A stretch of DNA of 64,000 nt from Streptomyces sp. NBC_01260 (GTDB taxonomy: Bacteria; Actinomycetota; Actinomycetes; Streptomycetales; Streptomycetaceae). The notes under the pieces were generated by a model. It did not search any database, was not told the origin of the DNA, and saw nothing but the letters and a program-made list of their open reading frames with translations. A program made the position numbers and the translations under genes. Positions 1-64,000 of this stretch are shown piece by piece. Every line of letters begins with the position of its first letter. Positions within the stretch are counted from its first letter, which is position 1. The stretch lies in the NCBI RefSeq assembly GCF_036226405.1, contig NZ_CP108464.1, positions 3,534,001 through 3,598,000 of the forward strand, written 5' to 3'.

Positions 1-1
1 C

Positions 2-565
2 TCCACACCTTCGGCCACGGATGCCGAGTGCGTCGCGCTCACCCGGAACCTCCGCCGCAGGGGCACTCTCGTCCTGTCGGTGTTCGCCGTGATCTGGGCC
101 TTCGCCGGCGCGTCCGGACTGGCGTCCCAGGGCGCGGCCCTGGCCATCGAGATCACCGGCGCGGCACTCACCGCGGTGGCGATCGTGCTCGCCTACCGCA
201 AGGGCGCCGCACCCTCGCCCCGCATGGTGAGCCTGCCGGAGAACTGGGCGCGCGCGGTCGGCATCGTGAACGTCGTCGAGGTGGCCGCCGTCTTCGCGGT
301 GATCGCGGCGTCCAACGCCTCGGGCCACCCGGAGTTCATCCCGGCCGCCATCGCGCTGGTCGTGGGCCTGCACTTCTTCCCGCTCGCACGCCTCTACGAC
401 CAGTGGCAGTACAAGGGGACGGCGGTCCTGCTGAGCGTCGTCGCGGTCGTCGGGTTCGTGCTCATCGCGGCCGGCCTGTCGGGCGAGGGCGTGCGGGCCG
501 TGGTGGGCCTGGGCTCCGCGGTGGTGCTGTGGGCGTCCGCGTACCACGTGGCCGTCAAGGGCTGA
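2..565 (+). CDS. Integral membrane protein, 5' end outside window
   Basis: The frame is open from the first bases of the window, so the true start is probably to the left; the first internal start-like codon (GTG at 80) would cut into the first hydrophobic segment. A short basic N-terminal part (LRRRGT) is followed by about five hydrophobic segments separated by short polar turns, which suggests a small polytopic membrane protein of roughly 185 residues or more. I do not recognise a characterised family. It is followed by two hairpins and faces the minus-strand peptide genes, so it probably lies outside the neighbouring biosynthetic locus. Confidence 0.75.
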   Translation, partial: STPSATDAECVALTRNLRRRGTLVLSVFAVIWAFAGASGLASQGAALAIEITGAALTAVAIVLAYRKGAAPSPRMVSLPENWARAVGIVNVVEVAAVFAVIAASNASGHPEFIPAAIALVVGLHFFPLARLYDQWQYKGTAVLLSVVAVVGFVLIAAGLSGEGVRAVVGLGSAVVLWASAYHVAVKG

Positions 566-582
566 GCCGGCGTCACCCGCCC

Positions 583-600
583 GGCCCCGCGAGCGGGGCC
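583..600 (+). terminator. Hairpin terminator after membrane protein
   Basis: Perfect inverted repeat GGCCCCGC-GA-GCGGGGCC starting 17 bases after the stop codon. There is no T tract, as is usual for Streptomyces terminators. Confidence 0.65.
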
Positions 601-612
601 CCTTCCCGCCTG

Positions 613-672
613 CGCACACAAGGATGTACCCGGCCGGCCTGGAGGCCGGGCGGGCGCATCCTTCTGTGTGCG
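613..672. terminator. Large bidirectional terminator
   Basis: A long three-part stem: CGCACAC pairs with GTGTGCG, AAGGATG with CATCCTT, and CCCGGCC with GGCCGGG, with small bulges. It lies between the convergent membrane-protein gene and the second precursor-peptide gene and so marks the left edge of the peptide transcript. Confidence 0.7.
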
Positions 673-698
673 GTTCAGCCGTTACGGCCGAGCGGCAG

Positions 699-866
699 TC
701 AGCAGGCGGAGCAGGTGCTCGACGAGGACGACGAGGTCCCGATCGAACCGCTGGACGCGCCCATCTCCGGCAGCGCCACGCCCTGGGCGACCTCAAGGGT
801 CTCCAGCTCGTCCGCGTCGAAGCCGTCGAACGCCGCGTCGTCGCCGTTGATGTCGTTGATGCTCAT
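699..866 (-). CDS. Thiopeptide-like RiPP precursor peptide, copy 2
   Basis: This 55-residue peptide begins MSINDINGDD, has an acidic leader (FDGFDADELETLEV), then ALPEMGA, and ends in SSGSIGTSSSSSSTCSAC. The acidic leader and ALPE(M/N)GAS junction are typical of thiazolylpeptide-type precursors; the 18-residue tail holds 10 Ser, 2 Thr and 2 Cys, residues used for azole or dehydroamino-acid formation. AAGGAA lies about 8 bases before the ATG. Residues 9-55 are identical to the upstream copy, 49 bases away. Leader and core are inferred from family resemblance; no cyclodehydratase or dehydratase gene is in the window, so the mature product is unknown. Confidence 0.85.
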   Translation of the reverse strand: MSINDINGDDAAFDGFDADELETLEVAQGVALPEMGASSGSIGTSSSSSSTCSAC

Positions 867-915
867 GTCTGAATTCCTTTCGAGGACCTGATGGTCCGGA
901 TTCGGGTGGGGTGGG

Positions 916-1083
916 TCAGCAGGCGGAGCAGGTGCTGGACGAGGAGGACGAGGTGCCGATCGAGCCGCTGGAGGCACCCATCTCCGGCAGCGCCACGCCC
1001 TGGGCGACCTCAAGGGTCTCCAGCTCGTCCGCGTCGAAGCCGTCGAACGCCGCGTCGTCGTTCTTGATGTCGTTGGCAGCCAT
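916..1083 (-). CDS. Thiopeptide-like RiPP precursor peptide, copy 1
   Basis: A 55-residue peptide beginning MAANDIKNDD and identical to the neighbouring copy from residue 9 to the end. AAGGGAA precedes the ATG by about 7 bases. In the DNA of the two genes the leader segment is essentially identical while the stretch encoding the last 20 residues differs at about six positions, all silent. That pattern suggests the core sequence is held by selection. It lies 179 bases downstream of the SagB-type dehydrogenase gene on the same strand and is probably co-transcribed with it. Core boundaries after ALPEMGA are inferred. Confidence 0.85.
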   Translation of the reverse strand: MAANDIKNDDAAFDGFDADELETLEVAQGVALPEMGASSGSIGTSSSSSSTCSAC

Positions 1084-1107
1084 GGTGCATTCCCTTCGAT
1101 TGGGTTC

Positions 1108-1135
1108 CGGAATTTCTCGGATTCTCTGAATTCCG
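1108..1135 (-). other. Inverted repeat between sagB and peptide genes
   Basis: CGGAATT (1108-1114) and AATTCCG (1129-1135) can pair around a 14-base loop, 25 bases upstream of the first precursor start. It could be an RNA processing or attenuation site that raises peptide over enzyme levels; only the repeat itself is seen. Confidence 0.35.
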
Positions 1136-1262
1136 CCCCGGAACAACAGTCCTGCGAATATGAAGCCATTCGGTTTCTTCTGCTTTCCCGTCCGGCTTCG
1201 ATATCCATATTGCTCGGCCCGCCACCCCCGCGCCAGACTTTCCGGCGCCGCGCTGACATTTA

Positions 1263-2801
1263 TCACGGGGCGAATGACGCTTCGCCCGGCAGCGACCATT
1301 CGGGGCTGTTCACCATGTGCCATTCCGGACCGGGGTCGCCGGCGATCGCGGGGTCCTGACCAGGCGTACCGAGCAGGAAATCCCCCACCGAGGACTCCTC
1401 CAGGTAGTCCAGGCCCAGGACCCGGGCGGACATGTCGGCGTCCCCGTTGCCCAGGCCGCAGGGGGCCAGGCCCATCGCCGTGGCCACCAGATACATCGTC
1501 TGGTAGAGCACACCGGTGTGCCGCAGCGTCGTCGCGTACGCCATGGCCCGGTACTTCCACGCCATCCGCTGGAAGCGCGAGGTCACCGTGATGAGCACAT
1601 CGGGGCGCACGTCGAAGCCGACCGAGCGGGACGCCACGTTCAGCAGCGACCTGCGGTCCACCTCGGCGTCGTTGACGAGCACCAGGCGGTGTCCGTAGGA
1701 GTCGTAGTGGTAGATGCCCGGCGCCAGCCCCGCGCAGCGCAGCACGGTGACGTACAGCTCCAGTTCGTAGAGCGAGCCGCCACTCGGGTAGGGGCGGGAG
1801 ATCACCTCGTCGGCGCCGGGGCTGTCCGCGCCCGGGGTGTGGTGCACCCGGACACGCTGCACCCGGTACAGGAACTCGCCCAGCTCCTTGGCGGTCAACT
1901 CCCGCTCCCCGTAAGTACGGTGCGAACGCCTCGTCTCGATCGCGGCGGTCAGTGAGGGGTCACGGGCGTCGATGTCCCGGCGCAGCGGCCGGTACAGATC
2001 GACCGCCTCCCCGGCCGGGACGGGCTTCACCGCCGGCCGCGGCTCGATCTCCCCCTGGTAGGGGTAGACCGCGCCGAAGATCCCGTCGTAGCGGCCCGAG
2101 CGCACCCGCGAGTGGAACAGCAGGTCGTGGAAGTCCCACTGCCGCAGCTTCGGTTCGGTGTCGGAGGCGAACGTCCCGTCGGGTCCGGCGGCCTCGGCGA
2201 AGCCGGCCCCGATCAGATGCGCGAGCACGTCGAGGCTCTCCTGCGGCCCGAGACCGGTGCCCTCACCGGCCCGGCCGGCCGCCACCGGCTGCCCCAGGGC
2301 GGCCGTGAGCTCGCGCGCCCCCCGGTCGGCGAGCACCGCGCGGAACTTCACGAGCGGCGACTCCAGCACCAGCACGCCGTCGCGCGAGCGGCAGAACGCG
2401 AACCGGGACAGCCGCACCGCGGCGTCGGTGTCCACCGGGGCCGGTTCGTACCCGGCGTCGCGGGCCGTCTGCTCCAGCCGCACCAACTCCCGCCGCAGCG
2501 GCGCCTCGTCGCCGCTGAGCACGCTGTGCGCGAGGAGCTGCGAGGCCCGCTCCACGAGAGCGGCCGCCCGGACCCGCTCGGCCGGGGTGAACCCCTCGTA
2601 CAGCTCGTCGTCGGGCAGCGGCTCGCCGCCGAGCCGGTCGAGCACGGTGCGCAGCGCCCCGCGTACCGGCCGCAGCACCAAGGAGCTGACGGGGCCGTGC
2701 AGGGTCACGGTGTCCGTGGCGCCGTCCAGGGCGACACGGACGTCGGCCCGCAGGACGCGGGCATGCGTCCTGGCGGGTCTCGTCGTGGATACGGGGATCA
2801 T
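1263..2801 (-). CDS. SagB-type FMN-dependent peptide dehydrogenase
   Basis: A 512-residue protein with an N-terminal helical region (about 1-270) and a C-terminal nitroreductase-like FMN domain (about 285-500). Visible landmarks are RRSHRTYGE at the start of the FMN domain, YPSGGSLYELELYV, and the YQTMYLVATAMGLAPCGLG segment typical of actinobacterial SagB/ThcOx proteins. In thiopeptides and related azole RiPPs such enzymes oxidise azolines to azoles. GGAGG sits 6 bases before the ATG. It leads the transcript that ends with the twin precursor genes, which makes those peptides the likely substrate. No YcaO partner is in the window, so either the partner is in trans or the enzyme has another oxidation role. 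Confidence 0.85.
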   Translation of the reverse strand: MIPVSTTRPARTHARVLRADVRVALDGATDTVTLHGPVSSLVLRPVRGALRTVLDRLGGEPLPDDELYEGFTPAERVRAAALVERASQLLAHSVLSGDEAPLRRELVRLEQTARDAGYEPAPVDTDAAVRLSRFAFCRSRDGVLVLESPLVKFRAVLADRGARELTAALGQPVAAGRAGEGTGLGPQESLDVLAHLIGAGFAEAAGPDGTFASDTEPKLRQWDFHDLLFHSRVRSGRYDGIFGAVYPYQGEIEPRPAVKPVPAGEAVDLYRPLRRDIDARDPSLTAAIETRRSHRTYGERELTAKELGEFLYRVQRVRVHHTPGADSPGADEVISRPYPSGGSLYELELYVTVLRCAGLAPGIYHYDSYGHRLVLVNDAEVDRRSLLNVASRSVGFDVRPDVLITVTSRFQRMAWKYRAMAYATTLRHTGVLYQTMYLVATAMGLAPCGLGNGDADMSARVLGLDYLEESSVGDFLLGTPGQDPAIAGDPGPEWHMVNSPEWSLPGEASFAP

Positions 2802-3058
2802 CCGGGGCCTCCGGTCTACGGAACTTCGCTGCGTACGTCGAAATCCACTCTGCGGCCCGATACACCCTCAACTCCCTTCTACGGCACACCACATGACACT
2901 CACCATTTCCATGGATGACCGAGGTCACGGTTCGCGTGACACATGACAGGGGCGTCCGGCTTTCGCTCGGACATCCGGCACCCGCGGCGCATCCTCGAAA
3001 CACGCATTCGACTCACCGCACCGCATCCCGTGCACTCACCACAGGTAGGGAAAATCTC
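2802..3058. promoter_or_regulatory. Divergent control region between sagB and oxidase operon
   Basis: This 257-base gap separates the leftward sagB-peptide transcript from the rightward oxidase-ligase-aldolase-synthase operon. It contains an inverted repeat, GTCACG (2924-2929) and CGTGAC (2935-2940) with a 5-base spacer, a possible operator. No clear -10/-35 pair was identified. Confidence 0.45.
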
Positions 3059-4543
3059 GTGCTCACTCGTCGTCATGCAATACGTCTCGGTCTGACCACC
3101 GGTGCCGTCGGCGCGGTCGGCGCTGCGGGCGGAACGTTCCAGCTGCTCGCCGGCGGCCAGTCGGCCCAGGCCGCGGAGGCCACCGGCCGCACCGCGGCGG
3201 CGGGCGCCGTCGAGCAGTTCACGGTGCCGCTGACGGTGCCGCCGGTACTGGCCCCGTACCGCAGGACCAAGGCGGCCGACTACTACCGCGTGACGATGCG
3301 CAGGGCGAGCACGGAGATCCTGCCGGGCACCCGCACCGACGTCCTCACGTACAACGGCTCCTTCCCCGGACCCACCATCCGCGCCCGCTCGGGCCGCACC
3401 GCGGTCGTCCAGCAGGTGAACGCCCTGGACATGCCCACCTCGGTGCACCTGCACGGCGGCAACAACCCGGTGGCCAACGACGGCGGCATGATGGACACCA
3501 TCGCTCCGGGGCGCTCCCGGACGTACGTGTACGAGAACAGGCAGCCCGGCGCCACCCTGTGGACGCACGACCACGCGCACCACATGGAGTCCGAGCACGT
3601 CTACCGGGGTCTGTCCGGGGCGTATCTGCTCGGCGACAGCAACGAGGACGCGCTCGGACTGCCCTCGGGCGCCTACGACATCCCGCTCGTCCTGCGCGAC
3701 GCGGCGTTCGACGAGAACGCCGCCATGGTCTACACGATGGACGACGCGGACAACCGGACGACGATCCTGGTCAACGGCCGGCCCTGGCCGTATCTGAAGG
3801 TCGAGGGCCGCAAGTACCGCTTCCGCCTGGTCAACTCGTGCAACCTGCGCATCTTCATCCTGGCGCTGACCGACGGCACGACCGACCAGCACCCGGTGCA
3901 GCAGATCGGCTCGGACGGCGGGCTGCTCGCGGCGCCCGCCGAGACGCCGGTCATGGTGCTGTCCCCCGGCGAGCGCATCGACTTCGTCGTCGACTTCGCC
4001 CAGTACGCGCCCGGCACCAAGCTCACCCTGTCCAACATGCTCGGCCCCGGCCCGACCGAACTGGTCGGCCAGGTCATGCGGTTCGACGTGGGCGAGAAGA
4101 CCCCCGACAGCAGCCGGGTGCCCGCCGCCCTCGCCACGCTGCCGGCCCTGCCGAAGCCGACCGTCGAGCGCACCTTCGAACTGAACATGGACGAGCCGGG
4201 CACCGGCAGCCACCAGGCGTACATCAACGGCAGGACCTTCGACGCGAACCGGATCGACACCACCATCCGGTGGGGCGCCACGGAGGTATGGACGGTGGTG
4301 AACAAGAGCACCACCATTCCGCACAACTTCCATACGCACCTGGTGCAGTTCCGCATTCTCGAACGCGACGGGGCTGCGCCCTATCCGGCGGAGGCCGGCC
4401 TCAAGGACACCGTTCTGCTCTTCCCCGGACAGGTCGCGAAACTCCAGCTGACCTTCAGTTCGCACCGGGGCGTCTATCCCTATCACTGCCACATGATCGA
4501 CCACAGCGCCATGGGAATGATGGGCCAGATGAAGATCGTCTGA
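3059..4543 (+). CDS. Exported multicopper oxidase, phenoxazinone-synthase/laccase type
   Basis: Three-domain multicopper oxidase of 494 residues from the GTG at 3059, which has GGG 8 bases upstream. The N-terminus (LTRRHAIRLG, hydrophobic stretch, AQA) looks like a Tat signal, so the enzyme is probably exported folded. All copper motifs are present: HLHGG near 130, WTHDHAHH near 168, HNFHTH near 422 and HCHMIDHSAMGMM near the C-terminus, including the Met axial ligand. Family members oxidise phenols and o-aminophenols; the phenoxazinone synthase of S. antibioticus belongs here. With genes for 3-amino-4-hydroxybenzoate downstream, an o-aminophenol substrate is the likely inference. The frame extends to 2915 but lacks the signal-peptide layout there. 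Confidence 0.85.
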   Translation: MLTRRHAIRLGLTTGAVGAVGAAGGTFQLLAGGQSAQAAEATGRTAAAGAVEQFTVPLTVPPVLAPYRRTKAADYYRVTMRRASTEILPGTRTDVLTYNGSFPGPTIRARSGRTAVVQQVNALDMPTSVHLHGGNNPVANDGGMMDTIAPGRSRTYVYENRQPGATLWTHDHAHHMESEHVYRGLSGAYLLGDSNEDALGLPSGAYDIPLVLRDAAFDENAAMVYTMDDADNRTTILVNGRPWPYLKVEGRKYRFRLVNSCNLRIFILALTDGTTDQHPVQQIGSDGGLLAAPAETPVMVLSPGERIDFVVDFAQYAPGTKLTLSNMLGPGPTELVGQVMRFDVGEKTPDSSRVPAALATLPALPKPTVERTFELNMDEPGTGSHQAYINGRTFDANRIDTTIRWGATEVWTVVNKSTTIPHNFHTHLVQFRILERDGAAPYPAEAGLKDTVLLFPGQVAKLQLTFSSHRGVYPYHCHMIDHSAMGMMGQMKIV

Positions 4544-4617
4544 ACGGGCCTTTTCCCCTCCCCTCTTTCCGCTTTCGCCTTTCTCTTCTCCCACACCCTT
4601 GTGCAGAAAGGAGGATC

Positions 4618-6300
4618 ATGACCACCCGAACCGCTCCGCCCTCATACGCGCGCCGGGTACTCGCCGCGCTGGCACGCGATCCCGCCCGTGCGGTCCTGCA
4701 CCGGCGCGACTCGACGGTCGCAGCGGGTGAGCTGCATGAATCCGTGCTCGGGACCACCGCCCTGCTGAAGTCCCGGGGCATCGGCCCCGGGGCCACCGTC
4801 GCCACCCTGACCGGTCCCAACCACCCGCTGATGCTCAGCGCCCGGTACGCGGTGAATCTGCTGGGGGGCACCTCCGTCTACGTACGCTCGATGAATCCGC
4901 GGACCGACACCCAGACGTTCTCGCTGGCCACCCAGACCCAGCTGCTGCGCGAACTCGGCGTGCGGCTGCTGCTGGTGGACGACCGGGACGAGGACAGCGC
5001 AGCCCGCGGGCGGTGGCTGGCCCGGCGGCTGCCCGGCCTCACCGTGCTGCCGATCGCCCGCCGGGCGGATGGGCGGGCGCGGCTGCCGGATCTGCCGGAG
5101 CCGCGTCCGGACGATGTCGCGGTCGTCGACTTCACCAGCGGCTCCACCGGCCGGCCGAAGATGGTCGCCCAGCGCTACCGCACCCGCGAACAGCTCGTGG
5201 CGCGGCTCACGGACGGCCTCGATCCCCGGGGACCGGCGACGCTGCTCTCGGTCACCCCGATCAGCCACACGACGGCCCCGATGGCCGACGCGGTGCTGTC
5301 GGGCGGCGGAACGGTGGTGCTGCACGACGAGTTCGACGCCGACGCCACCCTGCACGCCTTCGACCGGCTGCGGGTGACCGACGTCTACCTCGCCGTGCCG
5401 CATCTGTACCGGCTGCTCGACCACCCGCTGGCGACGTCCTGCGACCTGTCGTCCCTGCGGCGCATCACCTACAGCGGCACCCCCGCCGCGCCCGAGCGGG
5501 TGCGGCAGGCGGTCCGGCTCTTCGGTGACGTGCTGATCCAGGTGTACGGCACGACGGAGGCCGGCGGCATCTCCAGCCTCAACCCGCTGGACCACCGCGA
5601 ACCGGAGCTCCTCGGCTCGGTCGGCCGGCCCTTCCCCTGGGTACGCGTCGAGATCCGGGCACCCGGCAGCACGACGGCGCTGGGGCGCGGGCAGAGCGGC
5701 GAGATCTGGGTCAGCTCGGCCACGGTCTCGGCGGGCTACCTGGACGACCCGGAGCTGACCGCCAGGACGCTCAGGGACGGCTGGCTGCGCACCGGGGACC
5801 TCGGGCACTGGGACACCTACGGCTATCTGCGCCTGGACGGCCGGGTCGGCGACGTCATCAAGCACGGCGGGCTCAAGCTGGACCCGGCCGCGATCGAGGA
5901 CGCGCTGACGGCGCACCCCCAGGTGCGGCAGGCCGCCGTCTTCGGGGTCCGCGACGCCGACCTCGTCGAGCAGGTGCACGCCGCGGTCGAACTCCACTCG
6001 GGCGCCGGGCACACCTCCTGCGACCTGCGTGACTACGTGGCGGCGGCGCTCACCCCGGAACACACCCCGGTCAGCGTCTCCGTCTGGCCCGAACTGCCGC
6101 TCACGCCCGCCGGGAAACCGGACCGCGCCCATCTGCGCAGCGTGACCGCACCGGTGCGGGCCCAACCCCCAGGACCCGCGCGCGCCGCACCCCTCCCGTC
6201 ACCCGGCGAGGACGCGGAAGCGCGCGGTACGGGCCCGCCGGGGCCCGGCCACGCCGCCTGTCGGCGTACCGGTACGCGCAACAGAAAGGGCGCTCCATGA
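4618..6300 (+). CDS. ANL-family acyl/aryl-adenylate ligase
   Basis: 560 residues; AAGGAGG lies immediately upstream of ATG 4618. The ATP motif FTSGSTGRPK is near 171-180, YGTTEAGG near 310, TGDLGHWDTYGYLRLDGR and the hinge region near 400, and the catalytic lysine is in TPAGKPDR near 500. Such enzymes activate carboxylic acids as acyl-AMP and pass them to CoA, a carrier protein or an amine. Its position directly before two 3-amino-4-hydroxybenzoate genes, overlapping the next gene by ATGA, suggests that acid as substrate. No carrier-protein gene is seen in the window, so the acceptor is unknown. The last 55 residues are a Pro/Ala-rich tail without a recognised domain. Confidence 0.8.
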   Translation: MTTRTAPPSYARRVLAALARDPARAVLHRRDSTVAAGELHESVLGTTALLKSRGIGPGATVATLTGPNHPLMLSARYAVNLLGGTSVYVRSMNPRTDTQTFSLATQTQLLRELGVRLLLVDDRDEDSAARGRWLARRLPGLTVLPIARRADGRARLPDLPEPRPDDVAVVDFTSGSTGRPKMVAQRYRTREQLVARLTDGLDPRGPATLLSVTPISHTTAPMADAVLSGGGTVVLHDEFDADATLHAFDRLRVTDVYLAVPHLYRLLDHPLATSCDLSSLRRITYSGTPAAPERVRQAVRLFGDVLIQVYGTTEAGGISSLNPLDHREPELLGSVGRPFPWVRVEIRAPGSTTALGRGQSGEIWVSSATVSAGYLDDPELTARTLRDGWLRTGDLGHWDTYGYLRLDGRVGDVIKHGGLKLDPAAIEDALTAHPQVRQAAVFGVRDADLVEQVHAAVELHSGAGHTSCDLRDYVAAALTPEHTPVSVSVWPELPLTPAGKPDRAHLRSVTAPVRAQPPGPARAAPLPSPGEDAEARGTGPPGPGHAACRRTGTRNRKGAP

Positions 6301-7250
6301 CCGCATACGGCCACTTCGCCAGGTCACTGCGACTGCGGCGGCTCTACCGCCACAGCACGGCCGGCCTGATGATCACCCCTCTCGACCACTCGATCAGTGA
6401 CGGACCCGTGGTGCCCAAGGGCACGACGCTCGACCAGCTCGCCGGCCGGCTGGCCGCCGGCGGCAGCGACGCGGTCGTCGTGCACAAGGGCAGCGTGCGC
6501 CACATCAGCCCGGAGCGGTTCGCCGCGATGTCGCTGATCATCCATCTCAACGCGTCCACCAACCAGGCACTCGACCCGAACGCCAAGTACGTGGTGACCG
6601 AGGTCGAGGAGGCGCTGCGGCTCGGCGCGGACGCGGTCAGCGTCCACGTCAACCTCGGCTCCGACGACGAACGGCAGCAGATCGGCGACCTCGGGCGGAT
6701 CGCCGACGCCTGTGACCGCTGGAACCTGCCGCTGCTCGCCATGGTGTACCCGCGCGGCCCGCGCATCACCAACCCGCGTGACCCGGAGATGGTGGCGCAC
6801 GCCGTCACCGTGGCGTCCGATCTGGGCGCGGACCTGGTCAAGACCGTCTTCCTCGGCTCCACCGCGGAGATGCTCGACCTGACCGCGGCCTGCCCGGTGC
6901 CGGTCCTGGTCGCGGGCGGCCCCGCGCTGCCCGCCGAGGAGGACGTGCTGCGGTACGTCCGCGACGCGCTGGCCGGCGGCGCGGGCGGGGTGGCGATGGG
7001 CCGCAACATCTTCCAGGCGCAGAACCCGCAGCGGCTCGCGGCGAAGGTCGCCCGGCTGGTCCACCACTTCCCCGAACAGCACTTCGGCCCGGACCCGTTC
7101 CCGGCCGCCGACCGGACGGACGAGCGGCTGACGCCCGACCACGCCCCGGATCACCTCGGAGCCCCGGCGCCCTCCGACGAGAACACCCACCACCTTTCCG
7201 ATCTGACAGGAGGTCCGCATCATGACGGACGCAAAACTGTGCTGGCTTGA
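6297..7250 (+). CDS. DhnA/GriI-type aldolase for aminohydroxybenzoate synthesis
   Basis: 317-residue class I aldolase of the 2-amino-3,7-dideoxy-heptulosonate synthase family. ITPLDHSISDGP (Asp30-His31) and LVKTVFLGSTAEM (Lys182, the expected Schiff-base lysine) are visible, as are VAGGPA and the phosphate-binding GGAGGVAMGRN. In Streptomyces, GriI joins aspartate semialdehyde and dihydroxyacetone phosphate into a C7N precursor of 3-amino-4-hydroxybenzoate; the following GriH-like gene makes that role far more likely than archaeal-type shikimate synthesis. A 45-residue hydrophilic C-terminal tail, His- and Asp-rich, exceeds the usual length of about 270 and overlaps the next gene by 29 bases. 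Confidence 0.88.
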   Translation: MTAYGHFARSLRLRRLYRHSTAGLMITPLDHSISDGPVVPKGTTLDQLAGRLAAGGSDAVVVHKGSVRHISPERFAAMSLIIHLNASTNQALDPNAKYVVTEVEEALRLGADAVSVHVNLGSDDERQQIGDLGRIADACDRWNLPLLAMVYPRGPRITNPRDPEMVAHAVTVASDLGADLVKTVFLGSTAEMLDLTAACPVPVLVAGGPALPAEEDVLRYVRDALAGGAGGVAMGRNIFQAQNPQRLAAKVARLVHHFPEQHFGPDPFPAADRTDERLTPDHAPDHLGAPAPSDENTHHLSDLTGGPHHDGRKTVLA

Positions 7251-8337
7251 CGTTCGCGGAACCGGCAACGCCACCGCCGCCGTACTCGAGGAAGCGATGC
7301 ACCAGCGGATCGACGGCATCGTCGCCGCCGACCCGGCCGTCTTCAACGGACTGCCGCCCACCGTGCGCAAGATCCTGCTCTTCCCCGACGGCCTCGACGC
7401 CGTCCCCGCCGACCTCGGCGCCACCGACGTGGTCATCGTCCCCGGCGGCCGGGACGCCCGGTCGGAGCTGATGGCCGCGCACCCCGGCGTGGAGTTCGGC
7501 CGGTACGTCGAGATCGTGGACGCCGACACCCTGGAGGACGCCTGCCTGGCGGCCCGCCTAGAGCCGTGGAGCATCCTCGACTTCCGCGACCCGACCAAGA
7601 TCCCGCTGGAGATCGTGATCGCGGCGGCGACCGGCTCGCCCGGCTCGATCATCACGACCGCGTCCAACACCGAGGAGGCCGAGATCATCTACGGCGTGCT
7701 CGAACTCGGCTCGGACGGGGTGCTGATGCGGGCCGACACCGTCGGCAACGCGACCGCCCTGCGTACCGCGGCCACCTCCCGCAGCGGTGAGATCCCGCTG
7801 GTGGAGCTGACCGTCGTCAAGGCCACCCACATCGGCATGGGCGAGCGGGCCTGCGTCGACACGACGACTCACTTCCGCAAGGACGAGGGCATCCTCGTCG
7901 GCAGCCACTCCAAGGGCATGGTCCTGTGCGTCAGCGAGACCCACCCGCTGCCGTACATGCCGACCCGCCCCTTCCGGGTCAACGCCGGCGCCCTGCACTC
8001 GTACACCGTCTCGGAGAACGGCCGCACCAACTACCTGAGTGAACTGCACTCCGGGAGCACGGTCCTGGCCGTCGACGTCAAGGGCCGGACCCGTCCGGTC
8101 AGCGTCGGCCGGGTGAAGATAGAGACCCGGCCGCTGATCTCCATCGACGCGGTGGCCCCGGGCGGCCAGCCGGTCAACCTGATCCTCCAGGACGACTGGC
8201 ACGTGCGGGTGCTGGGTCCGGGCGCCGCGGTCCTCAACTCCACCGAGCTGAAGCCGGGCGACACGATCCTCGGCCACCTGCCGACGGCGGACCGCCATGT
8301 CGGCTACCCGATCGACGAGTTCTGCCTGGAGAAGTAG
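7222..8337 (+). CDS. GriH-type 3-amino-4-hydroxybenzoate synthase (DHQ synthase II family)
   Basis: 371 residues, family length. It starts at ATG 7222 after ACAGGAGG, inside the 3' end of the aldolase gene, which implies translational coupling. WSILDFRDPTKIPLEIVIAA and the SNTEEAEIIYGVLELGSDGV segment are typical of 3-dehydroquinate synthase II proteins. Paired with a GriI-like aldolase, this family cyclises the C7N chain to 3-amino-4-hydroxybenzoate, the starter used for grixazone, manumycin-type and benzoxazole metabolites. It is the last gene of the rightward operon and is followed by a strong terminator hairpin. Confidence 0.88.
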   Translation: MTDAKLCWLDVRGTGNATAAVLEEAMHQRIDGIVAADPAVFNGLPPTVRKILLFPDGLDAVPADLGATDVVIVPGGRDARSELMAAHPGVEFGRYVEIVDADTLEDACLAARLEPWSILDFRDPTKIPLEIVIAAATGSPGSIITTASNTEEAEIIYGVLELGSDGVLMRADTVGNATALRTAATSRSGEIPLVELTVVKATHIGMGERACVDTTTHFRKDEGILVGSHSKGMVLCVSETHPLPYMPTRPFRVNAGALHSYTVSENGRTNYLSELHSGSTVLAVDVKGRTRPVSVGRVKIETRPLISIDAVAPGGQPVNLILQDDWHVRVLGPGAAVLNSTELKPGDTILGHLPTADRHVGYPIDEFCLEK

Positions 8338-8393
8338 TCCGGCGCGGGCCCACCCGCGTAGCACCATCCGTACGATCCGCATCACCTCGCCAC

Positions 8394-8418
8394 GCCCCGG
8401 CACCTCTTGTGCCGGGGC
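8394..8418. terminator. Bidirectional terminator
   Basis: Perfect 10-bp stem, GCCCCGGCAC / GTGCCGGGGC, with loop CTCTT, between the convergent GriH-like gene and the response-regulator gene. Confidence 0.8.
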
Positions 8419-8453
8419 CGACGCGGGTGTCCGGACGCTGCCCAGGGGGCCGC

Positions 8454-9059
8454 TCACAGCAGCCCGTGCTCGATCGCGATACGGGCCGCGTCGAACCGGT
8501 TGCGGCCACCCAGCTTCTTGATCGCGGCCGAGGTCAGATTGCGTACGGTCCCGCCCGCCAGGAACAGCTCCCCCGCGATCTCCTTGACGGTCGCCCCGCC
8601 GGCGGTGAGCCGCAGCACGTCCACCTCGCGCACACTCAGCGAGGCATCACCCACGGCCACTGTCCGCAGCAGCGAGGGATCGACCGTCAGACAGCCCCCC
8701 GCCACCCCCATCAGCGTCGTGATCAGCTGCGGCAGCCGCGCGTTCTTCGGTACGACGCCCAGCGCCCCGGCCGCGACCGCCCGGTCCACCACCGACTGCG
8801 TCGCCGCGCCCACCATCAGCACGACACCGCACCTGAGGTGCTGGGTGCGCACATCGGCGGCGGCCCGCAGGGCCTTGCCGCCCATGGTGGACTCACCGAG
8901 CAACAGCACGGTCGGCCGGTGCCGTTCGACGGCGGGAAGCACCGACTCGTAGGACGTGGCGAGCCCCACGACCTCCAGTCCGTCGGCACTGTTCAGGGTC
9001 TCGGCGAAGGCTTCCAGGACGAGTTGGTGGTCGCCGGCGACGACGATTCGTACGGACAT
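8454..9059 (-). CDS. NarL-like response regulator with degenerate receiver
   Basis: 201 residues: a receiver-like domain (1-125) and a LuxR-type helix-turn-helix (about 140-200, LSVREVDVLRL to KEIAGELFLAGGTVRNLTS). In ordinary NarL/FixJ receivers an acidic DDH cluster and a phosphoacceptor Asp in VLMD are expected. Here they read AGDHQ and VLLLGES, so the phosphoacceptor appears absent, which points to phosphorylation-independent control or ligand binding. The start is ATG 9059. It lies at the right side of the aminohydroxybenzoate/peptide locus, 46 bases downstream of the truncated SDR on the same strand, with no histidine kinase nearby. A pathway regulator role is inferred. Confidence 0.8.
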   Translation of the reverse strand: MSVRIVVAGDHQLVLEAFAETLNSADGLEVVGLATSYESVLPAVERHRPTVLLLGESTMGGKALRAAADVRTQHLRCGVVLMVGAATQSVVDRAVAAGALGVVPKNARLPQLITTLMGVAGGCLTVDPSLLRTVAVGDASLSVREVDVLRLTAGGATVKEIAGELFLAGGTVRNLTSAAIKKLGGRNRFDAARIAIEHGLL

Positions 9060-9105
9060 GTGATCAACCCCCGTATGGTTGACGGATCCGCTGAGCGGCG
9101 AATCC

Positions 9106-9612
9106 TCAGCAGGATTGCGGTCTGCGGTGCAGCAACTGGTCCACGAGCCCGTGGGCCGCCTCCTCATGGCCTTCGGTGCAGTCGGCCATGTCGATCTCGA
9201 TGTGCCGTGCGCCGGGCGGCAGCGCGGCGGCGACCGTCGCCGACATGGTGCGGTAGGCCGCCGTCCGCTCCCCGGTGCAGGGGGCCGCGGGGATCACCAC
9301 CACGCAGACGGCGACGGAACCCAGGTCCGCGGCGATCTGGGCGGGCAGCGTGCGGAAGGTGTCGGCCCGTTCGATGTCGGCCCGGTAGGGCAGGGCAACC
9401 ATCCCGATCTCGGCCAACTCCTTGCAGAGGAAGGCCGCGTTGGTGGCCGCGTCGTCGCCACGTCCCCGGTGCTCCGCCCCGACCACCGCGACCTTCGCGC
9501 CGGCGGCACAGAGCCGGATGGTGATGATCCGGCCAATTCCGGTGGTGGCGTCGACGACGAGAACGACACGGCCTTCGAGGGCTTCAGGCGCGTAACTCTC
9601 TGCATGGGACAC
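9106..9612 (-). CDS. Truncated short-chain dehydrogenase-like Rossmann protein
   Basis: 168 residues from GTG 9612, chosen because AGGAG lies 5 bases upstream. GRVVLVVDATTGIGR resembles the SDR cofactor-binding loop (TGxxxGIG), but the protein ends before the usual YxxxK catalytic pair and is about 80 residues shorter than a normal SDR. It may bind NAD(P) without catalysis, or be a remnant. It is read leftward together with the pseudo-receiver gene and shares an upstream region, holding a palindrome, with the TrmB/LuxR regulator. Function not known. Confidence 0.65.
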   Translation of the reverse strand: MSHAESYAPEALEGRVVLVVDATTGIGRIITIRLCAAGAKVAVVGAEHRGRGDDAATNAAFLCKELAEIGMVALPYRADIERADTFRTLPAQIAADLGSVAVCVVVIPAAPCTGERTAAYRTMSATVAAALPPGARHIEIDMADCTEGHEEAAHGLVDQLLHRRPQSC

Positions 9613-9700
9613 CGCGGCTCCTGAGCAGTTAATGTGTTGAACGTGTGAACTGGTGAGCCAGGGGAGTTGCGTGGTGCGCGACGCGACCTGCGTCGACTGC

Positions 9701-9722
9701 CACGTGCCTGACTCGGCACGTG
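9701..9722. promoter_or_regulatory. Palindromic operator candidate in divergent promoter
   Basis: CACGTGCC-TGACTC-GGCACGTG, perfect 8-bp arms with a 6-bp spacer, 35 bases before the TrmB/LuxR regulator start and 89 bases before the SDR-like start. Position and symmetry suggest a binding site for one of the two flanking regulators. Confidence 0.55.
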
Positions 9723-9756
9723 CGCACGAGTCGGCCGCGATCCGGGGGAGACACAC

Positions 9757-10746
9757 GTGGACGAGGTTTCGTCGCTCGATCAGGAGACGCTCGCGGTCTA
9801 CCGCGCGATCCTTTTCCACAAGGAACACGATCCGCTCAAACTCGCCCAGCTGCTCGACATGGATACCGGTGGAGTGGAGGAGGCCCTGGGACGGCTCTCG
9901 CAGCTGTCCCTGCTCGCACCGTCCCGTGACTCACCCGGAACCCTGCGCGCGGTCAACCCGTCACTCGGCCTGAAGGTCCTGCTCCAGCGGGAACAGGACG
10001 AACTGGCCGCGCGCCAGCAGCGCATCGAACAGAACCGCGCGGCGCTGGCCGCCCTCGCCGCCGAGTACACGGCCTCCGGCCGCTCCTCCTCCGACCGGAC
10101 CGAACAGCTCGACAACGTCGACGACATACGGATCAGGCTGGAGGCCCTCGCCGAGTCCTGCCAGCGCGAGTCCCTGGCCTTCCACCCCGTGGGCGGGCTG
10201 ACCGAGGAGTCGATCGAGGCGGGCCGGCCGCTGAACGAGCGGGCACTCGCCCGCGGGGTCCGGTTCCGTTCGATCTACCTCGACAGCGTCGCCAACGACC
10301 GGGTGACCAAGGCGCACGCCCAGTGGATGGCGGAACGGGACAGCGAGATCCGTACCTCACCCACCCTGCCGATGCGGCTGCTCATCGTCGACACGACCGC
10401 CGCCGTCGTCGCCGGCCTGCCCGGTCAGGCGGGCCCCTCCGCGCTGCTGTTCAGCAGTCAGCCGGTGGTGCTCGCCATGCGGGCCCTGTTCGAGGCGTAC
10501 TGGGAACACGCGGCCCCCCTGCACGGCCCCGGACATCCGGGCGAGGCCCTGGCCTGCGGGCTCACTCCGCAGGAGCGCAAGCTCCTCCAGCTCCTGTCCA
10601 GCGGTCTCACCGACGACGCGGTGGCCCGTGCGCTGGGCATCGGGGTCCGCACCGAGCGGCGCATCATGGCCGAGCTGATGGAGCGGCTCGGCGCGTCCAG
10701 CCGGTTCGAGGCCGGGGTGCAGGCGACGCGTCGGCAGTGGATCTGA
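9757..10746 (+). CDS. TrmB/LuxR-family transcriptional regulator
   Basis: 329 residues. An N-terminal winged-helix TrmB-like domain (about 1-70, LAVYRAILFHKEHDPLKLAQLLDMD) is followed by a coiled-coil stretch rich in Glu/Gln/Arg (about 75-105), a middle region, and a C-terminal LuxR-type helix-turn-helix (about 268-325, LTPQERKLLQLLSSGLTDDAVARALGIG). This architecture is common among regulators inside actinobacterial RiPP and other secondary-metabolite clusters. The start at GTG 9757 follows GGGGGAGA. It is divergent from the SDR-like and pseudo-receiver genes across a palindrome, and is the likely pathway regulator of the locus. Confidence 0.82.
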   Translation: MDEVSSLDQETLAVYRAILFHKEHDPLKLAQLLDMDTGGVEEALGRLSQLSLLAPSRDSPGTLRAVNPSLGLKVLLQREQDELAARQQRIEQNRAALAALAAEYTASGRSSSDRTEQLDNVDDIRIRLEALAESCQRESLAFHPVGGLTEESIEAGRPLNERALARGVRFRSIYLDSVANDRVTKAHAQWMAERDSEIRTSPTLPMRLLIVDTTAAVVAGLPGQAGPSALLFSSQPVVLAMRALFEAYWEHAAPLHGPGHPGEALACGLTPQERKLLQLLSSGLTDDAVARALGIGVRTERRIMAELMERLGASSRFEAGVQATRRQWI

Positions 10747-10777
10747 CGCGCGGCGCCCGCCGTGCCACCGGCCCGCT

Positions 10778-11056
10778 TCACGAGGAGGCCGGCGCCACCG
10801 GCCACACGAAGTCGCCCGGCATCCGCTGGCCGCCCGATCCGTCCCCCGGCGCGACCGGCCAGACGAAGTCGTCCGGCGTACGCGGGTTGCCACCCGGAGC
10901 CGTCGGCCACACGAAGTCGAGGGTGCCGTGCTGCGTCGCCGCCACGCCCACCCCTGCGGCCTGAGCGGGAGCCGCCCAGACGAGGGCGCCCAGCACTCCG
11001 GCGGCCAGGGTGGTGACGACGGCGGTACAGCGGGTGGCACGGGTGGCTCGGGACAT
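10778..11056 (-). CDS. Secreted small protein with three DFVWP repeats
   Basis: 92 residues from ATG 11056 (GGAG 7 bases upstream). A Sec-type signal peptide ends at APAQA (cleavage after residue 33), leaving a mature chain of about 59 residues. It carries three copies of DFVWP(T/V)AP, at about 47, 63 and 82, spaced 16 and 19 residues apart by Gly/Pro-rich linkers. I do not recognise a family. Repeated short motifs behind an export signal fit a structural surface peptide, a binding-repeat protein or a multicopy propeptide. It lies convergent with and 31 bases from the TrmB/LuxR gene, at the edge of the biosynthetic locus, but a link to it is only positional. Confidence 0.75.
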   Translation of the reverse strand: MSRATRATRCTAVVTTLAAGVLGALVWAAPAQAAGVGVAATQHGTLDFVWPTAPGGNPRTPDDFVWPVAPGDGSGGQRMPGDFVWPVAPASS

Positions 11057-11334
11057 GGCTGGTCTCCATTCCAGGCGCGACGATGACCGGATCGGCAGTG
11101 CGTTCGGAGCCAGTGGTGCTCGGTAGCTCCCCCGGACCGGTTCGCGATTTCCGCGTTCCGGCCGCTGAGATGAGATAACCACCGGCACCGCCCGGCTGTC
11201 CGCCTCCTGCGAGGCCAGGAAGCTGCCTGGCAGGGAGTTGCCCAGCCGCGGACCACGCTCGTGACCGCCTCCCTCCAGCAACACCCCTTAGGCTGTTCCC
11301 CTTTGCGCGCCGCTGAGCCGAGGGAGACACCACC

Positions 11335-12312
11335 GTGGAACGCCGCCCGGACGAGAAGTACCCGCCGATCGAGCCGTACGAGCAGGGGATGCTCGATGTC
11401 GGCGAAGGCAACCTCGTGTACTGGGAGGCGTGCGGCAACCCGGCCGGCAAACCCGCCGTCGTCGTGCACGGCGGACCGGGCTCGGGGTGCGCGGAGCGGC
11501 CCCGGCAGTACTTCGACCCGGAACGCTACCGCGTGATCCTCTTCGACCAGCGGGGCTGCGGCCGCTCCACCCCGCACGCGAGCGACCCGGCCGCCGACAT
11601 GCGGTTCAACACGACGGACCGGCTGATCGCCGACATGGAGCGGCTGCGCGTCCGGCTGGGCATCGACAAGTGGCTGCTCTACGGGGGTTCCTGGGGCTCG
11701 ACGCTGATCCTCGCGTACGCCGAGCAGTACCCGGAGCGGGTCAGCGAGATCGTGATCCCGGCCGTGACCACGACCCGCCGCTCCGAGATCGACTGGCTGT
11801 ACCGGGTCGCGGGGCGGATCTTCCCCGAGGCATGGGACCGGTTCCGGGCCGGGGTCCCGGAGGCCGCGAGCGACGCGACCCCCGACGTGCTCGCCGCGTA
11901 CGCCCGGCGGACGGAGAGCCCCGACCCGGAGGTGCGGGCGCGGGCGACGGCCGACTGGTGCGCCTGGGAGGACGCGGTGCTCTCCCAGGAGGCGTACACC
12001 GGACCGCCGCCGTACAGCGGCCGGCCCGCACGCGCGCAGCAGGCACTGGTGCGGATCTGCGCGCACTACTTCTCCCACGGCGCCTGGCTGGAGGAGGGGC
12101 AGCTGATCCGGGACGCCGGGCGGCTGGCGGGAATCCCGGGCGTGCTGGTGCACGGGCGGTTCGACCTGGGCGGCCCGCTGGGCACCGCGTGGGAGCTGGC
12201 GAAGGCGTGGCCGGACGCGGAACTGACCGTGATCGACGACGCGGGCCATCTCGGCGGGGCGGCGACGAGCCGGGCGGTGCTGGCGGCGCTGGACCGGTTC
12301 GCGGACCGATAG
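11335..12312 (+). CDS. pip: Proline iminopeptidase
   Basis: 325-residue alpha/beta hydrolase. HGGPGSGC (oxyanion hole region), FDQRGCGRSTPH and the nucleophile elbow GGSWGS (Ser near 121) are the hallmarks of prolyl aminopeptidases, which release N-terminal proline from peptides in the cytoplasm. The catalytic Asp and His lie in HGRFDLGGP and DAGHLGG near the C-terminus. It begins at GTG 11335 after GAGGGAGA. It is a single gene, with a 275-base gap on its right in which I see no gene. Confidence 0.9.
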   Translation: MERRPDEKYPPIEPYEQGMLDVGEGNLVYWEACGNPAGKPAVVVHGGPGSGCAERPRQYFDPERYRVILFDQRGCGRSTPHASDPAADMRFNTTDRLIADMERLRVRLGIDKWLLYGGSWGSTLILAYAEQYPERVSEIVIPAVTTTRRSEIDWLYRVAGRIFPEAWDRFRAGVPEAASDATPDVLAAYARRTESPDPEVRARATADWCAWEDAVLSQEAYTGPPPYSGRPARAQQALVRICAHYFSHGAWLEEGQLIRDAGRLAGIPGVLVHGRFDLGGPLGTAWELAKAWPDAELTVIDDAGHLGGAATSRAVLAALDRFADR

Positions 12313-12587
12313 CGGGCCCGCCGCGCCCGTCCACCCGGCGCCGAGCGGGCCCCCCACCGCCCCGCCCGAACGGCTGCACGTCGCCCAGCGGGGTCCTCGC
12401 GGGCTCGCCTACGGGACCCCGCTCCGGTCCGGCGGCGACACTGCCGGTCGCCTGCGGCATCTGGCTCCTCACCGCACTGGCCCTGGGCCGGCTCCCGGCA
12501 CCCGCGGCGCCGCGGACCGGGTGAGACCGCCGCGCCGCGGAGATCCGCCCTTGCTTCGAGCGGACTCCAAGGCGTTGGCTTGGCCTC

Positions 12588-13583
12588 ATGAAGTACACGC
12601 AGCTCGGACGCACCGGACTCAAAGTCAGCCGCCTCGTGCTGGGGACGATGAACTTCGGCCCCCAGACCAACGAGAGCGACAGCCACGCCCTCATGGACGC
12701 CGCCCTGGACGCGGGTGTCAATTTCTTCGACACCGCGAACGTCTACGGCTGGGGCGAGAACAAGGGCCGTACCGAGGAGATCCTCGGCACCTGGTTCGCC
12801 CAGGGAGGCGACCGCCGCGACAAGGTCGTCCTCGCCACCAAGGTCTACGGCAACATGGCCGCCGACGGCGAGGCCTGGCCCAACCACGACAAACTGTCCG
12901 CGCTCAACATCCGCCGGGCCGTGGACGCCAGCCTGAAGCGGCTGCAGACGGACCACATCGACCTCTACCAGTTCCACCACGTCGACCGGTCCACCCCGGT
13001 CGAGGAGATCTGGCAGGCCATCGACGTACTGATCCAGCAGGGCAAGATCCTCTACGCGGGCTCCTCCAACTTCGCCGGATACAAGATCGCCCAGGCCAAT
13101 GAGGTCGCCAAACAACGCGGCAGCTACGGACTGGTCAGCGAGCAGTGCATCTACAACCTGATGGAGCGGGGGGCCGAGATGGAGGTCATCCCGGCCGCCC
13201 GCGAGTACGGCCTCGGAGTCATCCCGTGGTCGCCGCTGCACGGCGGGCTGCTCGGCGGCGCGCTCCGCAAGGAGCGCGAGGGCGGCGGCGCCCGGTCCAC
13301 CTCGGGCCGCTCCGGCGAGGCGCTCGCCGACCCGAAGGTGCGAGCGCAGATCCAGGCGTACGAGGACCTGCTGGAGAAGCACGGTCTGGAGCCCGGCGAG
13401 GCCGGTCTGGCCTGGCTGCTGACCCGGCCCGGCGTCACCGGCCCGATCTCCGGTCCGCGGACGCGCGAGCAGCTCGACTCCGCGCTGCGCGCGGTGGAGC
13501 TGGAACTGTCGGACGAGGTACTGACGGCCCTGGACGGGATCTTCCCCGGTCCGGGCCCGTCGCCGGAGAACTTCGCCTGGTAG
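12588..13583 (+). CDS. Aldo/keto reductase
   Basis: 331 residues, full family length. The catalytic tetrad is visible: Asp and Tyr in FFDTANVYGWGENKG, Lys in VVLATKVYG and His in LYQFHHVD. NADPH-binding features near the C-terminus include GPISGPRTREQLD. It resembles the YajO/Tas-like subgroup of broad-specificity NADPH-dependent carbonyl reductases; the physiological substrate cannot be told from sequence. It stands as a single gene. Confidence 0.9.
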   Translation: MKYTQLGRTGLKVSRLVLGTMNFGPQTNESDSHALMDAALDAGVNFFDTANVYGWGENKGRTEEILGTWFAQGGDRRDKVVLATKVYGNMAADGEAWPNHDKLSALNIRRAVDASLKRLQTDHIDLYQFHHVDRSTPVEEIWQAIDVLIQQGKILYAGSSNFAGYKIAQANEVAKQRGSYGLVSEQCIYNLMERGAEMEVIPAAREYGLGVIPWSPLHGGLLGGALRKEREGGGARSTSGRSGEALADPKVRAQIQAYEDLLEKHGLEPGEAGLAWLLTRPGVTGPISGPRTREQLDSALRAVELELSDEVLTALDGIFPGPGPSPENFAW

Positions 13584-13619
13584 GAACGGGCCCGCGTGCG
13601 GCCGTCCCCGGCAGACAGA

Positions 13620-13706
13620 TCAGCCGAGGGCGGCCGCCGCTGCGACGACGACGAACATCAGCACGAGCACGGCCGCCATAATGCGGTTTCTGGTCTTGGG
13701 GTCCAC
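13620..13706 (-). CDS. Tiny single-pass membrane protein
   Basis: A 28-residue frame starting at GTG 13706: MDPKTRNRIM followed by a hydrophobic helix (AAVLVLMFVVVAAAAALG) that runs to the C-terminus. A basic N-terminus before one helix predicts an N-in membrane microprotein. No strong ribosome-binding site is visible, so the call rests on the clean composition of the helix and a resemblance to short proteins annotated in other Streptomyces. It converges with the aldo/keto reductase gene. Confidence 0.5.
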   Translation of the reverse strand: MDPKTRNRIMAAVLVLMFVVVAAAAALG

Positions 13707-13867
13707 CCGACGAGCGTAACCGCCCCGCTCACCGTCCCGGCGGCCAGGCCCGCACCACCTCGTACCGGGGCCGCTCCCCGGAGCAGGTCCGGAGAGTCCC
13801 GCCGCACGCGATACGGCCCCGTACCGGGATACCCGGTCGGGGCCGCAATCGTGGGCACCGAGAGCTC

Positions 13868-15202
13868 TCAGGCCGCCGTAGCCAGCTGCTCGCGCGGGAC
13901 GAACCGCACATGCGGGCGGCCCGGACGCAGGTCGACCTGGAGGCGCAGGCCGCCGACGCGGGCCAGCATGAAGCCGACGCCGAGCGCGGCCACCAGCGAG
14001 AACGCGCCGCCGACCGCCATACCGGTCCGGACGCCGTACACATCGCTGATCCAGCCGACGATCGGGGCGCCCACCGGCGTACCGCCGGCGAAGACCATCA
14101 TGTACAGGCTCATCACCCGGCCGCGCATGGCCGGGTCGGCCGCCATCTGGACGCTGGTGTTCGCGCTGATGTTGGTCGTCAGACCGATCATGCCGATCGG
14201 GACGAGCAGGATCGCGAAGATCCAGACGGACGGCGCCATGGAGGCGATGATCTCCAGCAGGCCGAACGCCGTGCCCGCGGCCACCAGCATCCGCAGCCGT
14301 GAGGAGCGGCGGCGGGCGGCGAGGAGGGCGCCCGCGAGGGAACCGGCCGCCATCAGGATGTTGAAGAACGAGTACATCCCGGCACCGCCGTCGAAGACCT
14401 CGTCCGCGAAGGCCGTCAGCCAGATCGGGAAGTTGAAGCCGAACGTGCCGACGAAGCCGACGAGGACGATCGGCCAGATCAGCTCCGGACGGCCGGAGAC
14501 GTAGCGCAGGCCCTCGCGCAGCTGTCCCTTGGCGCGCGGTACGACGACGGCCTTGTGGAGCTCGCTCGTGCGCATCATCATCAGTCCGACGAGCGGGGCG
14601 AGGAACGACAGGCCGTTGAACATGAAGGCCCAGCCGCTGCCGACCGTGGTGATCAGCACACCCGCGACGGCGGGACCGATGAGCCGGGCGGACTGGAAGT
14701 TCGCCGAGTTCAGGCTGACCGCGTTCCGCAGCTGGGCGGGGCCGACCATCTCGGAGACGAACGACTGGCGGGCCGGGTTGTCCACGACCGTGACCATGCC
14801 GAGCAGGAAGGCGATCAGGTAGACGTGCCACACCTGGACCACGCCGGAGAGCGTGAGCACCGCGAGTGCGACACCGCACAGGCCAAGCGCGGCCTGGCTG
14901 AAGAGCAGGAGCTTGCGCTTCGGCAGGCGGTCGGCGATGACGCCGCCGTACAGACCGAAGAGCAGCATGGGGAGGAACTGGAGTGCCGTGGTGATACCGA
15001 CGGCGGCTGCGGACCCGGTGAGGCTCAGGACGAGCCAGTCCTGCGTGATGCGGGACATCCAGGTACCGGTGTTGGAGATCACGGCGCCCGTGGCGAACAG
15101 GCGGTAGTTACGGATCTTCAGCGACGAGAAGGTCCCGCCGGGCTTGCTCTCGTGGGTGGAAGTCGGTGCGGGGGCGGAGTCTGCTCCGGATCCCGTACTC
15201 AA
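13868..15202 (-). CDS. MFS transporter, EntS/MFS_3-like
   Basis: 444 residues with about 12 hydrophobic segments. The TTG at 15202 was chosen because GGAGG lies 9 bases upstream; the frame extends further but overlaps the marR gene with low-complexity Arg/Pro sequence. LKIRNYRLFATGAVISNTGTWMSRITQDWL and LYGGVIADRLPKRKLL (motif A-like loop) mark an exporter of the MFS_3 type. It lies 95 bases behind a marR-family gene on the same strand and is probably its main target; substrates are likely toxic small molecules but are not specified by sequence. Confidence 0.85.
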   Translation of the reverse strand: MSTGSGADSAPAPTSTHESKPGGTFSSLKIRNYRLFATGAVISNTGTWMSRITQDWLVLSLTGSAAAVGITTALQFLPMLLFGLYGGVIADRLPKRKLLLFSQAALGLCGVALAVLTLSGVVQVWHVYLIAFLLGMVTVVDNPARQSFVSEMVGPAQLRNAVSLNSANFQSARLIGPAVAGVLITTVGSGWAFMFNGLSFLAPLVGLMMMRTSELHKAVVVPRAKGQLREGLRYVSGRPELIWPIVLVGFVGTFGFNFPIWLTAFADEVFDGGAGMYSFFNILMAAGSLAGALLAARRRSSRLRMLVAAGTAFGLLEIIASMAPSVWIFAILLVPIGMIGLTTNISANTSVQMAADPAMRGRVMSLYMMVFAGGTPVGAPIVGWISDVYGVRTGMAVGGAFSLVAALGVGFMLARVGGLRLQVDLRPGRPHVRFVPREQLATAA

Positions 15203-15297
15203 AAGGGTTCGCCTCCTCGGGCGTGGACATTGCGCGGGCTGACGGGGATGCGGCGGTGGGGCGGTGCGCCGGCTGTGATCCGGCGCGGCCCGCTCCG

Positions 15298-15738
15298 CTA
15301 CAGGTGGGCGAGCTTCTCCAGCACGGGCGCCGCGTTGCGCAGCGTCTCCCACTCGTCCTCGTCCAGGCCTTCGGCGAGGGTGGTCAGCCAGGCGTTCCGC
15401 TTGGAGCGGCTCTCGGCGAGCATGGCCTCGGCCTGCTCGGTCTGGCTGACCATCTTCTGACGACGGTCATCGGGGTGCGGTTCCAGTCTGACGAGTCCCT
15501 TTGCTTCCAGCAGCGCGACGATGCGGGTCATCGACGGCGGCTGCACATGCTCCTTGCGGGCCAGCTCACCGGGGGTGGCCGAACCGCAACGCGCGAGTGT
15601 GCCGAGCACCGACATCTCGGTGGGGCTCAGCGACTCGTCGACGCGCTGGTGCTTGAGGCGCCGGCCGAGCAGCATGACGGCGGAACGAAGGGAGCTCACG
15701 GCGGCGGCACTGTCGCCGTCGTGGATCAGGTCAGGCAT
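15298..15738 (-). CDS. MarR-family transcriptional regulator
   Basis: 146 residues with the MarR winged helix: LSPTEMSVLGTLARCGSATPGELARKEHVQPPSMTRIVALLEAKGLV, wing DPHPDDRRQKMV-like (HPDDRRQK) and a C-terminal dimer helix. MarR proteins dimerise and usually repress nearby export genes until a small molecule binds; the downstream MFS gene fits. The AT-rich stretch around 15740-15775 just before the start (TTAGCTTAACTCATTA) would suit an autoregulatory promoter-operator. Confidence 0.88.
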   Translation of the reverse strand: MPDLIHDGDSAAAVSSLRSAVMLLGRRLKHQRVDESLSPTEMSVLGTLARCGSATPGELARKEHVQPPSMTRIVALLEAKGLVRLEPHPDDRRQKMVSQTEQAEAMLAESRSKRNAWLTTLAEGLDEDEWETLRNAAPVLEKLAHL

Positions 15739-15883
15739 GTTTGTTAGCTTAACTCATTACCTACCCTAAAGACCACTCGGTGGTACACGCGCGAGAGCCG
15801 GATCACCAATCGATCACCCAAACGAGTGAGTGGGTTCCGGAAAGTCACGCGTGTCGGGCCCGGGGGACGTAACCCTGCATGGC

Positions 15884-16090
15884 ATGGGATCGACAGTGCT
15901 CAGCCTGCGGATAGACGGTGAGCTGCTCGACCGGCTCAAGCAGCACGCCGCCAGACGCGGAATGAGCGTCCAGGACTATGTGGTCCGGACGCTCATTCGC
16001 GACGACTTCGACGAGCGCTTCCAGGCGGCCGTCGACGAGACAGAGAAGTTCTACGGGGCGGAAGGGGTCACGGCCGAGGAGGTCACCTGA
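15884..16090 (+). CDS. Small ribbon-helix-helix-like protein
   Basis: 68 residues from ATG 15884 (upstream in-frame codons lack helix or strand pattern). STVLSLRIDGELLDRLKQHAARRGMSVQDYVVRTLIRDDF matches the Arc/MetJ ribbon-helix-helix pattern: a beta strand with alternating residues, then two helices. The C-terminal 25 residues are acidic. Such proteins bind DNA as dimers and often act as antitoxins, but no toxin gene follows: the next gene, a permease, is convergent. A stand-alone regulator is the likelier reading. Confidence 0.7.
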   Translation: MGSTVLSLRIDGELLDRLKQHAARRGMSVQDYVVRTLIRDDFDERFQAAVDETEKFYGAEGVTAEEVT

Positions 16091-16118
16091 CCCCCGTCGG
16101 CCGTGCGCCCGCGAGGGA

Positions 16119-17573
16119 TCACGCGAGGCCGAGCGCCGGCATCGCGTAGTAGAAGACGAAGACCGCCGACACCACGTACATGGCCACCGGCACCGAGCGA
16201 CCACGCCCGGCGGCCAGCCGCAGCACGCAGAACGCGATGAAGCCGATACCGATGCCGTTGGTGATCGAGTACGTGAACGGCATCATCACCATGGCGAGGA
16301 AGGCCGGCATCGAGAGCGTGTAGTCGCTCCAGTCGATGTCCCGCACCGAGCCCGCGATGATCAGGAAGCCCACCGCCAGCAGGGCCGGAGTGGCCGCCTG
16401 CGAGGGGACCATGGTCGCCAGGGGTGTCAGGAACAGCGCCGCCGTGAACAGCAGCCCCGTCACGATGCTCGCGAAGCCGGTGCGGGCCCCCTCGCCGACG
16501 CCCGCCGTGGACTCCACGAAACAGGTGCCCGCCGAGGCGGAGCCCGCACCGCCCGCGGCGACCGCGATGCCGTCGACGAACAGCACCTTGTTGATGCCGG
16601 GGAAGTTGCCGTCCTTGTCCATCAGCTTGGCCTCGTCGCCGACGCCGAGGATGGTGCCCATCGCGTCGAAGAAGCAGGACAGCAGCACGGTGAAGACGAA
16701 CAGGACGCCGGTGAGCACACCGACCTTGTCGAAGCCGCCGAACAGGCTGACCTTGCCGATCAGCCCGAAGTCCGGGGAGGCGACCGGATTGCCCGGCCAG
16801 TGCGGGACGGTCAGGCCCCAGGCCTCGCCCGGCAGGTCCGCGACCGCGTCGATGATCAGCGCGACGACCGTCATCGTGACGATGGAGATCAGGATCGCGC
16901 CCGGCACCTTGCGGACGATCAGCGCGAGGGTGAGCAGCGCGCCGAGCACGAAGACCAGGACCGGCCAGCCGTTGAGGTGGCCGTCGTTGCCGAGCTGAAG
17001 CGGGACGGTGGTGTGCGCGGCGTCCGGGATACGGGAGACGAAGCCCGAGTCGACCAGGCCGATCAGCAGGATGAAGAGGCCGATACCGATCGCGATGCCC
17101 TTGCGGAGCGAGGTCGGTACGGCGTTCATCACGCGTTCCCGCAGCCCGGTGGCGACCAGCAGCATGACCACGATGCCCGCGAGGACGACCATGCCCATCG
17201 CGTCGGGCCAGCTCATCCGGGGGGCGAGCTGGAGGGCGACGACGGTGTTGACGCCGAGGCCGGCGGCCAGCGCGATCGGCACATTGCCGATGACGCCCAT
17301 CAGGAGCGTGGAGAAGGCCGCGACCAGCACCGTCGCGGTGACCAGCTGGCCACTGTCGAGCTGGTGCCCGTACATGTCCTTCGCGCTGCCCAGGATGATC
17401 GGGTTCAGCACGATGATGTACGCCATCGCGAAGAAGGTGGCGAATCCGCCGCGGATCTCACGCGCGACCGACGACCCCCGCTCGGAGATCTTGAAGAAAC
17501 TGTCCAGGCCGCCGGAGGGCTGGGGAGCCGGGGGCTGATCGGAGTCGACCGGAGCGGTGGCCGAGGGGGGCAT
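16119..17573 (-). CDS. NCS2-family purine permease (AzgA type)
   Basis: 484 residues with 12-14 hydrophobic segments. REIRGGFATFFAMAYIIVLNPIIL is the characteristic AzgA N-terminus, and the substrate-region motifs FVESTAGVGEGARTGFASIVTG and DFFDTMGT-like (FFDAMGTILG) are visible. AzgA-type NCS2 proteins import adenine, guanine or hypoxanthine by proton symport. A roughly 40-residue hydrophilic N-terminal tail precedes the core. The upstream 17574-17770 region is AT-rich for this genome and holds the divergent promoters for this gene and the DUF2530 gene. Confidence 0.88.
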   Translation of the reverse strand: MPPSATAPVDSDQPPAPQPSGGLDSFFKISERGSSVAREIRGGFATFFAMAYIIVLNPIILGSAKDMYGHQLDSGQLVTATVLVAAFSTLLMGVIGNVPIALAAGLGVNTVVALQLAPRMSWPDAMGMVVLAGIVVMLLVATGLRERVMNAVPTSLRKGIAIGIGLFILLIGLVDSGFVSRIPDAAHTTVPLQLGNDGHLNGWPVLVFVLGALLTLALIVRKVPGAILISIVTMTVVALIIDAVADLPGEAWGLTVPHWPGNPVASPDFGLIGKVSLFGGFDKVGVLTGVLFVFTVLLSCFFDAMGTILGVGDEAKLMDKDGNFPGINKVLFVDGIAVAAGGAGSASAGTCFVESTAGVGEGARTGFASIVTGLLFTAALFLTPLATMVPSQAATPALLAVGFLIIAGSVRDIDWSDYTLSMPAFLAMVMMPFTYSITNGIGIGFIAFCVLRLAAGRGRSVPVAMYVVSAVFVFYYAMPALGLA

Positions 17574-17770
17574 GAAGGACCTCAGTCATACGTAGAGGGA
17601 ACCAAAAGAGGACTAAAACTGGTCAGCTTTGGACTTTCACACGAATAATTCGAGACAGTCGTAAGCAGATTCAGTATGAATACATAAGGCGAAGATCGCT
17701 ATCTCCGCGCGTAGACCCATGGGCCGACTGGCCGGGCGGCCTTTATCCACACGCCGCCTACACTGACTGC

Positions 17771-18067
17771 ATGGCGAAGTGGACACCGAAGCACGAGGCA
17801 CCCGAGCCCCTGGAGGGGCCCGTCGTCGCGACCATCACCGGCGGCACGATCCTCTGGTTCGTCCTCTTCCTCGTCCAGCTCCCCTTCTACGGCTGGTTCG
17901 ACGACCACGGGCACCTGTGGTGGGTGTGGACCTGCCTGGCCGGTGCGGGCCTCGGCCTGATCGGCATCTGGTACGTGCGGGGACGCGACGCCGCGCTCAA
18001 GCGGGCCGCCGCGGCTGCCGCCGCCCCACAGACCGGCCCCGGGGACACCCCCGGCGCCACCGCCTGA
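17771..18067 (+). CDS. DUF2530 small membrane protein
   Basis: 98 residues with two hydrophobic helices (about 25-45 and 52-70). ILWFVLFLVQLPFYGWFDDHGHLWWVWTC and GLIGIWYVRGRDA match the actinobacterial DUF2530 pattern. A Pro/Ala-rich tail follows. Function unknown. It is divergent from the purine permease and in line with the P-type ATPase 160 bases downstream. Confidence 0.85.
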   Translation: MAKWTPKHEAPEPLEGPVVATITGGTILWFVLFLVQLPFYGWFDDHGHLWWVWTCLAGAGLGLIGIWYVRGRDAALKRAAAAAAAPQTGPGDTPGATA

Positions 18068-18229
18068 CACACCGCTCCCGGAATCACAGCCCGCGGCCCC
18101 GCGCCACTGCCGAAAGTCAGAGGCGGACGGGCGCGCCGTACCACCACGGGACGATTCCCGTCCTCCCCCGGTCTGATCTTCGGACCATCCGGCGGGTGAA
18201 CCGGACGTTACACCCGTACCGTCTGAACC

Positions 18230-20713
18230 ATGACTCAGCGGGCACTCGACCCCTCAGGGGATGAGCCGAACAGATCCCCCATACCCTCCGGCACCGAGCG
18301 GCCGGTGATGATCGACGCCGGCAGCGAGCTCGACCCGGTGCACCCGGTCGAGCCGCCGGCTCCGGGCGGCGGCCGCGGGCTGACCGCGGCCGAGGTCGCC
18401 GAGCGGATCGCCCGCGGCGAGGTGAACGACGTCCCGGTCCGCTCGTCCCGGTCCCTGCGCGAGATCGTCCACGCCAACGTCTTCACCCGGTTCAACCTGA
18501 TCATCGGCGTGCTCTGGGTGATCATGCTGTCCGTCGCGCCGATCCAGGACAGCCTCTTCGGCTTCGTGATCATCGCCAACACCGGCATCGGCATCGTGCA
18601 GGAGTGGCGGGCCAAGAAGACCCTGGACAGCCTCGCGGTCATCGGCGAGGCCAAACCCACCGTGCGGCGGGACGGGGTGGCGGCCGAGATCTCCACCTCC
18701 GAGATCGTCCTGGGCGACCTCGTCGAGCTCGGCCCCGGCGACAAGGTCGTGGTGGACGGCTCGGTCGCCGAGTCCGACAGCCTGGAGATCGACGAATCAC
18801 TGCTCACCGGCGAGGCCGACCCGGTGCTGAAACGGCCCGGCGACCCGGTCATGTCCGGCAGCTTCGTCGTCGCGGGCGGCGGGGCGTTCGCCGCGACCAA
18901 GGTCGGCCGCGAGGCCTACGCCGCGCAGCTCGCCGAGGAGGCCTCCCGCTTCACGCTCGTCCAGTCCGAGCTGCGCAGCGGCATCTCCACCATCCTCAAG
19001 TACGTCACCTGGATGATGATCCCGACCGCGATCGGCCTCATCCTCAGCCAGCTCGTGGTGGACGAACACAACTTCAGGGCCTCCATCGCCCGGACCGTCG
19101 GCGGCATCGTCCCGATGATCCCGGAGGGCCTGGTCCTGCTCACCTCGGTCGCCTTCGCGATCGGGGTCGTACGGCTGGGCCGCAAGCAGTGCCTGGTCCA
19201 GGAGCTCCCCGCCATCGAGGGCCTGGCCCGGGTCGACATCGTCTGCCTGGACAAGACCGGCACCCTCACCGAGGGCGGCATGGACGTCACCGAGGTCCGC
19301 GCGCTGAACGGTACGGACGAGCCGTACCTGCGCCGCGTGCTGGCCGCCTTCGGCGCCTCCGACCCGCGGCCCAACGCCAGCCTCCAGGCGATCATCGACG
19401 CCTACCCGGTCCCGGACGGCGACGGCTGGGGCGTCACGCAGTCGCTGCCGTTCTCCTCGGCCCGCAAGTACAGCGGCGCCGCCTTCGACGAGGACGGCGG
19501 GCGGGCCTCCGGCTGGCTGCTCGGCGCCCCCGATGTGCTGCTGCCCGAGGACGACCCGGCTCTCACCGAGATCGAACAGCTCAACCGGCAGGGCCTGCGG
19601 GTACTGCTGCTGGCCCGCGTCGAGGGCCCGCTCGACGCCCCCGGGATCGGTACCGGGGGCGAACCGAGCGCGCTGATCGTCCTGGAGCAGCGGCTGCGGC
19701 CCGACGCCCAGGAGACGCTCGCCTACTTCGCCGACCAGCGGGTCGCCACCAAGGTGATCTCCGGCGACAACGCCGTCTCGGTCGGCGCCGTCGCCGCGAA
19801 GCTCGGCCTGCCGGGCGCCGAGCACCCCGTGGACGCGCGCCGGCTGCCCACCGATCCGGACGAGATGGCCACGGCCATGGAGGAGAACGCGGTCTTCGGC
19901 CGCGTCACCCCGCAGCAGAAGCGGGAGATGGTCGCCGCCCTCCAGTCCCGCGGTCACACCGTCGCGATGACGGGCGACGGGGTCAATGACGTCCTCGCCC
20001 TCAAGGACGCCGACATCGGCGTCTCGATGGGCTCCGGCTCGGAGGCGACCAGGGCCGTCGCCCAGATCGTGCTGCTCAACAACAGCTTCGCGACGCTGCC
20101 GTCCGTCGTCGCCGAGGGCCGCCGGGTCATCGGCAACATCACCCGGGTCGCCACCCTGTTCCTGACGAAGACCGTCTACTCGGTGCTGCTGGCCATCCTG
20201 GTGGTCTGCTTCCAGGTCGACTACCCGTTCCTGCCGCGGCACCTGACCCTGCTGTCGACGCTGACGATCGGCATCCCGGCGTTCTTCCTCGCCCTGGCCC
20301 CCAACAAGGAGCGCGCGCACCCGCACTTCGTGCGCCGCGTCATGCGGTACGCGATCCCGTCGGGCACGATCGCGGCCGTCGCCACCTTCGCCACGTACCT
20401 GCTCGCCCGGCACTACTACGTCGGCCCCGGCTCGCTGGACGCCGAGACCAGCGCGGCCACCCTCACACTGTTCCTGGTCTCGATGTGGGTCCTGGCGATC
20501 ATCGCCCGCCCCTACACGTGGTGGCGGATCTGCCTGGTGGCGGCGATGGGCCTGGCGTTCCTGATCGTGCTCGTGGTGCCGTGGCTCCAGAACTTCTTCG
20601 CGCTGAAGCTGGTGGGCGCGCAGATGCCGTGGACGGCGGTGGGCATCGCCGTGGTCGCCTCGGCCGCCCTGGAGTACGCCTGGCGCCTGGTGAGCCGCCG
20701 CTTCCCGGCGTAG
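18230..20713 (+). CDS. CtpE-like P-type cation ATPase
   Basis: 827 residues. Actuator motif LTGEAD, the PEGL motif (IPEGLVLL) in the ion-path helix, phosphorylation motif CLDKTGTLTE, the hinge GDGVNDVLALKDADIG and several C-terminal membrane segments are all present. There is no N-terminal metal-binding domain, and the PEGL signature with this layout matches mycobacterial CtpE, a calcium-related transporter, rather than the copper ATPase found later in this window. The first 60 residues are Pro-rich and disordered. Substrate assignment to calcium is inferred from CtpE. Confidence 0.85.
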   Translation: MTQRALDPSGDEPNRSPIPSGTERPVMIDAGSELDPVHPVEPPAPGGGRGLTAAEVAERIARGEVNDVPVRSSRSLREIVHANVFTRFNLIIGVLWVIMLSVAPIQDSLFGFVIIANTGIGIVQEWRAKKTLDSLAVIGEAKPTVRRDGVAAEISTSEIVLGDLVELGPGDKVVVDGSVAESDSLEIDESLLTGEADPVLKRPGDPVMSGSFVVAGGGAFAATKVGREAYAAQLAEEASRFTLVQSELRSGISTILKYVTWMMIPTAIGLILSQLVVDEHNFRASIARTVGGIVPMIPEGLVLLTSVAFAIGVVRLGRKQCLVQELPAIEGLARVDIVCLDKTGTLTEGGMDVTEVRALNGTDEPYLRRVLAAFGASDPRPNASLQAIIDAYPVPDGDGWGVTQSLPFSSARKYSGAAFDEDGGRASGWLLGAPDVLLPEDDPALTEIEQLNRQGLRVLLLARVEGPLDAPGIGTGGEPSALIVLEQRLRPDAQETLAYFADQRVATKVISGDNAVSVGAVAAKLGLPGAEHPVDARRLPTDPDEMATAMEENAVFGRVTPQQKREMVAALQSRGHTVAMTGDGVNDVLALKDADIGVSMGSGSEATRAVAQIVLLNNSFATLPSVVAEGRRVIGNITRVATLFLTKTVYSVLLAILVVCFQVDYPFLPRHLTLLSTLTIGIPAFFLALAPNKERAHPHFVRRVMRYAIPSGTIAAVATFATYLLARHYYVGPGSLDAETSAATLTLFLVSMWVLAIIARPYTWWRICLVAAMGLAFLIVLVVPWLQNFFALKLVGAQMPWTAVGIAVVASAALEYAWRLVSRRFPA

Positions 20714-20761
20714 CGGGGAGGCGGCGGCCCGGACAGCGAGCCGGGAGGGGCCCGGGTGGGG

Positions 20762-21697
20762 CTACTTCACGTCGACGTAGTCGCCCGTGGCGGTGGCCGC
20801 GGGGGTGGTGGACGTACCGGCGAAGCTGTAGCGCCAGTAGCCGTCGACCGAGGCCTTGACCGTGGTCTTCAGGTCGCCCTTGTTGTTCGTCGTGACGGTC
20901 TTCACCGTCGTGTAGGTGCTGCTGCCCTTCTTGCGGAACTGGAGCTTCACCGGCTGGGCGGTGTAGCCGTGGTACTTCAGGTCGTCGAAGTTGGCCCGCG
21001 ACAGCCATCCGGTGACCGTGAGGGTCTTGCCCTTCTTGACCGGCTCCGGAGAGGCGTTAACGCTCTGCTTCGACGCGCGCTGGAGAAGGGCGGTGCCCAG
21101 CTTGTCCTGCAGGGCGAAGCCGACCTCACCGAGGTCGGGGTTCTCCGGGTCCTGGCCGTTGTAGTCGATGGCGAAGCCCATCGCCTTCCACTTCGTGGCG
21201 TCGGCGTTGCCCAGCAGGTCGAACTCGGGCCAGACGGCGATCTGCCCCTTGCAGGTGGCGACCGTGGCGGAGACGGCCTTGCAGACGGGGGCGGCGTCGC
21301 TGTACAGCTCGTTCGTCGGGTCGTCGAACGAACCGCGGTAGATCGAGACGTCGAGGAAGAAGTCCTTGGCGAGGACGTTCACGTCGGCGGCGTGCGTCAC
21401 GGTGTAGGAGGTCGTCACCCGCTTCGTCAGCGTGGTGCCCACGACGATCGGCTTGCCGCCGTTGACCGTGAGCTTGGAGAAGGTGAGGTCGAGCTGGCCC
21501 GGGGTGCTCGCGGCCGCGGCCGCGGGCGCGACCGAGCGCGCGCCGGTCTTCGCGGCGGAGACTGCCTGGGCCGCGCGCGCGGCGGCGGCCGATCCGGTCG
21601 AACCGTGCCCGCCGTCGGCCTGGGCGGCCGAAGGAAGGGCGAGAGCGGAAAGAGCCAGGGCGCCGCTGACGGCGGCAACGGTGGCACGAAGGCGCAT
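20762..21697 (-). CDS. Secreted DUF5707-like protein
   Basis: 311 residues. A signal peptide (MRLRATVAAVSGALALSALA, cleavage after AQA near 27) precedes an Ala-rich linker and two beta-rich domains: one starting LDLTFSKLTVNGG and one with VKKGKTLTVTGWLSRAN, resembling the repeat used in Streptomyces extracellular proteins with KGD-like strand turns. It contains two Cys that could pair (VCKAV...TCKG). Function unknown; probably an extracellular or wall-associated protein. It is convergent with the P-type ATPase. Confidence 0.75.
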   Translation of the reverse strand: MRLRATVAAVSGALALSALALPSAAQADGGHGSTGSAAAARAAQAVSAAKTGARSVAPAAAAASTPGQLDLTFSKLTVNGGKPIVVGTTLTKRVTTSYTVTHAADVNVLAKDFFLDVSIYRGSFDDPTNELYSDAAPVCKAVSATVATCKGQIAVWPEFDLLGNADATKWKAMGFAIDYNGQDPENPDLGEVGFALQDKLGTALLQRASKQSVNASPEPVKKGKTLTVTGWLSRANFDDLKYHGYTAQPVKLQFRKKGSSTYTTVKTVTTNNKGDLKTTVKASVDGYWRYSFAGTSTTPAATATGDYVDVK

Positions 21698-21898
21698 GTT
21701 CTGTTCCCCAAGGTGGAGAAGGGGGTCCGCGGCATACGTTCGCCCGGACCCAGGATCGTCTGTGAAGCACGAAGCCTGGTGGCTTCAGAGACGAGACCAT
21801 CGCCAACCGTAAAGGGTTGTGCGGGTCTTGGGGATTTCTCGCGGATTTCTTGCGGTTCCCCGGCCGGTGGTCGTGGCGGTGGTCCTCGGGACCGGCCG

Positions 21899-21929
21899 CC
21901 GCCTCCGGTCGCGCGCCGGCCGGAGGCGG
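21899..21929 (-). terminator. Terminator of the sacsin-like gene
   Basis: CCGCCTCCGG (21899-21908) pairs with CCGGAGGCGG (21920-21929) around an 11-base loop, 8 bases past the stop of the minus-strand gene. Confidence 0.65.
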
Positions 21930-21936
21930 GCCGCAC

Positions 21937-24900
21937 TCAGTCGAACCAGCGGTCCCGGGCCAGTTCCTCGGTGCGCGACGGGTCCTCCAGCAGCGCCGCG
22001 ACCTCGAAGCGGCGCGGCCACTGGCCCGCCGCCCAGGCCAGGCCCGCCGCGACGCCCTCCAGGGTCGCGGCGTGCACGATGCCGTCCGGCGTGCGGCGCC
22101 AGTCCAGTTCGACGCCGCCCGCGCGCAGTTCGCCGTGCTCGACGTACGTCTGCGGGGTCCCCGCGCCCAGCAGGATGCGCACCGGTTCCGGCACCCGGTG
22201 CTCCTCGCCCTCGCTCGTCACCTCCGCCTCGACGCTCTCGCCGAGCCGCCGCACCTGGAACAGCTCGGCCAGCTCCGCCGCGTTGGCCGGGGCGACCGGC
22301 AGGAGCGGCAGCCCCTCGGTCAGCGGCAGCAGATCGGGGGCGTCCGCGATCACCGCGTCCGCCGCGTCGACGACCCGCACCTCGCCGTCGACCACGGCCC
22401 GCAGCTCGTCCGGCAGCGTGACCTGCTCCGGGTCCAGGCCGGCCAGGGCCGTGTACAGGGAGTGCAGTTGTACGGGACCGACCGGGCGGTCCTCGTCCGC
22501 GAGCCGGCCCAGGAGTTCGGCCGCACCGCCGGGCTCGTCCAGCAGGGCGGCGACCGAGGTCCGGACCCCGAGGGCGCGCAGCACCTGGGCGTCGTCGAAG
22601 CCGGTCGCGTCGGTGGAGTCGTAGAGGCCCGCCAGCCGGGGGTCTCCCCCGTCGGCGCGCAGGCCCGCCGGGCGGCGGCCGTCCAGCACCGGGTGGTCGC
22701 GAAGCCACCAGGCGGTGTACGGGCGCACCGACCGCGTCGTGCCGTCCGGGAGCAGCACCCGTACCGGCTGGGTCAGCGCGTCGCGCAGCGGTGGCCGGGC
22801 GAGGAGCGCGAGCGCCTGGGGCCAGGCGTCGTCGTCGACCAGGTCGAGGTCGCGGACGGCGACGAGTTCGGTGGCGACCGGCGGCACCGGGGTGTCGGGG
22901 AGCTGGTCGAGGATGTCCTCGCACCACACGTCGACGGCGTCGAGCAGCCCGGCGTCGTCCGATTCGGCGAAGTCGCCGTCCCTGGGCTCCAGTTCGTCCG
23001 GGTCCAGGACCACATCGGTGGCCCGCACCAGGGCGAACGTGGCCAGCACCCCGCAGGCGGTGAGCGGCTGCTCGCCCCAGCGGGCGGCCAGCTCCTCTTC
23101 GCACAGGGCGAGTTCACCCTCACGCATGACGGAGGCGAACGGGCTGCCGGGCAGCACGAGTTCACCGGCCGGAGCGAGCTCGCCGTCCTCGTCCGGCAGC
23201 GCGAGCGCACCGAGCCAGGCCTCGTCGCCGGGTGCCAGGCCGGCGTCCCGGACCAGGGTGAGGACGGTCTCCGCCAGCTCGTCGCCGGTCGGCACGTCCT
23301 CGTCCCAGATCTCGCCCGCGTCCAGCGAACCGGCGACGGCGGCCCGCACCTGCGGGGTCCTCAGCACGGCGCGCGGGGTGGCGGGCAGGGCGCCCAGCTT
23401 CTCCAGGAGCGGGTGCGCGGCGTCCGGGTGGGCGACCTTCAGCCCGAGCCGGGCGAGCCGGTCCAGGACCGGGCCGGTCAGCGCGTCCGGGAGCGGGAGC
23501 AGGACCTGCCGGGGGCCGATGGTGGTGCGGGGGACGGCCGGGGCGTCGGGGTCCGCCCCCTGGGACGCCGTCCCGGCGAGCGGCACCGGCAGCCCGGAGA
23601 GCCGGTCCGGGTCGACACCGGCCAGGCTGTCGTACAGCCGCCGCCACCAGCCCGGGTCGCGCTCCAGTCCGGCGAGCCGGTCGATCGCCTCGGTCAGCGG
23701 CACCCGGGCGACGCCGAGCGTACGCAGCTCGACCCGGCGCTCCAGACCGGCGGGCAGCAGACAGGGCAGCACCTCGGCCAGCACCGCGACCGTCTCCGCA
23801 CCGACCCCCTCCAGCACCTCGGCCTCGATGGGCCGCAGGGCGGTGGTGGCCTTGCGGCCGTCATCGGCCCCGGTGTCCCAGCTGTCCCACCGGTCGGGCT
23901 CGGCGGCGGGGTCGCGCGGGGCGGCCGGCTCCAGGAACGCGACGCGCGGCAGCCGCTCCAGGATCGCGCCGCGCAGCGCGCCGTCCAGCTCGCCCTTGCC
24001 GAGCGGTCCGGGCACGAGGGCGATCGTGGCGACGGAGACCGGCTGCCAGTCGGCGAGCAGTTCGGCGTACGCGTCGGCCGCGCGCTGCACCAGGAAGTCG
24101 GTGAGCGGGCCCGGCGCGGGGTGGCGGCGGGTGGTGTCCAGCGGCAGCGACGCGATGAGCAGCGCGGGTACGCCGAGCGGTTCGTCGGTGGGGGTCGGCG
24201 CGTGCACGACGGGGGCGGTGCGGGGGTGCACCGGGGCGCCCTCCGCGTCCACCGGGACGGCCCAGGTCACCGACCAGTGCGGGCGCAGCCGTTCCTCCAG
24301 CGGGCGGTCGGCGAGCAGGGCGGGCTCGACGGGGCCGTGGCGGGCGACGGTGCGCCAGCGGTTCGTACCGTGCGCCGAGTCGACGACGTGGGTGTACGGG
24401 CCGTGCTGCGAGCGGCTCAACGTCCGTACGGTGTCCGGGGTTTCGATGACGATCTCGTCGAGTCCGCTCAGGGTGAGCAGCAGCGCGTCATCGACGGCGT
24501 CCAGCAGCCGGCCGACCAGGTCCTCGGCGCCGCCGTCCCGCAGCGGCAGGACGACGACGGTGTCGTAGCCGTCCGGGGCGGTGCCCTCGGCGGGCAGCGG
24601 GAGCCGCAGCAGGGGTACGTGGCCGTCGCGGCGGCGCAGCTCGTCGCCGAGTCCCGGGCTGCCGACGGCGGCTTCCCGGGCCAGGCCGCGGGCCTCGGCG
24701 AGGGACCAGCGCACCCCGCCGTGCCGGCCGATGACGGCGGGTTCGTCGCTCACCGCGAGTACGGCGGCGAACCCGACGCCGAACCTGCCCACGGCGGACT
24801 CGTGTCCCTCGCGCTTGGCGGAGGCGCGCAGCGTGGACAGCGACTCCACCCCGGTGGCGTCCAGGGACGCGCCGGTGTTCGCGGCGGCCAGGACGGCGGG

Positions 24901-25149
24901 GGCGTCGGCGGTCGCGGGGTGCAGGGTGAGACGGAGCCGGCCGGGCGCCTGGGCGCGGGCGGCGGCGTCGGCGGCGTTCTGGGCCAGCTCGACGACGAGG
25001 CGGTCGCGGTAGCCGCCGAGCGCGAGGTCCTCCTCGGCGTTGGCGTCCTCACGGAAGCGGGCGGGGCCGGCGCCCCAGGCGTCGAGCACGCGGCGCCGCA
25101 GCCGTGCGGTGCCGAATGGGTCGGCCCCCTCGGTCGCATTCATGCTCAC
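21937..25149 (-). CDS. Sacsin-type HSP90-like ATPase protein
   Basis: A very long protein, 1,070 residues from GTG 25149 (GGGAG 7 bases upstream; ATG 25143 is the alternative). The N-terminal 300 residues carry a GHKL/HSP90-like ATP-binding domain: LVVELAQNAADAAARA (N box), SLDATGVESLSTLRAS, and GRFGVGFAAVLAVSDEP (G box). The remaining 750 residues are repetitive Leu/Pro/Asp-rich sequence without recognised domains. Sacsin-N proteins of this size are conserved in actinomycetes but uncharacterised; some ATPases of this type occur in defence or chaperone settings, but nothing around this gene supports either. Confidence 0.8.
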   Translation of the reverse strand: MSMNATEGADPFGTARLRRRVLDAWGAGPARFREDANAEEDLALGGYRDRLVVELAQNAADAAARAQAPGRLRLTLHPATADAPAVLAAANTGASLDATGVESLSTLRASAKREGHESAVGRFGVGFAAVLAVSDEPAVIGRHGGVRWSLAEARGLAREAAVGSPGLGDELRRRDGHVPLLRLPLPAEGTAPDGYDTVVVLPLRDGGAEDLVGRLLDAVDDALLLTLSGLDEIVIETPDTVRTLSRSQHGPYTHVVDSAHGTNRWRTVARHGPVEPALLADRPLEERLRPHWSVTWAVPVDAEGAPVHPRTAPVVHAPTPTDEPLGVPALLIASLPLDTTRRHPAPGPLTDFLVQRAADAYAELLADWQPVSVATIALVPGPLGKGELDGALRGAILERLPRVAFLEPAAPRDPAAEPDRWDSWDTGADDGRKATTALRPIEAEVLEGVGAETVAVLAEVLPCLLPAGLERRVELRTLGVARVPLTEAIDRLAGLERDPGWWRRLYDSLAGVDPDRLSGLPVPLAGTASQGADPDAPAVPRTTIGPRQVLLPLPDALTGPVLDRLARLGLKVAHPDAAHPLLEKLGALPATPRAVLRTPQVRAAVAGSLDAGEIWDEDVPTGDELAETVLTLVRDAGLAPGDEAWLGALALPDEDGELAPAGELVLPGSPFASVMREGELALCEEELAARWGEQPLTACGVLATFALVRATDVVLDPDELEPRDGDFAESDDAGLLDAVDVWCEDILDQLPDTPVPPVATELVAVRDLDLVDDDAWPQALALLARPPLRDALTQPVRVLLPDGTTRSVRPYTAWWLRDHPVLDGRRPAGLRADGGDPRLAGLYDSTDATGFDDAQVLRALGVRTSVAALLDEPGGAAELLGRLADEDRPVGPVQLHSLYTALAGLDPEQVTLPDELRAVVDGEVRVVDAADAVIADAPDLLPLTEGLPLLPVAPANAAELAELFQVRRLGESVEAEVTSEGEEHRVPEPVRILLGAGTPQTYVEHGELRAGGVELDWRRTPDGIVHAATLEGVAAGLAWAAGQWPRRFEVAALLEDPSRTEELARDRWFD

Positions 25150-25222
25150 GCTGTGACTCCCTCTTCCGGTTAGGCGTACCCGTGACGCCAAGTGTGCGCC
25201 CCGAAGCTACCGGGTCCCTTCG

Positions 25223-25376
25223 TCCTCACACGCCGGACGGGCTGGAGAAAGCCGCCACGAACGGGCCCGCCGACGGCCCTGCCAACGCGGAACGATCAAG
25301 CCCGTCCGGCGGTCGAGGACAGCACGGTGCACCGGAGCAGCCCGCACAGAACCAAGCCCGTCCGGCGATCGAGGAC
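25223..25376. repeat. Three intergenic palindromic-type repeats
   Basis: Three copies of a Streptomyces intergenic element fill most of the 316-base gap between two minus-strand genes: one inverted at about 25223-25246 and two direct at 25298-25320 and 25354-25376, with shared core AAGCCCGTCCGGCG(A/G)TCGAGG. Their multiplicity suggests a short non-coding repeat family; no gene is seen in the gap. Confidence 0.7.
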
Positions 25377-25465
25377 GGAACCGGCCCGCCGGAGCACCCC
25401 GCACGCACCCCCGCAGCCCGCACCGCGACGGCACCCCCCGCAAGGGACCCCGCCCAGGCCGCCGC

Positions 25466-26392
25466 CTACGAGTGGCCGAGGTCCTCCGACGGCTCGTCCG
25501 GCTCCACCGGCACCGAGCCGGAATCCCGCGCCGGACGCAGCGGGTACTCGTCCACCTGCATCGTGTCCAGCGCGTGCGGCGCCGGCTTCGGCGGCTTCGG
25601 CATCACCGCGGCCTCCGAATGCCCGCCGCAGCCGTACGACAGGGACACCACGTGCCCGTCCGCCGGACCGAACTCGTTCGCGCACACCCCGAAGGCCTGC
25701 TTCAGCGACCCCGCCAGCGGCACCAGGAAGGCACAGGACACACAGGTGGCCGGAGCCGCCTGGGCCATCGGCGTCTTCGCGCCGAACCCCTCGTCCCAGC
25801 GGTCGGCCGCCACGTGCAGCCCGTACCGCGACAGCACCCGCGCACGCCGCATCCCGAGCTCGTCCGCGACCGCCGCGATCGAACCGCGGCGCGGCGGCTC
25901 CGGGCGCGTCGTCAGCTCCGCGTCCTCCGACTCGACGAGGTCGGCCAGCTCACCGGAGACCGGGGAGTTGGGCGGCGGCTCGTCGTCGCCGGTGTAACCG
26001 GGCTCCAGACGCAGATCGTCCGCCTCGGTGGGCAGCAGATCGCCCGGCCCCATGTCGCCCGGCCGCAGCCGCTCGCTCCACGGCACCCACTCCGGCGCGA
26101 GCAGCGCGTCGCCGCCGGGCAGCAGCACCGTTTCGTCCAGCGTGACGTTCTTCGCCCGGGAGGCCCTGGCGACCGTCACCGCCCAGCGCCAGCCCCGGTA
26201 GGCGGGGTCCCGGCACTCGAAGTAGTGCGTGACGACCCGGTCCCCCTCGGGGACCACGTCCACATGCTCGCCCACGACCCCTGGCGCGGCTGCCTCCTCG
26301 GCCGCCGCGCGGGCGAGGTCTACGGCCTCGGCGCACAAACGGTCGGGAACAGGGGTACGGGCCGTACGGCTTCTCGTCGTCGCAGCACTCAC
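25466..26392 (-). CDS. DUF3027 domain protein
   Basis: 308 residues from GTG 26392. The body matches the actinobacterial DUF3027 family: EHVDVVPEGDRVVTHYFECRDPAYRGWRWAVTVARA, LPGGDALLAPEWVPWSERLRPGDMGPGDLLPTE, a MRRARVLSRYGLHVAADRW segment, and a Cys-containing region (CVSCAFLVPLAGSLKQAFGVCANEF, YGCGGHSEA) that could bind metal through four Cys and a His. Function unknown. It is divergent from an MFS gene across 419 bases. Confidence 0.82.
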   Translation of the reverse strand: MSAATTRSRTARTPVPDRLCAEAVDLARAAAEEAAAPGVVGEHVDVVPEGDRVVTHYFECRDPAYRGWRWAVTVARASRAKNVTLDETVLLPGGDALLAPEWVPWSERLRPGDMGPGDLLPTEADDLRLEPGYTGDDEPPPNSPVSGELADLVESEDAELTTRPEPPRRGSIAAVADELGMRRARVLSRYGLHVAADRWDEGFGAKTPMAQAAPATCVSCAFLVPLAGSLKQAFGVCANEFGPADGHVVSLSYGCGGHSEAAVMPKPPKPAPHALDTMQVDEYPLRPARDSGSVPVEPDEPSEDLGHS

Positions 26393-26811
26393 AGGTCTCG
26401 CTTCTCTCCTACGCCAGTCTCACGAGCGCGCCAGCACATCCATCGATTTCGGCCATTCGGTTGCGGGCGGAGCGGACCTGGGGGCCGCGTCGACGTCCAC
26501 ACCCGTTGTGCCTGCCTCGGGCGCACCTTCTGCTACCCATTCTGCGGGATCGCCGAGAGGCGCGCGGCCAAGAACAACCGCCGGTGGCGCGCTACGCACG
26601 CTACCCTCTCCGCCGCTTCCCGCCCACCTGCCCGTCCCAAACGACGCCGTATCCGGTGCCGTGTCCCCTGTAAAGAGCGCGCCCCGGCCATCGGGATTCA
26701 CCGGCCCGCACCCGCTGCGACCTGGCCGATCGCTGACCCGACAGGGCGGTAGGCACCGCGCCCCGTGCCTGTCCCGGTTCGCGACGACTGGTCCTGGGGC
26801 AGTATGACCAA
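26393..26811. other. Divergent intergenic region, no gene seen
   Basis: 419 bases between two divergent genes. Open frames exist on both strands (for example 26420-26701 minus) but lack ribosome-binding sites and recognisable composition. It presumably holds both promoters; no repeat or hairpin stood out. Confidence 0.5.
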
Positions 26812-28245
26812 GTGGCTTCTGCCAGGTCGCACGACGGATCCGGTTCGCTCCGCAGGACGAGCCGGTCGATCGGTCATGCCCTCCAGTCCCCGTTCACCGG
26901 GACCGCCCGGGGCATCCGGAAGGCGACGCACGCCCACGGAGCCGGTGAGTCGGGTCTCGGCAAGCTGATCGAGCTGCACGCGGTGAACGGCGCGGGCGAC
27001 GTGATGATCACGATCGCGCTGGCGTCCACGGTGTTCTTCTCCGTACCGACGGACCAGGCCCGCGGCCGGGTCGCGCTGTACCTCGCCGTCACGATGGCGC
27101 CGTTCATCCTCCTCGCCCCGGTCATCGGCCCGCTCCTGGACCATCTGCCGCACGGCCGCCGCGCCGCGATGGCGGCTTCCATGCTGGCCCGCGCGCTGCT
27201 GGCGCTCACCATGTCGGGCGCGGTCGCCACCGGCGGCCTGGAGCTGTATCCGGCGGCCCTGGGCGTCCTGGTCTGCTCGAAGGCGTACGGGGTGGTGCGC
27301 AGCGCCGTCGTACCGCGGCTGCTGCCACCCCGGTTCTCGCTGGTGAAGGCGAACTCGCGGGTCACCCTCGCCGGTCTCCTGGCCACCGGTGCGGCTGCTC
27401 CGATCGGGGCGGGGCTCCAGACGATCGGCCCGCCGTGGCCGCTCTACGGCGCGTCCGCGATCTTCGTCGGCGGTGCGATCCTCGCGTTCACCCTGCCGCC
27501 CAAGGTGGACTCGGCGAAGGGCGAGCGCAAGGCACACCTCGTGCACCCGCACGACGAGGGCGCCGCCCGGCCCGACGCGCTTCGCAAACCCGCCGCGCCC
27601 CGGACCGGCAGGAGGACCAGGTCCAGGGAGAAGAGCGGCGAGAAGCGGCCGGGGCTGCGTTCGGTCGGTCCGTCCGTCCTGCACGGGCTCCAGGCCAACG
27701 CCGCGCACCGCGCGCTCTCCGGCTTCCTGATCTTCTTCCTGGCGTTCCTGCTGCGCGAGCAGCCGCTCTCCGGCCAGAGCGCCGCGATCTCGCTCGGCAT
27801 CGTCGGCGTGGCGGCCGGGGCGGGCAACGCGCTGGGCACGGCGGTCGGCTCCTGGCTGAGGGCCCGCGGGCCGGAAGTCATCGTCGCATCGGTGCTGGGC
27901 CTGGCGCTCGGCGTCGCCGTGCTGGCCGCGGCCTTCTTCAGCACGGTCATGGTCGCCGCGCTCGCGGCCATGGCGGGCTTCACCCAGGCCCTGTCGAAGC
28001 TGTCGCTGGACGCGATGATCCAGCGCGATGTGCCGGAGGAGGTGCGCACCTCCGCGTTCGCCCGCTCCGAGACGCTGCTCCAGATGGCGTGGGTGGCCGG
28101 CGGCGCGATCGGGATCTCCCTCCCCCTCAACGGCGTACTGGGCATGGCGGTCGCCGCGGGCATCCTCACGCTCGGTGCGGCGGCCTCCGTACGGGGGCTG
28201 CTGGGCGCCGCGCGGCGCGGCTCGCCGCACCCCCGCGTGGCATGA
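26812..28245 (+). CDS. MFS transporter
   Basis: 477 residues from GTG 26812, with about 12 hydrophobic segments split by a 60-residue basic cytoplasmic loop (about 230-290). GVVRSAVVPRLLPPRFSLVKANSRVTLAGLLATG and QALSKLSLDAMIQRDVPEEVRTSAFARSETLLQMAWV are typical of a conserved actinobacterial MFS subgroup without assigned substrate. It is followed after 27 bases by the DUF2771 lipoprotein and then the menaquinone genes, all on the same strand. Confidence 0.82.
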   Translation: MASARSHDGSGSLRRTSRSIGHALQSPFTGTARGIRKATHAHGAGESGLGKLIELHAVNGAGDVMITIALASTVFFSVPTDQARGRVALYLAVTMAPFILLAPVIGPLLDHLPHGRRAAMAASMLARALLALTMSGAVATGGLELYPAALGVLVCSKAYGVVRSAVVPRLLPPRFSLVKANSRVTLAGLLATGAAAPIGAGLQTIGPPWPLYGASAIFVGGAILAFTLPPKVDSAKGERKAHLVHPHDEGAARPDALRKPAAPRTGRRTRSREKSGEKRPGLRSVGPSVLHGLQANAAHRALSGFLIFFLAFLLREQPLSGQSAAISLGIVGVAAGAGNALGTAVGSWLRARGPEVIVASVLGLALGVAVLAAAFFSTVMVAALAAMAGFTQALSKLSLDAMIQRDVPEEVRTSAFARSETLLQMAWVAGGAIGISLPLNGVLGMAVAAGILTLGAAASVRGLLGAARRGSPHPRVA

Positions 28246-28272
28246 GCCGGGGCGACCGATAGCCTTCGGCCC

Positions 28273-28752
28273 ATGACCGTTGCGTTCTTCTCCGGTAAGG
28301 GCCGTCGAATCGGCGTCGCTCTTGGTGCCGTGTCCGCGGGACTCCTTGTCCTCTCCGCCTGCGACAAGCCGACGCCGCTCGCCACCGTGACGGTCGGCGA
28401 CAACTCGGTGAACACCGAGGCGTCCTGCTACAACGATGGCAAGGCCCTCAAGGAATCCGAGGTCAAGAGCTGCCTCAACAAGAAGGCGGAGAAGACCGTC
28501 GAGGTCGCGATGGACGACAAGGTCCACTTCGGCGTCGACCCCGAGGTCGCGGACCACGGCTGGACCCTCTTCATCAACGGCCAGCAGGCCGAGCAGGAGC
28601 CGTACAAGAAGACCTACCGGTCGATCCCGGGCAGCGCCTTCTTCTCCAGCCAGACCGGCGAGACCACGAACGAGACGCAGATCAGCATCGTGGAGACCAA
28701 GGGCAAGGAGCTGCTGGGCATCTGGCACTTCGAGCTCAAGAAGACCGACTGA
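28273..28752 (+). CDS. DUF2771 lipoprotein
   Basis: 159 residues. An N-terminal basic stretch and hydrophobic helix end in the lipobox VLSAC, giving an N-terminal lipid-anchored Cys at residue 30. The mature domain (ATVTVGDNSVNTEASCYNDGK, then a beta-sandwich-like region with HFGVDPEVADHGWTLFING) matches DUF2771. Cell-surface protein of unknown role; co-directional with the MFS gene and mqnB, a neighbourhood that seems to be maintained in Streptomyces. Confidence 0.85.
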   Translation: MTVAFFSGKGRRIGVALGAVSAGLLVLSACDKPTPLATVTVGDNSVNTEASCYNDGKALKESEVKSCLNKKAEKTVEVAMDDKVHFGVDPEVADHGWTLFINGQQAEQEPYKKTYRSIPGSAFFSSQTGETTNETQISIVETKGKELLGIWHFELKKTD

Positions 28753-28780
28753 TCCCCTCCTGACCTCGGAGGCCTCTCCC

Positions 28781-29488
28781 GTGCGTGTGCTCGTCGTGAC
28801 CGCTGTCCCGGTGGAACGGGACGCGGTCACGCGTGCGTTCGGGGACGGCTCCGAGGTGTCGGTACGCCGGGTGCCGGGCGCCGAGATCCACCGCGCGGGC
28901 CCCTTCGACGTCCTCGCGGGCGGCGCGGGACCGGCCGCCGCCGCGGCCGCCGCCGCGTTCGGCCTGGTCTCGGACCGCTACGACCTGGTGATCTCGGCGG
29001 GCATCGGCGGCGGCTTCGCCGGTGTCGCCCCGGTCGGCGCCCTGGTCGTGGCCGGCCGCATCGCCGCCGCCGACCTGGGCGCGGAGACCCCCGCGGGCTT
29101 CGTCCCCGTCACCGAACTGGGCTTCGGCCGCGACCGGCACCACCCGCCCCGCTCCCTGGTACGCGCGGTGGCCGCCGCGACCGGTGCGGTGACCGGCGAC
29201 ATCCTCACCGTCTCCACCGTGACCGGCAGCGCCGAGCGCGCCGCCGCCCTCCTCGACGCACACCCCGGCGCCGCCGCCGAGGCCATGGAGGGGTTCGGGG
29301 TCGCGGAGGCGGCCGGCCTGAGCGGCGTGCCCGTCCTGGAGATCAGGGCCGTCTCGAACGCCGTCGGCCCCCGCGACCGCGACGCCTGGCGCATCGGCGA
29401 CGCGCTGGCCGCGCTCACCGACGCGTTCGGGAAGCTCATACCCGTACTGGAAGGCTGGACGACCCACCATGACCGAGACAACCCCTGA
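28781..29488 (+). CDS. mqnB: Futalosine hydrolase
   Basis: 235 residues from GTG 28781 (CGGAGG 8 bases upstream). VISAGIGGGFAG, the EAMEGFGVAEAAGLSGVPVLEIRAVSNAVGPRDRDAW segment and overall nucleosidase fold identify MqnB, which splits futalosine to dehypoxanthinyl futalosine in the menaquinone pathway that Streptomyces use instead of the Men route. The Glu in EAMEG is the expected ribose-contacting residue and Asp in PRDRDAW the acid. The 3' end overlaps mqnD by 20 bases. Confidence 0.92.
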   Translation: MRVLVVTAVPVERDAVTRAFGDGSEVSVRRVPGAEIHRAGPFDVLAGGAGPAAAAAAAAFGLVSDRYDLVISAGIGGGFAGVAPVGALVVAGRIAAADLGAETPAGFVPVTELGFGRDRHHPPRSLVRAVAAATGAVTGDILTVSTVTGSAERAAALLDAHPGAAAEAMEGFGVAEAAGLSGVPVLEIRAVSNAVGPRDRDAWRIGDALAALTDAFGKLIPVLEGWTTHHDRDNP

Positions 29489-30326
29489 CCCGCTGCGGAT
29501 CGCCTTCTCGCCGTGCCCGAACGACACGTTCGTCTTCGATGCCTGGGCGCACGGCAGGGTCCCCGGCGCGCCCGCCCTCGATGTCACCTTCGCGGACATC
29601 GACATCACCAACGGCATGGCCGAGCGCGGTGAGCTGGACGTCCTGAAGGTCTCGTACGCGGTGCTTCCCTGGGTCCTTCAGGAGTACGCGCTGCTGCCGT
29701 GCGGCGGGGCGCTGGGGCGGGGCTGCGGGCCGCTGGTCCTCACCCGGGAGCCGGGCACGGACCTGACGGGCAGGACCGTCGCCGTACCGAGCGAGCGTTC
29801 CACCGCGTACCTGCTGTTCCGGCTGTGGGCCGCGGAGGTGGTGCCGGGCGGCGTCGGCAGAGTCGTCGTCATGCCGTTCGACGAGATCATGCCGGCGGTG
29901 CGGGACGGCAAGGTGGACGCCGGACTCGTCATCCACGAGGCGCGTTTCACCTACCAGAACTACGGTCTGCACAATCTGGCCGACATGGGCCGCCACTGGG
30001 AGAACACGACCGGCCTCCCGATCCCGCTCGGCGCGATCATCGCGAAGCGCTCGCTGGGCGCGGACACCCTGAAGCTGCTCGCCGAGTCGGTGCGCACGTC
30101 GGTACGGATGGCGTGGGACGACCCGCAGGCCTCGCGGCCGTACGTGCTGGAGCACGCGCAGGAGATGGACCCCTCCGTCGCCGACCAGCACATCGGCCTG
30201 TACGTGAACGAGTTCACCGCCGACCTCGGCGAGGACGGCTACGCGGCGATCCGCGGCCTGCTGACCCGCGCCGCGGCCGAGGGGCTGGTACCGCCCCTCG
30301 GACCGGACGCGCTGTCCTGTTACTGA
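29469..30326 (+). CDS. mqnD: 1,4-dihydroxy-6-naphthoate synthase
   Basis: 285 residues of the periplasmic-binding-like MqnD family. LRIAFSPCPNDTFVFDAWAHG, DIDITNGMAERGELDVLKVSYAV, and VIHEARFTYQNYGL are family signatures; the His in VIHEARF is the probable catalytic base. MqnD converts cyclic dehypoxanthinyl futalosine to 1,4-dihydroxy-6-naphthoate. It overlaps mqnB by 20 bases, so translation is probably coupled; mqnA and mqnC are not in the window. Confidence 0.93.
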   Translation: MTETTPDPLRIAFSPCPNDTFVFDAWAHGRVPGAPALDVTFADIDITNGMAERGELDVLKVSYAVLPWVLQEYALLPCGGALGRGCGPLVLTREPGTDLTGRTVAVPSERSTAYLLFRLWAAEVVPGGVGRVVVMPFDEIMPAVRDGKVDAGLVIHEARFTYQNYGLHNLADMGRHWENTTGLPIPLGAIIAKRSLGADTLKLLAESVRTSVRMAWDDPQASRPYVLEHAQEMDPSVADQHIGLYVNEFTADLGEDGYAAIRGLLTRAAAEGLVPPLGPDALSCY

Positions 30327-30335
30327 GTACGGCTC

Positions 30336-30719
30336 CTACACGTCGAGCTGGTCCGCGACCGCGCGCAGCAGGCCGGCGATCTTGGCGCCCGCCGCCTTGT
30401 CGGGGTAGCGGCCGCGCTCCAGCAGCGGCGTGATGTTCTCCAGCACGGTCGTCAGATCCTGCACGATCGACGCCAGTTCGTCCGGCTTGCGGCGCTGGGC
30501 GGCCGCGACGGACGGGGTGGGGTCGAGGATGGCCACGGAAAGCGCCTGGTCACCGCGTTGTCCGGCGACCACGCCGAATTCGACGCGCTGGCCGGGCTTG
30601 AGTGCGTCGACTCCGGTGGGGAGCACCGACGAGTGCACGAAGACGTCGCTGCCGTCGTCGCGGGAGAGAAAGCCGAAGCCCTTCTCACTGTTGAACCACT
30701 TGACCTTGCCAGTCGGCAA
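30336..30719 (-). CDS. Cold-shock domain protein with C-terminal extension
   Basis: 127 residues. A standard cold-shock domain (1-66) has both RNA-binding motifs, GKVKWFNSEKGFGFLSR and VFVHSSVL, followed by a 60-residue helical extension (KPDELASIVQDLTTVLENITPLLERGRYPDKAAGAKIAGLLRAVADQLDV) seen in a Streptomyces subgroup. The TTG at 30719 gives the canonical MPTGKVKWFN N-terminus; GTG 30728 is also possible. It is convergent with mqnD, only 9 bases apart. It probably acts as an RNA chaperone or regulator. Confidence 0.88.
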   Translation of the reverse strand: MPTGKVKWFNSEKGFGFLSRDDGSDVFVHSSVLPTGVDALKPGQRVEFGVVAGQRGDQALSVAILDPTPSVAAAQRRKPDELASIVQDLTTVLENITPLLERGRYPDKAAGAKIAGLLRAVADQLDV

Positions 30720-30879
30720 AGCACGCACCCCATCTCAACCCGTATGCCGGAACAAAGCCTCAGCAGGTCAGGCCGTCCAGTGGTCGTGCTCCCCTGCTGG
30801 CAGAAGCCTCCACAGGTGAAGTACCCCTCGTCAAGCCTGGTCATCCGGACTGGTGTCCTGAAAGAACTACTCTGACAGT

Positions 30880-31104
30880 GTGAGTACTTCTCCTTCTGGC
30901 GCAGGCGACCTGCTGGTCCGGCTCGGCGCGATCGTCTTCTTCGTCGGCGCGGCGGCGACGCTGGTCACCATGGCCCCGTTGTTCCTCGGCACCGAGCCGT
31001 TCCCGTCCATCGCGTACGCGGTGTGCATGCTGATGGGAGTGGGGTTCCTGATCGCCGCGGCGGGCGTTGTCCGGTCGGCGCGGGCAGGGGCACCGCAGCG
31101 GTAG
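30880..31104 (+). CDS. Small two-helix membrane protein
   Basis: 74 residues starting at GTG 30880. Two hydrophobic helices (about 12-34 and 44-64) with a short basic tail; no domain recognised. It is divergent from the cold-shock gene and convergent with a HAD hydrolase gene. Confidence 0.7.
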   Translation: MSTSPSGAGDLLVRLGAIVFFVGAAATLVTMAPLFLGTEPFPSIAYAVCMLMGVGFLIAAAGVVRSARAGAPQR

Positions 31105-31151
31105 GCAGGGCCGAAACGCCGCTGAGGGTCCCGGACGGTGTGCGTGGGGTC

Positions 31152-31766
31152 CTACGCCGCGTACCCGTTCAGCCAGGCCGGGAACTCCGTCAGTGACGAC
31201 AGGATCACGTCCGCCCCCGCCGACCGGAGTTCCTCCGCGTCGCAGGGACCCGTCGTCACGCCCACCGACAGCGCGCCCGCGGCCCGCGCGCCGCGTACGT
31301 CGCCGGTGTGGTCGCCCACGTACACACCCGCCCCGTGCTCCCGCAGCGCCTCCGCCTTCGCCTCGGCCCACAGGCCGCCCACGAGCACATCGGGTTCGAT
31401 GCCCAGGTGGGTCAGGTGCAGCTTCGCGTTCGGCTCGTGCTTGGCGGTGACGACCATCGTCCGGCCGCCCAGCTCGCGGATCGCGTCGAGGGACTCACGC
31501 GCGCCGGGCAGGGCGAACGTCGGAGCGATCCCGTATGTGGGGTAGATCTCGCGGTAGCGGTCGGCCACCGCGGCCACCTCCGCCGCCGGGAACCAGTTCG
31601 CCAGCTCGTCCTCCGGCGGCGGGCCCAGCCGGCTCACCACCAGGTCGGCGTCGATCACCGACCCCGTCTCGGCGGAAAGCGCCAGGTAGGCGGCCTTGAT
31701 GCCGGGCCGGGAGTCGATGAGCGTCATGTCCAGGTCGAAGCCGACCGTCAGTGCGTGCGAAGCCAT
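31152..31766 (-). CDS. HAD-family hydrolase
   Basis: 204 residues from ATG 31766 (31775 possible). Motif I is FDLDMTLIDS (nucleophile and acid Asp), motif II lies in VVTAKHEPN, and motif III/IV in YVGDHTGDVRGA. The cap resembles phosphoglycolate phosphatase-like HADs, so a small phosphometabolite substrate is likely, though not specified. It is divergent from the siderophore uptake operon. Confidence 0.85.
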   Translation of the reverse strand: MASHALTVGFDLDMTLIDSRPGIKAAYLALSAETGSVIDADLVVSRLGPPPEDELANWFPAAEVAAVADRYREIYPTYGIAPTFALPGARESLDAIRELGGRTMVVTAKHEPNAKLHLTHLGIEPDVLVGGLWAEAKAEALREHGAGVYVGDHTGDVRGARAAGALSVGVTTGPCDAEELRSAGADVILSSLTEFPAWLNGYAA

Positions 31767-31832
31767 GACCGCCATTGTGCCGAGCGGGTGCGGGACTCCG
31801 CACACCCCCGGACGGGCCCGTGGAGCCGGTGC

Positions 31833-31853
31833 TTAGACTTAGCCAAGCCTTAC
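31833..31853. promoter_or_regulatory. Iron-box-like operator
   Basis: The imperfect palindrome TTAGACTTAGCCAAGCCTTA lies 27 bases before the permease start and resembles DmdR/IdeR iron boxes (TTAGGTTAGGCTAACCTAA type). It suggests iron repression of the uptake operon. Confidence 0.55.
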
Positions 31854-31879
31854 TTTGCTTCGCTTTTCGATGGGGTCCG

Positions 31880-32890
31880 ATGCCAGCCGCCGCACCACGC
31901 CGCTCCAGACGCGCTCTGCTGACGGCGGCGGCCGTCGCGGCGCTGCTGCTCGCCGTACTGCTCAGCCTCGCCGTGGGGGCGCGCTCCATCGCCCCGTCCG
32001 CCGTCCTGGACGCCCTGCTGCACGGCGGGAACTCCGACGCCGCCGAGGTCATCCGGAACATGCGGGTGCCCCGCACCCTGATCGGGCTGATGGTCGGCGC
32101 CGCCCTCGCCCTCGCCGGCACGGTGCTCCAGGGCATCACCCGTAACCCCATCGCCGACCCGGGCATCCTCGGCATCAGCCAGGGCGCCTCGGTCGGGGTG
32201 GTGCTGGCCATCGCGTACGCGGGCATCCACACGCTCACCGGGTACGTCTGGTTCGCCTTCGCGGGGGCGGCGATCGCCTCCGTCGCGGTGTACGCCATCG
32301 CCTCCAGCGGACGCGGCGGCGCCACCCCGGTGAAACTCGCGCTCGGCGGCGCCGCGATCAACGCGCTGCTGGTGTCGGTGACCATGGCCGTACTGACGAC
32401 GAAGGCGTCCGCGCTGGACGAGTTCCGGTTCTGGCAGGTCGGCTCGATCGCCGGACGCGAGGCCCAGGTCGCCCAGCAGATCTGGCCGTTCCTGCTGGTG
32501 GGGACGGTCCTCGTGCTCTCGGTCGCCCGCGGGCTCGACGCGCTGGCGCTCGGCGAGGACATGGCCAAGGGGCTCGGGCAGAAGATCGCGACGGTACGGA
32601 TCGTCGGCGGCGTCGGCGCCACCGTGCTCACCGGCGTCGGTGTCGCGGCGGCCGGGCCGATCGCGTTCATCGGCCTCGCCGTCCCGCACATCGCCCGCGG
32701 AGTCGTCGGCAGCGACCACCGCTGGGTGCTCCCGATGGCCGCTCTGATCGGACCCGTGATGCTGCTCGTCTCCGATGTGATCGGCCGGATCCTCTTCCCG
32801 CCGAGCGAGATCCCGGCCGGTGTGATGACGGCGCTGATCGGGGTGCCGTTCCTGGTCACGCTGGTACGCCGGAAGGCGGTGCCCGCATGA
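31880..32890 (+). CDS. Iron-siderophore ABC permease (FecCD), first subunit
   Basis: 336 residues from ATG 31880, with nine to ten hydrophobic helices. The FecCD signatures RMPRTLIGLMVGAALALAG-like (MRVPRTLIGLMVGAALALAGTVLQGITRNPIADPGILGISQGAS) and AAAGPIAFIGLAVPHIARGVVGSDHRWVLP are clear; the latter contacts the ATPase. It is the first of four co-directional genes and overlaps the next by ATGA. It pairs with the second permease to form a heterodimeric channel for ferric siderophores. Confidence 0.92.
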   Translation: MPAAAPRRSRRALLTAAAVAALLLAVLLSLAVGARSIAPSAVLDALLHGGNSDAAEVIRNMRVPRTLIGLMVGAALALAGTVLQGITRNPIADPGILGISQGASVGVVLAIAYAGIHTLTGYVWFAFAGAAIASVAVYAIASSGRGGATPVKLALGGAAINALLVSVTMAVLTTKASALDEFRFWQVGSIAGREAQVAQQIWPFLLVGTVLVLSVARGLDALALGEDMAKGLGQKIATVRIVGGVGATVLTGVGVAAAGPIAFIGLAVPHIARGVVGSDHRWVLPMAALIGPVMLLVSDVIGRILFPPSEIPAGVMTALIGVPFLVTLVRRKAVPA

Positions 32891-33957
32891 GCGCCACCAC
32901 GGCCGCGGTACGGCCCGCCGGGTACAGCGTCATACGGGTCGGGGCGCGCGGGCGGTTCCTGCTGCACCGCCGCGCCGCGGTCGCCGCCGCCGCGCTCGTC
33001 GTGCTGCTGGCCGTCGTCTGCGTCGCGTACCTGTGCGTCGGCGAGAGCTTCGTCGCGCCCGGCGAGGTCCTGAAGGTGGTCCTGGGCCGGCCCTCCGCCG
33101 ACGAACTCGTCGTCGGCACGCTGCGGCTGCCGCGCATGGTCGTCGGGCTGCTCGTCGGCCTCGCCTTCGGGATCGCCGGCGCGCTGATCCAGACCGTGGC
33201 CCGCAACCCGCTCGCCAGCCCGGACATCATCGGCATCAGCCAGGGCGCGAGCGCGCTCACGGTCGGCGCGATGACGTTCGGCATCACCTCGTACACCGTC
33301 CTGCCGTACCTGTCGGTGGTCGGCGGGGTCGCGGCCGCCGCACTCGTCTACGCCTTCGCCTGGCGCGGCGGGCTCCACGCCACCCGCTTCGTCCTGATCG
33401 GCATCGGCTTCGCCATCGCGCTGCGCTCGGTCACCACCCTGTTCCTGACCAAGGGCGACTACCTCGTCGCCCAGCAGGCGCAGATCTGGATGACCGGCTC
33501 GCTCAACGGCCGCGGCTACGACGAGGCCGCGCCCATCGGCTGGACGCTGCTGGTCCTGCTGCCCGCCGTCCTGTGGGCCGCCCGCGCCCAGCGCACCGTG
33601 ACCATGGACGACGACACGGCGACCGCGCTCGGGGTCCGGCTGGGCCGGGTACGGCTGGGGCTCGTCGCCCTCGGCGTGATCCTGGCGTCGGTGGCGACGG
33701 GGACGGCCGGGCCGGTCGACTTCGTCGCCCTGCTCGCCCCGCAGATCGCCCGCCGGATGACCCGGACCGCGCAGATCCCGCTGCTCTGTTCGGCGCTGCT
33801 CGGCGCGGTGATCGTCGTCTTCGCGGATCTGCTGGCCCGCAGACTCTTCTCCCCCACCGAACTGCCGGTGGGCGTCCTGACGGCGGCGGTCGGCGCCCCG
33901 TATCTGATCTGGCTGATCATCCGCGGTCACGGTGGCCGCAGGGGAGGCAACGCATGA
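32887..33957 (+). CDS. Iron-siderophore ABC permease (FecCD), second subunit
   Basis: 356 residues, FecCD family: LRLPRMVVGLLVGLAFGIAGALIQTVARNPLASPDIIGISQGAS and GTAGPVDFVALLAPQIARRMTR. It overlaps both neighbours by 4 bases, so the permeases and ATPase are probably translationally coupled. It is the membrane partner of the preceding permease. Confidence 0.92.
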   Translation: MSATTAAVRPAGYSVIRVGARGRFLLHRRAAVAAAALVVLLAVVCVAYLCVGESFVAPGEVLKVVLGRPSADELVVGTLRLPRMVVGLLVGLAFGIAGALIQTVARNPLASPDIIGISQGASALTVGAMTFGITSYTVLPYLSVVGGVAAAALVYAFAWRGGLHATRFVLIGIGFAIALRSVTTLFLTKGDYLVAQQAQIWMTGSLNGRGYDEAAPIGWTLLVLLPAVLWAARAQRTVTMDDDTATALGVRLGRVRLGLVALGVILASVATGTAGPVDFVALLAPQIARRMTRTAQIPLLCSALLGAVIVVFADLLARRLFSPTELPVGVLTAAVGAPYLIWLIIRGHGGRRGGNA

Positions 33958-34799
33958 CCGAGACCCAGCAGCAGGACGCCGTGACCAGCCGGCTGACGGT
34001 GCGCGGGCTGACGCTCGCGTACGAGGACCGGACCGTCGTCCACGAGCTGGACCTGGCCGTGCCCGACGGCCGGGTGACGGTCATCGTCGGGCCGAACGCC
34101 TGCGGCAAGTCGACGACGCTGCGGGCGCTGGGCCGGCTGCTCAAGCCGCGCGGCGGCGCGGTGCTGCTGGACGGCACCGAGCTGTCGAAAATCCCCACGA
34201 AGAAGATCGCCCAGTCGATCGGGCTGCTTCCGCAGACCCCGGTGGCCCCCGAGGCGATCACCGTCTCCGACCTCGTCGCCCGCGGCCGCCAGCCCCACCA
34301 GCACTGGTGGCAGCAGTGGTCGCAGGAGGACGAGCGGGCGGTGACGGACGCCATGGAGCGCACCGACATCACCGCGCTCGGCTCCCGCTCGGTGGACGAG
34401 CTCTCCGGCGGGCAGCGCCAGCGGGTGTGGATCGCGATGGCGCTCGCCCAGGAGACCGATCTGCTGCTGCTCGACGAGCCGACCACGTACCTCGACATCG
34501 CCCACCAGGTGGAGGTCCTCGACCTGGTGCGCCGGCTCGCCGCCCCGGCGGCCGACGGCACCCGCGGCCGGACCGTGGTGACGGTGCTCCACGACCTCAA
34601 CCAGGCCGCCCGGTACGCCGATCACCTGGTCGCCATGAAGGCGGGCCGGATCGTCGCCGAGGGCCGTCCCGGGGACATCGTCACCGCCGGACTCGTCCGT
34701 GAGGTCTTCGGCCTGGAGGCGGTGATCGTCCCGGACCCGGTGACGGGTTCGCCGCTCGTCGTGCCGGGGGCGCCCTGGCAGCCCGCGTACGCCTCCTGA
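33954..34799 (+). CDS. Iron-siderophore ABC ATPase (FepC-type)
   Basis: 281 residues from ATG 33954. Walker A GPNACGKST (note Ala-Cys in the loop, usual in FepC proteins), Q loop LPQTP, signature LSGGQRQRVWIAMA, Walker B LLLLDEPTTYLDI and H-loop VLHDLNQA are all intact. It energises import through the two permeases encoded just upstream. Confidence 0.93.
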   Translation: MTETQQQDAVTSRLTVRGLTLAYEDRTVVHELDLAVPDGRVTVIVGPNACGKSTTLRALGRLLKPRGGAVLLDGTELSKIPTKKIAQSIGLLPQTPVAPEAITVSDLVARGRQPHQHWWQQWSQEDERAVTDAMERTDITALGSRSVDELSGGQRQRVWIAMALAQETDLLLLDEPTTYLDIAHQVEVLDLVRRLAAPAADGTRGRTVVTVLHDLNQAARYADHLVAMKAGRIVAEGRPGDIVTAGLVREVFGLEAVIVPDPVTGSPLVVPGAPWQPAYAS

Positions 34800-34835
34800 A
34801 CCCGAATCCGCACACCCCCCTACGAAAGGCAGCCC

Positions 34836-35813
34836 ATGGCCACCTCCGTCCGCCGCCGTGGCCTCACATTCGGCGCGCTCGCCCTGACCGGCGCACTCGC
34901 ACTCTCCGCCTGCGGCTCCTCCGGCTCCGGCGCCAGGAGCGACGGCTCCTCGTCGGCCGGTACGACGCACACCATGAAGACGGTGATGGGTGACGTGAAG
35001 GTTCCCGCGCACCCGAAGCGGGTCGTGGTCCTGGACACCGGTGAGCTGGACTCCGCGCTCACCCTCGGCGTGCGGCCCGTCGGCGGGACGCACTCCGCGA
35101 CCGAGGACGGCTTCCCCGCCTATCTGCCGGCGGACAGGACGAAGGACATCAAGGAGGTCGGTGAGATCGCCAACCCCAGCATGGAGACCGTCGCCTCCCT
35201 GAAGCCGGACCTGATCCTCACCAGCAAGGTCCGCGACGGCGAACGCTACAAGCAGCTCAGCGCGATCGCCCCGACCGTGATGACGGAGTCCACCGGATCG
35301 GCCTGGAAGGAGAACTTCCAGGTCCACGCGGAGGCGCTCGGCAAGCAGGCCGAGGCGAAGAGGGTCATCGCCTCGTACGACGCCCATGTCGCGAAGGTGA
35401 CCGCGGCGGTCGGCGGCAAGAAGAAGGCGGCGGCCACCGACGTCAACTTCGTGCGCTTCGTCGAGGGCGCGGACATCCGCATCTACGGCAAGCAGAACTA
35501 CATCGGCTCGATCCTCGCCGACCTCGGCATGGGCCGCCCCGCCATCACGGACAAGGCCAAGGACGGCTTCTCCTACGACGTGTCGCCCGAGAAGATCGAC
35601 CTCGCGGACGCGGACGCCGTCTTCACCTCGACGTACGGCGACCCGGACAAGGCGGGCACGACCCGGACGATGAGGAGCGGGCTGTGGAAGGGGCTGAAGG
35701 CCTCCAAGGACGGCAAGGTCTTCAAGGTCGACGACCGGCTGTGGATCGCGGGCATCGGCTACACCGCCGCGGACCGCATCCTCGACGAGTTCCAGACGAA
35801 GATGACCGGCTGA
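34836..35813 (+). CDS. Siderophore-binding lipoprotein
   Basis: 325 residues. The lipobox LSAC places a lipidated Cys at 26. HPKRVVVLDTGELDSALTLGVRPVGG and LKPDLILTSK are typical of class III periplasmic-binding proteins for ferric siderophores, close in style to Streptomyces CdtB/DesE. A single helical linker (residues 150-190) joins two lobes. The gene ends the uptake operon; no siderophore biosynthesis gene is adjacent, so the ligand may be a xenosiderophore. Confidence 0.9.
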   Translation: MATSVRRRGLTFGALALTGALALSACGSSGSGARSDGSSSAGTTHTMKTVMGDVKVPAHPKRVVVLDTGELDSALTLGVRPVGGTHSATEDGFPAYLPADRTKDIKEVGEIANPSMETVASLKPDLILTSKVRDGERYKQLSAIAPTVMTESTGSAWKENFQVHAEALGKQAEAKRVIASYDAHVAKVTAAVGGKKKAAATDVNFVRFVEGADIRIYGKQNYIGSILADLGMGRPAITDKAKDGFSYDVSPEKIDLADADAVFTSTYGDPDKAGTTRTMRSGLWKGLKASKDGKVFKVDDRLWIAGIGYTAADRILDEFQTKMTG

Positions 35814-35864
35814 CAAGGCGTCACGGACATGACCCGGCCCGGCTCGTCAGGGCCGGGCAGCCCT

Positions 35865-35895
35865 TGACGGCCGGGCTGTCACAGCCCGGCCGTCA
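35865..35895. terminator. Perfect bidirectional terminator
   Basis: TGACGGCCGGGCTG (35865-35878) and CAGCCCGGCCGTCA (35882-35895) form a 14-bp perfect stem with a TCA loop. The stop codon of the convergent minus-strand gene is inside the right arm. Confidence 0.85.
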
Positions 35896-36984
35896 CGCCC
35901 GCCTTCGCGCCCGCCACACCAGGTAGAGCGCGGAGGCCACGGCCGCACCCCGCACCGCCCACGGCCAGGTCTGGCCGATCGCCGGGGCCATCTGCCCGTC
36001 CCCGATGGGCGTGCCCCACCGGCCGTCCATCCGGCCCCACAGCCAGACGAGGGCGCCCGCCGCGACCATCCCGGGCAGCCCCATCGCCACCCATTTCGCC
36101 TCCGCGCGGGACAGCTTGCGGGAGCTGTACGCGATCAGCCAGCCGCCCGCCAGGGCCAGCAGGGAGCCCATCACCGCTCCGGTCACCAGCAGTGCGGCGG
36201 CGAGCAGCAGCAGGGGGTGCGAGAAGCCGCGGGGCGCCCCGCCCCCGCCGCCCCGGGCGCGGCGCAGCCTGGGCCGCCACCGCCGTCGCGGAGCCGCCGG
36301 CTCCGCGGACTCCTCCTCGCCGTCCTCGCCCTCCTCCCACTCCTCCTCCGGCTCCCCGGACTCCTCGTCCTCGGCCGCCCCCGGCGGCCGCAGCACCGCC
36401 GGGATCTCCACCCCGCCGCGGAAACCCGCCACCGCGGTTCCCTCGCCGAACTCGCCGAACGGGCCCGGTTCGACGCGCCACCAGTCCGTCTCGCTCCCGG
36501 ACGGACCCAGTTCGTCCGTGCCGGCGCGGTGCGGCGCGGCCGGCCCGCCCCCGGCCGGCACCCCGGGGGACGCCCCGGACGCCTGCGCCGGCAACTCCGA
36601 CGCGCCCTTGCCCGAACTGTCTTTCCGGCCGTCCCCGCGGCTGTCCTTGCGGCTGTCCTTGCGGAGCTTCGGCCTGCGTGGCCGGGGGACGCCGGGCGCC
36701 TTCGCGGGACCCGGCTCCGGCTCCGGCGCCTGCGGCAGCGGCACCGATCCGTCGGCCGACGAGGCCGCCGCCGCGACCAGTTCGTCGGGGGTACCGAGCT
36801 TCCCTATGATGCGGCGCACCGCCGCAGGCGTGTCCGCGGCCTGCTTCACGCGCTGCCGGTCGATCTCGCCCCGCAGCGCCGACACGAGCCTCATCCGGGT
36901 GCCCGAGGACAGCTGTTGCTGCTGTGCCATGTCCCCGACCCGGCTCAGGTAGTCGTAGACCAGCTGATCGCTCTCGATCCCCAC
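35893..36984 (-). CDS. Membrane protein with long charged linker
   Basis: 363 residues from GTG 36984. The N-terminal 85 residues look folded: ESDQLVYDYLSRVGDMAQ and LSSGTRMRLVSALRGEIDRQRV...RRIIGKLGTPDELV resemble the short helical domain seen at the N-terminus of several actinobacterial membrane proteins. Then come about 170 disordered residues with alternating Lys/Asp and Glu-rich runs, and three to four C-terminal membrane helices. I do not recognise a function. It is divergent from the helicase-associated gene. Confidence 0.75.
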   Translation of the reverse strand: MGIESDQLVYDYLSRVGDMAQQQQLSSGTRMRLVSALRGEIDRQRVKQAADTPAAVRRIIGKLGTPDELVAAAASSADGSVPLPQAPEPEPGPAKAPGVPRPRRPKLRKDSRKDSRGDGRKDSSGKGASELPAQASGASPGVPAGGGPAAPHRAGTDELGPSGSETDWWRVEPGPFGEFGEGTAVAGFRGGVEIPAVLRPPGAAEDEESGEPEEEWEEGEDGEEESAEPAAPRRRWRPRLRRARGGGGGAPRGFSHPLLLLAAALLVTGAVMGSLLALAGGWLIAYSSRKLSRAEAKWVAMGLPGMVAAGALVWLWGRMDGRWGTPIGDGQMAPAIGQTWPWAVRGAAVASALYLVWRARRRA

Positions 36985-37059
36985 GCGATGGTTCCCCTCT
37001 ACCGCCCTGCGACGACGGTAGCGCCCTCGGGCCCGTCCGGAGCGACTACCGTGGGACGG

Positions 37060-39513
37060 ATGGGGATGACCACACCACCGCGGACGCTGGCCGAGGCTCT
37101 GCGCGCCCGGGACGACGAGTCGTTGGCCGGGCTGCTGCGTGCCCGGCCCGACCTGCTCAGCCCCGTGCCGGGCGACATCACCCAGCTCGCGACGCGGGCC
37201 GGCACCCGTGCCTCCGTCGTCCGCGCCCTGGAACACCTCGACCGGTTCGCCCTGCAGACCGCCGAAGCACTCGCGGTCGCGCCCGATCCCGCTCCGTACG
37301 ACACCCTGCTCGGCCTGCTCACCGGCGACGGCCGGGACGACGGCGAGCATCACGGTGACGCGGGCGCCGCCATCGTGGACGCGCTGCCCGGGGCCCTCAC
37401 CACCCTGCGCGAACAGGCCCTCGTCTGGGGGGAGGACGAACGGCTGCACCTGGTGCGCACCGCCCGCGAACTCCTCGCGCCGTCACCGCAGCACCCCTCC
37501 CCCACCGGCCTCGGCCCGACCGTCGCGGAGGCCACCGCAGGCATGTCGCCGGGCCGGCTCCAGGAGATCCTCACCGCGGCCGGGCTGCCCGCCACCTACG
37601 ACCCGGTCTCCGCGGTGACCGCCCTGGCCGGGCTCTTCACCGACCGGGCCCGGATGGGCGAACTCCTGGACACCGCCCCCGTGGAGGCGCTGTCGGTGCT
37701 GGACCGGCTGGTCTGGGGCCCGCCGTACGGCGAGGTGACCCCGAATCCCACCCCGCCCGTGAAGTGGCTGCGCGACCGCGGACTGCTGCTGCCCGTGTCG
37801 ACCCGGACCGTCGTGCTGCCGCGCGAGGCCGCGCTGCACCTGCGGGCCGGGCGCGCCCACCGGGTGCCCGAGCCGCAGCCGCCCGCCGTGGCCTCCGTGG
37901 CGGAACGCGATCCACAGGCTGTGGACAGTGCGGCGGCCGGCCAGGCGTTCCTGTCGGTGTCCACCGTCGAGGAGCTCCTGAAGAGCTGGAACGGCGGCGG
38001 CCCCGCCATACTGCGGGCAGGCGGCCTCAGCGTCCGCGAACTGAAGAAGACCGCCGCGGTGCTGGACGTGTCGGAGCCCGTCGCCGCGTTCTGGATCGAA
38101 CTCGCCCACGCCGCCGGGCTGCTGGCCTCCGACGGCGAGGCCGACGAGCGGTACGCGCCGACCCCCGCGTACGACGACTGGACCGAACTCCCCGCCCAGG
38201 ACCGCTGGGTGCGCCTCGCCACCGCCTGGCTCGCCGCCACCCGCACCCCGGGGCTGGTGGGCGGCCAGGACGCCAAGGGCCGCGCGCTGTCCACCCTCGG
38301 CCCCGACCTGGACCGCTCCGCCGCCCCCGAGGTCCGCCACCGCGTGCTGGCCCTGCTCACCGCGCTGCCCCCGGGCACCGCCCCGGACCCGGAGACCCTG
38401 CTCGCCCGGCTCCGCTGGGAGCGCCCGCTGCGCGGCGCCTCCGCCTCCGCCGGGGACACCACCGACCTGCGGTCCCGGATCGCCCTGTGGACGCTGAACG
38501 AGTCCGAGCTCCTCGGCATCACCGGCCGCGGCGCGCTGGCCTCGCAGTCCCGCGCCCTGCTGTCCACCGGCCCCGCCGAGGCCGCCGCCCGGCTCGCCCC
38601 GCTCATCCCGGAGCCCCTGGACCACGTGCTGCTCCAGGCCGACCTGACCGCGGTCGCGCCGGGCCCGCTGGAACGCCCGCTCGCGGACATGCTCGCCACT
38701 GTCGCGGACATCGAGTCGAAGGGTGGCGCGACGGTCTACCGGTTCACGCCCGGTTCCGTGCGACGCGCCCTGGACGCCGGGCAGTCCGCCGCCGACCTGC
38801 ACGCCTTCCTCGCCACGCACAGCCGCACGCCGGTGCCGCAGCCGCTGAGCTACCTCATCGACGACGTCGCCCGCCGCCACGGCCATCTGCGGATCGGCGC
38901 CGCGTCCGCGTATGTGCGCTGTGACGACGAGGCCGTCCTCAACGAGATCCTCGCCGACAAGCGCTCGGCCACCCTGCGGCTGCGCCGGCTCGCCCCCACC
39001 GCCCTGGCCGCGCAGATCGACCCGGCCTCGCTCCTGGACGGCCTGCGCGAACTCGGCTACGCGCCCGCCGCGGAATCCGCCGACGGCGACGTCCTGATCA
39101 CCCGCGCGGGCGCCCGCCGCACCCCGCCCCGCTCGGCCCCCGTCCCCGTCCCCGAGGGCCCGCCGCTCCCCGACCCCACCCTGCTGGGCGCGGCGGTCCG
39201 GGCCATCCGGGCCGGTGACACGGCCGCCACGGTCGTCCACAAGGACACCGGCCCCTCGGCCCCCGGGGACGCGCTGCCCCGTACGACGTCGGCCGAGACC
39301 CTGGTCACCGTCCAGGCCGCGGCGATGACCGGCTCCGCGATCTGGATCGGCTACGTGAACGCGGAGGGCGCCGCCAGCCAGCGCGTGATCGCCCCGGTCC
39401 GCGTCGAGGGCGGCTATGTGACGGCGTACGACCACACGGCCGACGAGGTCCGCACGTACCCCCTGCACCGCATCACGGGCGTGGCGGAACTGGCCGACGA
39501 CCAGCAGACCTGA
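37060..39513 (+). CDS. Helicase-associated (XPB N-domain-like) protein
   Basis: 817 residues from ATG 37060 (GGGACGG upstream). It matches the actinobacterial 'helicase-associated' family typified by Rv0862c: winged-helix segments in the N-terminal half, then near 500-690 a domain similar to the N-terminal DNA-damage-recognition part of XPB (LDHVLLQADLTAVAPGPLERPLADMLATVADIESKGGATVYRFTPGSVRRALDAG), and a WYL-like beta-rich C-terminus (WIGYVNAEGAASQRVIAPVRVEGGYVTAYDH). It has no Walker motifs, so it is not an ATPase. In mycobacteria it sits next to the XPB gene; here they are 5.8 kb apart. Confidence 0.85.
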   Translation: MGMTTPPRTLAEALRARDDESLAGLLRARPDLLSPVPGDITQLATRAGTRASVVRALEHLDRFALQTAEALAVAPDPAPYDTLLGLLTGDGRDDGEHHGDAGAAIVDALPGALTTLREQALVWGEDERLHLVRTARELLAPSPQHPSPTGLGPTVAEATAGMSPGRLQEILTAAGLPATYDPVSAVTALAGLFTDRARMGELLDTAPVEALSVLDRLVWGPPYGEVTPNPTPPVKWLRDRGLLLPVSTRTVVLPREAALHLRAGRAHRVPEPQPPAVASVAERDPQAVDSAAAGQAFLSVSTVEELLKSWNGGGPAILRAGGLSVRELKKTAAVLDVSEPVAAFWIELAHAAGLLASDGEADERYAPTPAYDDWTELPAQDRWVRLATAWLAATRTPGLVGGQDAKGRALSTLGPDLDRSAAPEVRHRVLALLTALPPGTAPDPETLLARLRWERPLRGASASAGDTTDLRSRIALWTLNESELLGITGRGALASQSRALLSTGPAEAAARLAPLIPEPLDHVLLQADLTAVAPGPLERPLADMLATVADIESKGGATVYRFTPGSVRRALDAGQSAADLHAFLATHSRTPVPQPLSYLIDDVARRHGHLRIGAASAYVRCDDEAVLNEILADKRSATLRLRRLAPTALAAQIDPASLLDGLRELGYAPAAESADGDVLITRAGARRTPPRSAPVPVPEGPPLPDPTLLGAAVRAIRAGDTAATVVHKDTGPSAPGDALPRTTSAETLVTVQAAAMTGSAIWIGYVNAEGAASQRVIAPVRVEGGYVTAYDHTADEVRTYPLHRITGVAELADDQQT

Positions 39514-39599
39514 CGGCCCGGGGTTCGGGTCCGGGTCCGGGTTCCGGGGCGCGGGGTTCCGTCCGGTGCCTCTCCGGGGCGTCTCCTCGGTGCGGCCGG

Positions 39600-42197
39600 T
39601 CAGGGCAGGATCTCGACGTACCCGTCGGTTCCGTGCACGCGGATCCGCTGCCCGTCCCGGATCAGCCGGGTGGCCCGCTCCACGCCCACGACGGCCGGCA
39701 AGCCGTACTCCCGGGCGATCACCGCGCCATGGGTCATCAGGCCGCCCACCTCCGTCACCAGGCCCGCGATTCCGACGAACAGCGGCGACCAGCTGGGGTC
39801 CGTGAAGGTCGTGACCAGGATGTCGCCCGCTTCGAGGTCGGCCTCCGCCATGTCAAGGATGACGCGGGCCCGCCCCTCGACGGTCCCGGCGGAGACCGGC
39901 AGGCCGGCGAGGGCGCCGGCCGGCACGTCGTCGCGCCGGTACGCCCCGGTGACGGCCTCACCGTCCGATGTGAGCACCCGGGGCGGTGTCAGCGCCTGGT
40001 ACGACCGGAACGCGTCCTTGCGCTGCTGGATGAGCCGGTCATCCACCTGGTGCGAGCGCACCACGTCGCGCAGTTCCTGGAACGTGAGGGAGAAGATGTC
40101 CTCCTTCTCGGCGAGCACATGAGCCTGCACGAGGCGCTCGGCCTCCTCCATCAGGGCCCGCTTGTAGACGAAGTAGCGGCTGACGATGCCGTACTTCGGG
40201 TACTCCCGGTACCCGGCGAAGGCCCTGACCCGGTCGATCATCCGCTTGGCCTCGTCGGCCTTCCGGTCCCCGTCCGGCAGGGCCCGCAAGCGGGACAGCA
40301 CCTCCTGTTCCTTCTTCCGCGCCTTCTGCCGCCCTTCCTCGAAGCGCCGCTCGGCGGCGCCCGGTTCGAAGATCCTGACGTTGTCGAGGATCACGGGCAC
40401 GAGCGTGCTGGGGCGCTCGCTCCACCGTGGCCTGGTGATGTCGATCTCGCCGACGCAGCGCATGCCGTACCGGTCGAGGTAGGCCTCCATGGCGTCGCGC
40501 GCTTCGGCCCCGCCCGCGAGCTTCGCCAGCCCGTCCAGGAAGCCGTCGTCCTCGACGCCCTCGAGGAACGCCACCACTTCCGGGTGCGGGCGCACCACGT
40601 CGGCGACGCCGAGCAGCGCCAGTCCCATCTCCGACGTGATGTTGCCGGGCGCGGACAGCGTGAGCGTGTCAGCCGCGTTCTTCTCGCCCAGCCACTCCCG
40701 CAGCTTGTCGTTGAGCCACCACGTGGCCTCCATGCCCGCCATGATCGCCTGGATGTTCAGCGGATCGCCGAGGACTCGCCTGTGCTCCTCGAAGGCCTCC
40801 AGCAGGAAGTCGAACAGCGCCGGTCCGGACTTCGTCCGGATGTCGCGTTCCAGGGCGGCGACGGACACCTGGCTGCGCTCGATCAGCTCGGCGACGATGA
40901 CCGGATCGGGCTCGGCCGGGGCGGACCGGACGACGGGCGGCGGCCCGCCGGGACCCGCGTCCGGGAGTGACGGGACGAAGCCGTCGCGGTCCAGGACGGT
41001 CTCCAGAGCGTCCCTGACCAGCGGATCACCCCTCCCCATGATGTCCAGGAGGGCGGCGCGGCTCGCGGGCGAGGCCAGGCGCCCGGTGACGTCGACGAAC
41101 AGCCTCCCGCCGGCCTCGTGCATCGGCACCATGGCCGTCAGCTGCCACATGGAGAACCCCAGGGGCTTCATGGGGTCGGTCATCATCTGCTGATGACCGA
41201 CGGAGACGTAGACGTGATTGTCCCGGTCGTCGGTCTCGGGGATGGGGAACAGGGTCGTGATCGGCCGGCTCTGAACGATCTGGAAGTCATCGTCGGCCAG
41301 GCACCATTCGATGTCCTGCGGGCGGCCGAAGCGCGCTTCGATCCGCCGCCCGAGCTCCACGAGACGCACGACCTGCCCATCCGTCAGCGACGGCTGCTCC
41401 TGCCGCCCCGCGTCGATCGCCACGTCCCGCGTACCGCCGGCCGGCAGGGCGTGAACGGCACGGTGTTTGGCGGCGATCGCCCTGGCGACGATCTCGCCGT
41501 CCCGCACCGTGAAGACATCCGGGTTCACCAGGCCGGAGACCAGGGCCTCGCCGAGGCCGAAGCCGGCGTCCACGGTGGCGACCTTCCGGTTGCCCGTGAC
41601 GGGGTCGGCCGTGAAGAGGATGCCGGACGCGTGCGGGAGGACCATCTGCTGGACGACCACGGCCATGTGGACCGTGCGGTGGTCGATGCCGTGTTGCCGG
41701 CGGTAGTTCACGGCCCGCTCGGTGAACAGCGAGGCCCAGCACCGGCTGATGTGCTGGAGGACCGCCGTCGGCCCCACGATGTTCAGGTACGTGTCCTGCT
41801 GGCCGGCGAAGGAGGCCGTCGGCAGGTCCTCCGCCGTCGCGCTGGACCGGACCGCGCAGGCGGCCTGCCCGCCGAGCCGGCCGAGCGCGCCGGTGATCGC
41901 CGCCGCGAGATCGTCCGGGACGGCGATCCCTTCGATGGTCCGGCGGATCCGCGCGCTGAGCGTGCGGATTCCCTCCCGGTCGTCCGGGTTCAGGCACGAC
42001 AGCTGATCGAGCTGATCGGCCATCGACGGCGCCCCGGCCATGACCCGCCGGAAGGCGTCCGTCGTCACGCAGAAGCCGTCCGGCACGCGGATGCCCTCGA
42101 TCCGCGACAGCCCGCCCAGGTGCGCGCCCTTGCCACCGACGACCGCGACCTGTGTCTCGTCGATCTCCTGAAGGTCCAGCACATACTGCGCGGTCAT
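39600..42197 (-). CDS. rph: Rifampin phosphotransferase
   Basis: 865 residues, the length of known Rph enzymes. An ATP-grasp domain (about 1-320; GGKGAHLGGLSRIEGIRVPDGF, AVRSSATAEDLPTASFAGQQDT, IEWCLADDDFQIVQSRPITTL), a helical rifamycin-binding domain (about 330-750) and a phosphohistidine domain with GGLMTHGAVIARE, His near 823, match the family; Listeria Rph uses His825. The enzyme inactivates rifamycins by moving the beta-phosphate of ATP to the drug's C21 hydroxyl. ATG 42197 follows GGAGG. A rifamycin-associated element lies 130-150 bases upstream, which indicates inducible resistance. Confidence 0.92.
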   Translation of the reverse strand: MTAQYVLDLQEIDETQVAVVGGKGAHLGGLSRIEGIRVPDGFCVTTDAFRRVMAGAPSMADQLDQLSCLNPDDREGIRTLSARIRRTIEGIAVPDDLAAAITGALGRLGGQAACAVRSSATAEDLPTASFAGQQDTYLNIVGPTAVLQHISRCWASLFTERAVNYRRQHGIDHRTVHMAVVVQQMVLPHASGILFTADPVTGNRKVATVDAGFGLGEALVSGLVNPDVFTVRDGEIVARAIAAKHRAVHALPAGGTRDVAIDAGRQEQPSLTDGQVVRLVELGRRIEARFGRPQDIEWCLADDDFQIVQSRPITTLFPIPETDDRDNHVYVSVGHQQMMTDPMKPLGFSMWQLTAMVPMHEAGGRLFVDVTGRLASPASRAALLDIMGRGDPLVRDALETVLDRDGFVPSLPDAGPGGPPPVVRSAPAEPDPVIVAELIERSQVSVAALERDIRTKSGPALFDFLLEAFEEHRRVLGDPLNIQAIMAGMEATWWLNDKLREWLGEKNAADTLTLSAPGNITSEMGLALLGVADVVRPHPEVVAFLEGVEDDGFLDGLAKLAGGAEARDAMEAYLDRYGMRCVGEIDITRPRWSERPSTLVPVILDNVRIFEPGAAERRFEEGRQKARKKEQEVLSRLRALPDGDRKADEAKRMIDRVRAFAGYREYPKYGIVSRYFVYKRALMEEAERLVQAHVLAEKEDIFSLTFQELRDVVRSHQVDDRLIQQRKDAFRSYQALTPPRVLTSDGEAVTGAYRRDDVPAGALAGLPVSAGTVEGRARVILDMAEADLEAGDILVTTFTDPSWSPLFVGIAGLVTEVGGLMTHGAVIAREYGLPAVVGVERATRLIRDGQRIRVHGTDGYVEILP

Positions 42198-42328
42198 CGC
42201 GATTCCTCCGGTTCTGCCGCCACTGGTCCGAGGTCACCGCGTCCCCCGTACGTCGACACCAGCAGATGCACGTCGTGCCCTCATTTCCGCAGGTTGTGGC
42301 CTCGGCCGACGATTCTGCGCCGTGACCA

Positions 42329-42347
42329 GGGTCTTGTGGCAAGCCCC
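42329..42347 (-). promoter_or_regulatory. Rifamycin-associated element (RAE) upstream of rph
   Basis: On the minus strand the 19-mer GGGGCTTGCCACAAGACCC lies 132 bases before the rph start. It matches the known RAE inverted-repeat consensus GGGGCTTGCGGCAAGGCCC at 16 of 19 positions, with both arms intact. RAEs drive rifamycin-induced transcription of rph and helR genes in actinomycetes. Confidence 0.8.
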
Positions 42348-42370
42348 CCGGTGCGCTATATCTTGATAGT

Positions 42371-42394
42371 GGCAAGGAGAGAGCTCTCCTTGCC
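42371..42394. terminator. Perfect inverted repeat between gyrB and rph
   Basis: Arms GGCAAGGAGAG and CTCTCCTTGCC, 11 bp each, around AG. It follows the stop of the leftward gyrB by 140 bases and precedes the rph promoter region; the plus strand continues into a T/C-rich tract. It probably insulates rph from gyrB transcription. Confidence 0.65.
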
Positions 42395-42533
42395 TTTCCC
42401 TTTTTCCGCCGCGCGGTTTTTCCGCCGCCCGATGGAACCGGCCGGCTTCTCGCGAAGCGGTGGGTGAATCGACGTGGTTCGGCAACGGTGTCGGGGCGCG
42501 GGCCCCGTACCGGGTGGTGCGACTTCCGCCGGC

Positions 42534-45329
<2,796 letters not shown>

Positions 45330-46970
45330 GTGTCCTGCCTGATCGTCCAGAGCGACAAGACGCTGCTCCTCGAAGTCGACCACGAGCAGGCCGACGCCTG
45401 CCGCCGCGTGATCGCGCCCTTCGCGGAACTGGAGCGCGCCCCCGAGCACATCCACACCTACCGGCTGACCCCGCTCGGGCTGTGGAACGCCCGGGCCGCG
45501 GGACACGACGCCGAGCAGGTCGTCGACGCCCTCGTGAAGTACTCGCGCTACCCCGTACCGCACGCGCTGCTCGTCGACATCGCCGAGACGATGGGCCGCT
45601 ACGGCCGCCTCACGCTCTCCAAGCACCCGGTCCACGGACTGGTGCTGACCTCCACCGACCGGCCCGTCCTGGAGGAGATCCTCCGGTCGAAGAAGGTCCA
45701 GCCGCTGGTCGGCGCCCGGATCGACCCCGACACGGTGGCCGTGCACCCCTCCGAGCGCGGGCAGGTCAAGCAGACGCTGCTGAAGCTGGGCTGGCCCGCC
45801 GAGGACCTCGCCGGTTACGTGGACGGCGAGGCGCACCCGATCGAGCTGGACGAGAGCGGCTGGGCGCTGCGGCCCTACCAGCAGCAGGCCGTCGAGGGCT
45901 TCTGGCACGGCGGCTCGGGAGTCGTCGTGCTGCCCTGCGGCGCGGGCAAGACGCTGGTCGGCGCGGGCGCCATGGCGCAGGCCAAGGCAACCACCCTGAT
46001 CCTGGTCACCAACACCGTCTCCGCCCGGCAGTGGAAGCACGAGCTGGTGAAGCGGACCTCGCTGACCGAGGAGGAGATCGGCGAGTACAGCGGTACCCGC
46101 AAGGAGATCCGGCCGGTCACCATCGCCACCTACCAGGTGCTCACGACCCGCCGCAAGGGCGTCTACGCACACCTGGAGCTGTTCGACTCCCGCGACTGGG
46201 GTCTGGTGATCTACGACGAGGTGCATCTGCTGCCCGCGCCCGTCTTCAAGTTCACCGCCGACCTCCAGGCCCGCCGCCGGCTCGGCCTGACGGCGACGCT
46301 GGTGCGGGAGGACGGCCGCGAGTCGGACGTCTTCTCGCTGATCGGACCCAAACGGTTCGACGCCCCGTGGAAGGAGATCGAGGCGCAGGGCTACATCGCG
46401 CCCGCCGACTGTGTCGAGGTACGGGTCAATCTGACGGACAGCGAGCGGCTCGCGTACGCGACCGCCGAGGCCGAGGAGAAGTACCGGTACTGCGCCACGA
46501 CCGCGACGAAGCGGAAGGTCACCGAGGCGCTGGTGCGCAAGCACAAGGGCGAGCAGACGCTGGTCATCGGGCAGTACATCGACCAGCTCGACGAGCTGGG
46601 TGAGCATCTGGACGCCCCGGTGATCAAGGGCGAGACGAGCAACGCCCAGCGGGAGAAGCTCTTCGACGCCTTCCGGCAGGGCGAGCTGAGCGTGCTGGTC
46701 GTGTCGAAGGTGGCGAACTTCTCCATCGACCTGCCGGAGGCCACCGTCGCGATCCAGGTGTCCGGCACGTTCGGTTCACGCCAGGAGGAGGCCCAGCGGC
46801 TCGGCCGGGTGCTGCGGCCGAAGGCGGACGGGCACGAGGCGCGGTTCTACTCGGTGGTCGCCCGCGACACGATCGACCAGGACTTCGCGGCCCACCGCCA
46901 GCGGTTCCTGGCCGAGCAGGGGTACGCGTACCGGATCGTGGACGCCGACGAGCTGCTGACGGACAACTGA
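45330..46970 (+). CDS. DNA repair helicase XPB
   Basis: 546 residues from GTG 45330 (GGAGG 6 bases upstream). N-terminal damage-recognition domain (about 1-170), then helicase domain 1 with Walker A LPCGAGKT and DEVH box YDEVHLLPAP, the XPB-specific RED motif in LVREDGRESD, and helicase domain 2 with VSGTFGSRQEEAQRLGRVLRPK. Mycobacterial and archaeal relatives unwind DNA in the 3'-5' direction and are linked to nucleotide excision repair. The protein is close to full conservation with other Streptomyces XPBs. It is divergent from gyrB. Confidence 0.92.
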   Translation: MSCLIVQSDKTLLLEVDHEQADACRRVIAPFAELERAPEHIHTYRLTPLGLWNARAAGHDAEQVVDALVKYSRYPVPHALLVDIAETMGRYGRLTLSKHPVHGLVLTSTDRPVLEEILRSKKVQPLVGARIDPDTVAVHPSERGQVKQTLLKLGWPAEDLAGYVDGEAHPIELDESGWALRPYQQQAVEGFWHGGSGVVVLPCGAGKTLVGAGAMAQAKATTLILVTNTVSARQWKHELVKRTSLTEEEIGEYSGTRKEIRPVTIATYQVLTTRRKGVYAHLELFDSRDWGLVIYDEVHLLPAPVFKFTADLQARRRLGLTATLVREDGRESDVFSLIGPKRFDAPWKEIEAQGYIAPADCVEVRVNLTDSERLAYATAEAEEKYRYCATTATKRKVTEALVRKHKGEQTLVIGQYIDQLDELGEHLDAPVIKGETSNAQREKLFDAFRQGELSVLVVSKVANFSIDLPEATVAIQVSGTFGSRQEEAQRLGRVLRPKADGHEARFYSVVARDTIDQDFAAHRQRFLAEQGYAYRIVDADELLTDN

Positions 46971-46996
46971 CCGTCCGGGGGCGGGGGTGCGCCGGC

Positions 46997-47197
46997 TCAG
47001 TGAGTGCGGCGGCGGACGCCCGCCTCCTGCGCGTACTCACCGAGGACGACGACGCCGAACGCGGCCCGTACGAAGATCTTGGCAGCGCGCAGGGCGTCAC
47101 CGGCGCGGTGGCTGTAGTGGTGGCCGGTGGCCGCGGTCGCGCCGTGCGCGGGGCCGGTCTTTCGCGGGTTCAGGAAGACGGTGCTCATGTATTCCAT
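46997..47197 (-). CDS. Small hypothetical protein
   Basis: 66 residues from ATG 47197 (GGAG 4 bases upstream; ATG 47188 is the alternative). STVFLNPRKTGPAHGATAATGHHYSHRAGDALRAAKIFVRAAFGVVVLGEYAQEAGVRRRTH is not a family I recognise; the region around 35-52 could be a hydrophobic helix. It is convergent with the XPB gene, 26 bases apart. Confidence 0.5.
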   Translation of the reverse strand: MEYMSTVFLNPRKTGPAHGATAATGHHYSHRAGDALRAAKIFVRAAFGVVVLGEYAQEAGVRRRTH

Positions 47198-47593
47198 GGT
47201 GCTCCGCCCGGCCGGTGAAGGCGTCGGCCCGCAGGCGGAAGGGGACGGGGCCGCGTCTACCCCTGTGGTCTCATGCCGTCCCCTACGGGGTGGACCCCCG
47301 CGGTCGTACGCAGATATTCGTTCGCGCCCGGCCCGGCCCGTCGATACAATCGCCGGTCTGCCCGCCTCCCGCACCGTGGTACCGGCAGCCCGGAAGGGCT
47401 CGCGCCGGCAGCCGGGGGAGCGCCGCCGACCGGACGGAAACCGGCCGACAGCCGTACGCACTGCCTGGTGCGTACCAGTGATCGATCCCCGAGCGGACCG
47501 CATCGCCCCCGGTCACCGGCCGGGGACGAGGGCCTTTCGTCAGGCCCCTCGCGTGCGGTCCGCCGTCCTGCGTTGAATGCCGGAGGCAACACC
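47198..47593. promoter_or_regulatory. Leader and promoter region of the HelR-type gene
   Basis: 396 bases. A possible promoter is TTCGCG (47321-47326), 18-base spacer, TACAAT (47345-47350). A leader hairpin follows at 47527-47551 (CGAGGGCCT / AGGCCCCTCG, one bulge), 42 bases before the start. I searched by eye for a rifamycin-associated element and found none. Confidence 0.45.
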
Positions 47594-49711
47594 GTGCCCG
47601 CGCACGTACACGAAAGCGACACCACCACCGACCCCCTCGCCCATGAGCGCGCCCACCTCGCCGCCTCGCGCGCCGCGCTGCGCGCCATGCGTGAGGACGC
47701 CCAGGCCCTCGACATCCGCGATGTCACGGCGAACTGGGTGAACGCCGCAGTGCTGCAGGCCCAGCTCACCGACCGCATCAAATCGCTCGCCGACCTCAGC
47801 CACACCCCGCTCTTCTTCGGACGGCTGGACTACCTCCACGTGGTCGGTGCGGAGAAGGCCGAGGGCGCGGAGGGCGAGCAGTTCTACATCGGGCGCCGCC
47901 ACGTCCACGACGCCGGCGGCGACCCGATGGTGATCGACTGGCGGGCGCCGGTCTCCCAGCCGTTCTACCGGGCGTCCCGCAACGACCCGCTCGACGTCGG
48001 CCAGCGGCGCCGCTTCGGCTACACCGGCGGCGAGCTGACCGCGTACGAGGACGAACACCTCACCGACCCTTCCCCAAGCTCCGAAGGAGCAGGGGAGATC
48101 CCACTGGCGGCGCAGACCAGCAAGCTGCTCCAGGCGGAGATCGAGCGGCCGCGTGTCGGCCCCATGCGCGACATCGTCGCGACGATCCAGCCGGAGCAGG
48201 ACGAGATCGTCCGCAGCGAGCTGGGCGGCTCGGTCTGTGTGCAGGGCGGGCCCGGCACCGGGAAGACCGCCGTCGGCCTGCACCGGGTCGCGTATCTGCT
48301 GTACGCGCACCGGGAGCGGCTGGCCCGCACCGGGACGCTGGTCATCGGGCCGAACCAGTCCTTCCTGCACTACATCGAGCAGGTGCTGCCGGCCCTCGGT
48401 GAGCTGGAGGTGAAGCAGGCGACCGTCGACGACCTGGTGACGTCGCACGTCGAGGTCCGGGGCACGGACGAGGCGCGGGCCGCCGTCGTGAAGGGCGATG
48501 CCCGGATGGCCGAGGTGCTGCGGCGGGCGATCCGTTCGCACGTGAAGCCGCCGACGGAGCCGGTGATGGTGGTGCGCGGTTCCCGGCGCTGGCGGGTGCC
48601 CGCGTACGAGATCGAGGAGATGGTCAACGAGCTGCTGGCCCGGGACATGCGGTACGGGGCGGCGCACGAGGCCCTTCCGCAGCGCATCGCGCACGCCGTG
48701 CTGGTGCGGATGGAGGAGGCGGGCGAGGCGCCCGACGACCGGGTGCAGAACGCGGTGGCCCGCAACCCCGCGGTGAAGGCGGCGGTGAAGGCGGTCTGGC
48801 CTGCGGTCGAGCCGTCGAAGCTGGTGCTGCGGCTGCTGTCCGACCCGGAGTTCCTGGCCGCACAGGCGGACGGGCTGCTGACCGAGGACGAGCAGAAGCT
48901 GATCCTGTGGACCAAGCCGGTCCGCAGTGTGAGGTCCGCGAAGTGGTCGGCGGCGGACGCGGTGCTGATCGACGAGGCGATGGACCTGGTGGCGCGCACG
49001 CACTCGCTGGGCCATGTCGTGATCGACGAGGCGCAGGACCTCTCCCCCATGCAGTACCGGGCGGTGGGCCGGCGCTGCTCGACCGGTTCGGCCACTGTCC
49101 TGGGCGATCTGGCCCAGGGCACGACGCCGTGGTCGACGCAGAGCTGGGCCCAGGCGCTGCACCATCTGGGCAAGTCGGACGCGGTGGTGGAGGAGCTGAC
49201 GGCGGGCTTCCGCGTGCCGCGCGAGGTGATCGCGTACGCGTCCCGGCTGCTGCCGGTGATCTCGCCCGGCCTGGCGGCGGTCGAGTCGGTGCGTGAGTCG
49301 CCCGGCTCGCTGTCGGTACGGGGGGTGGAGGCCACGACCACCGACGCGCTGGACGCGGCGGTGGTCGCGGCCTGCGAGGAGTCGCTGAAGCAGGAGGGTT
49401 CGACCGGCCTGATCGCCGCCGACGCCCGCATCCCGGCGCTGGCGGCCGCCCTGACGGCGGCGGGCCGCAGCTACCTCTCCCCCGGCCAGGAGACGACCGC
49501 CGAGTCCCGGCTGACCCTGGTCCCGGCGTCACTGGCGAAGGGCCTTGAGTACGACTACGTGGTGCTGGACGAACCGGCGGCGGTGGTCGACGGCGAACCG
49601 GACGAACGAACGGGCCTGCGCCGCCTGTACGTGGCCCTGACCCGAGCGGTATCGGGCCTGATCGTGGTCCACGCGACCCCCCTGCCGCACCAACTCCAAT
49701 CAACCGAGTAG
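47594..49711 (+). CDS. HelD/HelR-family RNA polymerase recycling ATPase
   Basis: 705 residues from GTG 47594 (GGAGG 7 bases upstream). A UvrD-like superfamily 1 ATPase: Walker A GGPGTGKTA near 225, VVIDEAQDLSPMQYRAVGRR (Walker B), GLEYDYVVLDEP and LRRLYVALTRAVSGL (motifs V-VI). The N-terminal coiled-coil (DPLAHERAHLAASRAALRAMRED) and GRLDYLHVVGAEKAEGAEGEQFYIGRRHVHD segment are typical of HelD proteins, which enter RNA polymerase and free stalled complexes. A member of this family, HelR, displaces rifamycin from RNA polymerase. Whether this copy protects against rifamycin is inferred from its closeness to rph. Confidence 0.87.
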   Translation: MPAHVHESDTTTDPLAHERAHLAASRAALRAMREDAQALDIRDVTANWVNAAVLQAQLTDRIKSLADLSHTPLFFGRLDYLHVVGAEKAEGAEGEQFYIGRRHVHDAGGDPMVIDWRAPVSQPFYRASRNDPLDVGQRRRFGYTGGELTAYEDEHLTDPSPSSEGAGEIPLAAQTSKLLQAEIERPRVGPMRDIVATIQPEQDEIVRSELGGSVCVQGGPGTGKTAVGLHRVAYLLYAHRERLARTGTLVIGPNQSFLHYIEQVLPALGELEVKQATVDDLVTSHVEVRGTDEARAAVVKGDARMAEVLRRAIRSHVKPPTEPVMVVRGSRRWRVPAYEIEEMVNELLARDMRYGAAHEALPQRIAHAVLVRMEEAGEAPDDRVQNAVARNPAVKAAVKAVWPAVEPSKLVLRLLSDPEFLAAQADGLLTEDEQKLILWTKPVRSVRSAKWSAADAVLIDEAMDLVARTHSLGHVVIDEAQDLSPMQYRAVGRRCSTGSATVLGDLAQGTTPWSTQSWAQALHHLGKSDAVVEELTAGFRVPREVIAYASRLLPVISPGLAAVESVRESPGSLSVRGVEATTTDALDAAVVAACEESLKQEGSTGLIAADARIPALAAALTAAGRSYLSPGQETTAESRLTLVPASLAKGLEYDYVVLDEPAAVVDGEPDERTGLRRLYVALTRAVSGLIVVHATPLPHQLQSTE

Positions 49712-49716
49712 CCACC

Positions 49717-49826
49717 CAAGCCCCTCCGGCCGACCATTCAAGCCCCTCCGGGCGGCCGTTCAAGCCCCCTCGGCCGGCCGTTCAAGCCCCTCCGGGCGGC
49801 CGTTCAAGCCCCTCCGGCGATTGAGG
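49717..49826. repeat. Five 22-bp tandem repeats
   Basis: Copies of CAAGCCCCTCCGG(G)CGGCCGTT begin at 49717, 49739, 49761, 49783 and 49805, an exact 22-base period, with only small differences; the last copy runs into CGATTGAGGAGC, the form common as a single element in Streptomyces intergenic DNA. Confidence 0.85.
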
Positions 49827-49835
49827 AGCGGGGGT

Positions 49836-49939
49836 CCGGGGGCGGAGCCCCCGGGTTCACGAACCCCCGGGCCCCGCCCCTCACCCCGACACCCAGGCAC
49901 CCGGAAACCCAGGCACCGCAACCCGGGGGCTCCGCCCCC
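49836..49939. terminator. Back-to-back hairpins between convergent genes
   Basis: CCGGGGGC-GGA-GCCCCCGG (49836-49854) and GGGGGC-TCC-GCCCCC (49925-49939) are perfect stems facing the HelR-type gene and cutC. They are near-copies in inverted order and can pair with each other. Confidence 0.7.
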
Positions 49940-50629
49940 CTACGCGTCGAGCACCGCCCGCCACTCCCGTACCGCCGCCGCGTCCACCGGCCCCGACCAG
50001 CCGCCGGGCCGCGCCGCGCCACCGATGTGGACGGCGTCGATCCCCGCGTCCAGCAGTTCCGGCAGATGGTCGAGCCGCAGCCCGCCACCGACCAGGATCT
50101 GCGGCTCGTACCCCGGCTCCCCCTTGCGCGCCGCCTCGACCAGCAGCGTGGGGATGCCGTCGTCCACCCCGGCGGCCGACCCCGCGGTGAGATACGTGTC
50201 CAGGCCCGGGAGATCCGCGAGCGCCTTGCGCAGGGCGTCCCGGTCGGCGGCACGGTCGATCGCGCGGTGGAACGTCCAGTGGCAGCCGTCCAGCTCGGCG
50301 ATGATCCGCTCGACGGCCACGAGATCCGGGCGGCCGTCCGCGTCCAGGAAGCCGAACACGAATTCGTCCGCGCCCTCCGCCCGCAGCTCGTGCGCCTTGC
50401 GTACGAGTACATCGATGTCACCGGCCGCGAAGCCGTCCGCCACTCTGAGCATCACCCGCAGGGGGATGTCCACCGCGGCGCGGATTGCCGCGAAGGTCGC
50501 ACAGGACGGGGTGAGGCCGTCCGCCGCCATGTCGGTGACCAGCTCAAGCCGGTCCGCACCACCCGCCTGGGCAGCGACCGCGTCCTCCGCGTCGAGAGCG
50601 ATCACCTCCAGGACTGCACGGTTGCTCAT
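49940..50629 (-). CDS. cutC: CutC family copper homeostasis protein
   Basis: 229 residues, TIM-barrel family length. VLEVIALDAEDAVAAQAGGADRLELVTDMAADGLTPS, the ADEFVFGFLDADG strand and WTFHRAIDRAADRDAL are conserved CutC segments. Its role in copper handling is disputed in other bacteria, but here it is divergent from copA across a CsoR-type operator, which favours a copper link. Confidence 0.9.
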   Translation of the reverse strand: MSNRAVLEVIALDAEDAVAAQAGGADRLELVTDMAADGLTPSCATFAAIRAAVDIPLRVMLRVADGFAAGDIDVLVRKAHELRAEGADEFVFGFLDADGRPDLVAVERIIAELDGCHWTFHRAIDRAADRDALRKALADLPGLDTYLTAGSAAGVDDGIPTLLVEAARKGEPGYEPQILVGGGLRLDHLPELLDAGIDAVHIGGAARPGGWSGPVDAAAVREWRAVLDA

Positions 50630-50837
50630 GGGAACCCAATCCTCCAGGAAGCAGCTATAGGTCTAGTCCAATGGCCAGCCTACGGGCCGGACGGCCGAGG
50701 ACACAGCCTCACCGCGCACGTGAAGATACGCCAGGTCAGAGGCACGCCAGGCAACCAGACGGCCGGAATTCGCGCGTCCACGGCGGACCACCCTTGCGGA
50801 TTCATAGGGGTAGGGGGTATACCTGAATCAGCACCAC

Positions 50838-50854
50838 ATACCCCCCGGGGGTAT
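50838..50854. promoter_or_regulatory. CsoR-type copper operator
   Basis: The palindrome ATACCCCCCGGGGGTAT lies 27 bases before copA and matches the CsoR site pattern (TACCCCNNGGGGTA). A second related half-site, TAGGGGGTATACC, lies at about 50811-50823. CsoR releases such sites on binding Cu(I). Confidence 0.75.
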
Positions 50855-50880
50855 GAATGATCCCCTACCGAGGAGGCCCC

Positions 50881-53184
50881 GTGTCCGCGCAGACCGCAGC
50901 CACCACCGGCACCACTGACATCAGTGGCACCACCGGTACCGGCGCCGCAGAGGTCGAGCTCGCCATCGGCGGCATGACCTGCGCCTCGTGCGCGGCCCGT
51001 ATCGAGAAGAAGCTCAACCGGATGGACGGGGTCGAGGCCACCGTCAACTACGCCACCGAGAAGGCCCGGGTCAGCTACCGGGGCGAGGACGTCTCCGTAC
51101 AGGACCTGATCACCACCGTCGAGAAGACCGGCTACAGCGCGCACGAGCCCGCTCCCCCGGTACGTACCGCTGACGCACCCGCCGAGGCGGCGAAGGCGGA
51201 GGCGGACGAGCTCCGCCCGCTGCGGCAGCGGCTGATCACCGCGGTCCTGCTCGCGGTGCCGGTGATCGCGATGGCGATGATCCCGGCGCTCCAGTTCGAC
51301 AACTGGCAGTGGCTCTCGCTGACCCTCGCGGCGCCCGTCGTCACGTATGCCGCCTGGCCCTTCCACCGCGCCGCGTGGACCAACGCCCGGCACGGCGCGG
51401 CCACCATGGACACGCTGATCTCGGTCGGCACCTCGGCCGCGTTCCTGTGGTCGGTGTGGGCGCTCTTCTTCGGCACCGCCGGAATGACCGGCATGACGCA
51501 CCCCTTCGAGCTGACCATCGGCCGCAGCGACGGCGCCGGGAACATCTACCTCGAAGCCGCCGCCGGAGTCACCGCGTTCATCCTGGCCGGGCGCTACTTC
51601 GAGGCCCGCTCCAAGCGGAAGGCGGGTGCGGCGCTGAAGGCCCTGCTCGAACTGGGCGCCAAGGAGGTCACCGTCCTGCGCGACGGCCGTGAGGTGACCG
51701 TGGACACGGCGGACCTCCAGGTCGGGGACCGCTTCCTGGTCCGGCCCGGCGAGAAGATCGCCACCGACGGCACCGTCGTCGAGGGCAACTCGGCGGTGGA
51801 CGCCTCCATGCTCACCGGTGAGTCGGTCCCCGTCGAGGTCGGCGTCGGCGACCCGGTGACCGGTGCCACGCTCAACGCGGGCGGCCGGCTCGTCGTCGAG
51901 GCGACCCGGATCGGCGCCGACACCCAGCTGGCCCGGATGGCCAAGCTGGTCGAGGACGCGCAGAACGGCAAGGCGGCGGCCCAGCGCCTCGCCGACCGGA
52001 TCTCGGCGGTGTTCGTCCCCGTGGTGATCGCGCTCGCGCTCGGCACGCTCGGCTTCTGGCTCGGCAACGGCTCGGGACTGACGGCCGCGTTCACCGCCGC
52101 CGTCGCCGTACTGATCATCGCCTGCCCCTGCGCCCTCGGCCTCGCCACACCCACCGCCCTCATGGTCGGCACCGGACGCGGCGCCCAGCTCGGCATCCTG
52201 ATCAAGGGCCCCGAGGTCCTGGAGACCACCCGCCGCGTCGACACGATCGTGCTGGACAAGACCGGCACCGTCACCACCGGCAAGATGACCCTCCAGACCG
52301 TCCACACCGCCCCCAACGCCACCGAGACCGACGTACTGCGCCTCGCCGGCGCCCTGGAACACGCCTCCGAACACCCCATCGCCCAGGCCGTCGCCACCGG
52401 AGCCGGCGAACGCATCAACGCCTCCCTCCCCACCCCCGAGGACTTCGCCAACGTCCCGGGCCTCGGCGTCCAGGGCGTCGTCGAGGGCCATGCCGTTCTC
52501 GTGGGCCGCGAGCAGTTGCTGGCCGAGTGGGAGATCCGCCTCCCCGCGGAGCTGGCGCGCCGGAAGGCGGAGGCCGAGGCGGCGGGCCGCACGGCGATCG
52601 CGGTCGCCTGGGACGGCGAGGCGCGTGCGGTCCTGGAGGTGGCCGACGCGGTGAAGGACACCAGCGCCGAGGCGATCAAGAGGCTCCGCGCGCTCGGTCT
52701 GACACCGATCCTGCTGACCGGCGACAACCGGGCGGTGGCGGAATCGGTCGCGGCCGAGGTCGGCATCGACGAGGTGTACGCGGAGGTCATGCCGGAGGAC
52801 AAGGTCGACGTCGTCAAGCGCCTCCAGGCGCAGGGGCGTTCGGTCGCGATGGTCGGTGACGGTGTGAACGACGCCGCCGCCCTCGCCCAGGCCGATCTGG
52901 GCCTCGCGATGGGCACCGGCACGGACGCGGCGATCGAGGCGGGTGACCTGACCCTGGTCCGGGGGGACCTGCGGGCCGCCGCCGACGCGATCCGGCTGTC
53001 GCGGAAGACCCTCGGCACCATCCGGACGAACCTGTTCTGGGCCTTCGCCTACAACGTGGCCGCCCTCCCGCTGGCCGCGGCGGGCCTGCTGAACCCGATG
53101 ATCGCGGGTGCGGCGATGGCGTTCTCGTCGGTGTTCGTGGTCGGCAACTCACTGCGGCTGCGGGGGTTCAGGGCCGGGGTGTGA
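50881..53184 (+). CDS. copA: Copper-exporting P-type ATPase
   Basis: 767 residues from GTG 50881 (GAGGAGG 4 bases upstream). An N-terminal heavy-metal-binding domain has GMTCASC at 31-37. Then membrane helices, TGES (LTGESVP), the Cu(I) site CPC in [22 protein letters not shown], the SEHP loop (ASEHPIAQ) and [10 protein letters not shown]. This is a complete PIB-1 pump that removes Cu(I) from the cytoplasm. It is controlled by a CsoR-type site directly upstream and is divergent from cutC. The csoR gene itself is not in the window. Confidence 0.93.
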
Positions 53185-53274
53185 CCGACTGCGCGTCCCC
53201 GCCCGCGGGCGGCCCCTCGCTCAACGGGGCTGTTGCCAGGCCCCGTTGTCAGTGGCCTGACCTAGGGTTTCGGC

Positions 53275-53823
53275 ATGACCAGCTGGATGCACGACTCGTT
53301 TCCCGGCCACGAGGTGAACCTCGTCCTCTCCCGCGGACTGTCCCTCGACGCACTGACCGAAGGCCTTCGCGGGCTGCGCCGCGAGCCGCTCGCCCACGGC
53401 GAGGCGGGCGAGTGGGCCTGGGCGGTGCACGACATGCTCGACGACGGGACCGAGGACTACGAGGGTGTCGACTACCGGCGTCTGTGCCCGGAGGGCACGG
53501 AGCTCGTGGTGTTCGTCACCGAGCCGTGCAGCGCGAAGGCGCACGGGCCCCATTTCCACTACCTGCGCAGCGGCGTCACGACCTTGTTCTTCAGCTTCGA
53601 GGACATCGGTCAGCGGGTGGGCGACAACCCCGACTACTTGTCGGCCGAGCTCCTCGCCGCCGGACTCATAGGCCCCGGGGCATGGTGCGAGAAGGCTGAC
53701 ACGGACGACGACCACGAGTGCTTCGACCACCACTACGACGACGAGGACCGGCTCGTGAAGGCGATAGCGGACTGCTTCGCCCTGCCGTCGCCCCCGCTCG
53801 CCCTTGAGGTGACGGCCAAGTGA
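53275..53823 (+). CDS. DUF6461-like protein, first paralogue
   Basis: 182 residues. HEVNLVLSRGLSLDALTEGLRGLRRE, then GEWAWAVHDMLDDGTEDY and ELVVFVTEPCSAKAHGPHFHYLRSG. The order and the AWAxHD motif match the next protein, so the two are paralogues of a Streptomyces family (DUF6461-like) whose N-terminal LxALTxxL segment and hydrophobic core repeat are of unknown function. It overlaps the next gene by GTGA. Confidence 0.7.
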   Translation: MTSWMHDSFPGHEVNLVLSRGLSLDALTEGLRGLRREPLAHGEAGEWAWAVHDMLDDGTEDYEGVDYRRLCPEGTELVVFVTEPCSAKAHGPHFHYLRSGVTTLFFSFEDIGQRVGDNPDYLSAELLAAGLIGPGAWCEKADTDDDHECFDHHYDDEDRLVKAIADCFALPSPPLALEVTAK

Positions 53824-54476
53824 CCGCGATCCCCCCGGACACGTTCGTCACCTACGCCAGGGGTTTGGACCTGCCGGCCCTCACCGCCGTCTTCACCGAG
53901 GCGATGTGTCCCGTCCGCACGTCGGGCGCATCGGACGGCTGGGCCTGGGTGACACACGACGCGACCGCCCTGAGCGGGCAGGCGGTCGTGGACCTGGCAC
54001 GCGATATCACCGGATTCCGCTACGCGGAGCGGTTCGGCGGACCCGGCCGCGTGGAGACGGTGTTCCTGGCCTCCACTCCCGCGTGCACATGCCCGCACGG
54101 GCGGAACTACATGGTTCCGCACTGCCCCGAGCACCCGTTCAACTTCGTCCACAGCCGGGGCGGGTTCGAGGAGGGGTACTTCAACGTCGGGCGGCGCCGC
54201 GAGTCGTGTCGCCACGGCGACCTGCTGATACGGGAGTTGCTGGACGCCGGGATCGTCGGCCGGGAGACCCCGGCATACGACGCCGATCCGTCGTTCAACG
54301 CCGACGGCGCCGTGACGATGCGGATCATCGCCGACCACTTCGGGCTGCCCCGCCACGGCCTGAGCAGCGCCCCGGCGGATCACCTCCCGGTCAGCACGAA
54401 CCGCACCGCCGTCCCCGGCGTCACCCGTGCCGCCGCCGCCAGCGCGGATTGCGGGACGACGCCCACCACCGGGTAG
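53820..54476 (+). CDS. DUF6461-like protein, second paralogue
   Basis: 218 residues from GTG 53820. TFVTYARGLDLPALTAVFTEAM and GWAWVTHDATALSG align with the preceding paralogue. A Cys cluster (ACTCPHGRNYMVPHCPEH) could bind metal. The recognisable domain ends at about HFGLPRHGL, after which about 40 residues are read antisense to the 3' end of pxpC. The overlap of 97 bases suggests that this gene has lost its original stop codon and extends into pxpC, or that this tail is recent. Confidence 0.65.
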   Translation: MTAIPPDTFVTYARGLDLPALTAVFTEAMCPVRTSGASDGWAWVTHDATALSGQAVVDLARDITGFRYAERFGGPGRVETVFLASTPACTCPHGRNYMVPHCPEHPFNFVHSRGGFEEGYFNVGRRRESCRHGDLLIRELLDAGIVGRETPAYDADPSFNADGAVTMRIIADHFGLPRHGLSSAPADHLPVSTNRTAVPGVTRAAAASADCGTTPTTG

Positions 54477-55246
54477 CCGCCCGTCGTCGGATGATCGTTC
54501 AGGAACACCACCGGGCGGCCGTCCGGAGGGACCTGGACCGCGCCCAGCACCATCCCCTCGCTGGGCAGTTCGCCCTGCCGGGCCCGGACCAGCGCGGGGC
54601 CCTCGGTGCGCAGGCCGATGCGGTTGCTCTGCGGCGAGACGCGGTACGCCGCCGTGGTGAGCGTGCGCAGCGCGGCGGACGTGAACCAGGTGTGGCGGGG
54701 GCCGAAGAGCACCGGAAGCACCAGTTCGGCGGGCACCCCCGGCCACGGCACCGCCGCGGCGGGCGGGGCGCCGGGCGGCGGGGGCGGGCCCAGCGGCAGC
54801 ACGTCGCCGTCGCTCAGGGGCGCCGGGCCCAGCCCGGAGAGCAGGTCGGCGGACCGGCTGCCGAGCACCGGCTCCGGTTCCAGGCCGCCCGCGAACGCCA
54901 GGTATCCGCGCAGCCCGTACGCCGCGGGGCCGGCGTCCAGCACCGCGCCCGCCGGTACGTCGACCGCGGCTCCCCATGCCACCGGCCGCCCGTCCACCGT
55001 CACCCGGCAGGGCGCACCGCCGACGACCACCCGCACGGCACGACTCGGGCGGACCGCGCAGCCGGTGGCGGTCGTCTCCAGCAGCGCGGCGGTGACGGGG
55101 TTGCCGGCCAGCCGGTTGGCGAGCCGGGCGGACGGTGCGTCCAGGGCGCCGGCCCGCCCCACCCCCAGGTGCGCGTGGCCGAAGCGCCCCTCGTCCTGCA
55201 CGGTGGTCAGGGCCCCGGCGCGGACGACCTCGATCACCGCGCTCAC
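54380..55246 (-). CDS. pxpC: 5-oxoprolinase subunit C
   Basis: 288 residues from GTG 55246, overlapping pxpB by GTGA. TTVQDEGRFGHAHLGVGRAGALDAPSARLANRLAGNP and the RIGLRTEGPALVRARQGELPSEGMVLGAVQVPPDGRPVVFLNDHPTTGGYPVVGVV segment are strong biotin-dependent-carboxyltransferase/PxpC signatures. With PxpA and PxpB it hydrolyses ATP to open 5-oxo-L-proline to glutamate. Its 3' end is overlapped by the convergent DUF6461-like gene. Confidence 0.9.
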   Translation of the reverse strand: MSAVIEVVRAGALTTVQDEGRFGHAHLGVGRAGALDAPSARLANRLAGNPVTAALLETTATGCAVRPSRAVRVVVGGAPCRVTVDGRPVAWGAAVDVPAGAVLDAGPAAYGLRGYLAFAGGLEPEPVLGSRSADLLSGLGPAPLSDGDVLPLGPPPPPGAPPAAAVPWPGVPAELVLPVLFGPRHTWFTSAALRTLTTAAYRVSPQSNRIGLRTEGPALVRARQGELPSEGMVLGAVQVPPDGRPVVFLNDHPTTGGYPVVGVVPQSALAAAARVTPGTAVRFVLTGR

Positions 55247-55941
55247 GCTTCCGCCCCCGAACCCGCGTCCGCGTCCGTGTCCGCCTCGACGAAGCGGACG
55301 CGCGCGCCGGGCGCCAGCAGCGCGGGCGGTTCGCGGTCCGGGTTCCACAGGGCGGCCGGGTCCGGCATCCGGCCGATCAGCTGCCAGCCGCCGGGGGACG
55401 GGCGCGGGTACACGCCGGTGTAGGGGCCCGCCAACGCCACCGCACCGGCCGGGACCCGGGTCCGTGGAGTCGCCCGGCGCGGCAGGTGGAGGTGGTCCGG
55501 CAGGCCCGTCAGGTAGCCGAATCCCGGGGCGAACCCGCAGAAGGCGACCCGGAATTCGGTCCCGGTGTGGATGGCCGCCACCTCGGCGGCCGCGACGCCC
55601 CACGCCTCGGCGACGTCGGCCAGGTCCGGGCCGTCGTACACGACCGGGATCTCCACCGCCTGCCCGGTGTCGCGCCGCAGCGGCGGTACCCGCCAGGACG
55701 CCAGCTCACGGGCGAGCCCGGCCGGGTCCCGCGCGATGCCGTCCAGCAGAACCGTCCGCGCACCGGGCACGACCTCGCGCACACCGGGCAGTTCACCGGC
55801 CGCGCGGCGCCGCAGCACCTCCGCGTGGAAGGCTTCCGTCTCCTCCCCGGAGCCCAGCTCGACGAGCAGCGCGTCCGCTCCCGCGGTCAGCACGACCGGC
55901 CCCGGCCCGCGTCCCTCGCCGTCCGGCGGCGGCGCACTCAT
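55243..55941 (-). CDS. pxpB: 5-oxoprolinase subunit B
   Basis: 232 residues, KipI/PxpB family. IPVVYDGPDLADVAEAWGVAAAEVAAIHTGTEFRVAFCGFAPGFGYLTGLPDHLHLPRRATPRTRVPAGAVALAGPYTGVYPRPSPGGWQLIGR is a complete family core. It lies between pxpA and pxpC and shares 4-base overlaps with both. Confidence 0.93.
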   Translation of the reverse strand: MSAPPPDGEGRGPGPVVLTAGADALLVELGSGEETEAFHAEVLRRRAAGELPGVREVVPGARTVLLDGIARDPAGLARELASWRVPPLRRDTGQAVEIPVVYDGPDLADVAEAWGVAAAEVAAIHTGTEFRVAFCGFAPGFGYLTGLPDHLHLPRRATPRTRVPAGAVALAGPYTGVYPRPSPGGWQLIGRMPDPAALWNPDREPPALLAPGARVRFVEADTDADAGSGAEA

Positions 55942-56732
55942 GCGAAGGCCCGCACCACGACGCCCGCCTCTTCCAGCGCGGCCCGTACCCGCCGGGCGAT
56001 GTCCGCCGCTCCGGGGGTGTCGCCGTGGACGCACAGGGACCGCGCCGCGACCGCGATCCGTGTGCCGCCGGCCGCGGTCACGCTCCGGTCCACCGCGAGA
56101 CCGACGCTGCGACGCACCACCTCGTCCGCGTCGTGCACGACCGCGTCCGGCTCGGCGCGCGGCACGAGTGTCCCCTGCGGGGTGTACGCGCGGTCGGCGA
56201 AGGCCTCCTCGACCGCGGGCAGCCCCGCCTCGGCGGCCCGTACGAGCAGCCGGGAGCCGGGCAGCCCGAGGACGGCGAGCCCCCCGCCCGCCAGCCGGAC
56301 GCCCTCGATCACCGCCGCCGCCTGCTCGTCGTCGCGGACCGCGCGGTTGTAGAGGGCGCCATGCGGTTTGACGTACGAGACGGTGGCACCGGCCGCCTCG
56401 GCGAACACCCGCAACGCACCGATCTGGTACGCCACTTCGGCGGTCAGCTCGCCGGCCGGCACATCCATGGAGCGGCGCCCGAAGCCCGCCAGGTCGCGGT
56501 ACGAGACCTGCGCGCCGATCCGCACGCCCCGGGCGGCCGCGGTGTCGCAGACCCGCCGCATCACCGAGGGGTCCCCCGCGTGGAAGCCGCATGCCACGTT
56601 GGCGCTGGTCACGCACGCGAGGAGCGCCTCGTCGTCGGTGAGCGACCAGCGCCCGAACCCCTCGCCGAGATCGGCGTTGAGATCCATGGGAGCCGCCGCG
56701 GCCGGCTCGTCCCCCCGGTCCGCAGGATTCAT
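55938..56732 (-). CDS. pxpA: 5-oxoprolinase subunit A
   Basis: 264 residues from ATG 56732; ATG 56687 would give the usual MDLNADLGEGFG start and GTG 56753 a longer one, so the start is uncertain. LNADLGEGFGRW, NVACGFHAGDP, VSYRDLAGFGRR and VKPHGALYN are LamB/YcsF signatures. PxpA, with pxpBC downstream in overlapping frames, forms an ATP-dependent 5-oxoprolinase that disposes of pyroglutamate. Confidence 0.9.
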   Translation of the reverse strand: MNPADRGDEPAAAAPMDLNADLGEGFGRWSLTDDEALLACVTSANVACGFHAGDPSVMRRVCDTAAARGVRIGAQVSYRDLAGFGRRSMDVPAGELTAEVAYQIGALRVFAEAAGATVSYVKPHGALYNRAVRDDEQAAAVIEGVRLAGGGLAVLGLPGSRLLVRAAEAGLPAVEEAFADRAYTPQGTLVPRAEPDAVVHDADEVVRRSVGLAVDRSVTAAGGTRIAVAARSLCVHGDTPGAADIARRVRAALEEAGVVVRAFA

Positions 56733-56771
56733 CGGATTCGTCACGAAGCGCACGTTAGCGCCTTCGCGGGC

Positions 56772-57425
56772 TCAGAAGACGAACAGCTCGCTCTCCTTCA
56801 CCCCCTCCAGCTCGTACCGCGTCCCCACCAGCGGCCGGTCCGCGTACAGCCTGATCAGCGTCGCCCCGTCCCCCCGGTACCGCCCCGGGGCCCGGCCCTC
56901 GTGCTCGGTCCCGATGGTCAGCTCCTCGCCGCTGTCCTCCAGCCGCGCGACCAGCAGCGGCGTCTTCCCACGCCGGGCGAACGGGGCCAGGAGCCTGAGC
57001 GCGTGGGTCAGCCCGGCGCCCTGGTACGCCCCGTCGAGCCCCCAGGCCTCACGCACGTCCCCCGCGTGAATCCACTCCCCGAGCGCCACCGCGTCCAGCT
57101 TCCCGCCCGCCTTGGCGATGGCCGTACCGGCCTCGTTCATCCCGCGCTCCAGCTCGTCCACCACCTGCGCGTCCGTCCAGTCGGCGCGCTCGGCGATGTC
57201 GCGGTCGTTGCACTCGGGGCTGAACACATCCGGCCCGAACCGGCTCTCCACCACCCGGTCGAGCACGGAACCGCAGTGCGCGAGGACATGCCGCACCGTC
57301 CAGCCGGGGCACGCGGTGCGCAGAGCGAAGTCGCTCGCGGCGGCGGACCGCAGCAACGGGAGGAGGGCCTCCCGCTCGGTGCGCAGGAGGAGACCGGGCA
57401 GTTCGGGATCGCGTTCGTCAGCCAT
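56772..57425 (-). CDS. Mycothiol-dependent maleylpyruvate-isomerase-family protein
   Basis: 217 residues with the DinB-like N-terminal bundle: SDFALRTACPGWTVRHVLAHCGSVLDRVVE. His in VRHVLAHCG, Glu and a second His (GEWIHAGDVREAWG) form the expected metal-binding triad. The C-terminal alpha/beta domain begins near 150 (YELEGVKESELFVF ends it). Family members use mycothiol as cofactor or modify small molecules by transfer; a specific substrate cannot be given. Confidence 0.82.
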   Translation of the reverse strand: MADERDPELPGLLLRTEREALLPLLRSAAASDFALRTACPGWTVRHVLAHCGSVLDRVVESRFGPDVFSPECNDRDIAERADWTDAQVVDELERGMNEAGTAIAKAGGKLDAVALGEWIHAGDVREAWGLDGAYQGAGLTHALRLLAPFARRGKTPLLVARLEDSGEELTIGTEHEGRAPGRYRGDGATLIRLYADRPLVGTRYELEGVKESELFVF

Positions 57426-57542
57426 GCCCCCCAGCCAACCATCCGGCTCCCCGGCGGACTTGGGTATTCGGCGAACACGCGGCCCGGCGCCCGGCGCCGC
57501 CGCGGCGGCGGGACACGCGGGGGAGGTCGTAACCTCAACGGC

Positions 57543-58217
57543 ATGGACGACGACACCGCCCGGCCCGACCGCCACGGCGCCGACGACGCACTGCGCGGCC
57601 GGTGGCGCGACTGCCTGGTCCCGGCCCAGCGCGGCGCCGACGGCCCGGACCCGCTGCCGTACGCCGACAACCTCCTGGCACGCTGGGCCGAACCCCAGCG
57701 CAAGTACCACACCGCGGCCCATCTGACGGCGGTCCTGGACCGCGTCGACACGCTCGCCGGCCACGCCGCGGACCCGGACGCCGTACGGCTCGCCGCCTGG
57801 TTCCACGACGCGGTCTACCGCCCCGACCGCTCCGAGAACGAGGAGCGCAGCGCCGTCCTCGCCGAGCGCGCGCTGCCCGAGGCGGGGGTGCCCGCCGGGA
57901 CCACCGCCGAGGTCGCCCGGCTGGTCCGGCTCACGGTCACGCACGATCCGGCCGACGGCGACAGCAACGGCGAGGTGCTGTGCGACGCGGACCTGGCGAT
58001 CCTGGCGTCGTCGCCGAAGGAGTACGCGCGGTACGCGGCCCAGGTGCGCGAGGAGTACGGCTTCGTCCCCGACGAGGCGTTCCGGGAGGGCCGGGCGGCC
58101 GTGCTGCGGCAGCTCCTGGAGCTGCCGCGGCTGTTCCGTACGCCGTACGGGGCGGCCGAGTGGGAGCCGAGGGCCCGGCACAACCTGCTGACGGAGCTGG
58201 AGCTGCTCGCACGCTGA
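57543..58217 (+). CDS. HD-domain-like hydrolase
   Basis: 224 residues from ATG 57543. KYHTAAHLTAVLDRV and LAAWFHDAVYRPDRSENEERSAVLAERAL give the H...HD...D metal pattern of HD phosphohydrolase-like proteins, and VLCDADLAILASSPKEYARYAAQVREEYG supplies a late Asp. This subgroup resembles predicted metal-dependent HD hydrolases of unknown substrate. It is divergent from the isomerase-fold gene. Confidence 0.8.
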   Translation: MDDDTARPDRHGADDALRGRWRDCLVPAQRGADGPDPLPYADNLLARWAEPQRKYHTAAHLTAVLDRVDTLAGHAADPDAVRLAAWFHDAVYRPDRSENEERSAVLAERALPEAGVPAGTTAEVARLVRLTVTHDPADGDSNGEVLCDADLAILASSPKEYARYAAQVREEYGFVPDEAFREGRAAVLRQLLELPRLFRTPYGAAEWEPRARHNLLTELELLAR

Positions 58218-58260
58218 GCGGACACTCCGCCGGCACCGGACCGCTCCGGAGCGGTGCCGG

Positions 58261-58340
58261 CCCGATCCGTCCCGACCCGGTCCGACCCGGTCCGATCCGG
58301 TCCGATCCGGTCCGATCCGGTCCGATCCGGTCCGGCCGGG
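58261..58340. repeat. 10-bp tandem repeats before an efflux gene
   Basis: Eight successive decamers of the form TCCGATCCGG, the first three and last one slightly changed (CCCGATCCGT, CCCGACCCGG, TCCGACCCGG, TCCGGCCGGG), end 34 bases before an MFS gene. The period is close to one helical turn. Confidence 0.85.
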
Positions 58341-58374
58341 AATGTAACGGGTAAGCGCACTGTTAGGACCTGTC

Positions 58375-59637
58375 ATGCCCGACTCTGCCGCTCGCCGCTC
58401 GCGTATGCCCCTGGCCGTATACATACTCGGCCTCTCCGTCTTCGCCCTCGGCACCAGCGAGTTCATGCTCTCCGGGCTGCTGCCGCCCATCGCCGACGAC
58501 ATGAACGTGTCGATCCCGCGCGCCGGGCTCCTCATATCCGCGTTCGCGATCGGCATGGTGGTGGGCGCCCCGCTGCTCGCCGTCGCGACGCTGCGGCTGC
58601 CGCGCCGCACCACCCTCATCGCGCTGATCTCGGTCTTCGGCCTCGGCCAGGTCGCGGGCGCGCTCGCGCCGACGTACGAGATCCTCTTCGCTTCCCGGGT
58701 GATCAGCGCCTTCGCGTGCGCCGGGTTCTGGGCCGTGGGTTCTGCCGTCGCCATCGCGATGGTCCGGGTGGACCAGCGGGCGCGCGCCATGGCCGTGATG
58801 ATCGGCGGACTGTCCATCGCCAACGTGCTGGGGGTGCCGCTGGGGGCCTTCCTCGGGGAGCACCTCGGCTGGCGGTCGGCGTTCTGGGCGGTCGGGGTGG
58901 CCTCCGCGATCGCGCTCGTCGGGGTGGCGACGCTGATCCCCCGTATCCCCGTCCCGGACGAGAAGCCGCAGCTGAAGCGGGAGATGGGCATCTACCGCGA
59001 CCGGCAGGTGTGGCTGTCCATCGCGATCACCGCGCTCGCGGCCGGTGGTGTGTTCTGCGCGTTCAGCTATCTCGCGCCGGTGCTGACGGACGTCGCCGGG
59101 CTGGACTCCGGCTGGGTGCCGACCGTGCTCGCGCTGTTCGGGATCGGCGCGCTGATCGGTACGACGATCGGCGGCCGGGTCGCGGACGCGCACCTCTTCG
59201 GGGTGCTGCTGAGCGGGATCACGGCCTCGACGGTCTTCCTGGCCGCGCTGGCGCTGTTCGCCTCCAGCCAGGTCGCCGTGATCGTGCTCTCGTTCCTGCT
59301 GGGTCTGTCGGCGTTCTACACGGCCCCGGCGCTGAACGCCCGGATGTTCAACGTCGCGGGCGCCGCCCCCACGCTGGCCGGTGCGACGACCACCGCCGCG
59401 TTCAACACCGGAAACACCAGTGGCCCCTGGCTGGGCGGCACGGTGATCGACGCGGACTTCGGGTTCGCGGCGACCGCGTGGGCGGGGGCGGCGATGACCG
59501 TACTGGCACTGGTGGCGGTGGTGTTCTCGCTGCGGCTGCAGCGCGGCCGCACCTCGTCGTCCCGGCTGGTGGCGGGTGCGCCGGCCGCCAGTTCGCAGGG
59601 CGCGGCGATGGAGTCCGCGCCCTCGACGGCCACCTGA
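58375..59637 (+). CDS. Cmx/CmlR-like MFS drug exporter
   Basis: 420 residues with 12 hydrophobic segments. MPLAVYILGLSVFALGTSEFMLSGLLPPIADDMNVSIPRAGLLISAFAIGMVVGAPL matches the N-terminal signature of chloramphenicol-exporting Cmx/CmlR and related DHA1 transporters, and RTTLIALISVFGLGQVAGALAPTYEILFASRVISA follows as motif region A-B. AGGA lies 6 bases before ATG 58375. Drug specificity is inferred from family; the repeats upstream may influence its promoter. Confidence 0.85.
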   Translation: MPDSAARRSRMPLAVYILGLSVFALGTSEFMLSGLLPPIADDMNVSIPRAGLLISAFAIGMVVGAPLLAVATLRLPRRTTLIALISVFGLGQVAGALAPTYEILFASRVISAFACAGFWAVGSAVAIAMVRVDQRARAMAVMIGGLSIANVLGVPLGAFLGEHLGWRSAFWAVGVASAIALVGVATLIPRIPVPDEKPQLKREMGIYRDRQVWLSIAITALAAGGVFCAFSYLAPVLTDVAGLDSGWVPTVLALFGIGALIGTTIGGRVADAHLFGVLLSGITASTVFLAALALFASSQVAVIVLSFLLGLSAFYTAPALNARMFNVAGAAPTLAGATTTAAFNTGNTSGPWLGGTVIDADFGFAATAWAGAAMTVLALVAVVFSLRLQRGRTSSSRLVAGAPAASSQGAAMESAPSTAT

Positions 59638-59643
59638 GCGCTC

Positions 59644-59916
59644 TCAGCCCGGCGCCGGGCGCCCCTTCGGGCGGCGCAGGCCCGCTTCGGTGATCCGGCG
59701 GACCAGCTCCTTGGAGCCGATCTGCCGGGCGCCGGCCCGTACCGCGTCCTCGTACCGGGCCTCCGGGATGTCGTAGTGGTCCCGCTCGAAGGCCCGCTCC
59801 GGGCAGCCGATGGACGCCGCGAAGGCGTGCAGCTCGTCGAACGACTCGTCGCTGACCAGGTGCGACCAGAGTCGCCCGTGCCCCGGCCAGTCCGGCGGAT
59901 CGATGTAGAGGGTCAC
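59644..59916 (-). CDS. DUF4031 protein
   Basis: 90 residues from GTG 59916. VTLYIDPPDWPGHGRLWSHLVSDESFDELHAFAASIGCPERAFERDHYDIPEARYEDAVRAGA is the DUF4031 family core, with conserved WPGHGRLWSH and DHYDIP. Function unknown. It overlaps the upstream gene by GTGA and is convergent with the exporter. Confidence 0.85.
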   Translation of the reverse strand: MTLYIDPPDWPGHGRLWSHLVSDESFDELHAFAASIGCPERAFERDHYDIPEARYEDAVRAGARQIGSKELVRRITEAGLRRPKGRPAPG

Positions 59917-60281
59917 GGACGCGCTATCGCGCTGAGCGAGCCGACCGGGGCGACCGCCACGGCGGCCTTCGTGCACACCCAGTGCGGGTCCGGGCCCAGC
60001 TCCGGTTCGACATCCAGCGCGTGCGGGTCGCCCGCGTCGCAGACCGGGCACAGCGGCCAGCGCCCGTACTCCTCCAGCAGCGCGTCCTGGACGTCCTGGG
60101 CGACGAGGCCGACCACGAATTCCACGCCTTGTGGCCACTGCTCGACCCACCAGCGCCGGTGCGTCACCGCGTCCTCGACCATCGAGACGATCTGCGCCTG
60201 CGCGACGTCTCCGGCGGCCAGGTCGGCCATGACGAGTGCGCGGGCGGTGTGCAGCGCCTGCTCCAGGCGATTCAGCTCCAT
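59913..60281 (-). CDS. Hypothetical protein with Cys pair
   Basis: 122 residues from ATG 60281. A helical N-terminal part (LNRLEQALHTARALVMADLAAGDVAQAQIVSMVEDAVTHRRWWVEQWPQG) and a C-terminal CPVCDAGDPHALDVEPELGPDPHWVCTK motif that may bind zinc. Not recognised as a named family. It is translationally coupled to the DUF4031 gene and is divergent from the murR gene. Confidence 0.7.
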   Translation of the reverse strand: MELNRLEQALHTARALVMADLAAGDVAQAQIVSMVEDAVTHRRWWVEQWPQGVEFVVGLVAQDVQDALLEEYGRWPLCPVCDAGDPHALDVEPELGPDPHWVCTKAAVAVAPVGSLSAIARP

Positions 60282-60349
60282 ACGGCCATTGTCCACCTGC
60301 GCACCGGCCCGCCCCGCCGTCGCCGCCAGAGGTCGGGACCAAAGGGGGG

Positions 60350-60378
60350 TTGACGGACATGCGCGTTGAAAATATCTT
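60350..60378 (+). promoter_or_regulatory. Promoter of the murR gene, likely leaderless
   Basis: -35 TTGACG (60350-60355), 17-base spacer, -10 TATCTT (60373-60378). Transcription would begin about 7 bases later, at or next to the GTG start at 60385, and no ribosome-binding site is visible, which suggests a leaderless message. Confidence 0.6.
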
Positions 60379-60382
60379 TCAA
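60366..60382. promoter_or_regulatory. Palindromic operator overlapping the murR -10
   Basis: TTGAAAATATCTTTCAA: arms TTGAAA and TTTCAA with a 5-base spacer. It covers the -10 hexamer and ends 2 bases before the GTG start, a position suited to autorepression by the encoded RpiR-family protein. Confidence 0.6.
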
Positions 60383-60384
60383 AT

Positions 60385-61302
60385 GTGACCAATGACCTGA
60401 AGGAAAGTTTCAGCGCTGATTCGCCGCCCGCCCCGGCCGCCCTCGCCGCCAAGGTGCGCACGCTCGCGCCGTCCATGACCCGCTCCATGCAGCGGGTCGC
60501 CGAGGCGGTCGCGGGTGACCCGGCGGGCTGCGCCGCCCTGACGGTCACCGGTCTCGCCGAGCTCACCGGCACCAGCGAGGCCACGGTGGTCCGCACCGCC
60601 CGCCTCCTCGGCTACCCCGGCTACCGCGACCTGCGCCTCGCGCTCGCCGGTCTCGCCGCCCACCAGCAGTCCGGCCGGGCCCCCGCCGTCACGGCCGACA
60701 TAGCGGTCGACGACCCGATCGCCGACGTGGTCGCCAAGCTCGCCTACGACGAGCAGCAGACCCTCGCCGACACGGCCGCCGGGCTCGACACCGTGCAGCT
60801 CGGTGCCGCCGTGGCAGCCGCCGCCACGGCCCGCCGGATCGACATCTACGGGGTCGGCGCCTCCTCACTCGTCGGCCAGGACCTGGCCCAGAAGCTGGCC
60901 CGTATCGGCCTGATCGCGCACTCCAACATGGACCCGCACCTGGCGGTGACCAACGCCGTGCAGCTGCGCGCCGGTGACGTGGCCATCGCGATCACCCACT
61001 CCGGTTCGACCGGTGACGTCATCGAGCCGCTGCGGGTCGCCTTCGACCGCGGCGCGACGACGATCGCGATCACCGGCCGCCCCGACGGGCCGGTCACGCA
61101 GTACGCCGACCACGTACTGACCACGTCCACGGCCCGCGAGAGCGAGCTGCGCCCCGCCGCGATGTCGAGCCGGACGAGCCAGCTCCTGGTCGTCGACTGC
61201 CTGTTCATCGGAGTCGCGCAGCGTACGTACGAGACGGCGGCCCCGGCCCTCGCCGCCTCCTACGAGGCGCTGGCCCACCGCCACAACCCCCGCACCCGCT
61301 GA
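60385..61302 (+). CDS. murR: RpiR/MurR-family regulator of N-acetylmuramate use
   Basis: 305 residues from GTG 60385. An N-terminal RpiR helix-turn-helix (about 20-95; LTGTSEATVVRTARLLGYPGYRDLRLAL) and a C-terminal SIS sugar-phosphate domain (about 135-260; RIDIYGVGASSLVGQDLAQKLARIG and AIAITHSGSTGDVIEPLRVAF). Adjacent murQ and PTS genes make MurNAc-6-phosphate the likely effector. Two TGAAA-N-TTTCA palindromes flank its start codon, one over the promoter. It begins the locus. Confidence 0.85.
   Translation: MTNDLKESFSADSPPAPAALAAKVRTLAPSMTRSMQRVAEAVAGDPAGCAALTVTGLAELTGTSEATVVRTARLLGYPGYRDLRLALAGLAAHQQSGRAPAVTADIAVDDPIADVVAKLAYDEQQTLADTAAGLDTVQLGAAVAAAATARRIDIYGVGASSLVGQDLAQKLARIGLIAHSNMDPHLAVTNAVQLRAGDVAIAITHSGSTGDVIEPLRVAFDRGATTIAITGRPDGPVTQYADHVLTTSTARESELRPAAMSSRTSQLLVVDCLFIGVAQRTYETAAPALAASYEALAHRHNPRTR
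60397..60413. promoter_or_regulatory. Second palindrome inside the 5' end of the murR gene
   Basis: CTGAAGGAAAGTTTCAG begins 31 bases after the start of the first palindrome and shares its TGAA...TTTCA arms. Three helical turns of spacing suggest cooperative binding of two dimers. Confidence 0.5.
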
Positions 61303-61372
61303 CGTCCGAACAGACAACCCCGCACCCGCACCCGCAGAACCGTACGAGTTCAAGAAAGCAGAGCCGCTCTCC

Positions 61373-62338
61373 ATGACCTCCATCACCGACGCCGACGCCA
61401 CCACCCCCGACGGATACGGGGAGCTGCGCGCCCAGCTCGCGACGCTCACCACCGAGGCGTTCCGCCCCGAGCTCGCCGACATCGACCAGCTGGCCACCGC
61501 GGAGATCGCCCGGATCATGAACGGCGAGGACCAGACCGTCCCCGCCGCCGTCGCCGCCCGGCTGCCCGAGATATCCGCCGCGATCGACGCCACCGCGGCG
61601 CGCATGGCCCGCGGCGGCCGGCTGATCTACGCGGGCGCCGGCACCGCGGGCCGCCTCGGCGTGCTGGATGCCAGCGAGTGCCCGCCCACCTTCAACACCG
61701 ACCCGGCGGACGTCGTCGGCCTCATCGCCGGCGGCCCGTCCGCGATGATCACCGCCGTCGAGGGCGCCGAGGACAGCAAGGAGCTGGCCGCCGCCGACCT
61801 GGACGCCCTGGGCCTCACCGCCGACGACACCGTGGTCGGCATCTCGGCCTCCGGCCGCACGCCGTACGCGATCGGCGCCGTCGAGCACGCCCGCGCCAAG
61901 GGCGCGCTGACCATCGGCCTGTCCTGCAACGCGGACTCCGCGCTGGGCGGGGCGGCCGAACACCCCGTCGAGGTCGTCGTCGGCCCGGAGCTGCTCACCG
62001 GTTCCACCCGGCTCAAGGCGGGCACCGCCCAGAAGCTCGTCCTCAACATGCTCTCGACGATCACGATGATCCGGCTCGGCAAGACGTACGGAAACCTCAT
62101 GGTCGACGTGCGTGCCTCCAACGAGAAGCTGCGCGCCCGTTCCCGGCGGATCGTCTCGCTGGCCACCGGGGCTTCGGACGCCGAGATCGAGGCCGCGCTC
62201 GCCGCCACCGACGGTGAGGTGAAGAACGCCATCCTCACCATCCTCGGCCAGGTCGACGGCCCCACCGCCGCCACCCTCCTGTCCGCGTCGGACGGCCACC
62301 TGCGCGCTGCGCTCGCCGCCGCCCCCCGCACCACCTGA
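61373..62338 (+). CDS. murQ: N-acetylmuramic acid 6-phosphate etherase
   Basis: 321 residues. SIS-domain enzyme with RLIYAGAGTAGRLGVLDASECPPTFNTDP, the MurQ signature including the catalytic Glu (SECPPTF); ISASGRTPYAIGAVEHARAKGALTIGLSCN and GSTRLKAGTAQKLVLNMLSTITMIRLGKTYGNLMVDVRASNEKLRARS follow. It cleaves the lactyl ether of MurNAc-6-phosphate to GlcNAc-6-phosphate and lactate, recycling cell-wall sugar. AAGAAAGCAGAG lies upstream. Situated between murR and a PTS transporter gene. Confidence 0.94.
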   Translation: MTSITDADATTPDGYGELRAQLATLTTEAFRPELADIDQLATAEIARIMNGEDQTVPAAVAARLPEISAAIDATAARMARGGRLIYAGAGTAGRLGVLDASECPPTFNTDPADVVGLIAGGPSAMITAVEGAEDSKELAAADLDALGLTADDTVVGISASGRTPYAIGAVEHARAKGALTIGLSCNADSALGGAAEHPVEVVVGPELLTGSTRLKAGTAQKLVLNMLSTITMIRLGKTYGNLMVDVRASNEKLRARSRRIVSLATGASDAEIEAALAATDGEVKNAILTILGQVDGPTAATLLSASDGHLRAALAAAPRTT

Positions 62339-62385
62339 CCTCCCGCTCCACCTCCGCTCCCCCGCACAGCAAGGCACCACGCACC

Positions 62386-63906
62386 ATGGCTACAGAAGAC
62401 AAGAACCGCGCCACTGCCGCCGCGATCCTTCCGCTCGTCGGTGGCGCCGCGAACGTCAGCTCCATCGCCCACTGCATGACCCGGCTCCGGCTGGGCCTGC
62501 ACGACCGCTCGCTCGTCCAGGACGACGCGCTGAAGGCCGTACCCGCCGTCATGGGCGTGGTCGACGACGACACGTACCAGATCGTTCTCGGTCCCGGTAC
62601 GGTCGCCCGCGTCACGCCGGAGTTCGAGAAGCTCGTCAAGGAGGGCCGGGCGTCCGCCCCGGAGCCCGCCACCACGGTCACGGCCGAGGAGCTCGCCTCG
62701 CAGGGCGCCGAGATGAAGGCGGCACGGAAGGCGAAGAACGCCACGCCGTTCAAGCTCTTCCTGCGCAGGATCGCCAACATCTTCGTGCCCCTGATCCCGG
62801 CCCTGATCGGCTGCGGCATCATCGCCGGGCTCAACGGCCTGCTGGTCAACCTCGGCTGGCTGACGTCGGTCACCCCGGCCCTGGCGGCGATGGCGTCCGG
62901 CTTCATGGCGCTGATCGCGGTCTTCGTCGGCTACAACACGGCGAAGGAGTTCGGCGGTACGCCGATCCTCGGCGGTGCGGTCGCGGCCATCATCGTCTTC
63001 CCGGGCGTCGCGAACATCGAGGCGTTCGGCCAGAAGCTCTCCCCCGGCCAGGGCGGCGTCCTCGGCGCCCTGGGCGCGGCGGTGCTCGCGGTGTACGTGG
63101 AGAAGTGGTGCCGCCGCTGGGTCCCGGAGGCGCTGGACGTCCTGGTCACCCCGACCCTGACGGTCCTGATCTCCGGCCTGGTGACGATCTTCGGCCTGAT
63201 GTACGTGGCGGGTGAGGTCTCCACCGCGATCGGCACGTTCGCCGACTGGCTGCTGTCCAACGGCGGAGCGGGCGCGGGCCTGGTGCTCGGCGGCTTCTTC
63301 CTCCCGCTGGTCATGCTGGGCCTGCACCAGGCGCTGATCCCGATCCACACCACGCTCATCGAGCAGCAGGGCTACACGGTCCTGCTCCCGATCCTCGCCA
63401 TGGCAGGTGCCGGCCAGGTCGGTGCGGCCATCGCGGTCTACTTCCGCCTCCCCCGCAACGAGTCGATCCGCAGGACCATCAAGTCCGCCCTGCCCGCGGG
63501 CTTCCTGGGCGTCGGCGAGCCGCTGATCTACGGTGTCTCGCTGCCGCTGGGCCGCCCGTTCATCACGGCGTGCGTGGGCGGCGCGTTCGGCGGCGCGTTC
63601 GTCGGCTTCTTCAACCAGCTCGGTGACGCGGTCGGCTCCACCGCGATCGGCCCGTCCGGCTGGGCCCTGTTCCCGCTGCTGGACGGCAACCACGGCCTGG
63701 GCGCGACGATCGCGATCTACGGGGGCGGCCTGGTCGTCGGCTACCTGGCCGGCTTCGTCGCCACGTACTTCTTCGGCTTCAGCAAGGACCTGCTGACGGA
63801 GTTCAACGTGTCGCAGGAACCGGCCGCTTCGACGGCGACCGCGGCGGGCACCCCCGCACCGGTCACCGGCCCGGACCCGCTCGAAAAGACCCCCGCCGGG
63901 GTCTGA
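62386..63906 (+). CDS. PTS EIIBC transporter, MurP-like
   Basis: 506 residues. An N-terminal EIIB domain (1-85) has the phosphorylated Cys30 in SIAHCMTRLRLGL. A linker (85-120) leads to EIIC with about ten hydrophobic segments, including GCGIIAGLNGLLVNLGW and the substrate-region LPAGFLGVGEPLIYGVSLPLGRPF. It lacks an EIIA domain, so EIIA must come from elsewhere, as for MurP. Its place behind murQ points to MurNAc uptake and phosphorylation, though GlcNAc or other sugars cannot be ruled out by sequence alone. Confidence 0.87.
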   Translation: MATEDKNRATAAAILPLVGGAANVSSIAHCMTRLRLGLHDRSLVQDDALKAVPAVMGVVDDDTYQIVLGPGTVARVTPEFEKLVKEGRASAPEPATTVTAEELASQGAEMKAARKAKNATPFKLFLRRIANIFVPLIPALIGCGIIAGLNGLLVNLGWLTSVTPALAAMASGFMALIAVFVGYNTAKEFGGTPILGGAVAAIIVFPGVANIEAFGQKLSPGQGGVLGALGAAVLAVYVEKWCRRWVPEALDVLVTPTLTVLISGLVTIFGLMYVAGEVSTAIGTFADWLLSNGGAGAGLVLGGFFLPLVMLGLHQALIPIHTTLIEQQGYTVLLPILAMAGAGQVGAAIAVYFRLPRNESIRRTIKSALPAGFLGVGEPLIYGVSLPLGRPFITACVGGAFGGAFVGFFNQLGDAVGSTAIGPSGWALFPLLDGNHGLGATIAIYGGGLVVGYLAGFVATYFFGFSKDLLTEFNVSQEPAASTATAAGTPAPVTGPDPLEKTPAGV

Positions 63907-63920
63907 ACCCGCGCATGACC

Positions 63921-63952
63921 GAGGGCGGCACCCGACACCGGGCGCCGTCCTC
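63921..63952 (+). terminator. Terminator of the murRQ-PTS locus
   Basis: A 14-bp stem (one mismatch, one G-T pair), GAGGGCGGCACCCG / CGGGCGCCGTCCTC, around loop ACAC, 14 bases after the PTS stop codon. No T tract. Confidence 0.75.
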
Positions 63953-64000
63953 AGCCATGTGCACAAGGAAGTCCCCGCGCCGTAAGACACCGCGCGCACC

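Follow-up and report, generated by a model that had tools for sequence, protein, structure and literature searches.

A thiopeptide-type gene cluster linked to a predicted 3-amino-4-hydroxybenzoate pathway in Streptomyces

The stretch of DNA analysed here (the window; 64,000 nucleotides, base 1 being position 3534001) contains the right-hand part of a cluster of about 25 kb (C1:3519382-3544746) that probably directs the synthesis of a thiopeptide-type RiPP bearing a unit derived from 3-amino-4-hydroxybenzoate (3,4-AHBA). The left edge of the window cuts this cluster, and the biosynthetic genes run on for about 15 kb beyond it, where a YcaO cyclodehydratase, a LanB dehydratase, an elimination protein, a PbtD/TbtD-like protein, a second nitroreductase-fold protein, an ABC exporter and an FAD monooxygenase are encoded. 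The locus, originally described as compact, is neither compact nor complete, with most of the enzymes that modify the peptide encoded beyond the window. This further machinery on the left also ruled out a stand-alone system of SagB and precursors.

Two precursor peptides of 55 residues are encoded on the reverse strand at 699..866 and 916..1083. The first has a leader ending in LEVAQGVALPEMGA and the core SSGSIGTSSSSSSTCSAC; the second has the same core and a leader that differs at four residues. Both combine a thiopeptide-type leader with a Ser/Cys core and were matched by PF19409 (Pfam Thiopep_pre, 43.6 bits versus a cut-off of 23.5) and NF033400 (NCBIfam, 54 versus 30), bearing out the predicted pair of thiopeptide-like precursor genes. 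The core was identical in 40 of 40 copies from 20 loci of the same subtype (type I) when copies were located by their leaders, a selection in which core variants are visible. Among 34 copies picked by exact core match, the core-coding DNA existed in 19 nucleotide versions that differed by synonymous changes. In the loci read, the leaders drift whereas the type I core stays constant, a pattern that selection on a single molecule would be expected to produce. Database precursors comprised 22 core versions among 67, with the standard core in 40 of the 67. In the draft type I locus L004 two leader halves are fused without a core, and the sequence of the type I locus L008 stops within the leader; the type II locus L039 yielded no precursor. 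The loci L035 and L036 each hold a third precursor gene. All 56 precursor copies linked to AHBA genes end in Cys (52 when two genomes fetched twice are dropped), versus 0 of 33 copies of PF19409 precursors unlinked to griH. Three genomes have a precursor of this type without griH, and in these the clusters are broken. The core offers no Lys for acylation.

The SagB/ThcOx-type azoline oxidase foreseen as a SagB dehydrogenase (1263..2801, reverse strand) scored 167 bits with TIGR03605 (cut-off 78.4) and 98 bits with PF22767 ThcOx (cut-off 27.7). Its nearest solved structures were 8pz5/5lq4 (CyaGox/ThcOx, 233 bits), and its WKY motif was present in 10 of 10 type I clusters. Both the family match and the Lys-Tyr pair of azoline oxidases are thus found in this protein; we take the pair to be catalytic in SagB/ThcOx oxidases, as known from McbC. 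Left of the window, the YcaO protein was recognised as a cyclodehydratase with a fused leader-binding domain (TIGR03604, 227.7 versus 219.25 bits; TIGR03882, 58.9 versus 36.9; PF02624, 235 versus 25.7). The glutamylation and elimination proteins of a split LanB dehydratase were likewise recognised (PF04738, 44.7 versus 28; PF14028, 134 versus 24.4; TIGR03891, 102.6 versus 48.45), and a dehydratase orthologue matched 6ec7 (E 1e-15), presumably TbtB. The PbtD/TbtD-like protein matched NF045556 (E 9e-29) with 100.8 bits, far under the equivalog cut-off of 325, and its orthologue in L003 matched PbtD (E 1e-11). We take PbtD, TbtD and TbtB to be enzymes of thiopeptides of the GE2270/thiomuracin kind. 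The second nitroreductase-fold protein (C1:3524521-3526080) matched structures of McbC, BmdC and ThcOx and is without the Lys-Tyr pair. An AlphaFold model of ORF645 (mean pLDDT 44.7) was too poor to carry a fold comparison, and when the FAD monooxygenase was compared with a protein database, the 120 matches listed bore just generic names.

An adjacent pair of GriI- and GriH-like genes lies on the forward strand, as had been predicted. The GriI-like aldolase (6297..7250), assigned to the first step towards 3,4-AHBA, exceeded the cut-off of NF005556 (298.8 versus 241 bits); its best match was NF041223 (BagB/FevI) at 367.6 bits, below that model's own cut-off of 500. The GriH-like 3,4-AHBA synthase (7222..8337) exceeded that of NF002625 (543 versus 375 bits), with NF041224 (BagC/FevH) as its best match at 587.9 bits, below that model's own cut-off of 750. 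Judging from these families, the pair would make 3,4-AHBA. The adjoining gene on the same strand (4618..6300) was confirmed by PF00501/PF13193 as the expected AMP ligase, of the ANL superfamily, and may adenylate 3,4-AHBA or a hydroxylated form of it. The nearest solved structures of the ligase were 6sq8/6h1b, taken to be McbA from a Lys-to-Ala change and PMC6282839, and 8pyy/8pyx/8ppp, taken to be a second amide bond synthetase; the match to McbA, its closest solved relative, covered almost the full length (256 bits). The catalytic Lys is found in a GKPD motif. According to passages of PMC6282839, Asp201 of McbA is thought to activate the amine, but the window ligase has His at this position, as do 16 of 18 other clusters, the remaining two being unmatched by the motif. 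Thus, the ligase has amide bond synthetases as its nearest relatives but lacks the Asp, and it was not classed as a full McbA-like enzyme.

A multicopper oxidase with a twin-arginine-like signal and all four copper motifs is encoded upstream of the ligase (2915..4543, forward strand; PF07732/PF07731/PF00394). Its true start is probably the GTG at 3059, since in the relatives L009, L017 and L024 the equivalent position is preceded by an in-frame stop. The original designation as a phenoxazinone-synthase-type oxidase holds at the superfamily level but not for PhsA itself: the score with the PhsA (o-aminophenol oxidase) equivalog, 219.7 bits, is far below the curated cut-off of 950, and this identity was rejected. 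Among solved structures the protein was closest to bilirubin oxidase (262 bits). The oxidase was present in 2 of 9 type II clusters and was not found in the stretch fetched around G418, and so is not essential to this kind of cluster.

Conserved regulators follow to the right of 8337. A LuxR/NarL-type response regulator (8454..9059, reverse strand; PF00196, PF00072) has 74-89% identity among type I clusters and homologues in most type II clusters, and a LuxR-type helix-turn-helix regulator (9757..10746, forward strand; PF00196) has 82-87% identity in type I. Between them, a short-chain-dehydrogenase-like protein (9106..9648, reverse strand, the conserved part of ORF 9106-9828; PF00106, 26.3 bits, slightly below the cut-off of 26.6) is shared by the type I clusters of Streptomyces and was not seen in G418, G528 or type II. 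On the left, a small DUF7010 protein (1..565, forward strand; PF22765, 31.5 versus 27 bits) has a frame that opens about 41 bases before the window; the DUF7010 ORF (in L013, 17960-18565) adjoins type I loci and several type II loci. The locus had been described as bounded by strong terminators, a view that did not survive: cluster genes extend beyond both hairpin sites. Two hairpins were stronger than shuffled sequence, a long one with its stem at 610-673 (z -3.8 for the stretch 566-690) and one at 8394-8418 (z -4.6); a smaller hairpin at 583-600 was not (z 0.4). All three lack a T-run, and a terminator scan returned 3 sites versus 2.6 expected, none of them at these hairpins. The hairpins may terminate transcripts, but they mark no cluster boundary.

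The thiopeptide half and the aminohydroxybenzoate half were conserved together. Orthologues of SagB (at least 67% identity) and of GriH (at least 85%), each set off by a gap in identity below, marked out one and the same set of genomes, 14 among the 392 from Streptomyces; both halves lay in one block in 13 of these, and on separate contigs in the fourteenth, a draft. The block was syntenic in the type I loci fetched, and each of the 7 additional genomes read at the far left end was syntenic there too. A second subtype, type II, lacks SagB and has the same aminohydroxybenzoate module, a second FAD monooxygenase and CC...CC cores; it accounts for 9 of 37 GriH loci at 66-74% identity. Clusters of the same kind also occur in other actinomycete families. 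When a class-level search was led by the nitroreductase-fold protein, with GriH unused, 4 of 4 readable new loci carried the ligase, griI and griH, and a fifth ended at its contig end. These surveys covered the GriH places above 57% identity, 40 weaker ones reaching at most that value, and, of the SagB relatives under 52%, chiefly the eight loci L027-L034. The two halves have also co-diverged: in a comparison confined to these two gene sets, distances among the thiopeptide genes tracked those among the AHBA genes, with matrix correlations of 0.86-0.96 (Mantel r 0.936, p 0.0001, n 13). Some gene exchange between subtypes is possible, because the AHBA genes of distant clusters in some cases have their nearest neighbour in the other subtype. 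Collectively, these data strongly support a link between the halves. That part of the proposal of a peptide carrying, or built from, an aminohydroxybenzoate unit stands on co-occurrence and co-divergence, whereas the attachment itself, its site and the product are what we infer.

Chance adjacency of two unrelated systems is highly improbable. It would fit two units that are transcribed in opposite directions and end in hairpins, but it is contradicted by the shared genomes, the constant order, the second subtype and the other actinomycete families; the original refuting condition, halves never found together in relatives, did not hold. One co-regulated island might instead yield two products, a plain thiopeptide and a separate small aromatic such as a phenoxazinone, pigment or chelator. 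For this speak the 28 of 37 GriH loci at 66-74% identity that had no thiopeptide set within the stretch fetched, the prospect that a free aminophenol is the substrate of the exported copper oxidase, and the ahbamycins, which include a phenoxazinone and come from a 3,4-AHBA pathway alone in the passages of PMC10179220. However, AHBA genes were present in every intact cluster found without GriH (the 14 SagB-led genomes and the class-level loci) and co-diverge with the thiopeptide genes, and the C-terminal Cys is common to AHBA-linked precursors and was not seen in unlinked ones. We therefore regard separate products as unlikely.

Two special forms of the one-product reading were also considered. 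The last Cys could become a thiazole-carboxylate, to which the ligase would attach 3,4-AHBA through its amine, with the resulting o-hydroxyanilide perhaps closing to a benzoxazole. The terminal Cys of all AHBA-linked copies, seen in none of the unlinked ones, favours such a cap, as do the nearest solved relatives of the ligase, which join aryl acids and amines carrier-free (McbA, in passages of PMC6282839); however, the His at the Asp201 position, the size of a peptide acid as substrate and a cluster in which no ring-closure enzyme was identified make it possible but doubtful. A bolder variant, which we hold to be quite unlikely, is a ribosomal counterpart of actinomycin, in which the exported copper oxidase would oxidise the AHBA unit of a thiopeptide-type macrocycle outside the cell, so that two peptides, or a peptide and a free aminophenol, are joined via a phenoxazinone or quinone-imine link. 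If true, the clusters would represent a RiPP class of their own, set apart by a 3,4-AHBA pathway dedicated to it and divided into type I, with SagB and the core SSGSIGTSSSSSSTCSAC, and type II, with a second FAD monooxygenase and CC...CC cores.

In the preferred reading, that of a single thiopeptide bearing the aromatic unit, a pathway can be proposed from the enzyme families. The YcaO protein with its leader-binding domain, perhaps with ORF645, would convert Cys and Ser of the core to azolines, which would be oxidised by SagB and perhaps also by the second nitroreductase-fold protein. Dehydroalanines would be formed by the split LanB, and the PbtD/TbtD-like enzyme would then close a pyridine-type macrocycle and expel the leader. 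GriI and GriH would supply 3,4-AHBA, probably hydroxylated by the FAD monooxygenase, and the ligase would adenylate the aryl acid and couple it to the peptide. Once the ABC transporter had carried the peptide out, its aminophenol would be oxidised by the copper oxidase, itself exported by the Tat route. No carrier protein or acyltransferase for transfer of the aryl acid to the peptide was recognised in the cluster. Against this pathway also stand the His for Asp in a ligase whose nearest relatives are amide bond synthetases, the core without Lys, the low equivalog score of the PbtD/TbtD-like protein, the nitroreductase-fold protein without its Lys-Tyr pair and the patchy occurrence of the copper oxidase.

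The cluster resembles those of GE2270/thiomuracin-kind thiopeptides in its PF19409-type precursor, YcaO, LanB dehydratase, elimination protein, PbtD/TbtD-like protein and SagB-type oxidase, but it adds a full 3,4-AHBA pathway, an AMP ligase, an FAD monooxygenase and often a copper oxidase, and it has a Ser-rich core with Cys as the last residue. In the thiopeptides nosiheptide, nocathiacin and thiostrepton, an aromatic acid from outside the peptide is incorporated after synthesis by cluster enzymes and activation by adenylation; these acids are indolic or quinaldic, and nosiheptide employs a carrier and a transferase. Here, in contrast, the acid is predicted to derive from 3,4-AHBA, with neither carrier nor transferase recognised. 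A copper oxidase beside an aminophenol acid and a peptide recalls actinomycin and PhsA, although actinomycin peptides are nonribosomal and the oxidase scores far beneath the PhsA model. The GriI/GriH pair, the adenylating ligase and aminophenol oxidation are shared with the grixazone, ahbamycin (ahbH/ahbI/ahbL2) and bagremycin/ferroverdin pathways (passages of PMC10179220; NF041223/NF041224), which build small molecules and for which the literature covered describes no ribosomal peptide. No report of a thiopeptide with 3,4-AHBA was found in the titles, abstract openings and passages of open-access literature, and a 2018 JACS thiopeptide survey may hold an earlier notice.

With 14 type I and 9 type II clusters, this putative natural-product family is present in about 6% of the 392 sampled Streptomyces genomes. 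Its product is probably an undescribed kind of antibiotic-like compound, for which a single cluster would supply both the ribosomal peptide and the aromatic building block. The cluster offers a direct test of how a thiopeptide could receive an aryl acid when no carrier protein is recognised.

The gene set of the original prediction, namely twin precursors, a SagB/ThcOx oxidase, a multicopper oxidase, an ANL ligase and GriI/GriH, proved to be real. In profile searches, the precursors (both 55 residues), SagB, GriI and GriH exceeded curated family cut-offs, and the multicopper oxidase and ANL ligase exceeded Pfam cut-offs. GriI and GriH had their best matches to narrower models, BagB/FevI and BagC/FevH respectively, but below the cut-off of each. 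All four copper motifs were found in the multicopper oxidase, whose nearest solved structure is bilirubin oxidase and which has an apparent twin-arginine signal (LTRRHAIRLGL, read from the sequence). In three relatives an in-frame stop shortly precedes the point equal to 3059, so this is the probable start of the oxidase. Its designation as phenoxazinone-synthase-type was borne out at superfamily level only, the PhsA model giving 219.7 bits against a cut-off of 950. Strong terminators had been placed at both ends of the locus; hairpins at 610-673 and 8394-8418 did exceed shuffled sequences in strength, but these, and a hairpin at 583-600 that was no stronger than shuffles, had no T-run, and a terminator scan picked up none of the three. 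On the reverse strand at 10778-11140, a small protein that appears to be exported carries DFVWPxAP repeats; it had no match in a Pfam search and is kept at 39-53% beside the cluster across many genomes of type I (those with SagB in the cluster, as here).

The locus at 699..8337 had been regarded as compact. The window spans C1:3534001-3598000 of its genome, and reading of 18 kb to the left revealed that it holds only the right part of a cluster of about 25 kb. Leftward from the window, the reverse strand of contig C1 encodes a PbtD/TbtD-like protein (3532550-3533719), a LanB glutamylation-type dehydratase (3529944-3532550), a 645-residue protein given no family (3528007-3529941), a YcaO cyclodehydratase with a fused leader-binding domain (3526083-3528014), a 520-residue protein (3524521-3526080) and an elimination protein (3523538-3524482). 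These are followed by a YceI-like protein and ABC exporter on the forward strand (3520853-3523427) and an FAD monooxygenase on the reverse strand (3519382-3520728). In the related locus L003, the orthologue of the PbtD/TbtD-like protein matched PbtD in the PDB, and that of the LanB dehydratase matched 6ec7, presumably TbtB. Given this gene set and these two matches, the cluster is of thiopeptide type.

Family-model searches gave no match for the 520-residue protein. Many of its orthologues carry the name nitroreductase family, and its confidently predicted structure (pLDDT 83.7) matched nitroreductases, McbC, BmdC and ThcOx. The WKY stretch of SagB was not seen in it. This nitroreductase-fold protein was found in every cluster tabulated, but it is without the Lys-Tyr pair of SagB; in type I clusters it lies beside a second, intact SagB.

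The peptide half and the half for 3-amino-4-hydroxybenzoate (3,4-AHBA), the expected product of GriI and GriH, might have been separate systems that are neighbors here by chance and never occur together in relatives. Among 392 Streptomyces genomes, SagB relatives of at least 67% identity (next best, 52%) and GriH relatives of at least 85% (next best, 74%) each occurred in 14, and these were the same 14. The two halves formed one block in 13, contradicting independent occurrence; in the draft genome G166, SagB and GriH lie on different contigs. Among the named loci are those of S. laculatispora, S. africanus, S. massasporeus and S. caelestis. In all seven further type I genomes in which the left end was read, it was conserved as far as the FAD monooxygenase, apart from YceI, which was seen in four. 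A class-level search of 394 genomes, with the 520-residue protein and not GriH as the query, matched six, the genome itself and five others. The ligase, griI and griH were present in all four readable new genomes, of which G418 and G528 had SagB and the window's core unchanged, and G475 and G654 were type II (the same 3,4-AHBA module without SagB); the G701 contig stops before this region could be read.

With the precursor as the starting point, PF19409 matched in 39 of the 392 genomes, 21 of which had a Cys-ending precursor; griH was in the cluster in 18 of these and absent from three (G170, G003 and G363), whose clusters are visibly broken. In G003 (locus L053 on C15), a type II-like precursor and a full-length ligase match accompany a PbtD-like gene present only as a fragment, and griI/griH and YcaO were absent from the stretch read; either this cluster was partly lost or the ligase was retained for another use. 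The G170 locus (L051, C1:3522500-3542400) holds, at 8751-10690, a decayed copy of the type I cluster in the same place on the chromosome. Next to the genes that flank the cluster in the window (AKR, 95%; MFS, 92%), little more survives than the ends of three genes (FAD monooxygenase, PbtD-like and sagB), an almost complete DUF7010 gene and one precursor (P0244), whose core, GISSSSSS, differs from the standard. Eight other loci (L027-L034) have SagB relatives at 37-52% identity with no GriH nearby; six have a distant YcaO and six a regulator like that at 8454-9059 of the window, and they are probably clusters for other azole peptides.

The neighboring genes were also read for each of the 37 places where GriH matched at 66-74% identity. 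Nine were in thiopeptide-type clusters (G066, G115 contig 2, G330, G135, G043, G391, G204, G155 and G080), with YcaO, nitroreductase-fold and elimination proteins, exporter, ligase, griI, griH and FAD monooxygenase. In these type II clusters a second FAD monooxygenase takes the place of SagB; LanB and PbtD-like genes were seen in six, and for G115, G135 and G080 the fetched stretch did not reach them. In the tabulation, the copper oxidase occurred in 9 of 10 clusters of type I and in 2 of 9 of type II. The thiopeptide set was not found in the 10-20 kb fetched around the other 28 places, although at one of them (L064) SagB was matched in part, at 31%. Thirteen of these 28 had, near griI/griH, a gene homologous to the first FAD monooxygenase (42-53% identity), which argues that this enzyme belongs with the 3,4-AHBA chemistry. 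Among solved structures it is closest to tropone 2-monooxygenase and to decarboxylative hydroxylases of vanillate/4-hydroxybenzoate. 3,4-AHBA 2-monooxygenases exist in the platensimycin and cremeomycin pathways, and by analogy we would guess at a similar activity here.

Protein distance matrices of the thiopeptide genes (PbtD-like, LanB, YcaO, nitroreductase-fold and elimination) and the AHBA genes (ligase, griI, griH and FAD monooxygenase) correlated at 0.86-0.96 across 18 clusters, G135 being left out for its truncated contig. Module averages correlated at 0.936 (Mantel p 0.0001) in a reduced set of 13 clusters, a value that does not control for genome-wide ancestry. Contrary to full congruence, for the AHBA genes the nearest neighbors of distant clusters were sometimes of the other subtype. 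These data suggest that the two gene sets evolved as one unit, with incomplete congruence.

In 20 type I loci, read by way of the leaders, both copies had the core SSGSIGTSSSSSSTCSAC (40/40 copies; L007/L015 and L010/L016 each share a genome), which was also that of G418 and G528. There were 19 nucleotide versions among 34 core copies, and the leaders vary. Two further type I loci gave no core: in the draft L004 (11734-11893), two leader halves run together into a stop, perhaps because the repeat collapsed in assembly, the alternative being real loss, and L008 ends inside a leader. Among related precursors from the protein database, 40 of 67 had exactly the standard core, the others, including one from S. 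caelestis, being variants or fragments. On a Nocardioides contig, a precursor with the standard core is apparently accompanied by a homologue of the 520-residue protein. The cores of type II are of the form CCSSSSSSCC, and no precursor was found in type II locus L039. A C-terminal Cys was present in all 56 AHBA-linked copies read (52 without doubled genomes); of 33 PF19409 precursor copies without a link to griH, none had it. A separate, often paired PF19409 family unlinked to griH (L109-L126, 18 Streptomyces genomes) has C-terminal follower sequences and, in most members, TSMRDTxALPEGGAS...SCSC..SSSC. At L049 (G388:C1:257000-276900), a precursor ending in ASTNCFCYICCSCSSN, which looks like what we take to be a thiomuracin-type core, lies beside YcaO and a distant SagB relative.

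The thiopeptide steps would follow from the enzyme families. The catalytic lysine is present in the ligase, which among solved structures is closest to 6sq8/6h1b and next to 8pyy/8pyx/8ppp, which we take to be a second amide bond synthetase. The former are listed only as 'Fatty acid CoA ligase'; we identify them with the amide bond synthetase McbA from 6h1b, which has the Lys-to-Ala change of the McbA mutant described in PMC6282839. These two enzymes work without a carrier and have an Asp at the compared position (PMC6282839 and PMC10804368); the window ligase has His, as in CoA and aryl-AMP ligases. Since the core is without Lys and a pyridine-forming enzyme would remove the peptide N-terminus, candidate attachment sites are Ser/Thr hydroxyls, Cys thiols and the C-terminal acid. 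Conversion of the C-terminal Cys to an azole acid capped by the aromatic amine is an attractive but still hypothetical route; its appeal is that this Cys is common to AHBA-linked precursors. The copper oxidase would act late, outside the cell.

Thiopeptides with added aromatic acids, such as nosiheptide and thiostrepton, are known; the predicted unit of the window's cluster would likewise be added, here derived from 3,4-AHBA. Clusters for 3,4-AHBA were themselves already known, as PMC10179220 describes. No paper joining thiopeptides and 3,4-AHBA was found in searches of an open-access library. Thus, the combination of a thiopeptide and 3,4-AHBA in one cluster is apparently new, made of parts that were each known before.
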